From Symbiodinium natans (Eukaryota; Sar; Dinophyceae; Suessiales; Symbiodiniaceae), in contig CAJNDS010001680.1 of the NCBI GenBank assembly GCA_905221605.1, forward strand, positions 383,501 to 447,500: a stretch of DNA of 64,000 nucleotides. The letters are read 5' to 3'. This document shows, piece by piece, positions 1 through 64,000 of this stretch (positions are counted from its first letter, which is position 1; each line of letters opens with the position of its first letter). Under the pieces are notes generated by a model, which made no database searches, was not told the origin of the DNA, and was given only the letters and a program-made list of their open reading frames with translations. The position numbers and the translations under genes are program-made.

Positions 1-212
1 AGTCCAGAGCCCGCTGCTGCGCAGCCTGGAGCCTCTTAGCGGGACCCTCAATCCTGAGCCCTGAACCGGACAGACTTCAGATCGTTTTCCATTTTTGGGT
101 AGTGTGGTGCAAAGGCTGCTAGGAAGCCCTAAACCCAAAACTCTAAACCGTACAAAAACAACCCTAAACTTACAAACCTTGCAGTGGCAATAAGACACCC
201 CCCCCCCCCCCG

Positions 213-318
213 TTGGGATGTCCCCCCCTTACACTGACAGTTCCGTAATTGGGATGAAAGTAACCCACCCCATTAGAATCCATATTAAGGAGCTGTTAGT
301 ATAAGGGGGAACATCCCT
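213..318. repeat. Fold-back element, family A, copy 1
   Basis: Imperfect terminal inverted repeats of about 30 bp: TTGGGATGTCCCCCCTTACA at the left, and at the right the reverse complement of TTAGGGATGTTCCCCCTTAT. The inner part reads ACAGTTCC...GGAGCTGTTAG. Four related copies occur at 4778, 10749, 28231 and 28625. Size and structure fit a MITE-like non-autonomous element. Confidence 0.65.
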
Positions 319-411
319 AAACCCTAAACCCTAAACCTTAAACCCTAAACCCTAAACCCTAAACCCTAAACCCTAAACCCTAAACCCTAAACCCTAAACC
401 CCAAACCCTAA
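315..411. repeat. Interstitial telomeric array (CCCTAAA)n
   Basis: About 13 copies of CCCTAAA, followed by a run of 15 C (412-426). It abuts a GC-rich exon-like island at 427. Confidence 0.95.
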
Positions 412-426
412 CCCCCCCCCCCCCCC

Positions 427-530
427 TGGCGCGAGGACGGCGAGCGCTTTCTGGAGTTCGTGAGGGCGTCGGGCTCATCCGAGGCGCCCTCGCAGCTCGA
501 CTTGGCACGGGGAACAGACGGCTTGTGTAC
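427..530 (+). CDS. Exon-like island 1
   Basis: GC-rich segment between CCCTAAA (left) and TTTAGGG (right). The + frame from 427 is open for about 35 codons and contains REDGERFLEFVRASGSS. GT donors lie at 527 (GTACGT) and 531 (GTAGGG), just before the telomere repeats. No acceptor AG sits exactly at the left edge. A minus-strand frame is also open, so strand is uncertain. No family recognised. Confidence 0.35.
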
Positions 531-536
531 GTAGGG

Positions 537-608
537 GTTTAGGGTTTAGGGTTTAGGGTTTAGGGTTTAGGGTTTAGGGTTTAGGGTTTAGGGTTTAGGG
601 TTTAGGGT
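537..608. repeat. Interstitial telomeric array (TTTAGGG)n
   Basis: About 10 copies in the orientation opposite to the array at 315. The pair brackets the island at 427-530 in the layout of a linear chromosome (C-strand repeats left, G-strand repeats right). Confidence 0.95.
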
Positions 609-783
609 AGCTGAGTGAATACACCTTGCACTTTTGGGATACTATAATCCCTATAGAACTGAAAGTGTACCCTTTTTTGAGCTTGTGAACTCAGCAACTA
701 AGTGTGCGTAGAATGGGGGAGCTCGTAGCGGCCAGGATTTCGGGTTCAGGGAATAGGGTTTAGGGTTAGGGTTTAGGGTCCCT

Positions 784-905
784 TTGCATCTTGATACTCC
801 TGGTGCACAGTGCACATGGACCGTTCTTTCGAAAAGATCCCTGTAGAGCTTGTAGGGCCTGTCTTGTGTGCCACGCATGATTGTCCGGCTCCAAGTGTTC
901 AAAGG
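784..905 (-). CDS. Exon-like island, minus strand
   Basis: Unique segment between two TTTAGGG tracts (743-783 and 909 on). Read on the minus strand it is open for about 40 codons and contains HTRQALQALQGSFRKNG. A second minus frame is open as well. No splice sites were pinned down and no family is recognised. Confidence 0.22.
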
Positions 906-935
906 GTTTGGGGTGTAGGGTAGGGTACTGGGTAC

Positions 936-1015
936 TGGGTACTGGTTTAGGGTTTAGGGTTCAGGGTTCAGGGTTCAGGGTTCAGGGTTTAGGGTTTAGG
1001 GTTTAGGGTTTAGGG
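936..1015. repeat. Interstitial telomeric array (TTTAGGG with TTCAGGG variants)n
   Basis: About 11 G-strand repeats including three TTCAGGG variants. Confidence 0.9.
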
Positions 1016-1180
1016 CATGTCAACAGTCAACAAGTCCAGGTGCAAAATGGTTTGGGGTTTAGCTTGCCTTCTCCTGTGGCCGAAACCCATGTCCCAGTTT
1101 AAGGGTTTAGTGTTTAGGGTTTAGGGTTTAGGGTTGGGCTTAGGGCTCCCTAAACCCCAAACCCTGGGTCCGAAACCCCT

Positions 1181-1333
1181 GAGGCGACGATGGCAACATT
1201 GATGGTTCCCAAAACAGAACGGCCCAGGTCTCTTCACCTGAAGATGACGACCTGCAACAACTTCATTTTAAACACCCAGCTCTTTCATGCCTCTTGGCGT
1301 GATGAGGAAGTTTCGGTTGAGGAAGGAGCCTAA
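1181..1333 (+). CDS. Exon-like ORF with stop
   Basis: Follows a short CCCTAAA tract. AG at 1182-1183 could be an acceptor. The frame holds an ATG at 1190 and runs about 50 codons to TAA at 1331. It contains MVPKTERPRSLHLKMTTC and an acidic end (RDEEVSVEEGA). It could be a terminal exon. No family recognised. Confidence 0.35.
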   Translation, partial: EATMATLMVPKTERPRSLHLKMTTCNNFILNTQLFHASWRDEEVSVEEGA

Positions 1334-1496
1334 ATTCTATGATCGCAAGAAGTGTTCTGTATCCAGTACTGTAGAACCCTATGATTTCACGTTCCTTATT
1401 TTAACATTTCCAGAGGCCTGACTGTATTTGTTCCAGCAACCAAATCTTTAGGTCCCTTGGTCCCCAAACCGCGAACCCTCTCTGGACCTTCCGGGC

Positions 1497-1856
1497 GGAC
1501 TAAACCCTAAACCCTGAAGCCTAAACCCCTGGCAGCTAAGAACAAGGAAAAAAACGAGGCTAAGAACAAGAAAAAACGGGGCAGAGAGGGGTCGGAGGGC
1601 ATGAGATCAGACGTAGCATGGGTTTAGTAAGGCCCCAAGCTCAAACCCTAAACTGCCAAAACAGAAACACCCTAAGCCTTAAACCCTAAACCCTGGCGTT
1701 AGGCTTTAGGGTATAGGGTTTAAGGTTTAGGGTTTAAGGTGAAACCCTAGACCTTAAACCCTCTGCCCTAACCCCTTTTCAAGCCCCCCCCCCCCCCCTC
1801 TGCCACCAACCCAAGCGAAAGTAAGTTAAGCCCTAAACCCTAAACCTTAAACCCTG
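1497..1856. repeat. Degenerate ITS mosaic, both orientations
   Basis: Scattered CCCTAAA and TTTAGGG units, a 14-C run near 1785, and a direct repeat of GGCTAAGAACAAG near 1535 and 1558. No gene seen. Confidence 0.7.
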
Positions 1857-1859
1857 CAG

Positions 1860-1947
1860 GTGCCACTTCCATCCCGCTTTTCACAGCAGCTCCAGCCCCT
1901 TGACTTGAGAGTTCTTGGGGGGTTGAAGGAGAATTCAGGGACTTGGG
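1860..1947 (+). CDS. Exon-like island with CTGCAG acceptor
   Basis: Preceded by CCCTAAACCCTGCAG (acceptor at 1858-1859) and followed by GTTTAAGG (donor at 1948), which opens a TTTAGGGG array. The + frame has no stop: VPLPSRFSQQLQPLDLRVLG and then GLKENSGTW. The minus strand is also open and contains KSRGWSCCEKR, recalling the WSCC core of CHORD zinc-binding domains, so strand is not settled. Confidence 0.4.
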
Positions 1948-2075
1948 GTTTAAGGGTGTCGGGGTTTCGGGGTTTAGGGGTTTAGGGGTTTAGGGGTTTG
2001 GGGTTGAGGGGTTGGGGGTTTAGGGGTTTAGGGGTTTAGGGGTTTAGGGGTTTAGGGGTTTAGGGTTTGCGGTTT
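1948..2075. repeat. ITS array of the octamer TTTAGGGG
   Basis: About 14 tandem units, mostly TTTAGGGG rather than TTTAGGG. A similar homogeneous octamer block lies at 14720-14846. Confidence 0.9.
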
Positions 2076-2207
2076 AGGGCGGATTTGGAGAGAGCAGGCT
2101 TAGGTCGGAGCAAAAAGAAACATTCTGCCTGCCGCTGCGCGCCCAAATGCAAAAGGTTATAGGGTTTAGGGATCAGGGCAATGCGCACTGCAGCCCCTGC
2201 TCAAAAA

Positions 2208-2400
2208 AGGGTTAGGGTTTAGGGTTTAGGGTTTAGGGTTTAAGGTCTTGTCTTGTTCGGAGACTGGGTGGGGCACTTTGCCTGTTGCGTTGCAAGAGTG
2301 TTTTCGGTTTAGGTTTATAGGGTTTAGGGCTTAGGGGCTTAAGGTTTAGAGGTTTTTGGTTTAGGTATAGGGTTGTGGGTTTAACCTGTTGGACTCTGAA
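2208..2400. repeat. ITS mosaic (TTTAGGG with degenerate units)
   Basis: Five clean TTTAGGG units at 2208-2250, then degenerate GGTTTAGG/GGCTTAGG units to about 2390. No coding signal beyond these repeats. Confidence 0.75.
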
Positions 2401-2465
2401 GCTATTCTGAACTGTTTTCCGGGTGGAGACTCGATTTTTGAGACACTTTGGAGTGCCCGCGGCTA

Positions 2466-2585
2466 CTTGAAGCTTCATGGGTAGTTAGTTATCAAAGTAG
2501 GGTCTTAAGGCTTAAGGACACTGCATAAAGTTGTAGCTATAGTTAGCCTACTTCAAACCCGACTGATAGCCACCCCTGCACCTCT
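2466..2585. repeat. Fold-back element, family B, diverged copy
   Basis: Left end CTTGAAGCTTCATGGGTAG. The right end is a weakly matching reverse complement. It belongs to the family whose best copies are at 7376-7463 and 60668-60806. Confidence 0.4.
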
Positions 2586-2814
2586 AACCAGAGAATCGAA
2601 GTACCTGCGTGTGTGGGTGTTCCAGCTTGTTTGGATCCCTGATGCCAAAGCCTTAACACTTAACTGACCTTGTTGATGTGGTACCAGTTGTCTAAGTTAT
2701 TGTCCCTTAAGAGACCATGCGATCATACGGTGCCTTCAATGTCTGATAGGATGCCCTGAATGGCCATAGTTCAGGAATTTTTCTGGCATCACAGCAAACC
2801 CAACACCCTGAAAG

Positions 2815-2900
2815 CAAGCGGTCGACAGCCCCATGCGCAGGCATCTCATCGGCATCACCATTCACACGCAAGAGCCACGTCTCGACGCCCGGGAAGAAGA
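2815..2900 (+). CDS. Exon-like island
   Basis: Acceptor GAAAG at 2810-2814. The open frame reads QAVDSPMRRHLIGITIHTQE and then PRLDAREEE. The donor at 2901 is GTTTCGGGTTTAGGG, so the intron would start directly in telomere-type sequence. High GC at third positions. No family recognised. Confidence 0.5.
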
Positions 2901-3105
2901 GTTTCGGGTTTAGGGTTTAGGGTTTGAGTGGCAAGCCCAAGCGTCCAGGAATGCTTTGAAGCGCCAGGAAGCATTACTTGGGCCGACTTAGTCAGACTGG
3001 GTATATCTTTGTCGCTTAGAGATATACAGAACTTCTATGGTGATAAGAACGTTAACCCTCAGCCCTAAACCCAAAACCTTAAACCCTAAACCCCCAACCC
3101 TTTAG

Positions 3106-3188
3106 CCCGGACGAACTGCGCTCCCCCTCAGAACTGCGGAGGGTGTAGGAGGTACTTTTGGCACCTTTGACCTTGAGCTGTCTGTCGG
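3106..3188 (+). CDS. Exon-like island
   Basis: The acceptor TTTAG at 3101-3105 follows a CCCTAAA tract. The open frame reads PGRTALPLRTAEGVGGTFGT and then FDLELSVG. The donor is the first GTTTAGGG of the array at 3189. One of the clearer examples of C-tract, exon, T-tract. Confidence 0.5.
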
Positions 3189-3244
3189 GTTTAGGGTTTA
3201 GGATTTAGGGTTTAGGGTTTGGGGTTTAGGGTTTAGGGTTTAGG
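3189..3244. repeat. Interstitial telomeric array (TTTAGGG)n
   Basis: About eight units, some variant (TTTAGGA, TTTGGGG). A CCCTAAA tract follows at 3383-3421, so 3189-3421 has T repeats at its start and C repeats at its end. Confidence 0.9.
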
Positions 3245-3428
3245 GCTGTATCACCCGTATCCCTCAGGCGGTGCTGTATGTGCGACACACGGAGGGCCCC
3301 CCCCTTACTATAATAGCTATACTTGACCCAAGCTGTCATGCCCACATCCCAGCTCAGGGCGCTATAAATATCTTATGGCTCTACCCTAAACCCTAAACCC
3401 TAAACCCTAAACCCTAAACCTAAACTAG

Positions 3429-3490
3429 CGGCGTGAGCAAGGAGACCCAAAGCATTCCTGAGCACGACCTGCTCGACGTTGGAGTGGGAG
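3429..3490 (+). CDS. Exon-like island
   Basis: The acceptor CTAG at 3425-3428 lies directly after CCCTAAACCTAAA. The open frame reads GVSKETQSIPEHDLLDVGVG. GT donor at 3491. It may follow the exon at 3106 in the same transcript, with a 240-bp intron starting with TTTAGGG and ending with CCCTAAA. Confidence 0.45.
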
Positions 3491-3602
3491 GTTCGGCACC
3501 AATCTTCTTCAAAATATGTCAGTGATCAAACAATACAAGTACAACGGTTTAATATGACGTGTTCTGAATATGTGCAACATCATACCACATCATAGATCAT
3601 AC

Positions 3603-3698
3603 GCTGCCGGAACTTGCGGTTGATTTCCTCCTCCTGATACAGAATCCGGCACAGTGCTTCTGGAATTCGTTCCTGCTTCGGCAGCCCAGCCTTTGAAA
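3603..3698 (-). CDS. Exon-like island, minus strand
   Basis: On the minus strand: acceptor AAATCAG at 3699-3705, open frame SKAGLPKQERIPEALCRILY then QEEEINRKFRQR, donor GTATGA at 3602. The charged, helix-like composition supports coding. The overlapping + frame is rich in F and L and looks like a shadow. Confidence 0.5.
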
Positions 3699-3756
3699 CT
3701 GATTTCGTGGCGTGAGATGTTCTTATTGTTGTGTAAGTTTGTGGTTGTGACTATAC

Positions 3757-3787
3757 TTCCTCCTCCTCCTCCTCCTCCTCCTCCTCC
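3757..3787. repeat. (CCT)n microsatellite
   Basis: Ten tandem CCT units. Confidence 0.9.
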
Positions 3788-4140
3788 TACGTACCCTATG
3801 TTTTCTCATATAACGGTCATTACTGTTTTTCCTATTTGGTCTACAACAAGTACCTTAACCCGAAACCCTGTATATGCTACATACTCTAATTTAGGGTTCA
3901 GAGGTTTAGGGTTTAGGGTTTAGACCCTGAACACTAAACCCTAAACCCTGAATGGACTGTTAAATGGCTTAGAGACTTTCGACCTTGGGGTCAGGCTTGG
4001 CTTGTCTGGCCGTTGATTCCACCAGGGGTTCAGGGTTTAGGGTTCAGGGTCTAGGGTTTAGGGTTTAGGGCTTACCCTTGAAACTTCGAGTTTAGGGATT
4101 CCACGACGCGCTAACGACGTGCGTGTCCTCGCACTCTCTA

Positions 4141-4254
4141 CTTGCAGGCTCATGGGTAGATATACGTAGGGTTATAAGTACCCCAAGTAAGGTTATAAGT
4201 GTAGTTACCCTACTTATAACTCACTTATACTGTAGCTACCCGTGAACCTCCAAG
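4141..4254. repeat. Fold-back element, family B
   Basis: Left end CTTGCAGGCTCATGGGTAG. Right end is the reverse complement of CTTGGAGGTTCACGGGTAG. The arms continue with GTTATAAGTA on both sides. Confidence 0.65.
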
Positions 4255-4644
4255 CACTCTGTCTCCCTCTCTCTGAATTCAACTTGACAGGGGTTTTGGA
4301 GGATGGGACGTAGGGTTTGGGGTTGCGGAAGCAGCCAACGGGTTTCGGGTTTAGGGTTTAGGGCTTAGGGCTTCGGGTCCGGTCCGTTGCGATGCTGCGA
4401 GGACTTCGGCAGCTAGCTGGTCGGCCTTCGCAGGCTTGGCTACACCCTAAACCCTAAGCCCCCGAAGCCCCTAGAATTTAGAACGCCAAACGCTAAGCTT
4501 AGGATAGCTTTTGAGTGTGGGCTTCGGGTTTAGGGAGTTTTTTTCATTCTGTGTGGGGTTAGGGTTGTGGAGGTTTGCTGTTCTTGGCAGCTTTAGGTTT
4601 CAGGTTCAGGATTCAGGGTCATTTCATTCTTGTGTTCCTGGCAG

Positions 4645-4720
4645 CCAGCACGTCCATCTTCAAAGACCAATTCTTCGCCTGTGTCTTTGGGCTCTCATGA
4701 AATTCTTGACGGGAGCTCCA
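4645..4720 (+). CDS. Exon-like island
   Basis: The acceptor TTCCTGGCAG at 4635-4644 has a pyrimidine-rich lead. The open frame reads PARPSSKTNSSPVSLGSHEI then LDGSS. The donor GTTAGAA is at 4721. The frame meets TAG right after the donor, so it needs splicing. Family A element 4778-4880 would lie in the following intron. Confidence 0.5.
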
Positions 4721-4777
4721 GTTAGAACTGCCTTCCCGGTTGATGCCCCAAGCCCGGATAACCCTAAACCCTAAACC

Positions 4778-4880
4778 TTGGGATGTTCCCCCGTAAACTA
4801 ACAGTCCCTAAGGGATTCTTATAGTACCCCCTATTATCATCCCCATTAAGGAGCTGTTAGTTTCAGGGTGAACATCCCAA
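4778..4880. repeat. Fold-back element, family A, best copy
   Basis: Perfect 11-bp ends TTGGGATGTTC / GAACATCCCAA within longer imperfect arms that include ACTAACAGTCC / GAGCTGTTAGT. Total 103 bp. Confidence 0.75.
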
Positions 4881-4962
4881 CTTGTATGTGGCCCTAAACC
4901 CTAAACCCTAAAGCCTGGATGCAGCAAAGGCTTTGTCGAGGGTCGGGTGAGCCATGTGTTTG

Positions 4963-5083
4963 CTTACGGTTGGTTAGCAGGGAACGAGGGAATTTTTGTC
5001 CCTATTTATATATATATATATATACCCTTTAAGGGATTATATAGGGTACCTCATTCCCTCATTCCCTGCTAACCAACAGTAAG
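4963..5083. repeat. Fold-back element, family C, copy 1
   Basis: Arms of 30 bp differing at two positions: CTTACGGTTGGTTAGCAGGG... and the reverse complement of CTTACTGTTGGTTAGCAGGG... A (TA)n tract and ACCCTTTAAGGGATT form the loop region. The second copy is at 17878. Confidence 0.75.
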
Positions 5084-5424
5084 TTTGTTGCTGGCATCCG
5101 CATCACCGATTTGTGCTTATGTTCGCTGCCGGTGGGAGCGTAGGATGTTCTGCAGGAGATCAGTAGATCTTTACATACGTACAGTAGGTAGCGGGTTTTG
5201 GGTTGAGGGTTTGCGTTTAGGGTTTAGTATAGGGTTTAGGGGTTAGGGGTTAGGGGTTAGGGGTCTAGGGTTTAGGGTCATCCACTTCTCTTCTCTCTTT
5301 CAGACGAGGTTTCTCTAGCAAATCAGCCTTTTGACAAGTGCTTTCAAAACAACTTGAAAGCGAATTCTCTCTTTGAGACGAGGTTTCTTCAAAGCTAGCT
5401 CCAGAGACTGGCACCAGACCTATA

Positions 5425-5545
5425 GCCCAGGTGCCCTAAACCCTATACCGTAAACCCTAAACCCTAAACCCTAAACCCTAAATCCTAAACCCTAAACCCT
5501 AAATCCTAAACCCTAAACCCTAAACCCTAAATCCTAAACCCTAAA
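5425..5545. repeat. Interstitial telomeric array (CCCTAAA)n
   Basis: About 16 units with ATCCTAA variants. Confidence 0.92.
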
Positions 5546-5567
5546 ACCCGAACACTTGGTGCCTGAG

Positions 5568-5626
5568 GTGCCGCCGCGCCCACGCCGCAGGCGCACGAGT
5601 CAGTCGGACTCGAGCCAGCAGTTCTC
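5568..5626 (+). CDS. Short exon-like island
   Basis: Between a C array (left) and a T array (right). Acceptor CTGAG at 5563-5567, open frame VPPRPRRRRTSQSDSSQQF, donor GTTGGG at 5627. A shorter alternative starts after CCGCAG at 5590. Confidence 0.35.
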
Positions 5627-5629
5627 GTT

Positions 5630-5693
5630 GGGGGTTTAGGGTTTAGGGTTTAGGGTTTAGGGTTTAGGGTTTAGGGTTTAGGGTTTAGGGTTA
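5630..5693. repeat. Interstitial telomeric array (TTTAGGG)n
   Basis: About nine units. On the minus strand it lies 10 bp inside the intron that follows the exon at 5704-5942. Confidence 0.95.
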
Positions 5694-5703
5694 ATAATCT
5701 TAC

Positions 5704-5942
5704 TTTAATCTGCTGGGAGTTGCTGTTAAGGAGCTTAAACTTAGCTACTAGTAGATGAGTATGGGATCCACCGTATGGTGTCTGAAGGTATACATGCGGC
5801 ACTCTAGGCACTTGCATTTTAGCTTCAGCTGCATCTGATGCGATTTTCGGGTCTGGTGGCAGTGTAGCCCGACGCAGAGGCGAAACGTTCGATACTTCTC
5901 GATGTATTCCCGATCGTTGTTTCCGCTGTTGCGCAGCTAGCT
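5704..5942 (-). CDS. 239-bp exon with canonical splice sites, minus strand
   Basis: On the minus strand: acceptor CTTGCCTGTGCAG (ending at 5943), a stop-free frame of 79 codons, then a near-consensus donor GTAAGA at 5703. The peptide begins LAAQQRKQRSGIHREVSNVS and contains PRVPHVYLQTPYGGSHTHLL; it is basic with no low complexity. The intron that follows enters CCCTAAA repeats (minus-strand sense) within 12 bases. This is one of the best-supported exons in the left half. No family recognised. Confidence 0.6.
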
Positions 5943-6229
5943 CTGCACAGGCAAGTAAAGTCACCCTGAATAGGAAACTTGCATGAAGTATACAGTGGCA
6001 TACAGGTAAAAAAGGAAGACCCGCACGAACCTCCCCTGTCAGTTGCAATTCATTGTTTCATTGCACATCAAGACTTCCAGGCTTGTCAACCGCATAGATG
6101 ACGGGATCAGGGTTTAGGGCTTACAAGCCGGGCGGACAGCCAAAGCCCGCTGCAAAGGGTTGACGCGCAGAACCATGCCTTGCTTACGTGGCGGAAGCAT
6201 CCGCTTGAACATGCATGTGTTTTACACCC

Positions 6230-6690
6230 TAAACCCTAAACTCGTACGGCCCGTACGACTTACAAATGTTGACCCGCTGCTGCAAAGAAAGGCAGCGTAG
6301 ATGTGCTAAGTGGGTGTTTTCTTACAGGTTGCGGTTTAGGTTGTAGTGTTTAGTTTAGGGTTTGTCTTGCTTGCGAACCCCCCATACAAGGACTCGAGCA
6401 GCAGTAGCGGTTCGAGCTTCTCGGCTGCATCTCGAGTCCCGGTTTTACCCCGGGGGGGGGGGGGGGTAGTGGGTGGTGGCTCCCATGCAAATAAACCCTA
6501 AGCCCTAAACCCTAAACCCTAAACCCTGCATAGGGTTTAGGGGTTTAGGATCGCCCCCCAGCCGCAAGGAGCGAAGTCTGGGTTCCCAAAGGGTTTCGCG
6601 CGTAGGGTGTAGGGTGCCTTCCAGGGTAGGTAGGAGGAGGGGTTTAGGGTTTAGGGTTTAGGGTTTAGGGTTTAGGGTTTAGGGAGGTAG
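6230..6690. repeat. ITS mosaic without clear gene
   Basis: Short C and T tracts, a 15-G run near 6460 and a clean array of about seven TTTAGGG at 6639-6685. The pieces between are GC-rich but I found no convincing exon. Confidence 0.7.
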
Positions 6691-6810
6691 GAGGAGGGGA
6701 ACCCTTAAAGGGTAACCCTTTCTGAACCCTCTTCTGGCTCTCTGAAGCAGGGGCCTTATTCAGAGGGTCTATGTCCCCAAACGTCCCTCCCCACCCGAAA
6801 CCCGAAACCC

Positions 6811-6913
6811 AGAAGGAGGGTTAGAAGTACCGTAAAGAAGGTTATAAGTGTTATAAGTATTAGTTACCCTACTCATAAACCGAATTACTTATAGCTTCCC
6901 CTGAACCTCCAAG
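6811..6913. repeat. Fold-back element, family B, one arm eroded
   Basis: Right arm is the reverse complement of CTTGGAGGTTCAGGGG followed by AGCTATAAGTA. The left arm is only partly recognisable (GAAGGAGGGTTAGAAGTA). Confidence 0.5.
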
Positions 6914-7375
6914 TGCTGCGGTGGTTTTTAGTGTACACCTAAACACTAAACACTAAACCCCAAACCCTAAACCCAAACCCTAAACCCTAAGCCCTTGTCC
7001 CCAAAGCAAAGTCCGCAGATCAGAGTGCCGATGCTCTGTGATCTCAGCGCTTCGCGTTTGGGTCTTGGGCGCTTGTTTGCTCAAAGAAGCTAGGTAGGTC
7101 GGGGCTATTATGTGTTTTCTTTAGGGTTTAGGGTTTAAGCCTTGCACACAACCCGAAATTTATAATTCACAGAACCTCTGAAGCCTAAGCACAGGTCTGT
7201 CAGAGGGTCCCAAAACCCTAAGCCAGCAACATGTCCTCCTCAACAGACCCCGAGCGCCCCCAAACCCTTGAAGGCTAGGGCTTAGGGTTTGGGGTCAATT
7301 TCGGGGTCAAGGGTTTGGGGGCTCGGGGTCAGGAATGTCGACCCATCTTGTGAGCTTGCAAGTAAGGTGAGACTA

Positions 7376-7463
7376 CTTGAAGGTTCATGGGTGGTTACAA
7401 GTGGGGGTACAAGTACAGGGGCGCTTATAACCCCTGCTTGTAACTACCCATGAACCGTCAGGC
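7376..7463. repeat. Fold-back element, family B, compact copy
   Basis: Left CTTGAAGGTTCATGGGTGG and right reverse complement CTGACGGTTCATGGGTAG, continuing TTACAAG on both arms. 88 bp in all. Confidence 0.7.
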
Positions 7464-7469
7464 AAACCT

Positions 7470-7860
7470 CAAACCGCGAGGTCCCTCGCTCAACCAGTCC
7501 GCAAACGGCTGGATGCTGGTGCCCTTCCTCCGGGATAGCTTGCAAGAGGCGGGGCCAGGCCCATATCCCCCTTGAATCATTTTTTGTTTATGTAAAAAAA
7601 CCCAAGAGGTTATTAAATGTATTTTTTGTGATTAAGGTTCTAAGGGGAGTGTAGAGGCTTTGGGGTGCTCAGGCCTGGGCGTTTCGTCAAGCTGTCAACT
7701 TGGGGTTAGGGTTTAACAAAGTACACATGATACATGGTTTCGTACACGAGGGTGAGCATTTGAAGGGGAGCAGCGGCAGACACATGTGCATGGCTGCGCA
7801 ACATATAGGCGGAAGATAGGACGCTGCGGCAGTTTGCTGCTTGATCCCACGGTCAGCTCT
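7470..7860. other. Unassigned intergenic or intronic DNA
   Basis: No gene or ITS array recognised. It holds a small AT-rich patch (7575-7640) and one isolated GGGTTTA near 7705. Confidence 0.5.
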
Positions 7861-8160
7861 CTATGTGATCAGAGCTAGTCGCGCGCATTTGAGAGAACTG
7901 ACCCCCATGGTGTAAACAGGGGTTTTAGGCTTGGGGCTTTGCAATCTTTCGGGTAGAACAGGCGACCTGAAGCGAGCTGTCATATGGCGAAAGTGTTTGT
8001 GCTTGGTGCTCGTGCAGCATACAGCCGTGCCCAGTGTTGTTTTAGTGGGCAAAAGCCTTGCCTCCCCTCAAGTATTGTATCGCAGGAGTATTCCGAAAGC
8101 CCTGCACCACCCCTACACCCCTCCCCTCCCATCCGATTCCTTTGTTTTGGTTGATTTTCG

Positions 8161-8260
8161 TGCGCGCGCGCGCGCGCGCGCGCTGTCCAGCGACCGACCC
8201 GGATTGTTGGGCCCACCTCTTGAAACGAACTAGGAAGCCCATGATGCGTCAGGAAGAGAC

Positions 8261-8292
<32 letters not shown>
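8161..8292. repeat. (GC)n and (GA)n microsatellites
   Basis: An alternating CG run of about 22 bp at 8161-8183 (possible Z-DNA), then (GA)14 at 8265-8292, then a GAAA-rich tail to about 8395. ORFs here on both strands are products of these repeats. Confidence 0.9.
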
Positions 8293-8295
<3 letters not shown>

Positions 8296-8499
8296 AGAAA
8301 AGAAAGAATCGATAAAGAAATAAAGAAAGACAGAAAGAAATAACGAAAGAAAACTAATGAAATCAAGAAAGACAAAGAACAAACAAAGAGATATTTTCAG
8401 CCTGCAAGCCTGACGTCTAGGTGCAGTCCGTCCATCTTCTTGTGGACCTGATGACGGGTAGCGGCGGATACGCAATACGAGGAGCTACCGTGCCGCTTT

Positions 8500-9340
8500 G
8501 GCTCCCTACATCTCACCCTAAAGCCTCAACTCTAATGGGTTTAGGGTTTAGGGTTTAGGGTTTAGGGCAGAGGGGCAGATGGGGGTTGTCGTCTGAGTTC
8601 GCAACATCGGCTGGTTGGACCGGTTCAGAGTGCATGGGGTTACGGGTTTAGGGTTCTGCAACCAGTGGAGCGCCCTGGCGCAAAAACAGGGTCTAGGGTT
8701 TAGGGTTTAGGGTTTAGGGGTGAGGGGCTTAGGTTTAGGGTTTAGGGTTTAGGGTTTGGGGCTTAGGGGCTTAGGGGCTTAGGGTGTAGGGGCTCGCTTA
8801 AGGCGTTGAGTAGTCAGTATGGGTCACCTGGCAGAGTCACAGCAGGCCAGATGCAAAAGGGTGTAGGGGCCTAGGGTTGAGGGTTGAGGGTTGAGGCTTG
8901 ACAAGTAGGATGTAGGATTCCGAGTGCCCCGCTCGCTTGGCCAAGGTCGTACAAGATGACGGCTGCTGTGGCAAAGCTGCCACGTCTCTACAACTGGGCG
9001 GCGGGCTCAGATAAGGGCTCAGGGTTTAGGGCTTAGGGTTTAGGGTTTAGGGTTTATGGATAAACGGGGTTTCGGGTTTAGGACCATGTCTTCTGCTATG
9101 TGCGTCTGGGGTCTTTTTTGCTCTGTGGAGCTTTAAACCCCAAACTGTTGCAACAAAAGTAACCCTAAACCTTAAACCACATCATGATGCCTCGCCTGGC
9201 TTGTCCGAACGTAGGCGATATAACCACGTTCTCTGCTCAGGGGCTAGTTGGAGGTTTAGGGTATTTAGGGTTTACCGAAACCCTAAACCCTAAAACCTAA
9301 ACCCAAACCCTAAACCTAGGGTAGCTATAGTTATAAATGG
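8500..9340. repeat. ITS mosaic
   Basis: Many 2-6 unit tracts of TTTAGGG, GGCTTAGG and TTGAGGG separated by 50-120 bp of unique DNA. No exon could be supported. Confidence 0.75.
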
Positions 9341-9556
9341 TTATAACCTCATTTAGGGTACTTCTTCTAACCCTACTTGTGACTACCCATGAGCATTCAA
9401 GCAGAGCCTGACAGATTCTCGTTCTGCAAATCACTGCTTCGCAGGCATCTCTAGGTACAAAGGCCTTGCAGTGCTTCAATGGGTAGGTATTCTGCTTGTA
9501 TGTTCATGGCTCATGGGTAGGTATACTTTTTTGGTGCTATAAGTTTAAGTAGGGCT
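9316..9556. repeat. Family B fold-back (9316-9402) and half copy (9503-9556)
   Basis: The first has right arm reverse complement GCTTGAATGCTCATGGGTAG and left GTAGCTATAGTTATAA. The second keeps one arm only: TTCATGGCTCATGGGTAGG followed by CTATAAGTTTAAGTAGGG. Confidence 0.5.
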
Positions 9557-10065
9557 TGCGCGGACAAGATCGGCCCTGAAACCGCCAAAAACCCAAACCC
9601 CAAAGTTACATTTTTAATCATCTTGAGCATTAAAAAATCGTTTAATCATTTTCAGCATGAAAAACCCTTAAAAGCTCGCCAGCCCTAAGCCCAAATCCCT
9701 AAACATGAGAGCTTCAGAACTGGGTGGGGGGGGGGCCTGTGAGTAGTTACCTTTGTTGCTGGAAAGGCTTCTCCAGAAAAGGGCTTCAGGGCTGAGGGTT
9801 TAGGGTTAGGGTTCAGGGTGAACAATCGCCCCTATCCTGTTTTGGCATGGGCCGAGCCTGGTTTGGCACCCTAAACCCTAAACCCTAAACCCTAAACCCT
9901 AAACAGTGGGGAGGTGAAACCGAAGCATCAGCCGAGAGTGGAAGACTGGATGCAGGAGCATTTGCGCCTTCGGCTGCTTTCATAAGGGGGCTGAGACCCC
10001 CATGTCCCTTAGTTTGGGGACAACTCCTGAGGGATCTTCATCCTAACCTGCTTAAGAGTAGCTTC

Positions 10066-10270
10066 TTAAGAGCACATTCCTCCTTGATCCAGGCGTGTCG
10101 GAATCTCTATTTTAAAAGCGCCGAGCTTTTCTCCACGTTGGGCCTGTTTTCGTGGAGCATCGTTGCCTTGACTTTCCACTCGAAGCATTAAAACGGCCAT
10201 GAACTCCAGCCCATAGACTCGAGCCAAACAGGCGCCTAGATTGGCAAGCCCCGCCAGAAATCCTTGCAAT
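10066..10270 (-). CDS. Terminal exon-like ORF, minus strand
   Basis: The minus-strand acceptor GGGTTAG (at 10271-10277) looks like a telomere-repeat remnant. The frame is open for 67 codons to TAA and contains GFLAGLANLGACLARVYG (hydrophobic helix) and QGNDAPRKQAQRGEKLG. No family recognised. Confidence 0.42.
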
Positions 10271-10748
10271 CTAACCCTAGGCCCGCAAGAGAGACCAAGC
10301 CCTGGACTGGACTCGTCGTTGTCCTTCAGTGGTATTACATTGAAGCCTACAATGAGGTATGTGAAGCAGGAACCAAAAACCTGAACCTAAACCCTAAACC
10401 CTAAACCTTTAGTAGGGTCTAATGGCCCCCTGCTCCACAGATTCCGATTCCGTTTCAGAAGCCCATTTCTTTGCGATTTAGAATTCAAGGTTTGAGAAAC
10501 AAGGGTTCAAGCTTCTACCACTATTGCTACTTAAAGGACCCCCGCAAAAAAAAAAAAAAAAAAACAATCCCTATGTTGCGCTGACAAAGAACCATATTTG
10601 TTTTTGCTTTGGGCGGTTCTTCAGCAATTCGCAGGCTAGTCTCATGGATTTCCTGGCTGTGCATTGAGTGAAGTGAGTGAGGGCATGGCACCTATCTGGC
10701 CTTGGCACAGAGTCTGGGTTCAAAACAGGGATTCCCTGAATCCTAAAC

Positions 10749-10838
10749 TTGGGATGTTCCCCCTTCTACTAACACCAACAGTCCTTCATAGGGATTAGAA
10801 TCCCTAGTAAGGACTGTCGGCATAAGGGCGAATATCAA
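10749..10838. repeat. Fold-back element, family A, eroded right end
   Basis: Left arm TTGGGATGTTCCCCCTTCTA is intact. The right end has decayed to GGGCGAATATCAA. The inner GGGATTAGAATCCC is palindromic. Confidence 0.6.
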
Positions 10839-11061
10839 AGAGGGAACCGGCGTGCCCGAACCCTGAGCCCTTGACTAGGCAGATCAAACCGGGTTTAGGG
10901 TTAAGGGCTTAGGGTTTAGGGCCTAGGGCTTCCCCTCCCAGCCCAGATGGAAAATGGGGTTTAGGGTTTAGGGTTCAAAGGCTTCCCCTCCCAGCCCAGA
11001 TTCAGATTCAGGGTTTAGGTTCTAGGGTTTAGGGTTTAGGGTTTAGGGTTTAGGGGCGAAG

Positions 11062-11175
11062 ATGGGGGGCCGACGCTCTAGGAATGCCTGGTATCACCGA
11101 GAGCAGCTCGACGAACGATGCCTGGGAGTCAAGTTCCAAATCCCAGGCCGCTGGTCCCAACATTTTAGGTTTTAG
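11062..11175 (+). CDS. Exon-like island, two open frames
   Basis: Between T tracts. The frame from ATG 11062 reads MGGRRSRNAWYHREQLDERC then LGVKFQIPGRWSQHF, and ends at TAG 11173. A second + frame (GITESSSTNDAWESSSKSQ) is also open. The first has the more protein-like composition. Confidence 0.38.
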   Translation: MGGRRSRNAWYHREQLDERCLGVKFQIPGRWSQHFRF

Positions 11176-11219
11176 GGTCGAGGGTTTAGGGTTTAGGGTT
11201 TAGGGTTAACTTTGCTAAG

Positions 11220-11255
11220 GATGCAGGAGAGCGAAAGATCTGGGGAATGTTGAAG
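11220..11255 (+). CDS. Microexon with strong donor
   Basis: Acceptor TTTGCTAAG at 11211-11219, 12 codons in phase (DAGERKIWGMLK), and the donor GTAAGGGTTTAGG at 11256, which runs straight into a telomere-type unit. The exon might begin a little earlier (NFAK...). Confidence 0.42.
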
Positions 11256-11342
11256 GTAAGGGTTTAGGCTGCCAGAGGTTGGGGTTTACAGGTTTTTAGT
11301 TTCCCGACCCTCAAGCAATTGCTTCTTGTGTGTGCGTATGTC

Positions 11343-12007
11343 TGTATATATATATACATATGTATGTAGAGCTATCTGTATATATATATATATATATGTG
11401 TAGAGCTATCTATCTGTCTATCTCTAACTAGAGGAAGCTAAAGCTTGCTGATTTGTAGCGTTTGGGCTTGCAGGGTAAGACCTCTAGGCCCCCCAACAAA
11501 GACGCATAGCTGAGTTTGAGATTCGAGCTTTGCGGCTTCGTGCTGAAGGTCCTGTGTATCTAAGGGCAGTTTCATGGCCCCTTACTAGGATGAACGGGGC
11601 TCCCGGCTTAAGAGCCCATAGTAAGGGACCATGAAACTACCCTAAGGGGTGTAGAAAATGAAGCGATCCTTTGCTTTTCTGAGAGTGAACATGAAGGCTT
11701 TTGGAGGATGGCGCTTGCGTTTGCCGTGCGAAGGCCTCACACAAAGAGGGTTTAGGGCTTAGGGCTTAGGGCTTAGGGTTTAGGGTTTATGGTTTAGGGT
11801 GTAGGGTTGAGGGTTTAGGGTTTAGGGCTACAAGTCGTTAGAGGGTCCCAGCCTTGAGGTTATAGGTATCGTACCTTGGACTACAAGCCCCCTCGGCTCT
11901 TGTTCGTAAGTGGGGCCGGCAGACAGCTAGAAGCTCCTTACAAAGCTTCCCATATATGTATATGTGTACATCTATTTATTTGTATAAATATAAATAAATA
12001 AATATAA

Positions 12008-12039
<32 letters not shown>

Positions 12040-12052
12040 ATACAGATGTATA
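11343..12052. repeat. AT microsatellites and family D fold-back
   Basis: (TA)n-rich tracts lie at 11343-11400 and 11944-12052. Between them, 11560-11647 is a fold-back element: left CTAAGGGCAGTTTCATGGCC, right reverse complement CCTTAGGGTAGTTTCATGGT. A related element is at 21123-21262. ITS tracts occur at 11748-11830. Confidence 0.65.
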
Positions 12053-12163
12053 CACACAACTTCCGTGAAGACATGCGCACCTCCCCTCAAGTAACCCCTA
12101 AACACTAATCCCTAGACCCCAAACGCTAATTAAACCCTAAACCCTAAACCCTACTCACATCTA

Positions 12164-12281
12164 CCCATGAAAGGCTTGGGTGCCACCTTCGTCGCCGGGG
12201 AGCTGTGCATGCGTGGCATAGTGGACGGTGCAGTTGGGCAGGCCGAAGTTGGGCAATCCGAGCAGGCGCTTGAGAGACATT
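12164..12281 (-). CDS. Exon-like island, strand ambiguous
   Basis: Between C and T tracts. Minus frame: ATG at 12281, MSLKRLLGLPNFGLPNCTVH and onward for 39 codons to TAG. Plus frame equally open: GLGATFVAGELCMRGIVDG. The island is probably coding, but I cannot choose the strand. Confidence 0.33.
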
Positions 12282-12773
12282 TAGGGGTTAGGGTTTAGGG
12301 TTAGGCACTTTAGGGACCGAGAGCTCAGTAGGGTTCGGGTTTAGGGTTTCTCAGTTCGGCTGCCCAAAAAAACTTTAAGGGTGAACATACGTTTGATGGT
12401 AGTCAGGACCCTTGTGGGCGTTCAGGTGCATTTCCCGAATTAAGAGGAATAACCCATGGGTCTTCCCTTGGCCTTTGACCCTCACACTTACGTTTTAGGG
12501 TTTCAGGGTTTAGGGTTTAGGGCGCTGCCCACCGCCTAGGCGATAGTCTTGAGGTACTGCAAAAGGGGGAGAACTACCCTGAGAGCAAGAGGCCGTAGAC
12601 AGTACTCTAAACAAGGCTCTAACCACTTCTAGCTATAGCCTCCAAACCCTAAACCCTAAACTCGGCAAAAAGCCCTAAACTCGCTTTGAACCCTGCACGC
12701 TTAAAAAACCTAGAAACCCCTGAAACTCTCGACCGGAGCTGTCCCAAAAGCTGCTTTGTAAGGGGGCATAGGG

Positions 12774-13030
12774 GGTTTAGGGTTTAGGGTTTGGGGTTTG
12801 GGGTTTAGGGTTTAGGGTTTAGGGTTTAGGGTTTAGTAGGGTTTGGGGTTTAGGGGTTTAGGCTTTAGGGTTTAGGGATAAACCCTACACCCCCAAGCCT
12901 GGTGCTGTTGATTTGAGGGTTTAGGGGCAGTTGGCTTCAGCATCCAAGTCAGGGTTGTAGGAAATAGGGTTTAGGGTTAAGTTAAGGGTTTAGGGTTTAG
13001 GCTGAAGAAGGGTTTAGGGTTTCAATGGTT
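12774..13030. repeat. ITS arrays (TTTAGGG, TTTGGGG)
   Basis: About 13 units at 12774-12875, with shorter tracts to 13025. Confidence 0.85.
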
Positions 13031-13120
13031 CCGTGCCTCAACATGTCAGGATTACAACCTCCTCATGCAGATGGAGCTGCGAACTCTCATTCCCGAATGC
13101 TGAAGACTCTTTGTGGTGCT

Positions 13121-13360
13121 TTACTGTGACTTTACATCTTTAGCCTTTTTGGGTTTATTGGGTTTCATAATAGGGCAGCTAAAAGTTTCTTTTTTTGCTA
13201 CCCTCCTAAGTGCAGCCAAGGATTTTCCAAATTTGCTCCAGCTTGGGGATGCAGAGCAGTGGCGGTCTTCCGCAGTCACTGTCTTTTCGGTTGAAACGCG
13301 GTGATCATCGTTGCGTGCAAGTGTGGTGGCAGCTCGTGCTGACCTCGTAGCGCACGCCAT
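13121..13360 (-). CDS. Small basic protein, 79 aa
   Basis: Complete ORF from ATG 13360 to TAA 13121. The middle reads SPSWSKFGKSLAALRRVAKK and the tail is lysine-rich (KPNKPKKAKDVKSQ). The opposite strand is open too and rich in F and L, as expected of an antisense shadow of lysine codons. No family recognised. Confidence 0.38.
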   Translation of the reverse strand: MACATRSARAATTLARNDDHRVSTEKTVTAEDRHCSASPSWSKFGKSLAALRRVAKKETFSCPIMKPNKPKKAKDVKSQ

Positions 13361-13687
13361 CCTGGCACGCGCATTTTTAGACGGCTCGAGCTCCGATCTG
13401 AGTTCGTGCCCATAAGCCGTTTGATTGTCTCGGGAGGCCCTTGGGACAGTTTTTCCCTTAATCCCTAAGCCCTAAACTCTAAGCCCTAAACCCTAAACCC
13501 TTTATTGGCTTAAGAGGAACATCTTCAGGAATGTTTTTTTTCAGAGGGTTCTAAGGGCCATCCGAGTTGTATCAAGGAAGACCACGATGAATCTGAGGTA
13601 AAATGCCTAGCACAAAGTGTTATGAAGGTTTCACCCTTACCTGCACCTATCGCAGGTAAGCATGTCCTGCCAGTTTTCTGCGCATCA

Positions 13688-13855
13688 ATGTGGGGGGGTT
13701 TCCGAAATTAGGGGGTACCTTCAGACTTCAGAGGCCTAGATGTAAAAAGGGGTACCTTATGGGGGGGTCCTTGTTATGAGGAAATCCTACTACTTGGGGG
13801 TCTTGGGGGTCTATATTAGGGGTCCCTTTTTTTTCGCAAACCCCCATGTGGCCTG
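13688..13855. repeat. Fold-back element, family E
   Basis: Left GGGGGGGTTTCCGAAATTAG, right reverse complement ATGGGGGTTTGCGAAAAAAA, with GGGGTACC and AGGAAATCCTACTA inside. Relatives at about 19672, 28015, 33950 and 39050 share the GGGGGTTTnCGAAA arm and the ATCCTAC-TTTGGGGATCTATA core. Confidence 0.55.
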
Positions 13856-14070
13856 AATATGCCTGCTGGCCAGAAATGGCCCTAAACCCTTAACCCTACA
13901 CACTAAACCCTAATCAGATTCTCCCAAGATGTCCCTTCTACTACCTTACGGACCTATAGAAAGGATCCCCAGAACCCAAATCTACAACCTTAAGGGTCCA
14001 ACCTAAATCCTAAGCCCTAAACTCGTAAACCCTAAACCCTGAACCCTAAACCCTAAACCCTGAACCGGTG

Positions 14071-14185
14071 GAATGCCTTCCGAAATGTCCGGTGACGTAT
14101 TTCGGGGCGACTCGCGCCATGGCGAGTGAAGTGGCGCAAAAAGAGTGTGCACGCGCTCGTGGGTGGAGGCAGCGGGCCAAGCACG
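14071..14185 (+). CDS. Exon-like island ending at GTAACTTAGGG
   Basis: Directly after CCCTAAACCCTGAACC and directly before a T array. The + frame is open for 38 codons: ECLPKCPVTYFGATRAMASE then VAQKECARARGWRQRAKH. Donor GTAACT at 14186. A clear acceptor at the left edge is lacking, so the true start may be an internal AG. Confidence 0.45.
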
Positions 14186-14188
14186 GTA

Positions 14189-14252
14189 ACTTAGGGTTTA
14201 GGGTTTAGGGTTTAGGGTTTAGGGTTTAGGGTTTAGGGTTTAGGGTTTAGGG
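14189..14252. repeat. Interstitial telomeric array (TTTAGGG)n
   Basis: Nine clean units. Confidence 0.95.
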
Positions 14253-14599
14253 CGACAGCGCAGGACTGGCCACCTATGGCCACCAGGGAAACAGCAACGA
14301 TAACACAAACAAATAGCCCCCCCCCCCCTCCTTCCCCCCCCCCAAAAAAAAAACAGCATCGTCATTGGACACAACCACATCACAGGTTGCAGCATGTAGG
14401 GTCCCTTTGCCGAAGGGGCGCCCTAAACCCTAAAACCTAAACCCTAAACCCTAAACCCTGAAGCTGCAAGGGGCAAGATGGAGTTGAGCCCACTCTATCC
14501 TCTTGTTTTTTTTGTCAGGTTAAACCCCCAATAAGGAATAGACATGATCATTTTTAATATTTTTTACATGTTTGGTCAGATGAAATTCCCAAAAAGGAA

Positions 14600-14846
14600 T
14601 ATAAATTACCCTAAACCCTAAACCCTAAACCCTAAACCCTAAACCCTATTTTAAATGTAAGCCCGACAAACAGTATCGAGGGTAGGCCTGGAGCCGCCGA
14701 ACCTTCAAACCCGAAACTAGGGTTTTAGGGGTTTTAGGGGTTTTTTGGGGGTTTAGGGGTTTTTTAGGGGTTTAGGGGTTTAGGGGTTTAGGGGTTTAGG
14801 GGTTTAGGGGTTTAGGGGTTTAGGGGTTTAGGGGTTTAGGGGTTTG
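14600..14846. repeat. ITS arrays: CCCTAAA then TTTAGGGG octamer block
   Basis: Six CCCTAAA at 14609-14648. About 13 TTTAGGGG units at 14750-14846 preceded by GGGTTTT variants. Confidence 0.9.
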
Positions 14847-14848
14847 TG

Positions 14849-14907
14849 ATGGAATTGATGCCACGAGAGCATTGCAGTTGTTCAGGCCTGACATGCACGG
14901 AGCACCT
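14849..14907 (+). CDS. Exon copy X1 (QLFRPD motif)
   Basis: Follows the TTTAGGGG array. The + frame reads DATRALQLFRPDMHGAP and then a possible donor GTGAGA at 14908. A diverged copy lies at 52286-52345 (MPPEKRMQFFRPDTRSP followed by GTGGAA). Shared DNA includes CAGTTnTTCAGGCCTGAC. Conservation of the frame in both copies supports a duplicated exon. Confidence 0.5.
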
Positions 14908-15080
14908 GTGAGAGAGAGAGGGCTTAGGGTGTGGGATTTAGGGTTCAGGCCTTTTGACTGTCTTCTGTTCGGGAAGAGAAAACAGTTATGCACTTTTTTT
15001 CAACTGTGTCTCACAATTTACCAAAAACCGCAGTATATAGGGGTGTTGTTGGTCCATATTTCCAGGGTAAGTAGCACTTG

Positions 15081-15145
15081 TCTAAACCCTAAACCCTAAA
15101 CCCTAAACCCTAAACCCTAAACCCTAAACCCTAAACCCTAAACCC
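15081..15145. repeat. Interstitial telomeric array (CCCTAAA)n
   Basis: Nine units. Confidence 0.95.
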
Positions 15146-15337
15146 CTTTTTTTGGAAGCCCTGCCTTCGGTTCAGGGATGGAGAGGACATCTCCGTTTCC
15201 GGCATCTATAGCCGAGGCTTGGTCTAAGTGCTTTGGGGATTGAGGGTTTCGGGCTTCGGGCTTCGGGCTTCGGGTTCAGGGACTATAGGCCCCGAACCTA
15301 GAATCCCTAAACCCTAAACCCTAAACCCTAAACCTTG

Positions 15338-15422
15338 CTGGATTTGGACAAAAACACGTGGCTCGCACTTGCCATGTCGAGCCCGGTAGTGCCATGCATC
15401 CGCAGCCTGAAAGCCCCCTGGG
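15338..15422 (+). CDS. Exon-like island
   Basis: Sits between four CCCTAAA units and a T tract. The + frame reads LDLDKNTWLALAMSSPVVPC then IRSLKAPW. The donor at 15423 is GTTTAGGG. No AG lies at the left edge, so the 5' boundary is unclear. Two other + frames are also open. Confidence 0.38.
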
Positions 15423-15820
15423 GTTTAGGGTTTAGGGTTCAGGGTTCAGGGTTTAGGGAAAAGAAGCGCTGCTGAAATGCTACAACCCTTTCCGAACCTT
15501 AAAGCCTTAGAACAAAAACCTGCAAGCCCTGAACCCTATTCTAAGCCCTAAAAGACCTGAATACCTAAAACCCTGAAACCTCAAAGCCTTCAGCGAACTC
15601 CTAAAGATCCCGGACTCCGAAAGCCCTACAATTCCTAATTTCTCATCGCTGAAGCCCCTAGAACCTAAGTACCCAAGCCCTAGAACCCAAAGCAACCCTG
15701 TAAACTTATAAGCTATAAACCCTAAACCCAAAATACCACTCTCTCGAGAAGCCCAAATGCCCCACATGCCCCCCAAAAGCCCCGAAACCCTAAAACCCTG
15801 CCTTGAACCCTTGGAGGGCT

Positions 15821-15920
15821 AGGGTTTAGGGTTTAGGGTTTAGGGTTTAGGGTTTAGGGTTTAGGGTTTAGGGTTTAGGGTTTAGGGTTTAGGGTTTAGG
15901 GTTTAGGGTTTAGGGTTTAG
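15821..15920. repeat. Interstitial telomeric array (TTTAGGG)14
   Basis: Clean array; followed by a 110-bp GC-rich piece and then a C array at 16035-16087. Confidence 0.97.
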
Positions 15921-16034
15921 CAGGGGTTGCTGGGATGTTGCGGTCTTCCGGTCCGACAGGCCATGTGGTGCCAAGCGAAGGCTCCGGGAACTGGGCCTTG
16001 GGCTCCGGAAGTTTGGGTGTGGCAAGGTTAGGTA

Positions 16035-16087
16035 ACCCTAAACCCTAAACCCTAAACCCTAAACCCTAAACCCTAAACCCTAAACCT
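16035..16087. repeat. Interstitial telomeric array (CCCTAAA)n
   Basis: Seven units. With the array at 15821 it forms an inverted pair around 15923-16030, which is open in one frame (VAGMLRSSGPTGHVVPSEG). Confidence 0.93.
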
Positions 16088-16149
16088 AGGGTTTAGGAAG
16101 TTTAGGTTTAGCCCCAAACCCTAAACGGCCCCTGGAGAGGCCCGGAAAC

Positions 16150-16277
16150 TCTGAAGTTTCCAGAGAGGAGCAGCAGTAGCAGTAGCAGTAGCCATAGCAG
16201 TGGTGGTGGTGGTAGTAGCAACTCCCAGTCGTCGTCGTACTCATCCTCCTCCTCGTCGTCGTAGTAGTCTAAGCAGC

Positions 16278-16370
<93 letters not shown>

Positions 16371-16372
16371 CT
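16150..16372. repeat. (AGC/AGT/GGT)n trinucleotide tract
   Basis: Interrupted AGC/AGT repeats, then about 31 uninterrupted AGT units at 16277-16369. The long Ser-rich or Leu-rich ORFs across it follow from the repeat. Confidence 0.93.
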
Positions 16373-16796
16373 TAGCAGCAGTAGTAGTAACAGCGGTTTC
16401 GGCTTATCTAGCAGCGGTTCAGAACCTACTGGCCTCCTGCGGCCTCCTGGCTTAAGACTTAGTTTCCTTAAAGAGTGTCGTCGACGGAGAGAGAAGCGCA
16501 GCGTGCCCTCGACACAAGAAGCCCAAGTGCCCAAAACCCGCCGAAGGCATGGGAAAGCCGTCCACGCCTTGGCACCCCCCCCTGGACCTTAAACACGGTA
16601 CAAACCTTTCTGCTTTGAGCTTCTAGGCGCCCTAGAGATCGCAGGAGGCCATTTGAGGGTTTGTGTGAAAAAAGGGTTTAGATGTTGAAAAGAGCGGCGC
16701 CTTCTAATGTTACACGAGCTTTATAAATCTGGCTGGTGTTCAGCGTCAAGTCCCTATGCCCTAAAGTCCCTAAGTAAGCCCGAAACCCGAAACCGC

Positions 16797-17042
16797 CGAA
16801 ACCCTAAACCCTAAACCCTAAACCCTAAACCCTAAACCCTAAACCCTAAACCCTAAAGAAAAGAACAAACCCCTATTCTCAAGAGAAGCCCAATTGCCAC
16901 GTCCAGGTTCATTTGGCTTTGGAGTGTTTGAGGCACCCACAGGATCTAGGGTTTTCGGTTTGCGGCTTAGTAGGGCTTAGGGCTTAGGGCTTAGGGTTTG
17001 GGGTTTAGGGTTTAGGGTTTAGGGTTTAGGGTTTAGGGTTTG
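16797..17042. repeat. ITS pair: (CCCTAAA)8 and (GGGCTTA/TTTAGGG)n
   Basis: C array at 16797-16857; T array at 16970-17042. The 110 bp between is unassigned. Confidence 0.88.
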
Positions 17043-17238
17043 GCCATTTTGGAAGGATATGGGCCTTAGGGTTAAATAAGAGCTTTTAGGGCGCCGGATT
17101 CAGTGCCGCGTCTTGAGGTTGAGGGTTTTTTGGGGTTTCATCCCCCGAGCTTCCTCAGAGGTCGATGGCATCTGAGTTCGCTTTTTGGGGGGGCTTTATT
17201 AACGTTTAAAAACGGTAATCCTAAATACGTAAAAAACA

Positions 17239-17243
<5 letters not shown>

Positions 17244-17286
<43 letters not shown>
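17244..17286. repeat. Poly(A) run of 43
   Basis: Uninterrupted A run after CGTAAAAAACAAAATT. It could mark a retroposed cDNA or simple slippage. No target-site duplication was identified. Confidence 0.9.
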
Positions 17287-17288
<2 letters not shown>

Positions 17289-17377
17289 AGGCGTTTGTTA
17301 ACGTTAAAAAAACCCTAACTGGAGCGCAATGGGCCTTAGTAATCGGCGTTTCTGTGACTTTGCTGTGAAAAGAACCG

Positions 17378-17692
17378 TAAACCCCAAACCCTAAACCCTA
17401 AACCCCAAACCCTAAACCCCAAACCCTAAGCCCCAAACCCTAAACCCTAATCCCTAAGCCCCAAACCCTAAACCCTAAACCCTAAACCCTAAACCCTAAA
17501 CCCTAAACCCAAAGGCTCAAAAGAGCTCTGGAGGCCTTGGACCCCAAAGGAGCTCTCGGGTCCCGCGGTGTGGCTTAGGGCTTAGGGCTTAGGGCTTAGG
17601 GCTTAGGGCTTAGGGCTTAGGGCTTAGGGCTTAGGGCTTAGGGCTTAGGGCTTAGGGCTTAGGGTTTAGGGTTTAGGGTTTAGGGTTTAGGG
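17378..17692. repeat. ITS arrays: CCCTAAA/CCCCAAA then TTAGGGC block
   Basis: 17378-17511 alternates CCCTAAA, CCCCAAA and CCCTAAG units. 17571-17664 is 13 perfect TTAGGGC units, turning into TTTAGGG to 17692. The variant block is homogeneous, implying local amplification. Confidence 0.95.
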
Positions 17693-17877
17693 AACCCGAA
17701 ACCCCAAACCCCAAACCCTGCCACTGCCACCCTTCAACAGCACGAGCTTGGAAAAAATGACAACCTTAAGACCATCTAGGACCCGAGACCCCAGACGGTT
17801 TACGGTCTAGAGCAATCCTAATCTAAAGCTTGAATTCCTCTGGAGCAGAAGGCTTGCGCAGTAAAACCTAAAACTGG

Positions 17878-17966
17878 CTGGTTCTTAGTAGGGAATGAGG
17901 GAATGTGGGCCCTATAAAAACCCTTTAAGGGATTCTATAGGGCCCTCATTCCCTACTAAGAACCAG
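17878..17966. repeat. Fold-back element, family C, copy 2
   Basis: Arms CTGGTTCTTAGTAGGGAATG and its perfect reverse complement, then GAGGG and GGGCCCTATA on both arms, centred on CCCTTTAAGGG. Total 89 bp, nearly a full hairpin. Same family as 4963-5083. Confidence 0.8.
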
Positions 17967-18179
17967 GGAGAAAAAGGGTTCAAGACCACGGGTCCATTCT
18001 TCAAACCCACAGTGCACGGTATCCACACGGGGCATACCCGCACGGAAGAAAGTCAGAGAGGACCCCAGAAAGGCCTTTTATTCTAGACCTGCTCTAGGAA
18101 CTCCCATTTTCGAGATCACTAGTTTCCAGTTCCCTTGAGCTTCGGCCACCTCGATCCTTTCCTTTCGGAAGCCAGCCCC

Positions 18180-18325
18180 CTTTTGCCCCAGGCGATCCTT
18201 CGCAAACTTTAACTCCATGAGTGTTAGGGATCCTTTTTACTTTTTGGGTTATGGGCTTTCTTATATATGAACAAAAAGGATCCTTTTTTCAGTTAAGGCC
18301 ATAGAAACGCATTTGGGGCAAACAG
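18180..18325. repeat. Fold-back element, unassigned family
   Basis: Outer arms TTTTGCCCCAGGCG and reverse complement GTTTGCCCCAAATGC. Inner arms GGATCCTTTTT / AAAAAGGATCC. Confidence 0.5.
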
Positions 18326-18329
18326 GCTT

Positions 18330-19240
18330 TGGTTCAGGATTTTTGGGCCATTCTAGCTGCTACTGTTTCTGAGCTTTGGGCAACCCTGAACCCTAAACCC
18401 TAAACCCTAAACCAGTTTAGGGGGACGGTTTAGACGCGCTTGACATTGGAGGTCCGGGTGAGCTTCGGCTTCGCAGAATACTTGGCCTTTGACTGGTCAG
18501 AGTCCTGGATGTTAGGGTTTATGGCTTAGGGCTTAGGGTTTAGGGTTTAGCCAAAGCCACCAGTCGAGTAAGTAGCCTTTCAATCTGTTTCTCGGGAAAT
18601 ATTCCTGGTTTTCTGTGGCAGAGAAGCAACTACAATGCCGTGGTCTAGGTGTAGCCTGTTTAGGATACCGTGAATCTTAGCTCTGAGGGTTTTCCTTTCG
18701 GGGTTTGCCCTGCCTGTCCTACCGGTCATCCCGAAGGTTGTAACTTTATCTTGAGCGCTTTACACCCCAAAACCCCAAAACCCTTAATCCCTTCCTACCT
18801 GTTACCTTGAGCAGCTTATACATAAGCAAGGGCCACAGTAACCTTTTCAAGGGTATGTAGGCTTCTCAACCCTCAACCCCAAAATCCCCAGATGCACTGA
18901 AACTCCAAGGCCTCCTCCTCTCAATCAGAAGCCCGAACCATATACCTCCAGGTAGGCAAGTCATACGTACTCCAGGGGGCTCAAGTCTACAACTACTGCC
19001 TTTCTAGGGCAATGTGGAGCCTTAGGGTAAAGGTGTGTTCCGCTTCAGGTCCGGCCTGTGCTGGCTTTGGCCTGAACATTGTGAATGTGACACATTAAGT
19101 AGAGAAGGTTTAGGGTTTAGGGTTTCGGGTTTACGATTTAGGGTTAACCAAGCTTGTAGTCGTGAAAGTACGACTCAGTGTGATCACACGTGCACGAATC
19201 TTGCCGAGCTGTAAGATTACGAGGCTGATTGAGGCCCCAT
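18330..19240. other. Mostly unassigned, sparse ITS
   Basis: Short C tract at 18383-18412 and T tracts at 18515-18550 and 19109-19145. Otherwise unique DNA without a supported exon. Confidence 0.5.
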
Positions 19241-19248
19241 TTTTGAAC

Positions 19249-19525
19249 TTACTTGGCATTGGGCCGTAAGATCTCATCCCGGAAGCTGCAACTCCCCCCC
19301 CCCCGCGCCAGCCCTCTCTCTACCTCGACTAGGCACGAGCAACGGCTCGCGCGACGCGAGCCATGGGCAAGGTGGGCTACCCTCAGAAGGTTTTCAGGGA
19401 GGGTGGCTGTTGGATTGTCGTTCTTCGTCAACATGAGGCAAAATGGTGTCCTTGCGGCCGCGAATGATACGGCTTTTGTGAAGCGGGGGGACGAGCCCAG
19501 AGGCAAAAGGGTCCCTACATGGTAG
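19249..19525 (-). CDS. Possible coding segment, strand ambiguous
   Basis: Unique DNA without ITS, open on both strands: minus 19249-19506 (contains LTKNDNPTATLPENLLRVAH) and plus 19253-19525 (contains FFVNMRQNGVLAAANDTAF). GC-rich. No splice sites or family found. Confidence 0.28.
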
Positions 19526-19539
19526 GGTACCTACCGCAA

Positions 19540-20250
19540 TTCCCCATTTAGCTACGAAAAGGGTTGCGGTTTAGGTATTGGACTGCCCGGGATTCAAGAA
19601 GCAGACAACTCTGAACAGCATGCGAGCCATGAGACCTTCATGCCACACACCCACAATGAATGGCGGATTTCAGTATATGGGGGTTTCCGGGGAGGTCCTT
19701 GGAATTCTTTTCTATTTTGGGGTATGAAAGGGGTACCCTATGTTGGGAAATACCCATAGGATAAAGCGCGGCTCTTTTTCAACAAGCTGCATGACCCAGA
19801 TCTTGTAAATCTGTTGAAGAAGTTCGCCCTTGGAGCGACCACCTGCCCAAAGGTATATCGCTTACTCGGCATTAAGAGATGTTCCGGCTCCCGGCGCAGA
19901 TTCGTGGCGCCTCGCGCAGATTCTAGTTTCGGCGACGGTGCCCACAGAGTCCATGTACCCATACCATATACACTTGGGCCGTCAAAAGGGGTCCCTATGC
20001 AGTAGCGCTAGAACCCAAACACATACACACATCGGCACATGAACCCTTGGGGCTATGCTGAATGTTGGAGGTTAGGGTTCATGCTTGTTAACGGCGAAAA
20101 TGCCGTCCAGGCTGCTGCAGTTGCTGGTGGGGATCAACCTAAGGCGTCCGAAGCTCAGCATTGCGTTGAACGTTCAGGAGGTGTACTGGAATTGCATCTC
20201 AGGCCAGAAGTCCCTGATAGTAGAGTCCGGGGTGCCCTCCTTGTGTAATC
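19540..20250. other. Unique DNA with a possible family E fold-back
   Basis: 19672-19760 resembles family E (GGGGGTTTCCGG...GGGGTACCC). Short open frames on both strands continue to 20250, where a C tract begins. I could not choose among them. Confidence 0.35.
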
Positions 20251-21122
20251 AACCCTAAACCCTAAACCCTAAACCCTGGGCAGATGCCAGTTACATGAAT
20301 TTAGGTTTCCTTTTTGGGGTTTAGGGCTGCAAACCCTTCTAAACTCTAAACCCTGAAACCCCTGCGCCTCTAAATCCTAAACCCTAAACCCTAAAAGTTC
20401 TGAACCCCAAACAAGAACCCTAAACCCCAAAAGTTCTGAACCATTAGGCTGGGCACCGCCCCCACCGGCCTCTATCTCGGCAAGACGCCTTGAGGAAGGC
20501 CGAAGAGGGAGGGGAGGGGCAGTTTAGGGTTTAGGGTATAGGGTTTAGGGTTTAGGGTTTAGGGGCCCAGGGTTTTGGGCAAAGGGCTTGAGGCTTAGGG
20601 ATTTCAGAAGTTGCAGTTTTCTCTTCTTCCTCTCTTCCCTGCACCCTTCCAAGTACGCCGAAGAGTACCTTTTGCTAAACCCAAAACCCTAAATTCTAAA
20701 CCCTAATCCCTAACCCTAAACCGTTCTTCTTGGGCTATTTAGGGAGTCTCACGGCAAGTCTAGAGGGCTTTCGGGGAGCGCAGCCAAATCACCCCCAATA
20801 CCCCAATCAGCCACTCAGAGCGACGTGGGTTGACTGCCCTAAACCCTAAACCCTAAATTGCACAAGGCAGCCTGGCAACATCGCCGCTCGACAGGCCATC
20901 GCAAATTCACATCAAAGCCCGTTTTCGGCATGCTTGAGTAATCCCTAAAAACCCTAAACCCTACACCAAAAGGGTTTAGGGTTCAGAGTTTAGGGTTTAG
21001 GGCTTAGGGTTTAGGCCCCGAGCCCTAAACCCTAAGCCCTAAGCCCCAAGCCCTAAGCCTTGACTTGTTACAGGGCACAGGGGGGTCCGGGTCCCAGGGT
21101 TGAGAGCGGCTCAGGGCTTTTT

Positions 21123-21262
21123 TGGGTAGTTGCATGGGCCCTTAGTATCGTCACCTCACCTTTTTCAAAAAGGGTTCTGAAGGTATGGGCCCAGTGAGTA
21201 TGTACGGGGTATGTAAGGGGTCCCCTTCTTAAGGGCCCATACTAAGGGGACCATGAAACAAA
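21123..21262. repeat. Fold-back element, family D, copy 2
   Basis: Left TTTGGGTAGTTGCATGGGCC, right reverse complement GGTTTGTTTCATGGTCCCC; CTTAGTATGGGCCC is shared with the inverted arm. The right end runs into the large C array. Confidence 0.55.
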
Positions 21263-21470
21263 CCCTAAACCCTAAACCCTAAACCCTAAACCCTAAACCC
21301 TAAACCCTAAACCCTAAACCCTAAACCCTAAACCCTAAACCCTAAACCCTAACCCCTAAAACCTAAACCCTAAACCCTAAACCCTAAACCCTAAACCCTA
21401 AACCCTAAACCCTAAACCCTAAACCCTAAACCCTAAACCCTAAACCCTAAACCCTAACCCTAAATCCTAA
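21258..21470. repeat. Longest ITS array, (CCCTAAA) about 30 units
   Basis: About 210 bp with a few variants (CCCCTAA, CCCTAA). Confidence 0.97.
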
Positions 21471-21482
21471 GAGTGCTTATAG

Positions 21483-21560
21483 GGCGCATCCGATGGAATG
21501 AGGCAGTGGCGACAGCTGAAGCAGTGCCCGCCAGCACAGCTGCCACCGGAGGATGCTGAG
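21483..21560 (+). CDS. Exon-like island with GTGAGG donor
   Basis: Directly after the 30-unit C array. The frame opens after TAG 21480, has ATG at 21498 and reads MRQWRQLKQCPPAQLPPEDA. The donor GTGAGGGTTTAGGG at 21561 leads straight into T repeats. Could be a first coding exon or an internal one. Confidence 0.48.
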
Positions 21561-22149
21561 GTGAGGGTTTAGGGCTTGGGGTTTAGGGTTTAGGGTTTAG
21601 AGTTTGGGGTTTACGGTTTAGAGTTTAAGGTTTAGGGTTGAGGGTTGAGGGTTTAGACGACCCCAACTAAGCCCCTAAGACCTACATCCTAAACCCTAGA
21701 CCCTTTTTGGGTTTGGGGTTAGGGTTAAGGTTTTTAGGATTTAGGGAAAAGCCGCACTTTTCAGGTCCTAGTGAAGTCCTGCCCTGCGATGCACTTCGCC
21801 TGGCTATAGGTTTAGGGTTTAGGCTTAGGGTTTAGGGTTTAGGGTTTAGGGCATAGGGTTTAGGGTGTTCGGGCTTTTGGTAAGTACAAGATCAGCAAAT
21901 CCACAACCCCGGAGGCAAATCCCAAACCCTAAAGAGCCGAAAGCCGAAAGCCGCCTGCAGATGCCCTCCTGGACCCCTCTGTCAAACAGCCGAAGGACTT
22001 GACGTGTACCTTCAGCCTTCTTTGCCCTGAGACGGGCCGGGCCCCTACGAGGATTCTGTTGTTTTTCGCCACCCTCGGTGTGGGGTTGTTAGATTTCAAA
22101 CTCAACTCTTCTCCTCGCCCGGAACTCTTCTCCTCGCCCGGTCTACTCG

Positions 22150-22462
22150 CTCATCCCTGGAGTGCCCAACCCCAAAAGTGTCCCTGGAGTGCCCAACTCT
22201 AGAGTGTCCCTCAAGTGCTCAACCTAGCAGTCTCCCTCAAAGTCTCCCTGGACAGTGTCCCGGCGTGCCCAGCCCCAGGAGTCTCCCTGGAGTGTCCAGC
22301 CTAGAGTTTTGCTGGAGTGCCCAACCCCCCTGGAGTGCCCAACCACAGAGTGTCCGCGAGGGCCCAGTCTCAGAATCTTGCTGGAGGGCCCAACCCAGAG
22401 TCTCCCTGGAGTGCCCAACCCCAGAATGTTTCTGGAGTGCCAACCCCAGAGTATCTCTACCA
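22150..22462. repeat. Minisatellite, about 35-bp degenerate unit
   Basis: About nine copies around GGAGTGCCCAACCCCAGAG and TCTCCCT. Frames through it repeat S-L-E-C-P-T/A-Q-P motifs in both orientations, so the ORFs are repeat-driven. Confidence 0.8.
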
Positions 22463-22810
22463 AGAGAGGGTGGGGATGTTCGAAGTAAAATAACTTGTTA
22501 CTGTAGTGGTGCTAAAAGAGACTGAGGTAGGTTTAGAGCCGATAAAGTGTATTGTTGTGACAGAGATGCTGCAATTGTGCGGGCAGGGAACCCAGCACTT
22601 CGGCCTTATGGAAGTCTTCGCTTATTAGGTGATTTCTAGTGGCTGATCTTCCCTAAACCCTAAACCCTAAACCCTAAACCCTAAACCTTGTGCAATTTTC
22701 TTCCTGTGCTCTTGGCGCTTCATGCGCAGCCTACGAGTTGCTCCGTTGGCAGCGGTTCCTTTTTCCGGGGCGCCCTTAATATTCAGCTATAATAGGAACC
22801 CTGAAGAGCC

Positions 22811-22915
22811 TTTAGGGTTTAGGGTTTAGGGTTTAGGGTTTAGGGTTTAGGGTTTAGGGTTTAGGGTTTAGGGTTTAGGGTTTAGGGTTTAGGGTGAGGG
22901 TTTAGGGTTTAGGGG
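22811..22915. repeat. Interstitial telomeric array (TTTAGGG)14
   Basis: Clean array, with one GTGAGGG unit near its end. Confidence 0.96.
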
Positions 22916-23147
22916 GCTTTTGGGGTTTGTCAGGACCTCGTCCTAAAGTAGGAAAACATGGCTTAGAGAACTGCCCATGTATTGGTTAGGGCTAAACGTA
23001 GAACCCAAACTCTACAGTTTAAGCCTAGTTCTACAGGGGCATGTTTGAACCTATTTTTATTTTTATTACCCTTCTTCCCTATATGACTCTTACAAGGTCA
23101 GAAAAGCCAGAAAAAAAAGTACAGGGCCCCCAAACCCTAACCCCTAA

Positions 23148-23195
23148 CCCCCCCCCCCCCCCCAAAAAAAAAAAAAAAAAAAACAAAAAAAAAAC
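23148..23195. repeat. C run followed by A run
   Basis: CCCCTAACCCC then 15 C, 20 A and further A-rich DNA. Confidence 0.9.
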
Positions 23196-23405
23196 CCTTT
23201 TTGTTGGTTGAAAGGGGTCGGGACAGAAAGGGAGGAAACTGTCTTCGAGGAACTCCCTGCTTTTCATGAATGAACAACGAGTTCTTTCCCCTGCAGTGCG
23301 ATGTTGCCATCAGCCAGGCGGGTGGCAAAACAAACCCTCAACCCTCAACCCTCAACCCTAAACCCTAAACCCTAAACTCTAAACCCTAAACCTAATCAAT
23401 TCCGA

Positions 23406-23510
23406 ATGATGCCAGGGACTATGCCGGAAGCCTGTGGGCCCTCGATGCGACAGCTCACCAGGATCATGCAGAAGCAGGCAAAGGAACCTGGGTGCGGAAG
23501 AGCTGATTAG
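23406..23510 (+). CDS. Exon-like ORF, 34 codons
   Basis: Between a C mosaic (23338-23395) and a T tract. ATG 23406 to TAG 23508; contains MRQLTRIMQKQAKEPGCGRA. If GTTAGGG at 23510 is a donor, the TAG is not used. Confidence 0.4.
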   Translation: MMPGTMPEACGPSMRQLTRIMQKQAKEPGCGRAD

Positions 23511-23841
23511 TTAGGGTTTAGGGTTTAGGGTTTAGGGCTAGGGTTTCGGGTTTCGGGTTTCGGGTTTGAAAAATGTAGGGTTTGGGGTTTAGAGTTTAGG
23601 GTCGGATTGGTTTAGGGCTTAGGGGTTTGGGGTGAAGGGTTTAGGGTTTCGGATTTTAGGGCATCCAACAGTGCAACCCCTTTGCCCCTGTTACTCCAAC
23701 ACCACCCCCCCTCCCCCCCCCACCGCCAACATCTTGACCCTAGTGTTACCGCTGTGAATCATAGGATCTACTGGGCGAGTTTACCTCCTATATATGCATG
23801 TCTGTGTGTGTGTTGAAATAACAGGGGAGCAGAAGTTTTAC

Positions 23842-23985
23842 CTGGGTGGGGACTTTTCGTAATAGCAATCAGCTGCAGGGTTTCTACGGGACTGCCAGCT
23901 GCCAGCTGTGATGCTGAGAGCAATGGCTTCATGGTTTTGCGCACGCATGTCAGAGTCCGTGCATGCAATGACCTTCCCGTCCGCT
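23842..23985 (-). CDS. 144-bp exon, minus strand
   Basis: Minus-strand acceptor TATGAAG (ending at 23986), donor GTAAAAC after CACCCAG at 23841. The best frame reads ADGKVIACTDSDMRAQNHEA then IALSITAGSWQSRRNPAAD; another minus frame is also open. No family recognised. Confidence 0.48.
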
Positions 23986-24182
23986 CTTCATACTATCACT
24001 AGCACAGGCAAGTAAGTACTCTAAACCCGACATCTAATGTGCGCTTGACCTGAGAGCCTGCGCTTGATCACAGCGCCGCAAGCCAACCCTCAGCATACCG
24101 GTCGAGTCGGTGTAGCTAGCGCCCTGCAGAATTCTTAGCTTGAAAGAGGGGACCGCCTGTGTCTAGTTTTCTGAGCGCGCAG

Positions 24183-24350
24183 GAAATTCGTGCAATTCGG
24201 TTTTTGAGGCAATCACGTGATGGACCTGTGGCTTCGAGTCTTTCTTGGCGGGAGATGGCTGGGATGATTTGCTGGGCACATTTCAACCTAAAGCTGCCGG
24301 CAGCTTGCTTAGAATGCCAACGTCATGCTCATTCTACACAGCTTATGTAG
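24183..24350 (+). CDS. Terminal exon-like ORF
   Basis: Acceptor GAGCGCGCAG at 24173-24182. Open frame EIRAIRFLRQSRDGPVASSL then SWREMAGMICWAHFNLKLP, cysteine- and histidine-containing end, TAG at 24348. No family recognised. Confidence 0.42.
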   Translation, partial: EIRAIRFLRQSRDGPVASSLSWREMAGMICWAHFNLKLPAACLECQRHAHSTQLM

Positions 24351-24367
24351 CCCAGGATGGCCTCTGG

Positions 24368-24480
24368 CCCTGTAAGGGTCCATGTACCTCATGCTTATGT
24401 ACTTGGGCCCTAAAGTCCCTAAATAGGAGGTACTTTAAGGCTCAAGCATTCCCTATTTCGGTACATGGAGGGTCATAGGG
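24368..24480. repeat. Fold-back element, diverged
   Basis: Imperfect arms: left CCCTGTAAGGGTCCATGTACC and right reverse complement CCCTATGACCCTCCATGTACC, with TTAAAGTACC inside. Confidence 0.45.
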
Positions 24481-24900
24481 TCGGCCTGAAGTAGTTAGGG
24501 CGACCGAGGCCCCTCAATCCTTCCAGGGCCGGTGGTGCCTAGGATTTCAGGGTGTGGACTATTTAGGGTTTCGGGTTTGGGGTTTAGAGTTTAGGGCTTT
24601 TTTCGGGTGTGCGCATGTCTTTTTGTGGCAGAACTCGCCGATTCTGACCCGCATGAGCTTCCACTGCGTCCGTCGCGGTCCAAGCAGTTCAGTTTTTTTT
24701 TTGTTAGGGGGATTTGGGGGTTAAGGGTTTAGCTGTTCATCTTTCAGTGTGCTGGCGCCGACCTCAGTCCATGCTTCAAAAAAGGGTTTAGCTGGGGGGG
24801 GGGCAGTCTCGAAGCATGCCAACGAGCTCGGGGCTAAAACCCTACAAGCACCCGAAACCCTAAACCCTATATGGTGCACAAATTCGCGAAGAGGAGACTT

Positions 24901-25001
24901 TCCCTAAACCCTAAACCCTAAACCCTAAACCCTAAACCCTAAACCCTAAACCCTAAACCCTAAACCCTAAACCCTAAACCCTAAACCCTAAACCCTAAAC
25001 C
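24901..25001. repeat. Interstitial telomeric array (CCCTAAA)14
   Basis: Clean array; partner of the opposed array at 25139. Confidence 0.97.
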
Positions 25002-25070
25002 ATAGCCTTGACAAATCAAGACCCCAAACTCTGGGCCGAGATCTGAAGCTGCAACACTACTCTCCCGCAG

Positions 25071-25137
25071 CGCGGGCCCCAAGGAACTCGGGGGGCGCGA
25101 CGTGGTCAGCAATGTGGGCATTCTTGCCAGCCCAGTG
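25071..25137 (+). CDS. Exon flanked by opposed telomere arrays
   Basis: Acceptor CTACTCTCCCGCAG (ends 25070) with a good pyrimidine tract; frame AGPKELGGRDVVSNVGILAS then PV; donor GTAGGGTTTAGGG at 25138. The 14-unit C array lies 70 bp upstream and the 15-unit T array starts inside the donor. Reading continues open into the repeat. A minus frame is also open. No family recognised. Confidence 0.52.
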
Positions 25138-25138
25138 G

Positions 25139-25246
25139 TAGGGTTTAGGGTTTAGGGTTTAGGGTTTAGGGTTTAGGGTTTAGGGTTTAGGGTTTAGGGT
25201 TTAGGGTTTAGGGTTTAGGGTTTAGGGTTTAGGGTTTAGGGTTTAG
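25139..25246. repeat. Interstitial telomeric array (TTTAGGG)15
   Basis: Clean array. A candidate acceptor CAACGTG-CAG ends at 25300, which would make a 163-bp intron from 25138. Confidence 0.97.
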
Positions 25247-25364
25247 GGGCGCTCGCACGCTGGAAGCCTGCTTGGGCGCAATACTGTCTGCAACGTGCAG
25301 TCGGAGTCATGGTAGAGAAAGTGTAATCACCTCAGCCGAAGATTGCTTTGCGTTGAGAACGCGA

Positions 25365-25551
25365 CATGTTAGGAAACCCCACTCTGACACCCTAACGACG
25401 CCAGCATGATACCACAACGACCCCACTCTGCTGGCAAATCTCTGCGCGCTTGCGTGATGTCTGTAGCCTTTGCTTCGGGAATGTTTATGTGTGTAAAAAG
25501 TACGCAGAATCCCTTTGTCAGCTGAGACATGAGGTACGAAACTGTACTGAG
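25365..25551 (-). CDS. Possible exon, minus strand
   Basis: Two minus frames are open. The more protein-like one reads STVSYLMSQLTKGFCVLFTH then INIPEAKATDITQARRDLPA and ends at TAA near 25370. The acceptor could be CAGTACAG near 25546. Confidence 0.35.
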
Positions 25552-25559
25552 GCAACCAA

Positions 25560-25935
25560 AACCCTAAACCCCAAACCCTAAAACTATTGAACTTTCACTT
25601 GTGGCTTCCTTCTTTCCTAGGCTGACACAAGGAAGATCAACCTCCTCATTCACCAAATCAGCCTAAAACCTAGAAATCCTAGAGCCCTAAAACCTCGAAA
25701 CCCGAAGCCCTATGAACCCTAAACCCTATGAACCCTAAAATCGCCAAACCACTAAACCCTCAACCCTGTAAACCCTCAAATCCTAAACCTCTAAACCCTA
25801 AAGACCCAAAAACAACTACACCCTATCATAAAAATGAAACCTCCAACCTCCAATCCTCAACGCTAAACCCAAAACCCTAAACCCTAACCTTAAACCCTGA
25901 ACCCTAAACCCTAAACCCTAAACCCTATCATCAAG
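25560..25935. repeat. Degenerate CCCTAAA mosaic
   Basis: Many CCTAAA-like units with insertions (CCCTATGAACCCTAAA and similar) ending in three clean units before the exon at 25936. Confidence 0.8.
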
Positions 25936-26030
25936 ACCCTGGAAACCTCCCAGTTCATGGTGAAGCTTCCGGAGCGTTGCCCACACTGGGCCGCCATCGA
26001 GGAGGCTACGGAGGAGCTTGCGAGTGAAGG
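25936..26030 (+). CDS. Exon with highly protein-like frame
   Basis: Acceptor ATCATCAAG right after CCCTAAACCCT; frame TLETSQFMVKLPERCPHWAA then IEEATEELASEG; donor GTTTAGGG at 26031. GC at third codon positions is high. This is among the clearest exons of the ITS mosaic. No family recognised. Confidence 0.58.
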
Positions 26031-26109
26031 GTTTAGGGTTTAGGGTTGAGGGTTGAGGGTTCAGGGTTCAGGGTTTTTTTGGGCGGGCTGAGGGTGCATT
26101 TTCTTGTAG
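26031..26109 (+). other. Candidate telomere-repeat intron (79 bp)
   Basis: Starts GTTTAGGGTTTAGGG, continues with TTGAGGG and TTCAGGG units, and ends with the pyrimidine-rich GCATTTTCTTGTAG. The joined frame runs on for about 15 codons (GVLKRGGGVWKSRFF) to TAA. RNA evidence would be decisive. Confidence 0.45.
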
Positions 26110-26439
26110 GGTTCTGAAGAGAGGGGGGGGGGTGTGGAAATCAAGGTTTTTTTAATGTTCCCCACTACTCCCTAAGGCTCCCTAGGTACCTACCCCCTAA
26201 ACCCTAAACCCTAAACCCTAACCGCTGTCCAGCCGCGTTAGAGCTTCAGTCCTGATCAATCTCAGGGCTTTGCGTTCGCGCCTACAACAAGAACATCGCT
26301 CTTTAGCCGTACTCACAAGCCATGCCTGTCTTTATGGCTGTTGGTGGTGCAGCTGCTTTGCCAGTGCAAGACACCGCCTTAACCGCTTCGTTGACCGGCG
26401 CCGTTGCATGCGTGAGACTTTCGGTCTTGTGCTGTCCTC

Positions 26440-27427
26440 GTGCTGTGGGCACCATCTTTCGGTGGAGCCTTCCAATCACTGGCTGGCTGCGGTGAATTTC
26501 ATCCTTGTTTTCCAGCTTTCCATGCAAGCTGGAATAGCCGCTTTGCGGCGAAGTTGAAGGCTGAGTCCAGTCCTGACTCATCGACCTTCGATCTAGCGCG
26601 GACGTACGTTGTTCCTGATGACGAGGTAGACATCGGTCTTCGCGCATTCTTCAAACCCCCTTCTTCATTGTGTGTGTGTGAGCTTGCGGTCTTGTCCATC
26701 ACAGTGCCTTTTCCTGGCGGAGGAACGACATCCAACGCATTCAACGCCGTCTTAGGCCCCCGCCTTCGTCCTAGTTCACTCGCCTCAAGAGTACCAGAGA
26801 CCACTTTGGTGATGGAGCAGGCGAACATTGAAAGTTCGAGGCGAACTCCGCCTGAGTCATTCGATGAATCCGTGTTGGACACAGCAAGGGAACTTGTGGT
26901 GCCAATAGATGTTGTACCCAATTGGCTCGTTCGAACCCTTGTCGAAGACAACGGGGACTTCTCTCACCTTGGTTTTGCCATCAGAGAGGGACTCTACGCA
27001 TACACAGCGTTTCACGTTGGTCTGGTGCAGACACTCCAAGGAGTTGCTGTCAGACCTGGACGCTATTTCGTGGCATCCTACGATGGTTCGCGCCGACGAG
27101 AAATAGACTTCTCCACTGCCATCTTCGAGAAGGTTGCTCAAAACGGACCAACTCCACTCCGTTCTTGCAGTGGCTATGATCTTTGTGCGATCCGCTTAAG
27201 CTCTCCTGATTGGTGCGCTTTGGGTTGCAAAAGCATAAGTCAGGCCACACTGATGGTCAGTGGGGTGGTTTTTCCACCCCAAGGTCCTTGAAGGGGAAAT
27301 CTTCGGGACATCTTCCACCGGTACAATCGGATCGATGGCAGAGCCACTCAATGCAGTGCTCGGACTCGAACCTCACACGGTTTCGACATCCAAAGGGGAC
27401 TCTGGCAGTCCATTGCTCGTCAACTGA
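26440..27427 (+). pseudogene. Broken trypsin-like serine protease, possibly of RNA-virus origin
   Basis: The frame from 26440 is open for 283 codons. Residues 190-193 (TAFH) match a catalytic His motif and GYDLCAIRL with Asp at residue 247 matches the catalytic Asp. The frame ends at TGA 27289. The neighbouring frame, shifted by +1 near 27265-27281, continues open and holds SKGDSGSPLL (27389 on), the nucleophile Ser motif, before TGA 27425. Spacing H-D-S of about 55 and 74 residues suits a chymotrypsin fold. Known biology: sobemo-like and dinoflagellate-infecting RNA viruses carry such proteases before their polymerase, and endogenous copies occur in dinoflagellate genomes. A host protease or an unspliced intron are alternatives. 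No polymerase motif is visible downstream. The 1.4-kb region lacks ITS. Confidence 0.55.
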
Positions 27428-27744
27428 CTTGATGTCTTGGGTGCCGTCTAGTGGGCACTGCTCCAGTACCTTGTTTTGCAGTGCTAGACCTGTAGGGCCA
27501 CTGTGCATGAGCTTGAGCAAAGCCTGGCTGGCAAGTCTAGTTGTACCCTGCTGCTTGGCTGCATGGAGGCTGAGAACTATGGCGATTTCAAGTAGCCGAG
27601 GATGGATGTATACACAGTATCCAGACTTTCCCCTGCAGAGTGTCCGAGAGGTCAGCTAAGCGGGTGGCAAAAAAAAAACTAAAACCCTAAAACCCTAAAA
27701 CCCTAAAACCCTAAACCCTAAACCCCCCTCCCTTCAGAACCCGA

Positions 27745-27868
27745 CTTGTTGGTTCATGGTACTTCTTTACCAATTATAACTGTACTTATAAGCGACTCAT
27801 AAGTCCCTGTTTGGGGTTTAGGGTTTAGGGTAAGTGCCCTGAGATGGTTACTGCCATGAACCTCCAAG
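27745..27868. repeat. Fold-back element, family B, with internal telomere units
   Basis: Arms CTTGTTGGTTCATGGTACTT and reverse complement CTTGGAGGTTCATGGCAGTA. TTTGGGGTTTAGGGTTTAGG sits between them, so telomere-type units lie inside a fold-back. Confidence 0.6.
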
Positions 27869-28014
27869 TAGAACCTTCCTAAAGCAGAGTCACCTATCCA
27901 GTTTGCCAAGGCAGGGAAGTGTGCCAATGATTATGAAGGCAGGTAACCCCACTAGACCCCAAAGCAACCTGGGAATAGCAAAGGTACTGTTCTTATGTTG
28001 ATGAAATGACAGTT

Positions 28015-28120
28015 TCCGGTACCTTATTGGGGGGGGGGGGCTCCTTCTTATGGGGGAATCCTATACTATTTGTTCTTGTTTTTAGGGGCATTTTTTAGTA
28101 AACTCCCAAATGGCTTCTGT
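28015..28120. repeat. Fold-back element, family E, diverged
   Basis: Left GTTTCCGGTACCTTATTGGG, right reverse complement CATTTGGGAGTTTACTAAAA, core GGAATCCTATACTATTTG as in the copies at 13688 and 33950. Confidence 0.5.
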
Positions 28121-28230
28121 CAAGAATGAGATGTTGGTTCTCCTCTGGAATGTATTACTGGTACTGCCAATGGCACGCTCGCAGCTGACATTCTTGGGCT
28201 CTTGGGTTTTACCCCAAACCCTAAACCAGA

Positions 28231-28293
28231 ATAGGGAGTACTAGAATCCCTATTAAGCACTGTTGGTATAGGGGGGGGGGGGGAACATCCCAA
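28231..28293. repeat. Family A element, right half only
   Basis: AGAATCCCTATTAAGCACTG and GGGAACATCCCAA are kept; the left arm is missing. A 13-G run has expanded inside the arm. It lies 15 bp beyond the donor of the minus exon at 28308. Confidence 0.55.
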
Positions 28294-28307
28294 CCTAAAG
28301 CCTAAAC

Positions 28308-28434
28308 CAGGGGGCTTCGGCTTCAGGATTTGAGGGGCTGCACCACCGACTGTAGTAGCAGGGTGCATAATTTTCCCGTTCGATGATATGCTGACGGCCA
28401 TCTTTCGTACAAAAGTCGACTTCGGGGTCACCAT
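28308..28434 (-). CDS. 127-bp exon, minus strand
   Basis: Minus acceptor CGACTTGCAG (about 28435-28444), donor GTTTAGGC at 28307. Two frames are open: DGDPEVDFCTKDGRQHIIER with ENYAPCYYSRWCSP after it, and MVTPKSTFVRKMAVSISSNG. The first has the richer residue mix. No family recognised. Confidence 0.48.
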
Positions 28435-28624
28435 CTGCAAGTCGCAGGCGAAGCGGAAGCCAGATGGCCGCTCTAGCGTCTCAGTACTGGGGGGGGCCTT
28501 CTATAACCCAAAACACCAGAGCCTTTGAACCTAAACCCAAAACCCTGAACCCTAAACCCCTCAAGCTTGACCACTGAACCCTTGAGCCCTAAACATCGGC
28601 CCATAACACACCTAAACCCTAAAC

Positions 28625-28717
28625 CTTGGGATGATCCCCGTTATACTCAATAGGGATTATCGTACCCCCTGTTGAAATCCTTATTTAAGGACTGTTAGTA
28701 TCAGGGGGGCATCCCTA
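28625..28717. repeat. Fold-back element, family A
   Basis: Left TTGGGATGATCCCCGTTATA, right reverse complement TTAGGGATGCCCCCCTGATA; ACTGTTAG present. Confidence 0.6.
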
Positions 28718-28737
28718 AACCCTGAACCATAAAACCC

Positions 28738-28803
28738 TAAACCCTAAACCCTGAACCCTAAACCCTAAACCCTGAACCCTAAACCCTAAACCCTAAACCC
28801 TAA
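28738..28803. repeat. Interstitial telomeric array (CCCTAAA/CCCTGAA)n
   Basis: About nine units in alternating variants. Confidence 0.93.
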
Positions 28804-28831
28804 TTCCTTGCCGCCGCCTTGGGCTCTTGAG

Positions 28832-28885
28832 CTGCCAAAGCCACCAGCGACGCCCCCTGGAATCCGCAAAGCGGTCCGCGCAGCG
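28832..28885 (+). CDS. 54-bp exon-like island
   Basis: Acceptor GGCTCTTGAG (ends 28831), 18 codons LPKPPATPPGIRKAVRAA, donor GTTTAGGG at 28886; in phase at both ends. C array to the left, T array to the right. Confidence 0.45.
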
Positions 28886-29062
28886 GTTTAGGGTTTAGGG
28901 TTTAGGATTCAGGGTGAGGGTTTAGGGTTTAGGGTGTAGGGTTTGGGGTTTTGGCGTTTAGGGGTTTTGGGGTTTTGGTTTTTGGGGTTTTGGGGTTTTG
29001 GGGTTTAGGGGGTTTTGGGGTTTTCGGGTTTCGGGTTTTGGGGTTTCGGGTTTAGCGTTTAG
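28886..29062. repeat. ITS: TTTAGGG passing into GGGGTTTT block
   Basis: Units change from TTTAGGG to GGGGTTTT (28957-29030), the sequence type of hypotrich ciliate telomeres, then GGGTTTCGG variants. Confidence 0.88.
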
Positions 29063-29516
29063 GCTTAGGGTTCTTGGGGCAGGGGGAGGCATGCCCAGAG
29101 TCCATCCCCAACTCTTCGCACAAGGAATACCTCCTGGTGAGCTATGTCTCTAGGTCCAGGGGCTGAGCGTTTCGGGTATGAAACCCAGCTCCTGGTTCAC
29201 AAAAATTCCTGGTGTTCGCTCCAGCTGGGCCCCCGTGCACGCGCAGCGCACAACGCACCACACACCACGCACGACGCACAATGCACAATGCGCAACGCAC
29301 AACGCGCACGTTCGATCGGCGCCTGTTGGTCAGATCGGCCCCAGAAAGAACCAGTGCAATGCTTGTTGAGCTGTTGGGACAAGCAGGTACAGCCAGGTCA
29401 CATCGTCATGTCACTGCTCATTGAGCCCCTCAACAAGGCCGCCGGGTTGCCGCGGAAGCCACGGGGTTCAGGTCCTTGTGGAGACTGCCAGGCAAAAAGC
29501 AAAAGAACGAAGAGAG

Positions 29517-29581
<65 letters not shown>

Positions 29582-29582
29582 G
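29517..29582. repeat. (GA)n microsatellite
   Basis: About 30 GA units with two GAGC interruptions. The ORF at 29144-29614 ends in this repeat. Confidence 0.93.
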
Positions 29583-29594
29583 GGGAGCCCTTAA

Positions 29595-29715
29595 AATATG
29601 TATTTGGGCCGTGAAACTATTGTACGGTGACTGTTTTTAAACATGTGGAGGGCGGGCCCGGGCCACAAGCCACAGAGGTAGTATAAAATGTCTATTTAAA
29701 TTTCCGTGTGTTTAA
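29595..29715. repeat. Left flanking direct repeat of the 68-bp array
   Basis: Shares GAGGTAGTATAAAATnT, TATTTAAAT and GTGACnGTTT with 30600-30735 on the far side of the minisatellite, in the same orientation. Resembles a pair of long direct repeats around an insert. Confidence 0.5.
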
Positions 29716-29890
29716 ATGTATAATCTAAGTGCCCTTGCTTTGCCCTGGCACTTGGGGCAACTCGCCGACGCCTGGAATTGGTTTTGGTGCTTTTCAGTGG
29801 TTTGGATAGAAAAATACTCGAGGGGCTCTCGGGGGGCCTTTGGGGTTACTGGGCTTTTGCAGGCTTTTCAGGGCCGTGAAAAGCCAGAAA

Positions 29891-30503
29891 GTCCTAGGTT
29901 TCTGTGGGCTTGGGGCCTTTCAGGGGTGGGAAGAAGCCAGAAAACACCCTAGGACAATGTCCTAGGTTTCTGTGGGCTTGGGGCCTTTCAGGGGTGGGAA
30001 AAAGCCAGAAAACACCCTAGGACAATGTCCTAGGTTTCTGGTGCTTGGGGCCTTTCAGGGGAGGGAAGAAGCCAGAAAACACCCTAGGACAATGTACTAG
30101 GTTTCTGGTGCTTGGGGCCTTTCAGGGGTGGGAAGAAGCCAGAAAACACCCTAGGACAATGTCCTAGGTTTCTGGGGCTTGGGGCCTTTCAGGGGTGGGA
30201 AGAAGCCAGAAGACACCCTAGGACAATGTCCTAGGTTTCTGTGGGCTTGGGGCCTTGCAGGGGTGGGAAAAAGCCAGAAAACACCCTAGGACAATGTCCT
30301 AGGTTTCTGGGGCTTGGGGCCTTTCAGGGGTGGGAAGAAGCCAGAAAACACCTAGGACAATGTCCTAGGTTTCTGTGGGCTTGGGGCCTTTCAGGGGTGG
30401 GAAGAAGCCGGAAAACACCCTAGGACAATGTCCTAGGTTTCTGGGGCTTGGGGCCTTTCAGGCGTGGGAAGAAGCCAGAAAACAGCCTAGGACAATGTCC
30501 CAG
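29891..30503. repeat. Minisatellite, 66-68-bp unit, nine copies
   Basis: Unit starts follow at 29891, 29959, 30027, 30094, 30161, 30228, 30296, 30362 and 30430. Each junction carries CCTAGGACAATGTCCTAGG, a 19-bp palindrome with one central mismatch. Units contain GGGCCTTTCAGGGGTGGG and AAGCCAGAAAACACC. Copies differ by a few bases and by 1-2 bp indels. Open frames across it (GLSGVGRS repeats) are repeat-driven. Confidence 0.93.
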
Positions 30504-30599
30504 GGCTGAAAGCCTCCAAGCCATTACAAAAGTCTAAGCCCAAACCCCAACCCAAAACAACACCTTCAACCGACAGCAGGCAGCCGACGTCGTGGACGA

Positions 30600-30735
30600 C
30601 CCCGTTTCCACGGGGGTAATTTTAATGGTGACGGTTTCCGGGTGTTTAAAAAAAGGGGCGGCCCCACCCAACCCCTCACGGAGGTAGTATAAAATATTTT
30701 TTTTTATTTATTTAAATGTCCGCATATTAAAAAAT
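30600..30735. repeat. Right flanking direct repeat of the 68-bp array
   Basis: Counterpart of 29595-29715: GAGGTAGTATAAAATAT, TTTATTTAAATGTCCGC. Confidence 0.5.
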
Positions 30736-30801
30736 AGGCACCGTATAGGAACCCCTGTAATTAATAGGGGTACAAGGACCCTTTGGGGAAGATTAGCAAG
30801 A

Positions 30802-31020
30802 GGTGTGACAACAGCGGTTGGCCGCAAGACCCGACGCGGCATTTCGAAAGCACTCTGCGAGCTCTGTCAACAAACTCAGCAGCTTCCCATGACTATAAGT
30901 CGTCTGGGCATGATCGTTGTGTTTTCGCAGCCCTTGAGCGCACCCAGAAGCGCTCCCAAGGACCCAGAGTTGGCCCTCATTCCGTTTTTAAGGGTTCAGG
31001 CTTCCTTATCAGCCCCTTAG
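30802..31020 (+). CDS. Coding segment of about 72 codons
   Basis: Possible acceptor AGCAAGAG before GTG 30802. The frame reads TTAVGRKTRRGISKALCELC then QQTQQLPMTISRLGMIVVFS and ends at TAG 31018. A second frame (30783-31076) is open too. There are no ITS within. Probably a terminal exon; no family recognised. Confidence 0.42.
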   Translation, partial: GVTTAVGRKTRRGISKALCELCQQTQQLPMTISRLGMIVVFSQPLSAPRSAPKDPELALIPFLRVQASLSAP

Positions 31021-31339
31021 AAACCAAAGCTTTTTTTAGTTCCTGGGTTACTCTTGGGCCTAGTTCCTCAATCTGAAGCATACGCCGAAATGCCCCAGAC
31101 AAACCCAACAAACTTTGGAACCTTCAGTGCTTTACACGTCCCTGCCATGCGACCCCCGCACTTCGAAGTTAGGGTTCAGGGTTTAGGGTTTTGGGTTTTG
31201 GGTTTTGGGTTTGGTGACAGGCAGCATGCATCCGGAATGAAAAGGAGCGCAAGCTGTTGAATGGGCATCTCAGCTGCATCCATGAGGCATGTTCCCCGGT
31301 ACGATTTCCGACGTGCCTGCTCAATCACCCCACAAAGGT

Positions 31340-31498
31340 AATCCCCTACCCCCTAATATCAACCCCCCCCCCCTACCACCTAATATTGAATCCTTACCAC
31401 CTAATATTGAATACTCCCCGCACACTCGATATTATAGCGATATGGGGAGTCTTCAATATATGAGAGGGGTAGGGGGGGCTCAATATTTGGGGGATTGG
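31340..31498. repeat. Fold-back element rich in CCTAATATTGAA
   Basis: Left AATCCCCTACCCCCTAATAT, right reverse complement CCAATCCCCCAAATATTGAG. Two tandem CCACCTAATATTGAAT units in the left arm and ATATTATAGCGATAT at the centre. Confidence 0.6.
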
Positions 31499-31589
31499 CT
31501 ACTAAGGCCCCTGGGATGTTCCAAGTCTTGCCTTTCCTGGGCTGAGGAGGATATCCAGGAATCTTCATCAGATTAACGGCTGGAGAGGG

Positions 31590-31800
31590 GCCAACCAAGA
31601 CTGAAGAAGACTGCCCAAAACATGAAAGATGATAATCCCTATTTTGCCTTCATACAAGGAAGAATGATATGATAAGACTACCCAAAACATGAAAGAGGAT
31701 AATCCCTCTCTTGCCTTTCTACAAGGAAGCATATGTCTTCTTGTTTGGGGGGGGATTCTTTAAGCACATAGTAGTAACCCCAAAACCCCAGCACCCCAAG
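31590..31800. repeat. Dispersed repeat family L, two tandem units
   Basis: Two 70-bp units with AAAACATGAAAGAnGATAAT, CCCT, TTGCC and CAAGGAAG. Related units lie at 40203 and 40340. Confidence 0.6.
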
Positions 31801-32239
31801 ACCCCAGCAGTAGAAGATTTGGATGCCGAGGACTTACAAGAAGAAGTCCCAGGAAGACTACCTCATGATGCACATGGGGCCCGGGGCCCCGCCTTTGGCG
31901 CTTGAGGAGCGGCTTGCGACAGCGGTTTTTTCGGAGCTGTGAAGCCTTTGAGGGTTTAGGGTTTAGGGTTTAGGGTGGCCTGGCGGGCATCAGTTTGATG
32001 CATGGCTGTGCTTAGACCTCTAGCATTCCAAAACCGGTAGTTTTGGGGGGACGGGAGGGGGGGGAGGGGTGCTGTGGGTTTAGGGTTAGTAAGGGTTCAA
32101 AGACCTAGGGTTCAGAGGGTTCAGGGAGTTAAGGCTTCAAACTCTACCTATCCAACCTGGCACAGCTGTTCCCGGAACCGTTAGTTCTCGAGTGCTCCAT
32201 ATACCAAAACGGGGTTAGTTCTACATGGTGGGCCCTTTG

Positions 32240-32315
32240 TTTTCACCCTAAACCCTAAACTCTAAACCCTAAACTCTAAACCCTATAAACCCTAAGCCCT
32301 AACCGCGCTCCTTTT
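32240..32315. repeat. ITS (CCCTAAA/CTCTAAA)n
   Basis: About eight degenerate C-strand units upstream of the exon at 32350. Confidence 0.85.
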
Positions 32316-32349
32316 TTTGGTACCTAAACTAACAGTGCAAAATGTTCAG

Positions 32350-32453
32350 GATCGAGTCCCAGAACAAGGGAGCTTCCCCATTCACCTCGAAAGCTCCGAG
32401 GCTAACCAAAGCGCACCTGGCGAAGGCCTGTCCGGGTGGGGGGCAGACATGGG
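32350..32453 (+). CDS. 104-bp exon with telomere-repeat donor
   Basis: Acceptor CAAAATGTTCAG (ends 32349), 34 codons DRVPEQGSFPIHLESSEANQ then SAPGEGLSGWGADMG, donor GTTTAGGGTTTAGGG at 32454 opening a seven-unit T array. No stop, good codon bias. No family recognised. Confidence 0.58.
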
Positions 32454-32503
32454 GTTTAGGGTTTAGGGTTTAGGGTTTAGGGTTTAGGGTTTAGGGTTTA
32501 GGG
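32454..32503. repeat. Interstitial telomeric array (TTTAGGG)7
   Basis: Begins at the exon boundary of 32350-32453. Confidence 0.96.
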
Positions 32504-33537
32504 CTTACTTAGTGCTCACTAGTTCGGTTTCATGAGAGTACCTTTAGATCTTTCAACTTTCTCATACTCTATAGTGTCATTCCCGAAGCGTGGGCCGAGA
32601 AGTTGCGTCGCCTGCTCTAGTCCTTCTGTCAAGAGTGCAGGGGGATTGGGAGCCCTAAACCCTAAACCCCAAACCCTAAACCCTAAACCGACGAGTACAG
32701 GGGGCTTGCAGGGCGGCCTTGGGGGGAATCATCGAGGCGGGCGAAGTCTCTTGGAAAAGGGGGGCTTACTTAGTAGGTGCATGGGTAGGGTTTAGTAAAC
32801 CTTCAAGTAAGGGCCCGGACCCTCCCCAAACCCTCCCAAAAAGCGGTACCTCCAAAATATTCCTAAGAGTTTGAGTTTATTGGGGGGGGAACCTGGGAAG
32901 GGTTTAGGGTTCAGGGTTAGGGTTTCAGATCTAGGGGTTAGGACACTGGTACCCCTTTTTTTTCCGTTTTCGTTTTGGGGTTCGGTTTTAGGTAGCCGTT
33001 GTTTCCCTCTTCAGGGGTTGGTATTCCTTGTATGAAACCCCGTGAAGCAGCAAAAGAAGCACCCTTCTGCTCTTGGCTTGGCTAGGGAGCCCAGGTAAAG
33101 GCAAGTGTTGTGGGTACTTCAGGGATCCACGTACTTGAGGGCTCATGAAATTAAAAGTCGAGGAGGTTTTTACACGTAGAACTGGTTATGGCCTTATTGT
33201 GGAACTTTTAAACCCTACATGAAACCCTAAACCCTAAAGCCCAAACCGTTTAGGGTTTAGGGTCAGGGTTCAGGGTTCAGGGTTTACGGTTTGGTTTGTC
33301 CCGCAGCTGTTCGAGATGCGCTTTGTTTATCATTACGATCTGCAGTTTGGGTTGCGCCCCTCCTTGCTGCATGCTGCACACCCCCCCCCCCCCCCATATT
33401 CGATGTAGCTCAAGTTCCAGGCTTTTGTATGACATGCTTCAGACCAGCCGTCTGCCAGGCAAAGGCAAAGGAAAGAGCGGCAGCAGGACATCAGATTGGG
33501 ATTCTCATCAACGAGAGATCCATTATGTCGATCGGTT

Positions 33538-33608
33538 TAGGGTTTAGGGTTTAGGGTTAGGGTTTAGGGTTTAGGGTTTAGGGTTTAGGGTTTAGGGTTT
33601 AGGGTTTA
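33538..33608. repeat. Interstitial telomeric array (TTTAGGG)10
   Basis: Clean array. A second T tract at 33731-33760 follows the motif GCCCGGATGCAAAAGGG. Confidence 0.95.
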
Positions 33609-33949
33609 TGAATAGCTTGAGGGATCCCTGCTTCTCTTGAAAACCTTGAGATGGTTGCTCCAATTATCAGATGCAAGTCACTGCGATTTCCTGACCATTC
33701 CCGGCCGACTCCCCAAGCCCGGATGCAAAAGGGTTTAGGGTTTAGGGTTTAGGGTTTAGGGCCGTAGGAACCTCAAAGAAGCAACCTGCAAGCAGGACAG
33801 CCCTCAAGCTGAAAGGGGCAAGTTTGCACTAACAGCCCTGAACCCTGAACGCTAAACCCTAAACCCTAAACCCTAGGGCTCGTTCTGCTCAACTCGGCTT
33901 GGGTGCTTAAAGCAATTCGCGCTGCCGTTCCGAGGATCTCTCGGGAGGA

Positions 33950-34052
33950 TTTGGGGGTGTACGATAATCGGGGTACCTTATTTACAGGAGATCCTACTGT
34001 TTGGGGATCTATACTCGGGTACCCTTACTTTCGTAAGCCCCCATCTCGGCGC
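33950..34052. repeat. Fold-back element, family E
   Basis: Left TTTGGGGGTGTACGATAATC, right reverse complement GATGGGGGCTTACGAAAGTA; both arms hold GGGTACC. Confidence 0.6.
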
Positions 34053-34099
34053 TCTTCAGTCTTCGGCTTCACTCTATTGACCTACCACCTTCCTTCCTA

Positions 34100-34515
34100 A
34101 GATTGCGAGCCAGGTTAGATCATGTAATGAAGCCTTGGGCGGTTTAGGGTTGAGGGTTTGCCGTAAGCCCTCACCGGGAGGCCCGGCCGGCAGAACCCTG
34201 AGCTTCGAGTTTTAAGGGGCTCTTAGGCGTGTTTTCCCATCCCATTGTAGGGGCTCTTGGGGCTTGTTTTTTCAACCGCAGATGGGGATCGAAGCCCCTG
34301 AACTCTAACAAGCTTGAGTAGAACCCTAAACCCTTAACCCTAAACCCTAAACCCTAAACCCTTAGGGTATAGCGTTTAGACCTACTTTGGCCAGGATCTG
34401 CAGAGCGCTTGAAGAACCCATCCTCTTTGCAGCTGGGCTGGAAGTTTAGGGTTTAGTGTTTAGGGTTAGGGTTTAGGGTTTAGGGTTTAGGGTTTAGGGT
34501 TTAGGATTAGAAGCA
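34100..34515. other. ITS-containing DNA without supported gene
   Basis: C tract at 34322-34372 and T tract at 34443-34507 around unassigned sequence. Confidence 0.55.
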
Positions 34516-34603
34516 CCTACAAGGAGGGGCCCCCTGACTCTAGGGACTTAAAACCTCAGTTAGGATCCTTGTACCCCAACTTGTAGCTAGGGGACCCCTC
34601 CTT
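34516..34603. repeat. Fold-back element, single copy
   Basis: Left CACCTACAAGGAGGGGCCCC, right reverse complement CCACGCAAGGAGGGGTCCCC. Confidence 0.5.
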
Positions 34604-34872
34604 GCGTGGGGAATCTCTGCAGAGCTTTCTTGTGGGATCCGGAAACATCGCAACACCCACGAGTTAAGCTTGCTCCACCGGAGATCATGGAAGCGGGTGT
34701 CTTCCTTAAGCCCAGAACCCTAAACCCTTTACTAAACCCTAACCCTAAACCCTAAACCCTAAACCCTAGACTGTACTAGTCCGATTGTAGTACCGAAGGA
34801 CTGCTTCTTGCAGACCCAAACCTTAGCGCCTACCGCCAGCCTAAGCTGAGCAACTCCCAGACTACGTATTAT

Positions 34873-34975
34873 AGTCGGAATAATTGCTAGTAGTGTTTCC
34901 TTATAGTCCCTATATCATTCTACTATAATAGTTCCCAACCCCTATTCTAATTATTAAGGCCCTTACATAAAGCCG
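34873..34975 (+). repeat. Dispersed repeat family I, forward copy
   Basis: Begins TCGGAATAATTGCTAGTAGT and ends CCCTATTCTAATTATTAAGG. The reverse complement of 43301-43412 aligns along about 100 bp. Confidence 0.6.
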
Positions 34976-34979
34976 GCTA

Positions 34980-35640
34980 CAAAGCCCCAAACACCTCCAA
35001 AGCCCATCGTTTGCGGTTCAGAGACGCCCCAACACACACCCTCAAATGAGGACAGAAGGGAATCTGGCCCGCCTGGCTGTACACCAGAAGAGCACTGGAA
35101 AGGACGATGCGTTTGTTTTGTCTAAGGTGGCTTCCTAAACCCCTGAGTTTTTCCGTGCTTCTCTTATTTGCTCGTAAGTTTTGTTGAACACTGGCATTGC
35201 CATCTACGCCCCAAGCTCAGTAAAAACAACCCTGAAATGGGGTTAGGTCAAAGAGTCAAAGCTGGATGCTGAAACCGCATTCGACCAAAGCCTCATTACA
35301 ACTGTTGCGGGAGCCCCAGCTCTATAAAAGGGTTTAGGGTTTAGGGTTTCGGGTTTGGGGTTTGGGGTTTAGGGTTTAGGGTTTCTGAACCCAACAAGTC
35401 CCCGGTATTTTCGAGGGGAAGCCTCGAACTTACTTGAGCTATAAGCATGACTAGGAATATGAATCATCTTAGGCTTTGTTGTGTTTGGAACATGTTTGTT
35501 TTTCTGCCTCTTGCTTTCTGCTTTTCTTTTTCGCTTTCGGTGGGTTAAGGGTTTCGGGTTTAGGTTTTTGGTTTTAATGTTCAGGCCCGAAAACCCTAAA
35601 CCCTAACATTCAAAACTCTAGGCCCTAAACCCCAAAGGGC
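34980..35640. other. Mostly unique DNA, no gene recognised
   Basis: A T tract at 35330-35385 and a few C units near 35590; nothing else supportable. Confidence 0.5.
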
Positions 35641-35648
35641 TACGAAGC

Positions 35649-35679
35649 ATCCAACAGCAACAACAACAGCAACAACAGC

Positions 35680-35731
<52 letters not shown>

Positions 35732-35735
35732 ACAA
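35649..35735. repeat. (CAA/CAG)n tract
   Basis: About 29 CAA/CAG codons. It would encode polyglutamine in one frame but is not within a supported ORF. Confidence 0.92.
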
Positions 35736-35974
35736 ATTCCCAACAAAACCGTACAGGACCAGATAACCCCACATGTCTACGTTCTTAGAGCAGCGAGTGC
35801 GCGCACGTTGTCATCGGTGTAGTTGCCGGCGGGTAATCGGAGCGGTGGCGCGATCGGAGCGGACGGAGCGGACGGACGGGTGGACGAGGGGACGGCACCA
35901 CGGCATTACACACCACTGCCTTGCGCTGCTTCGCGTCTCGCTCCACGGTCTCAGGCAACCGAGGGGCACCAAAG

Positions 35975-36060
35975 GATGCAGTTCCGGAAGGTTCGGCCAG
36001 CTGAGCTCGGCATGCTTCTGGATGACAATCTGCAAGCCAAGGGCTCCCGTCGAGCGAGCG
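35975..36060 (+). CDS. Possible exon before a (GT)/(GTTT) intron
   Basis: + frame: MQFRKVRPAELGMLLDDNLQ then AKGSRRASE, with GTGTGTGTG as donor at about 36064. The minus frame (QIVIQKHAELSWPNLPELHP) is also open, so strand is uncertain. Confidence 0.32.
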
Positions 36061-36063
36061 AGA

Positions 36064-36205
36064 GTGTGTGTGTGTGTGTGTTTGTTTGTTTGTTTGTTTG
36101 TTTGTTTGTTTGTTTGTTTGTTTGTTTGTTTGTTTGTTTGTTTGTGTGTTTGTGTGTTTGTGTGTTTGTGTGTTTGTATGTTTGTTTGTTTGTTTTTTTG
36201 TGTGT
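36064..36205. repeat. (GT)n and (GTTT)n microsatellite
   Basis: About 30 tetranucleotides. The C/V/F/L-rich ORFs across it are repeat-driven. Confidence 0.95.
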
Positions 36206-36227
36206 TAACCCTAAAGCCCTAAGAAGC

Positions 36228-36712
36228 CCGAAAAGCCCTACAATAGCCCTAAAGCCCTAAACCCTAAACCCCTAAATCCTAAAGCCCTAAAAGCCTAAAG
36301 CCCTCAGAACTAAACCCTAAACCCTGAGCCCTACACCCTAAAGCCCTACAATAGCCCCAAAGCCCTAAAGCCCTAAACCCTAAACCCCTAAACCCTAAAA
36401 GCCGAAACCCAAAACCCCAAACCCTAAACCCCTAAAGCCCTAAACCCCTAAAGCCCTAAACCCTAAACCCTAAACCCCTAAACCCCTAAAGCCCTAAACC
36501 ACTAAACCCCTGAACCCCTAAAGCCCTAAACCCCTAAACCCCTAAAGCCCTAAACCCCTAAACCCCTAAACCCCTAAACCCCTAAACCCCTAAACCCCTA
36601 AACCCCTAAACCCCTAAACCCCTAAACCCCTAAACCCCTAAGCCCTAAAGCCCTAAAACCCAAAACCCCAAACCCTAAACCCCTAAACCCTCTAAAGCCC
36701 TAAAAGCCTTAC
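36228..36712. repeat. Large mixed C-strand block (CCCTAAA, CCCCTAAA, CCCTAAAG)
   Basis: Nearly 490 bp of CCCTAAA-like units with spacer changes, including a run of CCCCTAAA at 36540-36640. Confidence 0.93.
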
Positions 36713-36779
36713 CAGCGGAGTTGCAGGAGCCAAGGGCCGCCTCCGAGGCTGGGCGGCGGCGCTTTAGGAGCTTCTCAAG

Positions 36780-38330
36780 AGCCGCGTGTAGGGTTGAGGG
36801 TTGAGGGTTGAGGGTTGAGGGTTTAGGGTTTAGGGTTTAGGGTTTAGGGTTTGGGATCCTGGCAGCATAATATGAGCCCGGATGCAAGAAAACAACAACA
36901 AAAACAAGAAGAGGAGAAGCATAGACCTGCACCTCAAACTCCCAGAGCCTTTGTACACCCTAGAAGCTTTGAGGCCTAGAGTCCCTAAAGCTCCTCCACT
37001 TAACGCCCCCAAAATCATACGTAAACCAAGATCATCAAAGCCCTAAAATCCTCACCCAAAGAAGAATCCATCCGCCCCCTAATCCCTCAACCCTAAACCC
37101 TAAACCCCCCCACAAGAAATCAGATCTCGCGCAGCCGCTCTGCCGGGGCGCTCCAGCAGGCTGGTCTTGCAGTTTTCAGGCACCCTAAGCCCGGCAAACC
37201 CTATACCTTAAACCCAGGGTGCGGGTTTTCGGGCTCCCGAAGTATAATCTGCTAGGCACCCAAAAGGGGCAATTCAATACGATCGAGAAGCTTGGTGCTT
37301 GTGGAAGTTGGGTTTTGGGTTTAGGGCTGAATTAGGGTTTCTAGAGACCAGAGGGTTCATAAAGGGGATGAGGCCTATTATTTACTAAGCAAGGTATGAG
37401 AGCAGACGATTAGCTTCGACTCTGCAAAAGCAAGATGTTCGACCGGGACTGAGTTTTCTACTACCCCCGTCTATACTACCTTCCGTAGAAACCCTTAAAT
37501 AACCTTGAAAGGGCTTAGCTGTCCATAAATAAACTTAGTTACGGGGGGAACCTTAGGGGGGGTAGCATAGAGGGAGACTTTAGAGTTTAGGGTTTAAGGG
37601 TTTAGGGTTTGGGGTTTATGTTTTCGGGTGCGGGGTTTAGTTTAGAGTCTAGGGTTTAGGGTTCATGGTTTACAGTACCCATGAGTACCTTAAATCCACC
37701 TTCATGTCACCCGGCCTTACAAGTACTCGGTAGGCCCTTGGGGCAATTTATATTTTCCCCTATGCACCTTAAGAGCACTAGATTGTTTTTCAGGGGGCCT
37801 TAAGGTCACCCTAAACCATATAAACCCTACAAACCCTATAAACCCTATAAACCTTTTAAACCCTAAAACCCCTATAAACCTATAAACCCTACAAACCCGA
37901 CAAGCCCTCTGAACCCTCGACCCTATACCCGGGTGAGAAGGAGTGTAATGATCCCTTAAGTAGGTGCCTACGAACACTCCCTAAAACCTAAAGCCCAAAA
38001 CCCCAAGACCTGAGCCCTAAACCTGCTTTTCAGAGGTCTTCAAGGGCCATCCTAGATGAAGCCCCGGTTCTCTACATGAGGGGTACCGGCTTTGGCCTTG
38101 AGTCCCCGCCAATTCGGGGTTTAGGGTTGTGAGGGTCTTTTAGGGTTTAGGGTTTAGGGTTATTAGGGTTTAGGGTTTAGGGTTTAGGGCTCAGCAAGTC
38201 CGTCAGGTTATGCCGAAGGTGCCGGAGGCCGCCTGCAACCGGGAGGGGGGGGGGGAATGGGGGCAAGGGGGCGAGGGGAGGAGATGGGTTCTGGTCTTTA
38301 GGCTGTTCTTTGTAGGTTCTGGAGGGTTTG
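36780..38330. other. ITS/fold-back mosaic, no gene recognised
   Basis: TTGAGGG/TTTAGGG tract at 36787-36855; AGCCCGGATGCAAG at 36866; an imperfect fold-back at 37456-37580 (TACTACCCCC...GGGGGGGTAGCATA); CCCTATAAA variants at 37815-37905; T tracts at 38120-38190. Confidence 0.55.
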
Positions 38331-38382
38331 CATTTTCATGGGGGGCTTCCCTAGAATGTGAAAAGGTCGACAGGGCTGTGGT

Positions 38383-38622
38383 TCAGTAGGTTGTCCAAGA
38401 TTTCAAATTTCTCAGGGCAAGACACGCGGAGTAAGGCAAGCTCATGTCGCAGTATGCTCTGTAGGTCTGACCACCCTGAAGCAGTATTGAAGGGATAGCG
38501 GCGTGATGCGAGAGTCGGTCAAAGCTACGACGGGAGCCCGTCTTATCAGACACCTCCTTAGACAACATGCGCGAACCTGTCAAGTCTGACGTCCTGAACT
38601 GCTCCTTCTTTTCCGTGTGCCC
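38383..38622 (-). CDS. Terminal exon-like ORF, minus strand, about 79 codons
   Basis: Minus frame open from the telomere tract at 38622 to TGA at 38383: EKKEQFRTSDLTGSRMLSKE then VSDKTGSRRSFDRLSHHAAI. Balanced residue mix, no ITS inside. An AG (CGGAAAAG, near 38610) could be the acceptor. No family recognised. Confidence 0.45.
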   Translation of the reverse strand, partial: GHTEKKEQFRTSDLTGSRMLSKEVSDKTGSRRSFDRLSHHAAIPSILLQGGQTYRAYCDMSLPYSACLALRNLKSWTTY

Positions 38623-38690
38623 TAAACCCGAAACCCTAAACCCTAAACCCTAAACCCTAAACCCTAAACCCTAAACCCTAAACCCCCAAC
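38622..38690. repeat. Interstitial telomeric array (CCCTAAA)n
   Basis: About nine units. Confidence 0.95.
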
Positions 38691-39049
38691 CCTTTCTTTG
38701 ACAGGACCCGGTGCTGGCCGTACTCATGAATGGTCCACCGCTCTACTCACCTGCCTTGTGCACACGTGCCCGGGGCCAAGGTATGGACAGCTACCCAAGA
38801 CTTGAAGGAACAACTGTTGCATGATAAATGGTGTTGGGTGTTGGGGTTAGGGGGTCCTGGGTTAAAAGGGTTTACGGTTTAGGTAAGGGGGAACTGTGCT
38901 TCCCTAATGAATTTTGAAAGACTGATTGATACGGTTCACGATTCCTGGGTAGTTATAAGTAGGGTAAACGGCCTGGATGTACATGGGTTAACGGTTAGAG
39001 GCACCCGAAATCAAGGTGTTTATCACAGTTGCACTACCTAGGTGGTGGT

Positions 39050-39160
39050 TCTCCGGAAAATGGGGTACCCCGGATATCCCCCAAACTACTATCATCCTGC
39101 TCGAAGCAACCCCAAAAAAAGGGCACCCCTGTTTTCGGAAACCCCGATATCGCTACTGAA
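39050..39160. repeat. Fold-back element, family E-like
   Basis: Left TCTCCGGAAAATGGGGTACC, right reverse complement GGGTTTCCGAAAACAGGGGTGCC. Confidence 0.5.
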
Positions 39161-39309
39161 CCTTCAAGCAGGGTCGACGACAGACACCCTAAACCCCAAA
39201 TCCTAAACCCTAAACACTAAACCCTAAAGCCCCTAGGATGCTTGAAGGTTCGCTTAGAGAAACGCAAGTCCCTGCATGGCGGCCCGTTTGCATGCCTCAG
39301 CCTGAACCC

Positions 39310-39520
39310 ATCAGGGTTTAGGGTTTTAGGGTTTTAGGGCTTTAGGGTTTTAGGGTTTTAGGGTTTTAGGGTTTTGGGGTTTTGGGGTTTTAGGGTTTTG
39401 GGTTTTTAGGGTTTTAGGGTCTTAGGGTTTTGGGGTTTTGGGGTTTTGGGGTTTTAGGGTTTTAGGGTTTTAGGGTTGTAGGGTTTTGGGGTTTTGGGGT
39501 TTAGTCTAGGGTTTAGGGTA
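39310..39520. repeat. ITS block of TTTTAGGG and TTTTGGGG octamers
   Basis: About 25 octamers. TTTTAGGG is the Chlamydomonas-type and TTTTGGGG the hypotrich-type telomere unit; here both occur in one block. Confidence 0.93.
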
Positions 39521-39689
39521 GCACCCTTAACTCCCTGACGAGGCCACATTTTTTGCGGCCTGCAAATTAAAAAGTAATATGTTATGTAAGAAGTAAATCA
39601 AAACACAAAAACAGATATAAGAATACATGTCCCCAAAGGCGCGGCAATAAAGCTAAACTCGTCTCACCGCCACCCCCTACCCACCCAAA

Positions 39690-39917
39690 CCCCAAGCCCG
39701 AAGCCCTAAACCCTGAACCCCAAACCCCAAACCCCAAACCACAAACCCTAAACCCCTAAACCCCTAGACCCTAGCCCCAACCCGTAAGCTCTAAGCCCTA
39801 AGCCCTAAGCCCTAAGCCCTAAGCCCTAAGCCCTAAACCCTAAACCCTAAACCCTAAACCCTAAACCCTAAACCCTAAACCCTAAACCCTAAACCCTAAA
39901 CCCTAAACCCTAAACCC
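39690..39917. repeat. ITS block, CCCCAAA, CCCTAAG, then (CCCTAAA)13
   Basis: Variant units are grouped: AACCCCA first, then AGCCCTA, then clean CCCTAAA. The following 39918-40043 is open in one + frame (DASGRLRRSPPRFRGTSIFC) before a T tract. Confidence 0.93.
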
Positions 39918-40135
39918 TTGCCGAGGCATGTCAGGTCTTGCAGTGAAGATGCTTCAGGACGCCTGAGGAGGAGCCCTCCGAGATTCCGAGGAACCAGCAT
40001 CTTCTGCCGCCGCACGATGGGCTGCGAGGGCTCCCTAGATCTTAGGGTTTAGGGTTTAGGGCTTAGGGCTTAGGGGTTAGGGGTTAGGGTTTAGGGTTTG
40101 GGGTTTGGGGCTTGGGGTTTAGGGTTTAGGGTTTA

Positions 40136-40450
40136 GGGTGCTCCTTCATAGGGAAGAAAGTACCCCCGATTATAATCCCTATAACTACCATTTGCTTAAA
40201 AAACCCCAAATATAGATGAAAAAAGATAATCCCTATATTACCCGTCTAAGGAAGAACATTTGTTGTTATTATTATGTTTTTGTTGGGGGGGGGGGGGTGT
40301 CTTGCAATTGGTAGTTATCGATTACCATTTCCTTAAGAAGCCGAAAAGAATATCTAAGATAATGATCCCTTTTTTGCCCTCTCATCAGGAAGACTCTTGT
40401 GTTTTTGGGGCTTCTTCAGCAATTAGTAGTCGGGGGGTTTGGCAGGAAAG
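40136..40450. repeat. Dispersed repeat family L
   Basis: Units at 40203 (GATGAAAAAAGATAATCCCT) and 40340 resemble 31617 and 31686; includes a 12-G run and GTACCCCCGATTATAATCCC. Confidence 0.5.
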
Positions 40451-40663
40451 GCGTACTCGGAAGCCTTTTTTCACTTAGGAAGTATGGGTAGTAAATTGGG
40501 TTTCTAGGGGATACGATGTCGACTCACTAAGTCAAAAGAGCTTCCAGGGAATGGGCTTTAGGATTTAGGGTTTAGGGCTTAGGGTTTAGGACTCTGGGTT
40601 CGCTTTGGCAGCCTTTTGACAGCAGGATGGTTGATTCAGAGTTGTTGGACAGCGAGGAAAGGT

Positions 40664-41037
40664 TGGGTTGTAGGTGCCCTATATGGTTGTAGCTATACTA
40701 TAGTTACCCTATACAAATAGCAACCCTGCTTACCATGAACCTCCAAGCAGGATTTCAAAAGCGGGCCATCAAATGTGGCGACTGTTGCCGGGAACATCTT
40801 TCCTCCCACATCGTGCTCTGGGATTTGGCACTTGCCGCTCTTGGGTTTATAGGGTTTAGGTTCCAGGGTCTAGGGCGTAGAATATAGCAACCCAAAGCGC
40901 TGCTGCATGGAGGGTACCCTTACCGTGGGGCCCAGCCTTTGAAGCTTCAGGGGTAGCTATAAGTAGGGTTACAAGTACTCATAAATACAGTGGCCTTACT
41001 TCTAACCCCACTTAAGAACTACCCAGGAACCTCCAAG
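40664..41037. repeat. Two family B fold-backs (40664-40746, 40937-41037)
   Basis: The first has right arm reverse complement CTTGGAGGTTCATGGTAAGC. The second has left CTTTGAAGCTTCAGGGGTAG and right reverse complement GCTTGGAGGTTCCTGGGTAG. Confidence 0.6.
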
Positions 41038-41093
41038 CAATGAGATCCTCGAAGTGCACCACCACCTTTAGCAGGCTTGTTTAGGGGGTTTAA

Positions 41094-41202
41094 TTAGGCT
41101 AGGATGCCCAGTAGTACCCTTATGTTTAGGTTCCCTTATAAACCCCTTTAAGCAAAAAAGGGCACCCTTTTTAAGCCTAGGTTACTGGGCAGCCTAGTAG
41201 GG
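41094..41202. repeat. Fold-back element, single copy
   Basis: Left TTAGGCTAGGATGCCCAGTA, right reverse complement CTACTAGGCTGCCCAGTAAC, then GTACCCTTA. Confidence 0.55.
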
Positions 41203-41740
41203 TTTTGTTTAGGGCTTCAGGGAGTTCTTAACTCTGAAATGTCAGGATCTTCGGCCCAACGCCTGGTCGAAGAAATGCTAGACGGTTTAGGTTTTAGGGT
41301 TTAGGGTTTAGGGTTGTCATCCATGTGGACGAATAACTTCCCGTGATTCTTACGTCCGGGTTGCAGAAAGCACTGGCCACATGAAACCCCTTCACCAACA
41401 TGAAGTCCGCCTTCCCCAGCCCCCCATCCCAAGAAAAAGGGGACCTTTGAAGGTCGACTCATGGATTGGAGGCTAGGTTGTGATCTCAAAGTAGCGGGGA
41501 GAGGGCAAACGGGGAGCTTGTTGCAGTTGGACTGTTTGGTCCTACAAGCGCCTGACGCTTGAGACCAAAGTCATTGCTAAGCCGTGAAACGGGGGAGGGG
41601 GAGCGCGGGAGAGGGAACAGAGGAGAGTGAGCGAGGGAGACGAAGCAAGGGAGAGAGAGAGGGAGAGCGGGTACAGAGTACGGGGGTTTAAGTTTCTGGG
41701 ACTGGGGTTTACAATGCGCCATTCAAACCAGGGCCGAGCA

Positions 41741-41905
41741 CCGTCTCACAACTAGAAGCAGGTAGAACGAACGTTTCTGTGTCAAGCGGAAGGGTCGCAG
41801 AGGACGTGTTTGCAAACTCTTCGTCGGGCAGACAACGATGTGTGTTGCTAGGTTGGGGATACGCCTTCAGTTCAAAGCCTCCACCCGCCCATACCTAAGT
41901 GTTTG
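41741..41905 (+). CDS. Exon-like segment upstream of a membrane-segment exon
   Basis: Frame STVSQLEAGRTNVSVSSGRV then AEDVFANSSSGRQRC, open to TAA near 41900. It belongs to an ITS-free stretch (41700-42320) and probably joins the exon at 42006. The donor was not fixed. Confidence 0.42.
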
Positions 41906-42005
41906 CCTTTCAGGTGTTTTTCGTGAACTGTCGTCTTGCAGACTAGGTCAGGGTTACTGACGCACAGGGCAACATGACAAAACCCTTCGCCATTCTTCGC
42001 AACAG

Positions 42006-42211
42006 TCTGCGGTCCAATTGGTCAAGGTTTGGCTGCTTTAGCGATCGTGTTGTTCATCCTGGGTTATAAAACAGCTAGGACTGTCGTGGGCTCGATATCA
42101 GGGGCCAGCCAAGAGCTTCAAAATCTGCTTTGTGGAGAAAGTAGCAGCCATGAACGTTCCATGAAGACCGCGGCGGTTGTTGTTTCGACATCTTTTCAAG
42201 CACGGTGGTAG
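42006..42211 (+). CDS. Terminal exon with a hydrophobic segment
   Basis: Acceptor TTCTTCGCAACAG (ends 42005). Frame GLAALAIVLFILGYKTART is a likely transmembrane helix near the exon start, followed by GSISGASQELQNLLCGESSS and TAG at 42209. The 68 codons end with a soluble tail. This suggests a small single-pass membrane protein. No family recognised. Confidence 0.5.
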
Positions 42212-42965
42212 AGGCTCCTTCACAAAACATCTGGGCACAGGTTCTTCAAGTGCCTGAGGGTCCGCGAGGGGCGATACTGCTGCAACCTCATTATTGAAAA
42301 TACACCCAGACCTGCGTCTCGGACAAATAGCCCTAAACCCCCCCCCCTAAACCATGAACCCTAAACCCTAAACCCTAAATCCTAACCGTATACCCTGAAT
42401 CCTTTGAAGCCCTGAGCTTAACTGCAGGCTGTTCTTTACCACCGGGCTCCTCATGTTGGAAGCCAAAGGCTTGACTTGACTTCATCCTTTGGAGAAATGT
42501 CAGCGCGTCGGCCGGTAGAAAGGATGCGCTGTAGAGGGTTTGGGGTTTTCACTAGGGTTGTATTAGGGCTTAGTGGGTTTTTAGGGTTGAATTAGGGTTT
42601 GTTGGGGTTTATAGGGTTTTTAGGGTATGTAGTGGCATCAAGGCGAGCAAAAGGGAGCCAGCACTCGCACTCCCGAGACGATGATCAAAGAACTGAAATC
42701 GAGACGTGGCTATCAGCCAAAAAACCCTACGGATTAGAAGCCACAAACCCTTCCCTAAGCCCTAAACCCCAGAAACCCTTAACCCCAAACCCTAAACCCT
42801 TCCTGAACCTTAAAGCCTCAAAATCCTAAACCCTAAACCCTAAACCCTTATAAACCATTGAATCAGTCCTCAGTCTCCTGGGCCAGTCCCAGAAAGGGGC
42901 TCCTGAATCCTAAACGTGTAAGGGCCACCCCCAACAGGGACCCTAAACTTTAAACCCTAAGCTTA

Positions 42966-43100
42966 GAGTAGAGTTTAGGGTTCAGGGTTCAGGGTTCAGG
43001 GTTTAGGGGTTAGGGTTTAGGGTTTAGGGTTTAGGGTTTAGGGTTTAGGGTTTAGGGTTTAGGGTTAGGGTTGAGGGTTGAGGGTTGAGGGTTGAGGGTA
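42966..43100. repeat. ITS block, TTCAGGG, TTTAGGG and TTGAGGG groups
   Basis: Variants are grouped: TTCAGGG x3, TTTAGGG x9, TTGAGGG x4. Confidence 0.93.
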
Positions 43101-43186
43101 CAGCAGCAGAGCCAGGAGATGAAGTCTGCCTGCGGCTTCGGCTACGGCCCAGACGCTTCTGCCTGGGGACCAAAGAGCCCAATCCC
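43101..43186 (+). CDS. Exon-like island in the reverse array context
   Basis: Frame QQQSQEMKSACGFGYGPDAS then AWGPKSPI; acceptor TACAG at 43099-43103 or one of the following CAGs. Here T repeats lie left and C repeats right, an exception to the usual layout. Confidence 0.42.
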
Positions 43187-43300
43187 TAAACCCGAAACCC
43201 TAAACCTTAAACCCTAAACCGTATCTTAGGGTAGTTACACGGTCCCTTGATAAGGGCCCTTAACACCTGAGATACCCCTTATATACCCTAGCTTAATCCC

Positions 43301-43412
43301 TAATGGCCCTTGTATAGGGGCCTTTAATCATTAGAATAGGGTCTGGGGGCTCTTATAGTATACTAATATAGGAACCATAAAGGGATTACTATTAGTAATT
43401 ATTCCTGCCCAA
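43301..43412 (-). repeat. Dispersed repeat family I, reverse copy
   Basis: Reverse complement begins CAGGAATAATTACTAATAGT and ends CCCTATTCTAATGATTAAAG, matching 34873-34975. Confidence 0.6.
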
Positions 43413-44319
43413 TCCCTTGAACCTTAAACTTACTTAGCCAATAGTAGCGGGTTTAGGGTTTAGGGTTTAGGGTTTAGGGTTTCCGGAATAATAAAGTTGA
43501 ACCTTTTTTTTTGCTGGGTGATTGGAGCAGTAACTTAAACCCTCATGGCCCTAATCCCTTAACCCTAAGCCCCCCCAAGGCCTAAACCAAGCCCCCTAAA
43601 CAACCTCAACCCTAAACTGCCCTAAACCCTGGCAAGTGGGCTCGAGGCTCGGCGGGAGGCTTACCCGAAACCCTAAAAGAACTGAAACCTGATGACCTTC
43701 AGCCCTAAACACAAACAACAAAAACCAGGCCTCAACCCCCCCCCCCCCCCCGTATGCCTTAATCAGTTGGCAACTGATCCCCTCGTTTTTGCGAAGTAAG
43801 TCCTCGTTTGAAAGCATCGTGAACACGCGGGAGCAACCGGAGTCCCTGATGCGTCCATGGTGGTGTGTATGTGCGAGTGGGATCGGGACGGGGTTAGTGT
43901 GGTCAAAGGGTTGAAGCCTGCAGGACTCTAGTTGTCCCGACGTTGATCTAATCTCTGAAGTTAGTCTTATTCGTCCCAACCCTAAGATTCTAAAGCCTAA
44001 GCCCTAAACGCGCAGTGTGGCAGGTCTGCCCTAGACCCAAAACCCTAAACGCTAAACCCTAAACCCTAAATACCCACAAGGGTTTCAGGGTCAAGGGTTC
44101 TCAAGATATTCGAGGCCATGAGGTTCCTTGAAGGCCAAGTTCCAGGGCACCTGCAAGGAAGAAGGCCACCCCCCGCCCAAAAAAAACAAAAAAAAAAGAA
44201 ACATGTATGTATATATAGAGTCCGGGGGACTGTGGGAGTGCACTTTTTTGTGTTTTTTTTGTTTCATGAGGTTTGCCATGTTACACAACTCACTAATATA
44301 AATAAAAACGCCCAACCCT

Positions 44320-45830
44320 AATAAATTCTATAAGTCTACTTATCAAGTATTGAATGTATAGAACCTAATAGACTGAGATTACCATGATTCCAAATCTTGC
44401 TATTAGTTGGTGAATATAGATTCCAAGTCTTGCTTATTGGGGGTGAATGCGTTATGAGGGTGGCTATTATGATTTCAAGTCTTGTATATCGGGATGGTGA
44501 ATATAGATATCAAGTCTTGCTTATTGAGGGATGAGTGTAAGTTCCAAGTCTTGTTTATCAGGAAGTGAATGAGTTATTAGGGGAATAGTTACTTTTTATT
44601 AGTCTTGCTGATTGGTATGGGGTGAATGCAGCTCTTCAGTATTGCTTTTTCGAGGGGGGTTGAATACGTGACTGGTGGACGAATACCTGGGTTGCATCAA
44701 TATGGCTTTTGTGATTCAAAGACTTCACAAAGAAACACGTTGCATCGGAACACCGTGTTTTGTTCACAAAAAAACAGACTTTTAAAACAGAGTTCACACC
44801 TGCAACTCTATAAAACAACGGTTTATCTGAGATGCATATACAAGCTATGGGAATGACCAATGAATGATTCCTGTAACTCAAAAAGCATGTAAACTTACGA
44901 AGGTCGGCAAAATACATGTAGGTGAATCTATGTCTATAGATGAAATGGCAATAAAACTCACAAACACCATGCCTATAATAAAGAGTCAACGATACTATTT
45001 AACGCCTCTAACAACACGAAACATCATTCTGGCAGCAATTTTCCTGCATAGATTTCTCACAAAACCTCTAGCCAAAAAATGAAGCTATAGAAGCTAGGCT
45101 AGAATGGACTGGACTTTTTTTATAACATATGCATTTAACAAAGCAAGTACAAATTGTGCTTAAACTTTGAATTGATACTGAAGAATCATTTTGAAAGACT
45201 ATTCCTATAGTAGACAGTAGACTTTTGCACAGCACTTTAGATGCGGCAAATAATCTAGAGAGCCCTCTACTGCACTATTAACAATTTCCTAATAACTTAT
45301 GAATCAATCCATAGGACAAAGAGCCTTAACTCAGATATTATATATATATATGTATATAGTAATAATAATCATCATTTTTGTCGATGGGAATTTGTTATCC
45401 CATCTTATCATACAAATTTATATATCTTGAATGATGAGTTTAAAAATGCTTAAAGCAAAATACTAGAAAATCCAACAAATAACACGCTTGGAACTCTTAC
45501 AGAAGCTCCTCTTAGTAAAGGGAACAAGATAAATTACAAGATATTTACGTATGGGCAAACTCTGCTAGATTTGACATACAATGCAAATTACCTCAAAAAA
45601 TGGGCAAGTATAGAAGATCTATATTAGAAGAAACAGCTAGAACAATAGCTAGCTTAGAAGTCATATTATTAAACCAACCCTGCATGAAGGAAAGCAAATA
45701 TCAAGCCATAACGGTAGGCACCCTATGATACAAAGATTTTTCAATAAAGTCGCTTTGATTTTTAAACATAGTGATTGTGGATTTTTCATAGCGCAGATTT
45801 TTATCACACCTGTCTCACTGAAACACACTA
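44320..45830. other. AT-rich island without telomere repeats
   Basis: Base composition drops sharply to AT-rich and no TTTAGGG unit is seen over 1.5 kb. Short frames (44864-45082, 72 codons) exist but stop density elsewhere matches chance. It could be DNA from an organelle, a virus or another organism, or an old transposon. No recognisable organelle gene. Confidence 0.6.
44386..44660. repeat. Degenerate tandem repeat in the AT-rich island
   Basis: Seven copies of about 36-52 bp around TCCAAGTCTTGCTTATTGGG and GTGAATATA/GTGAATGCG. Confidence 0.75.
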
Positions 45831-46036
45831 GTCAGCAAAAGCTTTCGCAAAATATGAGCACCGTGTGGTCTTGCTTGTGGGGGGGGGAAATCCATCATCG
45901 GTAGGTTGTCCCAGTAGCTGTCCTTCATTTTTCCGGAAGCGGCGCGCGTGAGGTATTCTACTGGAGACTTCCGGAAGCCCCGCGCTGGAGAATCGAAAAA
46001 CCAAAAAAAAACAAAACAACAAAAAAAAATCAAAAA

Positions 46037-46200
46037 TCCAGGACTCCTGTAGATTGGGCCCTGGATGGAAGAGTCCAGAAAACTTGTAAAAAACTCAGAA
46101 AACTAGAAAAAAAGGCAAAAAAACACGAAAAAACCAAAAAAAAAAAAAAAAAAATTTTCCAGGACTCTTGCAGATTGGGCCCTGGATGGAAGAGTCCCTG
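46037..46200. repeat. Two 40-bp direct repeats with internal inverted arms
   Basis: TCCAGGACTCnTGnAGATTG and GGCCCTGGATGGAAGAGTCC occur at 46037 and 46157, 120 bp apart with A-rich DNA between. GGACTC/GAGTCC are inverted within each. Confidence 0.8.
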
Positions 46201-46589
46201 GAAATTGATTTTTTTGGTGTTTTCGAGTTTTTTCGAGTGTTTGCATTTTTTCTAGTTTTCCTCGAAAAAACAGGGCTGTGCTGTAAGGGGGGCTCCGGGG
46301 GCTTGTGTAGCACCTAAAACAATTGTTGTTTTGTCTAAGGATGATATAGGGTTTCACTGGGCCTTTAGTGTTTTTTTTTTTTTTTTTTTTTGTGGGTTTC
46401 TGTGGTTTCAGTGTATGTACTGCATTTTTGTGGTTGTTGTATGTGAGTGTGTAGGCCGCTCTCAATGCTTTGGCCCACACCCACCTAGCCCTAAACCCAA
46501 CCGCTCCGTAACCTAAGCCCCCCAACCCTGTGGCTGGAACTGTTGGTGTGTTGTTTTTGAAAGCTGATTGTGGTTTAGCTGGGGGGTGA

Positions 46590-46960
46590 ATGGTTGAATG
46601 GACGTAGGTGACACAGGCCCCTGCGCAAGGATGACGCACAAGCCGAGAAGTGTGCCAATACCCCGACGCACAAATCGAGAAGTGTACCGAGGTCACCAAT
46701 CCCACCCTGAACAACCCCAAACCTTAAAACTTAAGATATCTCAAACCCTAAGACCCTAAAACCTTGCATCAGAGCCCTGCGCAAGGATGACACGCGCAAG
46801 CAGAGAAGTGTACAGAGGTAGCCAATCCCACCCTGAACGGCTCAAACCCAAACCCCTATATAAAGTGATTCCAGCAATAGCTCAGCAAGGATGACACGCA
46901 CAAACCAAGAAGAACACCCACACAAATCGAAAAGTGCACCGAGCATAAACCTAGAACCCG
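46590..46960. repeat. Three diverged tandem copies of about 150 bp
   Basis: Shared blocks GCAAGGATGACACGCACAA, GAGAAGTGTACCGAGGT and CCAATCCCACCCTGAAC at about 46625, 46790 and 46885. Confidence 0.75.
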
Positions 46961-47390
46961 ACCGCCGCATACCCTTAAGCCCTTTAAGTCCAAGCGCGGG
47001 TCCCCTCTAAGAGGTGGGGCCCCTTTAAGGGCCCAGAGGGCTTTTCCATTTTCTTGCTGAGGGCCTGGTTGTCAGACTTTGGGCTCAACCCTAAACCTTA
47101 CCCTAAACCCTGAACCCCATCAACCCTAAACCCCATCCTCCCGGCCGCTGTGGCGGCCACCTCCGCGCTGACGAGAAGGCTGGACCGCTACCTTTTAGGG
47201 TTTAAGGTTGTGGGTTTAACCTTTCCCCCCAAAATCCTGTCGGGATCCTTAGGGGTAGTTTGCAAGGGTGGTTGGTCGTTCATTGCATCGAGGGGGGTTT
47301 TTGGGGTCTATTTCGGACTGAAAGGCTTGAGGTGAGCATGGTTCACGAATTCACCTGATTGCGACCCCTCCGCTGTTCTAAACCCAAACC

Positions 47391-47920
47391 TCACGCTGTC
47401 TGTAGCTCGCAAGTTCTCTGCCTCGGGTATGTCGGTAGCTGTAGCCAAGTCCAATCCGTCTGGATCTCGGGCAGCTCTTTCCATGCCGCCACCGAAGCCC
47501 GCACCGTAAACTTTGCCATGCCCTGGTTCACGCGCCCTCTATCCACCAGCGTTGATTCGCCCATCTCCAATCTCTCGCTCGTCCCGGCACGTTCCAAGTT
47601 TCAGTTTTTCGCCCATGCGAACATTTGCCTTGCCAATTAATTTCACCTTCATGTACAGGACGTACCGTTGTGAGGATGCCGATGATGCTGATGCTCGTGA
47701 TGCTGATGCTCATGACGCTGATGCTCATGATGCCGATGCTCATGTTGCTTGTGCCAATAAAAAACGGGCCCTTTTCGGCCCCTCCGCAGGGCACATATAT
47801 AGCCCTGTACCGTGGGGTGCATTTTTGCTCCACGATGATTTGATTCTTGTAGGTCTAGATATTGCCCCTCATATTTTTCCCGAGCCCAAACCCCCGGTTA
47901 AGTTTTATATATCGTTTTGA
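47391..47920 (+). CDS. Possible coding region with 18-bp repeat (DADAHDADAH)
   Basis: The frame 47513-47920 is open for 135 codons and includes an imperfect 18-bp repeat at 47674-47752 (GATGCTGATGCTCATGAC) encoding alternating Asp-Ala-Asp-Ala-His. The end reads HIYSPVPWGAFLLHDDLILV. A minus frame at 47391-47597 is also open (GMAKFTVRASVAAWKELPEI). Strand and exon limits uncertain. Confidence 0.33.
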
Positions 47921-48350
47921 GAAGGGGGGCCCGTGGAAGGGTGTCGGGTCCCACTAGGGGCTCACACCTGGGCCTGGGGTTCCCTCTAGCCCAGGCCAGC
48001 ATTGTCTCATGTTGTACTTGTGTTTTGCCATCTCACGTGTAAATTCATTTATACCATTCATCCTAGTTCGGCCTGGGCAGGGGGGGCTCTACTGTAACTA
48101 GATATAAAAAATTTGTCCTGTCAACTCAATGCCGATAATTCGTATAAAATGTCGTTTTGTTAAAAAACGGGTGAGCCCGGCCTGGTGAGGCCCTGGGTCA
48201 CCCCCCGGCATGCGGCACCGGGATACAAAAACGCGCACGAGGTCTCCATAAGATATATCTTCTAGTCGGCATTGAAAGGACACCCTAATCCCCAATTACC
48301 CTAAGTAGAAAATTCAGAAATTGTTCTGATGCTCATTTTTGCTCGAGCAG

Positions 48351-48490
48351 CCTTGATCCGATGGATTTCCCTGCTGAGCAATCTTGATCCGATGGATTTC
48401 CCTGCTGAGCAATCTTGATCCGATGGATTTCCCTGCTGAGCAATCTTGATCCGATGGATTTCCCTGCTGAGCAATCTTAATCCGATGGAC
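48351..48490. repeat. 31-bp tandem repeat, about five copies
   Basis: Unit CTTGATCCGATGGATTTCCC plus TGCTGAGCAAT; starts at 48352, 48383, 48414, 48445 and 48476. Confidence 0.95.
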
Positions 48491-48502
48491 TTCTTGAGCT
48501 TG

Positions 48503-49860
48503 CAACAGCATCTTCAGCTGTAGCACGGACTCTGGGCCTTTGCTTCCCGCCGTCACGCAAAGAAGTCCTCAGCTGCAGTACGGCCTGCGGGCCTTTGCTG
48601 GCCGCCGTCAACCTGTAGCATCTTCAGCTGTAGCACGGACTCTGAGCCTTTGCTTCCCGCCCTCACCCAAAGAAGTCTTCAGCTGCAGTACGGCCTGTGG
48701 GCCTTTGCTTCCCGCCGTGAACCTCTAGCATCTTCAGCTGTAGCACGGACTCTGAGCCTTTGCTTCCCGCCGTCACCCAAAGAAGTCTTCAGCTGCAGTA
48801 CGGCCTGTGGGCCTTTGCTTCCCGCCGTCAGCCAAGAGCATCTTCAGCTGTAGCACGGACTCTGAGCCGTTGCTTCCCGCCGTCACCCAAGAAAGTCCTC
48901 AGCTGCAGTATGGACTTTGGGCCTTTGCTTCTCGCCGTCAAACAACAGCAGCTTCAGCTGTAGCAAGGACTCTGGGCCTTTGCTTCCCGCCCTCACCCAA
49001 AGAAGTCCTCAGCTGCGGTACGGACTTTGGGCCTTTGCTGGCCGCCGTCAACCTGTAGCATCTTCAGCTGTAGCACGGACTCTGAGCCTTTGCTTCCCGC
49101 CGTCACCCAAGAAAGTCCTCAGCTGCAGTATGGACTTTGGGCCTTTGCTTCTCGCCGTCAAACAACAGCAGCTTCAGCTGTAGCAAGGACTCTGGGCCTT
49201 TGCTTCCCGCCCTCACCCAAAGAAGTCCTCAGCTGCAGTACGGACTTTTGGCCTTTGCTGGCCGCCGTCAACCTGTAGCATCTTCAGCTGTAGCACGGAC
49301 TCTGAGCCTTTGCTTCCCGCCGTCACCCAAGAAAGTCCTCAGCTGCAGTATGGACTTTGGGCCTTTGCTTCTCGCCGTCAAACAACAGCAGCTTCAGCCG
49401 TAGCACGGACTCTGGGCCTTTGCTTCCCGCCTTCACCCAAAGAAGTCCTCAGCTGCAGTACGGGGTTGGGCCTTTGCTTGCCGCCGTCAAGCAAAGGCAT
49501 TTTCAGCTGTAGCAAGGACTCTGAGCCTTTGCTTCCCGCCGTCACCCAAGAAAGTCCTCAGCTGCAGTACGGACTCTGGGCCTTTGCTTCCCGCCGTCAA
49601 GCAACAGCATCTTCAGCTGTAGCACGGCATCTCGGCTTTTGCTTCCCGCGTCACTCAACGAACTCCTCAGCTGCAGTACGGGCTGTGGGCCTTGGTTCCC
49701 GCCGTCAACCAACAAAATCTTCAGCTGTAGCACGGACTCTGGGCCTTTGCTTCCCGCCGTCACTCTGGGCCTTTGCTTCCCGCCGTCACCCAAGAAGGTC
49801 CTCAGCTGCAGTACTGACTTTGGGCCTTTGCTTGCCGCCGTCAACCAACAACATCCTCAA
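48503..49860. repeat. 110-bp satellite built from two 55-bp halves, about 12 copies
   Basis: Each dimer has a TCTTCAGCTGTAGCACGGAC half and a GTCCTCAGCTGCAGTACGG half, both running into GGGCCTTTGCTTCCCGCCGT. From 48840 to 49400 a 220-bp order appears (AACCTGTAGC alternates with AACAACAGCAGC). As 110 is not a multiple of 3 the frame shifts each copy, giving overlapping ORFs on both strands; the longest is 49310-49948 (212 codons). Coding is unproven. Confidence 0.93.
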
Positions 49861-49929
49861 TTCTAGTCTCCAAGCTCCCGGCCCCGCCCTCCCCGCCCCT
49901 CCCTCTGTGATGTGGTTGCGGGTTGGTCT

Positions 49930-50930
49930 GATGGTCTTAGGGTTTTAGGGTTTAGGGTTTGAGGGTTTCGGGTTTAGGGTTTAGGCTTCAGAGTCTATAG
50001 GGTTTAGGGTTAGGGTTTAGGGTTCAGGGTTCTGGGTTTAGGGTTTAGGCTTGAAAGGCTTAGGGTCTAGGGTTAGGGTTTAGGGTTCAGGGTTGAGGTT
50101 TAGGTTTTGGGGTTTGGAAAAAGGGCAAAAGGACACCGCTCAGACCCTAAATCCCAAAAGCCGTACAAGCCCTCAACCCCTTTGCCCCTTTGCCACTCAC
50201 CCTAAACCGTAAACCCTAGCGCCAAAAACCTAAACCCTAAACCCAGAACCCTAAACCCTATACCCGAAACCCTAAACCTCAAACCCCAAACCCCAAACCC
50301 CAAACCCTAAACCCTAAACCCTAAACCCTGAACGCGAGCCCTCAAACCCCTTTACCACGCGGCCAGCAAGGGGCTGGCCGCCCCGTGCAGGTCCCGTCAC
50401 ACTGCGTCGGCGTTTTTTGGGGCCCTCAACCCTAAACCCCTAAGCCCTGCAGAGCCTTAAACCCCGAACCCTAAACCGGGTTACAGGCTTCCGCTTCAAA
50501 GTCACAAATCCTCAGCCCTAAACTCTAAACCGGTCGGCGACCAAGGACCATGGAAGAGGTGTGCCTGATGCTGCGATGGTGCCAGGACGGCAGGAGCCAG
50601 CTCTAACTCCTGGGTTGCAGCCGATCGGGGAAAGGCAGCCCGCCTGCTCGACTTCAAGGTGGGTTTAGGGTTTAGGGCTTAGGGTTTAGCGTCCAACAAG
50701 CAAAGTTTGTTGTGCTGTTGCCGCCCTCCCCGCTCTCCTCCCCCCACCGCATTCCCCACCCTCCGCCAGAAGGCAGAGGGGGAATACTTAGGGTTGGGCA
50801 CTGAAAACCCTAAACCCTAAACCTTCAGCCTTCAGATGAGTGCATCGAAATATTCTTAGGAGAGTTTCCCACTTTTGTGTTTCAAGCACAACATAGGGCA
50901 AAACCCGAACTTCCCTTTTAGTGCCGAAAC
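49930..50930. repeat. ITS mosaic, T-type then C-type
   Basis: TTTAGGG tracts at 49938-50110; CCCTAAA/CCCCAAA tracts at 50200-50330; scattered units to 50825. No exon supported. Confidence 0.8.
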
Positions 50931-50944
50931 ACTGAAACCCCTGA

Positions 50945-52245
50945 TATATAGATGTATATATACATTTATAGATATAGAGGTATATGTCTATATAGATATA
51001 AATATCTGCATATATATATATATAGATATATAGGTTTATAGATATATAGACTTATAGATATATAGATACATAGACTTATAGATATATAGAAATATAGATA
51101 TATAAATATATACATATATAGATATATAGATATATAGATATATAGATATATAGATATAAAGATATATAGACATCTAGATATCTAGATATATAGATATATA
51201 AGACATCTAGATATCTAGATATATAGATATATAGATACATAGATATAGATATAGGTATCTAGATATATAGATACATAGATATAGATATATAGATCTATAG
51301 TATATAGATATATAGATATGATATATAGATATCAGATATACAGATATATATATATATATAGATATATGATATATAGTATATATATATATAATATATATAT
51401 AGAGATATATATAATCATATATATATATTATATATATATAGATAGACATATAGATATAACAGATATATAGATATATAGATATATAGATATATATATAGAT
51501 ATATAGATATATAGATATATAGATATATATATAGATATATAGATATATATATAGATATATATATATATATATATGTAGGTATATAGATAATATAACTATA
51601 TAGATATGTATATAGATATATAGATATAGATATAAATATATAGATTATAGATATATAGATCTAGATATCAGATATATAGATATATAATATATTATATATA
51701 TGTAGATAGATATAGAGCATATATATAGATATATAGATTATAGATATAGAGATATATAGTCTAGATATAGATATATATATATAGATATATATATATAGAT
51801 ATAGATCTATATAGATATATAGATATATAGATATAGATATATATATAGATATATAGATATATAGATATAATGATATAGATATATATATAGATATATAAAG
51901 ATAGTTATAGATATATAGATATATAAATCTAGGGATATATAGATATATATATATATATATCTATATATATATACATCTATATATATCTATATAGATATAT
52001 ATCTATATAGATGTATAGTTAGACATATAGATATATAGATATATAGACATATAGATATATAGATATATACATATATAGATATATAGATATATAGATATAT
52101 AGATATATAGATATATAGATATATAGATATATAGATATATAGATATATAGATATATAGATCTATAGATATATAGATATATAGATATATAGATATAGAGAC
52201 ATATCGATACAGATATAGATATACATGTAGATATCGAAATTATAT
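50945..52245. repeat. 1.3-kb AT-rich (GATATATA)n satellite
   Basis: Units AGATATAT and variants (AGATATAG, ACATATAG) throughout. ORFs of Y/I/S repeats are artefacts. Confidence 0.97.
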
Positions 52246-52285
52246 ATACATATGGAAACGCGGGCCAGGACCTGGCTCTTTCCTG

Positions 52286-52345
52286 ATGCCACCAGAGAAG
52301 CGCATGCAGTTCTTCAGGCCTGACACTCGATCGCCTGTGGAAGAG
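52286..52345 (+). CDS. Exon copy X2 (QFFRPD motif)
   Basis: Directly after the AT satellite. + frame MPPEKRMQFFRPDTRSP then VEERVPR to TAA; possible donor GTGGAAG after CCT. Diverged copy of 14849-14907. Confidence 0.45.
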
Positions 52346-52394
52346 AGAGTGCCTCGCTAATATGCAACCTTCCATGCCCCACTATGTGCTCAGA

Positions 52395-53200
52395 CGTCAG
52401 CCATACATACTACTCTGCACCACTCACTGCGAAGGCTACTTACTGAAGATTCCTGAGATCGTGGAGGCTCTGTTGTGCACAGGCTTCGCTAAGTAGAAGA
52501 GTCGTTAGTAGGAGGGTAGCCTGAGGTAGGACGCCTGCGCGAGCGCCGTGTAGGCCGCGTGTCCAACGTAGCTGGTAGGTGGTGTCTGGGTGGCAGGAGG
52601 GTAGGCCCGCTGTGCGCACGCAAGGTAGCATGCAGTGGGAGTTGTAGGAGCCAGATTGGCAGCTGCCATCACATTATTTCTTTTCTGCTGCTTTGCTGTA
52701 CCATCGTCTCAGAGGCGTGACCGCTCAGGGCATGGGCCTGGATTTCTTCATAATGTCTGTTGCGCTTGGCATGGGCCGGGTCGTAGACCTGCAGTGCTCG
52801 ACCTCCCACCTCTCGGAATCAGCCCTAAACACAAGATCCTAAACCCTAAACCCCAAACCCTGAAAACCCTAAACCCTAAACCCTAATCCTGGTGCGCATT
52901 GCCCTTTCTGATTGGCAGGCACTGGCCACAGAGGATGCTGCGCCAGAGGCCCGCAGACACTCTGTACGTGGGTTCTGTCAAAACATCCAAAGGGTTTAGG
53001 GTTTAGGGTTTAGGGTTTAGGGTATGGGGTTTAGGGTTTATAAGGGTTTAGGGTTTAGGGTTTAGGGTTTAGGGTCAGGGCCAGGCAACCCCCCCCATTC
53101 TCGAGCCGAGAATGGGGGGGGGTGGAAATATGGCCTTGAAAAGCCAGGCGCACCCTCATTCTCGAGCCGAGAGCTGGGCGGTGAAGGTTTTGGGTTTTGA
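52395..53200. other. Unique DNA then short ITS tracts
   Basis: Open frames on both strands at 52440-52886 without a clear choice; C tract at 52830-52885; T tracts at 52990-53075. Confidence 0.45.
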
Positions 53201-53548
53201 GGTTATTCTAGCCCTTTGTTTCTGTTGAAAGCTGAGGGCGCGATTTGAGGGTAATTTGAGGGCTTCGGGTCCCTAGCAAAGGTGTGTGTGTGTGGCTGAA
53301 GAGTGACCAACCTGATCATCGCTTTCATTGTCTTCGCTCCCAATCCCGAATGTTTACTGACATTGGTGCATTGGGCTTCTGGCGAACGGGCCCAGCAACC
53401 AAAGCGAACCCAGGCTCCCTCAGCTTCGAGCACCCACGTCCTAGGGCAACTGACCTGAGCGCGATTTGTTTGAGAGAACAAACAAGACTGGTTTCCCGCA
53501 ATGCGGGGAACCATTCCTGTAGGGCTTAGTGGCCTTCCCGGAGTGGTT

Positions 53549-54790
53549 CCCCGCGCAAAACGTAAACCTGCAGGTCGTCATACATCGAATCCTCGCGTCA
53601 TCCAGCTCTTTGGAGCTGGGCCATTGAGTTTTCAATGATGTTCATGCGTATGCCAGCGGGCCCCGCCAGCGGGCCCCGCCAGCGGGCCCCGCCAGCGGGC
53701 CCCGCCAGCGGGCCCTGTCAGCGGGCCCTGCCAGCGGGCCCCGCCAACCGCGCGAAACGTAAACCTGCATGTCGTCACAGATGGAATCCTCGCGTCATCC
53801 AGCTCTTTTGAGCTGGGCCATTGAGTTTTCAATGCATTGAGTTTTCAATGATGTTCATGCGAATGCTGTTTGGTAAAAATTGTCCGTCCCCAGCGGGGCC
53901 CGCCGGCGGGCCCCGCCCACGGGCCCCGGCGGCGGGCCCCGCCAGCCAAACACGCGAAACATGAACCTGTCGTCACGAATGGATCGAATCTTCGCGTCCT
54001 TCAGCCATTCTTCAACAGTATTTGTTGTTTTTCCTGGGCCATGGAATTTTCCTTGTCATCATCGCGGCATCATCATTCTTGCGCTCTTAAGTTACTTCTC
54101 CATCCCCAGCGGGCCCCGCCAGCGGGCCCCGCCAGCGGGCCCCGCCAGCGGGCCCCACCAACCGCGCGAAACGTAAACCTGCGTGTCGTCACGCATGGAA
54201 TCCTCGCGTTATCCAGCTCTTTTGAGCTGGGCCATTGAATTTTTAATGCATTGAGTTTTCAATGATGTTCATGCGAATGCTGTTTGGTAAAAATTGTCCG
54301 TCCCCAGCGGGGCCCGCCGGCGGGCCCCGCCCACGGGCCCCGGCGGCGGGCCCCGCCAGCCAAACACGCGAAACAATGAACCTGTCGTCACGAATGGATC
54401 GAATCTTCGCGTCCTTCAGCCATTCTTCAACAGTATTTGTTGTTTTTCCTGGGCCATGGAATTTTCCTTGTCATCATCGCGGCATCATCATTCTTGCGCT
54501 CTTAAGTTACTTCTCCATCCCCAGCGGGCCCCGCCAGCGGGTCCCGCCAGCGGGTCCCGCCAGCGGGCCCCGCTGTGGCGGGCCCCGCCAGCGGGCCCCG
54601 CCAGCGAGCCCCGCCAGCGGGCCCCGCCAACCGCGCGAAACGTAAACCTGCATGTCGTCGCACATGGAATCCTCGCGTCATCCAGCTCTTTTGAGCAGGG
54701 CCATTGAGTTTTCAATGCTGTTCATTCGTATGCTGTTTGGTAAAAATTGTCCGTCCCCAGCGGGGCCCGCCAAGCGGGAAGCATGAGTCG
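53549..54790. repeat. Composite GC-rich repeat: 13-bp arrays in a 414-bp tandem unit
   Basis: AGCGGGCCCCGCC repeats in arrays at about 53660-53745, 54108-54155 and 54523-54630. ATGTTCATGCGAATGCTG occurs at 53851 and 54265, fixing a 414-bp period. Four copies of CCAGCTC-TTTT-GAGCTGG followed by ATTGA-GTTT-TCAAT form two adjacent hairpins. ORFs on both strands (GPASGPRQRAPP and relatives) follow the arrays. Confidence 0.9.
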
Positions 54791-54959
54791 AAACATAACC
54801 CTGTCAGCTCATCCTGCTTAAGTGAAGGTAACAACTTGTGTTTTTCCGAAGGCAATCAATACCTGCGGCCCACGCGCGTCCTGCAGTGGGCCCCCAGCGG
54901 GCCAACAATCCACAGCAAAACATTGAAGTTTATAATTGTCCGCCAAACGTGCAGGAAGT

Positions 54960-55400
54960 CTGTTACGCAGGGTTCGCTTGGAAGGTGTGAGGGGTGTTTG
55001 GCTGGGAAACTTTGGTTTACGCATCGGATCCTGGTTGAAATTGGGAAAGGCCTTGATTGGAGTGAAATTCGCTTGTCCAAGACTGTCGACAAGGGCCCGC
55101 CGCGAGATGCTCATGGTTCCGATGCATCTCTACAAGGCGGAAGTCCTGCGTGCGAGTTGCGTGCGCTAGTTTTCAGCCAGGAATTATGTTGTGCAAGATT
55201 CGGTTAGAATGTGTGAGGGGAGTTTCGCTGGGAAACTGTGGTTTACGCATCGGATCCTGGCTAAATCCTGACAAGCCTTGACTGGATTGAAATTCGCTTG
55301 TCCAAGACTGTGGGCAAGGCCCGCCGCGGTTCCGATGCATCTCTACAAGGCGGATGTCCTGCCTGCGAGTTGCGTGCACTGGTTTCTAGCCAGTACTTTG
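54960..55400. repeat. Tandem duplication of about 235 bp
   Basis: TTTACGCATCGGATCCTGG recurs at about 55016 and 55251; TTCGCTTGTCCAAGACTGT and GATGCATCTCTACAAGGCGG recur as well. Indels separate the copies. The second copy runs into the gene at 55511. Confidence 0.85.
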
Positions 55401-55510
55401 CGCGCGCTGTTCTGAGGCTCGCGCCAGGACTGGTTCAGAAAGCACATGTCACTACAGTTATGTTCTGTGCAATCGCTAGAGTCCGGAATCTGGAACTGAG
55501 TGAGCCAGCC

Positions 55511-55804
55511 ATGGCCGCTGCTCTCCCGCTGGTGAAGAAGGAGCCAACAAAAGAACCAAAGACAAAGGTCAAGGACCGGGAGAACTCTCGCAGCACTTCT
55601 CGCTTGAGGCTGACTCCTGATGAAGTCCGGATGATCAACGAGTATCGAGAGAGTGGCAGCACAGAGAATGCCAAACTACGAGATCAGCTGAAAGCTGTTG
55701 AAGCGTACTGCGAAGGCCTGAAGCGGCGAGTCTTCTGTGTGTTGCAGCGCGTGAAAGGGGAAAGCGTTGCGAAACACTGGCAAGAACATCAGGAGTACTT
55801 GTAG
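55511..55804 (+). CDS. Charged 97-residue protein
   Basis: ATG 55511 lies in GCCATGGCC, a good eukaryotic start context; stop TAG at 55802. N-terminal AAALPLVKKEPTKEPKTKVK is lysine-rich; the middle has SRLRLTPDEVRMINEYRESG and the rest (NAKLRDQLKAVEAYCEGLKR) looks like a short coiled coil. The frame is open further upstream to 55298, through the duplicated DNA, so an earlier start is possible. Uninterrupted by ITS. Function unknown. Confidence 0.6.
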   Translation: MAAALPLVKKEPTKEPKTKVKDRENSRSTSRLRLTPDEVRMINEYRESGSTENAKLRDQLKAVEAYCEGLKRRVFCVLQRVKGESVAKHWQEHQEYL

Positions 55805-55879
55805 CGGCGTTTTGCTGTGGCCTGCCTTGAGTAGAGTTCTGACCAACTTGGAACTTTCTACTCGCTTCTGTTAAGCGTC

Positions 55880-56188
55880 ATGTCGCATATGGTGCAAAGC
55901 AGGCCGCAGCTGGGATTCCGATGTGTAATCCAGAGGGTTGATCATGTTTGCTGGGCGCGCAGCTTGCAAAAACAGCTGATATGCCGCATGAGAATAGAGC
56001 CTGGCTTCTGCAGGGTGTGGCAGTCAGTTGTGGAAGTGCAGGCTTGCCAGTTTGGGCTCCAATCTGCACGTGCGGAAGCCATGTTGCTGAATGAGCGTGC
56101 ATCAAAAATTCTGCATAGATGCAGAGATGAACCATTGGTGAAGAGATTCCACGCCACTCCCTCGGGCATAGGAGCCTTCGGCTCATGA
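55880..56188 (+). CDS. Possible 102-codon ORF
   Basis: ATG 55880 to TGA 56186. The last part (ARAEAMLLNERASKILHRCR) looks protein-like. An acceptor GGCTTCTGCAG near 56020 may mean only the last 55 codons are exon. A minus frame (55942-56430) overlaps and is less balanced. Confidence 0.35.
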   Translation: MSHMVQSRPQLGFRCVIQRVDHVCWARSLQKQLICRMRIEPGFCRVWQSVVEVQACQFGLQSARAEAMLLNERASKILHRCRDEPLVKRFHATPSGIGAFGS

Positions 56189-56189
56189 C

Positions 56190-58450
56190 GCCGACCCTGC
56201 AGGAGACAAGGGTTCAGGGTTACAAGTTTAGGCTTCTCAAAGCCGAAGACCCCGCAGGAGAAATAGGGTTCAGGGTGAGCTTTTGCAGCCAAGTCCAATT
56301 TCCTCAAGAGGACGGTGGGGTCCATCGGGGTGGCGGGGGTGGGGTTGGCGGGGGGGGGGGGGGTGTCGTATGGTGATTGGTTTGGGAAGGAGGGGCTTGG
56401 GGCTGCCAGGCTGCTCCAGGCAGAAGACACCGTAGAGGGCTCCGTGGCCCAGTTGTCTCTGGATCATGTCAGTCATGTTCTGCAGCCGAGGGACCGCAAT
56501 TCTTTTCCTCAAGTAAGTTGATCCTTGGCATCCTTTGAATGTACATGAATGTTTCTCAGACTGGCCGAACCACAATCACATGGTAGCATGCTGCAGTGAC
56601 CCAAGGAGATAAGATAAGTAAGGGGCCCATTTAGTCAAGCAAGAGGCGCGTTTTGCGCCATGGCTGCTGAGTTATGCCAGTTCGTGTCGTTGCCATCAAG
56701 GGTTTGCTCCTCTTCTTCAAGCGTGCCTTGCACTGCAAATCGATCAAAGTCTTTACCCGTGTGCGCTTCTAGAGTTTTCGAATTGCACCTAGTAGCATGG
56801 CCCGGCTGGGACTCTCGCAAGGTCGTGCGGAGCGTTGCGATCGGCACCGGGATGCGGAGCTGCAAGATCTGAGAGTGTTTCGACACTGAGTAGGAATTGT
56901 GTTCTGAACTGCCACGCAAGCTGCAACTTGCAAGCCTTCACGCGCTCAGAACCAAGGACCTCCTTGAGCGGAACATGAACCCTGCGTGCGAGCATGCTCT
57001 CGTCCTGCAGAAGTTTCGCCGCGGCGGCAGCCGTCGTGGCAACACTGAAGAAGATCCTCTTCCGCCCTTTGGCGTGTGACAGGCTACGTTTATAAATCGA
57101 AATCATACACAGCCACGACCAGGGTCGTCAGGCAGGGCTTCGTGAGCTTAAATTCAAAGGTGGAGCCGGTTCAGGGTTTCGGGCTTAGGGTCCGGACATC
57201 GTAGCCCGGATGCAGAAAGGGTTTTAAACCCTACAATAAAACTGAATCGAAAGCCTTCCTTATAAAAGTCACAACAAGGGTCGGTTCACGGGGGTGAGCT
57301 CGAGGAGGGCAATGTTTGCTGAGCCTGGGGTCGTCATCGCTGGGAGTTGGCAGGCTGACTGTCTGCCGTTTTGCCAGACATCGTTTCGACGCCATGCTCC
57401 TTGCTTAAAGCGACGCGGCTGGTGGGATTGTTCGTCCAGGTTTCTTTCTGTATCTGGCTGCCCCAACGAAAGACGGTGCATCCAGTTGCCAAACGGACGG
57501 AGTGGCAAAAGGGACGGAGCGCGTTTTGGGGGTTTAAGGCTCCAGTTTTGGGGTGTGGCAACTCCTAAACAGCTCTAGCAGCAGCTTCACGAAATCTTCA
57601 TTAAACCATTCCCGTAAAAACTCTCTGGGTTTGAGGATTCAGGGTTTAGGGGTCCAAAAGTTTCGGGTCTCGGGTTGAGGGGTCTCAGGGTTTCTATTGA
57701 GAACATTGTGCCCCACGGTTCGCAATTCTTGAACTTGTCAATTAAGGTCCTCTCAGGGCACGGCATTTTAGCGGCTTTGTGCAAAGGCTGTGGCTGCAGA
57801 TGCAACGGGGTTGAACAAGCGAAAATGGTCCCAAAGCTGGGCCTGGCCGGGCATCGTTGTCAAGTGCCGCTGCAATCGTGCTCCACGTGCGTTGCAGCAA
57901 GTGTGCTCAGATTGCCGCCCGATTTCGCCTTGATATCCTTGGCTAGGATCCATCCTGCCATGTTCTATTGCGCAGTGCCCGACTTGGCTCGTGCTGTTCG
58001 CGACGGCGCGAGCGGCGGCGGGGGGTTCGTGTCTCTCTAAGCATCTTGTGGGGGTCTGCTTACAGCGTGACGGGGTTTAGGGTTTAGGTTGTCGTTTCGA
58101 CCCGTCGTCACCTCTAAGTGCAATGCATGTGTGCCCGAGGATGGGGGTCTCTTATACTGTTGTAGTATTCTTCGGCTTTACATGAAACGTCTGTGTAAGT
58201 GGGTGGAGGGGTCTGGCTTCTGTCGACTTTTCTAGGGGTGGGGGAGTTGCCGAGGTTTAGGGTTTGCAGAAATTTCGCCCAGGCAGCAGTTCTGTACCCG
58301 ACGGCAAAGTTGGCTGCGTGGTCGATTGTGCGCAAAGCCATAAAGCCGTTGCGCGGCCACCTCAGTCTCCCCGCGCTCCCTCAGACAAGGTCCACCCAGG
58401 CCTGCCTGGCTTAGACTGCGTAGGCAGCTGCAGTCTGACAGTCTTCTTTG
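56190..58450. other. Unique region with unresolved ORFs
   Basis: Frames on both strands: 56660-56872 (+), 56635-56919 (-), 56789-57106 (-), 57269-57508 (-), 57675-58040 (+, cysteine-rich CKGCGCRCNG). Few ITS units (57175, 58075, 58258). Probably coding in part, but I could not decide strand or exon limits. Confidence 0.4.
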
Positions 58451-58468
58451 TGCATGTTTATTGCGCAG

Positions 58469-58573
58469 GAGTCAGCTGCCGCCCGTCTTGCTTTGATCAC
58501 GAAAGCCGCAAGCTCCACTGTGCGCGTGCTGCGTGTGTCTGTGAGTGCAAGCGAATGGGCACTGTGGCAAGCA
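58469..58573 (+). CDS. Exon of the 58.5-59.6 kb gene
   Basis: Acceptor GTTTATTGCGCAG (ends 58468). Frame ESAAARLALITKAASSTVRV then LRVSVSASEWALWQA. The exon may end at AAGCAG followed by GCCGG, a GC donor as is frequent in dinoflagellates. Joining to the next exon is inferred. Confidence 0.42.
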
Positions 58574-58800
58574 GGCCGGTTCTCACACTGTTTCTCCTCT
58601 CTGCTTCGCCTCACATGTGTTGGGGGCTCTTGGCCCCGAAGCCTCCTTAGGATTATTTCTGTGGTGCTGCGAGGTGGCTTCAAGCGGGAGAGATGCGCTC
58701 TCACTGGTGCCACAACCTGGCTTCCTGGCTGCACTGACGGAGCACTGGCGCTCAGGCCATGTCAACGGGTGGCCTATCTACGTTTGTAGTGACTGGGCAG

Positions 58801-59050
58801 GTGCGGATTCATCCCAGAGCTCAAGCGCGACTGGACGGTTGAGAAGCTGACCCCGAAGGTCACTTGGGCGGGGCCGGGCTCCGAGCCAGACAAGGACTCG
58901 CCCACCACGCTCTTCCTCTTTGCCTCCTTGGGGGACAGTGACTGGCCCGGCCAGATCACCTCGGACTTCTTCCGCCCCTTGAACGCAATCCCGCTCGCCA
59001 ATTCGCTGGAGAACGCTGTGCTGCATGTTTGCAAGAAGCCGCATTTCAGT
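58801..59050 (+). CDS. Second exon of the 58.5-59.6 kb gene
   Basis: Acceptor GTAGTGACTGGGCAG (ends 58800). Stop-free frame CGFIPELKRDWTVEKLTPKV then TWAGPGSEPDKDSPTTLFLF and DFFRPLNAIPLANSLENAVL. Strong third-position GC. The end is near 59050 (PHFS), where an intron to about 59099 shifts the frame. No family recognised. Confidence 0.55.
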
Positions 59051-59098
59051 GTCGTATTTGTGTCATTCCTCAAGCCTTGGTCTTCTGAGTCAACTTCT

Positions 59099-59606
59099 GA
59101 GGCTATCAATGCATGCGGCGCTGACGCGTCACGGGCTCGCGCCAGAGACGTCGACCGACGCCCTCTGGAACAAGTCCGCCTTGCAGTTGCAGGACTACGT
59201 CCACGTGCTGATGTTGCAGGTCCCGACAGAAGCCTTGTTCGACATGGGGCTCGGCCGCATGGGGCCGCATTTTGTCCTGACAGATGACCCGGCAGTGATC
59301 TTCGAGAAGGACCAGCCTGACAAGGCCTGGATCCGGCAGGGCGGCCAGCGCAAGTACGAGGCATCGTGCATCAAGGGGAAGGCGACGCTGGAGTGGACTC
59401 AGGGCCCAACGGAGACTCTCGAGAAGCTGCTCGCGCAGGCCAATGTCCATTCGTTGCGGGCGCAGCACGCTCGCCTCCTGGCCGAGGCTGGAGAAATTGC
59501 CGCTGACATCGCGTGGTACTCGGCCATCGTTGAGACGGCAAGCAGTGATCAAAAGGGCCAGAAGCGCCCTGAGCCAGGGTCGGACGGAAAGGAGCCGTGC
59601 CCCTAG
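59099..59606 (+). CDS. Terminal exon of the 58.5-59.6 kb gene
   Basis: Acceptor ACTTCTGAG (ends about 59098). About 168 codons to TAG 59604: LSMHAALTRHGLAPETSTDA, DYVHVLMLQVPTEALFDMGL, EKDQPDKAWIRQGGQRKYEA, a helical ARLLAEAGEIAADIAWYSA, and a polar tail SSDQKGQKRPEPGSDG. AG+G joins the previous exon in phase. It looks like a soluble globular protein with a helical C-terminus. Function unknown. Confidence 0.6.
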
Positions 59607-59763
59607 TCTAGACTCACTAGACCAGATCATGCGCAGGCTCTGGAAGGGCTGATGGCCCGCGACGAGCCACTTTAGGACCACATGAGCGCACTGAAACCTG
59701 CATCCCTTGTTGCTCTGGTGCCACAGCGGCAATGGCATGGTCTCATTCATAGGTGCGCTAGTC

Positions 59764-59940
59764 AGGTCTGTAAGTTCCTGGCTGCAGACGCAAGCTGAAG
59801 TACGCATGTGGTTTCTTTCGGATCCAGAGCACCAAGGTTTTTTTGATTCTGCTTTGCAGTATGTCCTGACTGGCAAGGTCCCATGGCCTGATCAGAAAGT
59901 GGTGCAGAGTATTGGCTTGCGATCAGCACAGGTAGCTTGA
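59764..59940 (+). CDS. Exon-like ORF after the previous stop
   Basis: Frame RSVSSWLQTQAEVRMWFLSD then PEHQGFFDSALQYVLTGKVP, TGA at 59938. It could be the last exon of another transcript or an alternative 3' exon. AG at 59766 may be the acceptor. Confidence 0.4.
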   Translation, partial: RSVSSWLQTQAEVRMWFLSDPEHQGFFDSALQYVLTGKVPWPDQKVVQSIGLRSAQVA

Positions 59941-60129
59941 AGAGCAACGTGATTGTTCGGCAATGACCCCGCGATTTCTTCGTCGTGAGGTTAGGGTTTG
60001 GGGGTTGGGGTTTGGGGTTTAGAGTTAGACAACGAGCTCAGGGTGTAGGGTTCAGGGCCCTTAACGCCTTAAGCAAGCGGGCACGTATACAGGTTTCGGT
60101 TTGTGGGTTACGAGGGATATAAGGGTTTT

Positions 60130-60990
60130 AGGGCCCCTAAACCCTGCTAAACCCCAAACCCGAGAACTCCCTGAAAAGCCTCAGCCCTCTTATCAACCTG
60201 AAGGTGCTCCTCTAGTCCTTCGGCGGGATCTACGGGCTTTTGGGTTTTGGGGTTGAAGGGTTGATAGGGCAAAAAGGGAGATAAGGGTTTTAGGGTTTTA
60301 GGGTCCCTAAACCCTACTAAACCCCAAAGATCTACGGGCTTTTGGGTTTTGGGGTTGAAGGGTTGATAGGGCAAAAGGGAGATAAGGGTTTTAGGGTTTT
60401 AGGGCCCCTTAAACCCTGCTAAACCCCAAAGATCTACGGGCTTTTGGGTTTTGGGGTTCAAGGGTTGCTAGGGCAAAAAGGGATTTAAGGGTTTTAGGGC
60501 CCCCTAAACCCTGCTAAACCCCAAACCCGAAAACCCCCTCAAAAGCCTCAGCCCTTCGGCGGGATCTACGGGCTTTTGGGGATTGGGGTTGGGGGCTTGA
60601 TAGGGTGAAGAGCCGAAAACTCCCTCAAAAGCCTCAGCCCTCTTATCAACCTGAAGGTGCTCCTCTACTTGGAGGTTCATGGTACCTACCAACCAATTAT
60701 AACTGGGCTTATTAGAACTGGGATAACCCCTATAAGGCCCTCTAGGGGTATTATAAGTAGGGTTATAAGTACAGTTATAATTGGTTAGTAAGTACCATGA
60801 ACCTCCGTCGGCGGGATCTACGGGCTTTTGGGGATTGGGGTTGCGGGGTTGATAGGGTGAAGAAGGATTTAAGGGTTTTAGGGTTTTAGGGCCCCTAAAT
60901 CCTGCTAAACCCCAAACCCGAAATCTCCCTGAAAAGCCTCAGCCCTCTTGTCAATCTGAAGGTGCTCATCTGGCCCTTCGGCGGGATCTG
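60130..60990. repeat. Compound tandem repeat, about six units
   Basis: Units carry GATCTACGGGCTTTTGGG, GGTTGATAGGGC, AAGGGTTTTAGGG, CCTGCTAAACCCCAAA and, in three units, AAAGCCTCAGCCCTCTT plus AACCTGAAGGTGCTCCTCT. Unit length varies from about 100 to 190 bp. Minus frames repeat NPKTQKPVDPAEGLEEHLQV, perhaps an old exon copied within the array. Confidence 0.85.
60668..60806. repeat. Fold-back element, family B, near-perfect and recently inserted
   Basis: Arms CTTGGAGGTTCATGGTACCT and CATGAACCTCC; almost all of the 139 bp pairs with itself. It interrupts one unit of the compound repeat; the neighbouring units at 60205-60235 and 60950-60985 show the site without it. Confidence 0.85.
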
Positions 60991-60999
60991 CTTCACCAC

Positions 61000-61290
61000 A
61001 TGGCCCCAGGCGGAGCGGAGGGAAGACGGCGCCAAGGATTACCGTTTACGGGTTTTTATAGGATTTGGGGTTTCAAGGGTTCAGGCTTTCACGCTCGAAC
61101 TTTATCCTTTGAAACTTTAAGGTTTATAGTACCGGGTTTGGGGCTTCTGCCTTTGAGTTCGTGGGGAGCTTTTAGAGTTGTAGTCCCGGTGCTGGGTTCG
61201 GAACCCCAAGTATGCCCCGTCCAGTCTGGACGGCCGATAGTCGGGCTTCGGAACCGCCAGCCCCGGCAGTGGAGCAACATCCCCACAATT
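61000..61290. other. Unassigned segment
   Basis: A + frame of 97 codons (61000-61293) and shorter minus frames are open; residue mix does not favour one clearly. Confidence 0.35.
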
Positions 61291-61294
61291 TGAT

Positions 61295-61504
61295 TTACAT
61301 GCCCTGGCCCACCATGCCATTGTGCAGGTTCATGACATAATAGTCGCAGTATCCACCGTCCTGCTCGGACGGTGTATATTGCAGGTTGACGCTCGGAAAC
61401 CGCGAAGATGAGTGACAACTCTCCCCGCGCCAGACGCGAAATTCAATGGTGAAGCAGGGCCCCAGGGTAGCATCAGCCCTGGCGACGCAATGGCCATCAC
61501 GCAC
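61295..61504 (-). CDS. Possible exon, minus strand
   Basis: Frame GPCFTIEFRVWRGESCHSSS then VNLQYTPSEQDGGYCDYYVM, ending at a stop at 61295. Aromatic and cysteine residues give it a domain-like look. If real, it is a separate gene, opposed to the one at 61637. Confidence 0.35.
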   Translation of the reverse strand: MRDGHCVARADATLGPCFTIEFRVWRGESCHSSSRFPSVNLQYTPSEQDGGYCDYYVMNLHNGMVGQGM

Positions 61505-61636
61505 GAGTCCAGGCGTGTCCCTCTCACCGAAATTTCCTTGCAGGACCGATGTTGACTTGCCTCGTGCGATGTGGGGTTAGGCTTTCGTTTTGACTTCTAA
61601 CAAAGCACTTCTGATGTCACGGAGACGTGTTGTCAG

Positions 61637-62277
61637 CACCTGTTGAGGATGATAGTGGGTGGAGGGCTTTGACACAATCCCGTGTCGATGACCTGTACGA
61701 GGAGATCGTGAAAGGCCAGTGGGGCAAGAGCAACCTGGCGCCACCTTCTTTACTGGTCACTTCGAGTGTCTCTGGCCTCCAACCGGTTCCGAGCCAGAAG
61801 GATTCATTGTGGAGGTTGGGCAACGGCAAGCATTGCGTCCGAGCCTGGGCCACGTACCTGGAGAAACAAGCGCTGACCACACCAGAGACGATTGCAGCCG
61901 CAGCAGGCGATGGCTCGCTTGACTGCCTTGGTGCAGAAGGCAAGCTGGTCGTTACGGTTGGCCTGATGTGCCAGCTGGTAGAGTATGATTCCACCGACGC
62001 CCAGGACATTCTCATGCACATGGGTGTCCAGCACGATGCAGAGTCCGTCTCGAACACGTTCCAACAAACCAGCTTGCAATCGAAATACGACATCGTGGTT
62101 GCTGCGCAGGCAAGAGTGGCCGGCGGGACCCTCGACGCGGCCGTAAAGCTGCTCACGGACCAATTTGGTGCCAGCAAAAAGGCAACTTTCTGGCGTTGGG
62201 CCCACATGAGAGACGTGCTGCCGGAGCAAGTCAGGGTCAAGTTCGATGAACGGCGCGGCTTCATGCCACAGGGCTAT
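61637..62277 (+). CDS. First recognised exon of the 61.6-64 kb gene
   Basis: Acceptor GTGTTGTCAG (ends 61636). 213 stop-free codons: PVEDDSGWRALTQSRVDDLY, EEIVKGQWGKSNLAPPSLLV, NGKHCVRAWATYLEKQ, TPETIAAAAGDGSLDCLGAE, DIVVAAQARVAGGTLDAAVK, LLTDQFGASKKATFWRWAHM. The start (R-V-D-D-L-Y-x-x-I-x-x-G, then L-G-N-G-K-H) faintly recalls ParB/Srx-like domains; this is a guess. The frame meets TGA at 62293; a GC donor at 62278 (TAT then GCTTTT) would continue in phase into the next exon. Confidence 0.6.
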
Positions 62278-62328
62278 GCTTTTCGTACGCACTGAGGTGT
62301 GCACTTTGTATGGTTATCATAGTTACAG

Positions 62329-62647
62329 GGTTGCCAGAGCTTCGGCCTGCACCAACACCAGGTCTTTGACAATCGCTACATGACTGGCGTTGGAGAGGCA
62401 TCAAAGTTCAGATTGGGCCCAGTGTGGGCCATCGCTGCTTTCGAGCTCTTGTGTGACCACTTGGACGGGCAGCCTGACCCATCCGCCAGAGGCGTCACAG
62501 CCGCGCAGTTTGCCAGCGACTTTTGCAGGCCCTTGAAGGCCGGAGAGACATGGTGCAAGCAGCAAATGAGCAACTTCAAGAAGGTTGCAGAGTCATCCGG
62601 CAGCTTTCAGTGTCTCGTCTGCAGCTGGCGCATCGGGGTCGTCACAT
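62329..62647 (+). CDS. Second exon of the 61.6-64 kb gene
   Basis: Acceptor TCATAGTTACAG (ends 62328). Frame GCQSFGLHQHQVFDNRYMTG, KFRLGPVWAIAAFELLCDHL, FASDFCRPLKAGETWCKQQM, NFKKVAESSGSFQCLVCSWR. A GA donor at 62648 (ACAT then GAGGTTAG) would give a codon phase that fits the next exon; otherwise the frame stops at TGA 62647. Confidence 0.55.
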
Positions 62648-62731
62648 GAGGTTAGTATGAGCAGTGACACGGTAAAGTCTTGAAGTGATGAGCTCTGACA
62701 CGAAGGCGTGTTTCTGCTTGGCTGCGGACAG

Positions 62732-62803
62732 ACAAGGGCCGCAAGGCTGTGTTGAAGTGCTTGAGCGAGAAGGTGCCGCTCCCAGCTTCCTTTTGGAGAT
62801 ACT
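62732..62803 (+). CDS. Third exon of the 61.6-64 kb gene
   Basis: Acceptor GGCTGCGGACAG (ends 62731); frame KGRKAVLKCLSEKVPLPASF then WRY; consensus donor GTAAGT at 62804. 72 bp. Confidence 0.6.
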
Positions 62804-62817
62804 GTAAGTCAACAAGC

Positions 62818-62873
62818 TCAGGGTTTAGGGTTTAGGGTTTAGGGTTTAGGGTTTAGGGTTTAGGGTTTAGGGC
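62818..62873. repeat. Interstitial telomeric array (TTTAGGG)8 inside an intron
   Basis: Starts 14 bp after the donor at 62804, so it lies in the 5' part of an intron. Confidence 0.95.
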
Positions 62874-63307
62874 ATTAGGACCACGAGGGTCTGAGAGTGT
62901 TGCTAGGACTTTCCGGCCAGGACATCATAGCCCGGATGCAAAAAGGATATTGAAAGGATATTAGGGCTCAGGGTTTAGGGTTGAGGGTTACGGTCTCGTC
63001 CTCTTCTCACGGTCTCGTCCGCTTCTAGGGGTTGTGGGCTGTCACGGTCTCGTCCGCTTTTACGGCTTTTGGTAGGGTTTCGGGTTTGGGTTTATGAGTT
63101 AGGGTTTAGGGGCTAGGTTTAGGGTTTATAGAAATTGTAAAGGGTTTGTGTCCGGAGTTTTGAGGTTTTGGGGTGGTTTTGGGGCTTCTGTGATTTTGAC
63201 TTTGGGGCTGGGCTGGCACTGGGGCTGGGGCTGAGGGTAGGGCTGGTAGGCTGCGGCACTGTGGGTTGGGGGGTGTGGGGGGGAATGAGTCGCAGTGGAG
63301 GCTGCGT

Positions 63308-63384
63308 GTCAAGTAAGGAAAGGAAAATCTTTGCGGACATCGCGGATATGCCCGCCGCGTACGCCGCGGGTATCCCAACAATGT
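63308..63384 (+). CDS. Probable exon of the 61.6-64 kb gene
   Basis: Frame SKERKIFADIADMPAAYAAG then IPTML. Possible acceptor GTGTCAAG or TAAGG before 63316. The limits are approximate; on the right the frame enters G-rich low-complexity DNA. Confidence 0.42.
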
Positions 63385-63658
63385 TAGGGAGGGGCGGGAG
63401 GGGCTGGATGAGGCGGGTTGTGTGGGAGGGGGTGAGTGGTGGGAGAAGCACGTGGTGCTTTATGGGGGGGGGGGGCTTGAACGCCGAAGCATGTCGTGCT
63501 TTATGGGGGGTTGTCAAAAGTGCTGGAAGTGGCCCAGGTTGGGGGTTTCGAGCCCCGAAACCTGGACTTGGGCCAGAAGAGGGCTTGGGGGAGTGGGGGA
63601 GGGGAGCGGCTGGAGGAGCTGGAGGGGCCGGAAGGGCTGGAGGGCTGGAGTTGTGAAG

Positions 63659-63721
63659 CAGGTTATTGTGCGAGCTGCTCGTAATGAATCACATTCAATT
63701 CCATTTATCCTGGTCTTGAGG
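63659..63721 (+). CDS. 63-bp exon of the 61.6-64 kb gene
   Basis: Acceptor GGAGTTGTGAAG (ends 63658); 21 codons in phase at both ends, QVIVRAARNESHSIPFILVL then R; the donor is GTTTAGGGTTTAGGG at 63722. The composition resembles a beta-strand segment. Confidence 0.6.
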
Positions 63722-63824
63722 GTTTAGGGTTTAGGGTTTGGGGTTTGGGGTTTAGGGTTTAGGGTTTGGGGTTAGGGTTTAGAGGGTTTAGGGTTTAGGG
63801 TTTGTTTCTTCTTGTCCTGCTGAG
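63722..63824 (+). other. Telomere-repeat intron (103 bp)
   Basis: Starts GTTTAGGGTTTAGGG, consists of about 12 TTTAGGG/TTTGGGG units and ends with the pyrimidine-rich TTGTTTCTTCTTGTCC and CTGCTGAG. Both neighbouring exons are in phase 0 and their joined frame stays open to the window end. Confidence 0.6.
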
Positions 63825-64000
63825 GTGTCCATCAGCACGCTGCAAGAGCTCAAGGGCATGACCGAGCAGCTGAAGGAGATGCTGAAGGCGAGTGCAGGCG
63901 CAGGTCGTGAGGCCCAAGCAGAAGCCTCCGTGCCAGCGGGGACAACTGCCTCAAAGACGGATGAACCGTCTGGTGATGTGGAGGTTCACAATGACGACGT
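63825..64000 (+). CDS. Exon running off the right edge
   Basis: Frame VSISTLQELKGMTEQLKEML then KASAGAGREAQAEASVPAGT, TASKTDEPSGDVEVHNDD. The first half looks like an amphipathic helix or coiled coil; the rest is a polar linker. Truncated by the window. Confidence 0.62.
   Translation, partial: MSISTLQELKGMTEQLKEMLKASAGAGREAQAEASVPAGTTASKTDEPSGDVEVHNDD

Follow-up and report, generated by a model that had tools for sequence, protein, structure and literature searches.

Near the right-hand end of a 64,000-nt stretch of Symbiodinium natans DNA (hereafter the window), an array of telomere-type repeats lies just upstream of an open reading frame. This arrangement raises the question of whether the repeat of chromosome ends serves as intron sequence in a protein gene and, if so, whether the repeat itself supplies the 5′ splice site. 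The window corresponds to positions 383501-447500 of a 763-kb contig, so the array occupies a non-terminal site and is interstitial; TTTAGGG is the dinoflagellate and plant telomere type, according to PMC11453091. A first-pass annotation had drawn a coding exon at 63659-63721, joined in phase to a second exon downstream, with the telomere heptamer at 63722 as the GT donor. The elements that bear directly on this proposal are as follows (slashes in sequence motifs mark splice junctions).

63659..63720, + strand: 62-nt conserved end of a repeat unit, equivalent to the drawn exon (40 copies in 20 fetched loci)
63719..63803, + strand: the telomere-type array in question (from the sequence and a scan for perfect runs)
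63804..63824, + strand: pyrimidine tract and AG acceptor (from the sequence)

The downstream half of the proposal was borne out by the letters. GTTTAGGGTTTAGGG begins at 63722, and about 12 telomere-type units follow, some of them degenerate (TTTGGGG, TTAGGG), such that telomere runs make up 68% of 63722-63824. Next come the pyrimidine tract and TGAG that had been described (TTTGTTTCTTCTTGTCCTGCTGAG, last base 63824), and then a frame reading GTG TCC ATC that starts at 63825, not 63826, is open to the window edge as claimed, and goes on as a 212-aa ORF. We conclude that the acceptor TGAG/GTG and the exon downstream of it are sound.

The upstream half fared differently. Both drawn pieces are indeed open in phase 0, but this does not set them apart from chance. 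Among the 133 telomere arrays tested on the two strands, a frame open for 21 codons or more runs up to a GTTTAGG at 92; for 25 of the 133, including the array considered here, there is also an AG/G no more than 60 nt away, from which 40 codons or more stay open in phase. An in-frame join of this kind is therefore expected by chance. A window coding model trained on six stretches (+0.42 to +0.81 bits per codon, GC3 0.61-0.81) scored 63659-63721 as non-coding, at -0.11 bits per codon with a GC3 of 0.33. Scores as low as this were reached by 3.9% of 21-codon windows from the training stretches in leave-one-out scoring (n = 77), and 34.7% of open background windows scored at least as high as the drawn exon (n = 2,150). 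No pyrimidine tract lies upstream of the drawn exon, and a protein search whose query included its 21-aa peptide matched only the window's own exon-4 ORF. Moreover, the drawn exon is a copy of a 62-nt repeat that has a conserved place directly before telomere arrays. Although the open frame and phase 0 on both sides speak for it, we consider it very improbable that 63659-63721 is a coding exon (QVIVRAARNESHSIPFILVLR joined to VSISTL) with the heptamer at 63722 as its donor. Indeed, the heptamer is not the donor at this array, because the intron begins about 1 kb further upstream, behind an exon whose end is near 62772 or 62803. What survives of the proposal is its central idea, since a protein gene very likely has the array at 63719-63803 within one of its introns; it was the upstream boundary of that intron that was drawn wrongly.

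The gene into which the array falls, and the repeat elements within its intron, are laid out as follows.

61675..62277, + strand: exon E1 of an uncharacterised gene, with uncertain 5′ start and exact 3′ end (match to P0001; no Pfam match)
62329..62640, + strand: exon E2, with an ORF that stays open to 62646 and an uncertain 3′ end (open frame; paralog L033; no Pfam match)
62734..62772, + strand: exon E3, short, may extend to 62803 (collinear with the paralog in a global alignment)
62773..63824, + strand: E3/E4 intron, 1,052 nt with the donor at 62773 (frame and paralog)
62820..62872, + strand: perfect (TTTAGGG)n array, 47 nt after AAG/GTGCCG or 16 nt after GTAAGT
63073..63184, + strand: start of the repeat unit, with the motif TTTATAGAAATTGTA...GTTTGTGTCCGG (87-89% identical to units in L012)
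63825..64000, + strand: exon E4, extending past the window edge (ORF P0002, 212 aa; two distant paralogs)

E1 is identical to P0001, a 236-aa ORF on another contig, at 126 of 226 aligned columns (56%). A 42-column stretch of E2 is 43% identical to the paralog L033 (E 1e-4), and the ORF of E4 is 30% identical to two distant paralogs (E 1e-7 and 1e-6); E3 has no local match in the paralog. Matches to E2, E4, E5, EA and, weakly, EC (E 0.009) occur in the paralog in the same order. L033 and its counterpart L034 are 99.85% identical to each other over 9.5 kb and represent haplotypes or recent duplications; the same applies to the 5-kb gene end at 59001-64000, which has a second copy (99.98%) on the contig L010. 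Most of the exon calls are without a family match. Three protein searches, whose reach was limited to proteins that have short words in common with the query and a length 0.55-1.75 times its own, returned only P0001 and P0002, and a scan of viral contigs with P0001 returned nothing. Pfam gave nothing over cut-off for the window ORFs, for the joined EA/EB peptide or for ten single exons. Rfam and tRNA scans of the 64-kb window were empty, and the dinoflagellate spliced leader had no match within it. Donors of GC and GT type, AG/G acceptors and the TTTAGGG arrays are all in keeping with a dinoflagellate.

Two donors come into question at the end of E3. The phase-0 site AAG/GTGCCG at 62773 is weak, but in phase with the acceptor at 63824; GTAAGT at 62804 is the best consensus donor, yet out of phase with that acceptor and with E4. 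The sequence 62737-62802 is coding-like, which favours the later end of E3, although this stretch belonged to the training set. Hence, GT...AG ends with in-frame exons are obtained at E3/E4 only with the weak donor GTGCCG. The E3/E4 intron consists to 16% of telomere runs and contains both arrays and the drawn exon, whereas the equivalent intron of the paralog is about 130-133 nt long with 0% telomere runs.

Much of this intron is a repeated unit. In the window, the array at 62820-62872 is followed by the unit start (about 63073-63184), a GGCTGG-rich body, the 62-mer and the array at 63719-63803; the unit as a whole is a telomere array, a G-rich body of about 0.6 kb, the 62-nt conserved end and a further telomere array, and it also occurs in tandem on short contigs. 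When copies were counted from 45 aligned nt upwards (one shorter copy was dropped), a TTTAGGG array directly followed the 62-mer in 39 of 40, a figure that is biased because the query used to find these loci itself contained the array. A genome search with 63650-64000 gave at least 98 matches; it covered 759 Mb in 2,543 contigs with 40 of 718 candidates scored, so that these match counts are lower bounds. Two matches were full-length (the window's own sequence and a perfect copy on a different contig), 38 covered the 62-mer and array, and 58 covered the array. By simple arithmetic, copies of the 62-mer recur every 0.5-6 kb on several short contigs. Seven short contigs (L012, L016, L017, L024, L025, L026 and L028) carry repeated units ending in the 62-mer and (TTTAGGG)n, possibly as a subtelomeric satellite; in the seven tandem-unit loci checked, telomere arrays have a single orientation per locus. 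Four of the tandem-unit contigs begin or end in telomere repeat, which may reflect assembly breaks. The 62-mer itself contains a palindrome, which in many copies reads ACGAGCTGCTCGT; in addition, ACAATTTCTATTTA ahead of the array is partly mirrored by TTTATAGAAATTGT behind it (63659-63720 and copies).

One alternative is an introner-like mobile element, in which a module of array, unit and array inserts and thereby creates or enlarges introns. Copies of the unit are present in the window intron and probably also in a channel gene intron (L014 2946-3461; see below), and introners are already known in dinoflagellates, as stated in PMC11453091. However, introners would be expected as many near-identical copies, each a whole intron at a new position; here, the E3/E4 intron has a paralog equivalent, as does the EA/EB intron described below, and the unit is also found in tandem. 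Because the paralogs have equivalents, these two introns were enlarged rather than created there. Pfam searches of eight unit ORFs, moreover, found no transposase or reverse transcriptase. Their sole match over cut-off was a Josephin domain (PF02099, 30.2 bits, cut-off 26) at L024:3269-3697 on the - strand, flanked by two copies of the 62-mer that are separated by about 6 kb. We regard an introner-like origin as unlikely.

The array-bearing intron is not the only one in this gene. The apparent E4/E5 intron, at about 64356-64596 in continued coordinates, has degenerate telomere repeats and is missing in the paralogs (compared with L033 4507-4520), in which the equivalents of E4 and E5 form one ORF; it is a candidate for intron gain or loss. 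The E5/EA intron has a C-strand array before its acceptor, and its equivalent in the paralog is, by eye, repeat-free. The clearest case is the following intron.

65745-65884, 1.7 kb past the right-hand window edge: EA/EB intron, 140 nt (frame and paralog)

Telomere runs make up 60% of this intron, which begins inside an array (G/GTTAGGGTTTAGGG): the end of exon EA, ...TCAATCAAGCAGG, is followed by GTTAGGGTTTAGGG..., giving the donor G/GTTAGGG. The acceptor ahead of exon EB is CCCAACTCCCAG/GC, and the predicted splice joins ...AAGCAGG to GCCTCATCC. With 65745-65884 removed, 209 aa are open in one frame, whereas read-through meets stops in all three; EA and EB are both coding-like. In the paralog, the corresponding intron is 86 nt long, has a GC donor and 0% telomere sequence, and is likewise in phase 1, also after Q inside a Gly codon. 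A gapped BLAST alignment of EA/EB with the paralog has 21 of 81 identical columns (E 2e-6) and places the junctions 6 columns apart; given this offset and a paralog identity of about 30%, the two introns are in the same place only within alignment error.

Similar arrangements were found in a second gene, on L014, pieces of which read in order as exons of a voltage-gated cation channel. Ten joined pieces, the joins being guessed, matched the Pfam family Ion_trans (32.3 bits, cut-off 25) across the first five pieces; EF-hand matches were below cut-off (E 0.007 and 0.017). The later pieces, from the EF-hand on, are putative parts of the channel, assigned by these sub-threshold matches and by motifs typical of such channels. 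The EF-hand exon has a C-strand array ending about 10 nt ahead of it and a G-strand array starting about 9 nt past its GC donor; a further G-strand array lies just upstream of the S4-S5 exon.

L014 2595-2853: intron after the EF-hand exon, AAG/GCGGGGGGATAGGGTTTAGGG...CGCTCTCGCCAG/GAG, 259 nt, phase 0

This intron consists to 39% of telomere runs. The copy of the 62-mer unit at L014 2946-3461 is intronic provided that the gene includes the piece at 4168, as it probably does. GT or GC...AG ends with in-frame exons were thus found both at 65745-65884 and at L014 2595-2853. On the evidence of reading frames and homology, telomere-type heptamers appear to act as donors in this genome, most clearly at 65745-65884.

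We consider it likely, from these sequence comparisons, that the array belongs to a spliceosomal intron running from 62773, or possibly 62804, to 63824, that the repeated unit brought it there, and that the heptamer can be a donor. On this reading, telomere-type arrays are a common intron component in this genome. The window has 84 perfect runs of 21 nt or more (76 after merging, 41 versus 35 by strand), and five other 10-kb stretches, taken at round coordinates from five large contigs that also carry 62-mer copies, have 20, 11, 3, 0 and 21 arrays. Of six loci obtained by a Cpn60 search, five lacked any array of two perfect units, whereas the sixth had two. The exons called here have 0% telomere runs in 3,083 nt compared with 12.4% of window 1-61000, a contrast that arises partly by construction because an array has stops in every frame. 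The window also contains a 67-nt tandem repeat (29891-30504), a 55-nt-spaced repeat (48393-49866) and a low-GC stretch (33%, 8-nt-period repeats; 50001-52000).

These counts bear on whether the arrays are real. Repeats are hard to assemble, and the 5-kb gene end occurs twice, at 99.98%, possibly as two haplotypes. Nevertheless, arrays are present in four of the five other stretches, and the frames join in phase over two introns; an assembly artefact is scarcely credible.

A high density of arrays on both strands is also what ordinary interstitial telomeric sequences (ITSs) would produce, if telomerase had placed them at breaks or recombination had spread them, and if they were purged from exons but tolerated in intergenic DNA and introns; the donor at 65745 would then be an isolated accident. 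A break-repair origin is reported for mammalian ITSs (PMC7215372 and PMC2246262). Purging alone, however, does not predict the asymmetry of array flanks seen in two samples. The flank 5′ of TTTAGGG was more coding than the 3′ flank for 60 versus 34 of 94 arrays (P 3e-4; window below 60 kb, 150 nt), an effect that was weaker at 250 nt (57 versus 37 of 94, P 0.015). In the five other stretches, the split was 48 versus 17 of 65 (P 2e-4; 90 nt) in a single analysis whose training set included one misframed exon (4 TGA codons); the window run was clean. Nor does purging predict that array pairs within 150 nt of each other, around short coding-like cores, mostly point outward (12 versus 3 inward, P 0.0026), although at up to 1000 nt the excess is weak (21 versus 16, P 0.052). 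We regard the ITS explanation as a serious contender that we nonetheless do not favour.

The 12 outward pairs (CCCTAAA, a core of 81-148 nt, TTTAGGG) lie at window 315-53075, for example at 402-534, 21458-21578, 25002-25138 and 52887-52990. Several cores look exon-like by eye, and the 12 have nothing in common at E < 0.05 outside telomere-like stretches. Outward pairs and flank asymmetry together fit exons with the C strand before and the G strand after. Strong flanks were coding in sense and antisense equally often (29 versus 29 of 58), so the flank test does not assign an array to the donor or the acceptor end of an intron. In the two genes whose sense is known, donor sides had four G-strand arrays and one C-strand array within 60 nt (by eye), and acceptor sides had two clear and two degenerate or borderline C-strand arrays and three G-strand arrays, and hence no bias; these arrays are too few for a test of strand bias.

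A more far-reaching proposal is that telomere arrays are working splicing modules genome-wide. Behind an exon, the G strand would give the donor G/GTTTAGGG and G runs acting as splicing enhancers; ahead of an exon, the C strand would give the branch site and pyrimidine tract; and the ends of an intron, being complementary, could pair and loop it out. We find this doubtful; if it were true, introns would now be routinely built from what is ordinarily a product of telomerase.

Under the interpretation that we prefer, arrays most likely accumulate in introns through break repair or recombination, as well as being carried in as part of the dispersed unit. Selection would keep exons free of arrays, and an array that reaches a donor could take it over, because GGGTTTAGGG offers G/GT. 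Comparison of frames and paralogs suggests that a tolerated insert can become a used splice site in this way. If transcripts agree, this genome has made chromosome-end repeats into intron sequence at large scale, with the repeat carrying a splice site. Introns could grow or be renewed along this concrete route, and the handling of G-rich, self-complementary intron ends by the spliceosome could be tested in a natural system. There is also a caution for annotation, since short 'exons' adjoining telomere arrays may be repeat ends. Among the best matches in the literature surveyed, which was thin on subscription journals, there was no report of telomeric repeats as introns or splice donors.

Several known systems share features with the arrays described here. 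Like ITSs, they are short TTTAGGG-type arrays away from contig ends; they differ in their density (0-21 per 10 kb in sampled stretches), in their position at exon edges and in their apparent use as 5′ splice sites. As in the dinoflagellate introners of Roy et al. 2023, cited in PMC11453091, a repeated unit lies inside an intron; unlike those introners, the unit, at most a candidate mobile element, has enlarged an intron already represented in the paralog, contains telomere arrays and is also found in tandem. Plant telo boxes, which PMC3022908 describes as short telomere motifs in 5′ regions of genes, likewise associate telomere motifs with genes, whereas here long arrays lie at intron ends. 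Finally, telomere-associated (subtelomeric) satellites also have tandem units separated by telomere arrays, in one orientation per locus as in the seven loci here, but the present unit is also dispersed inside large contigs.
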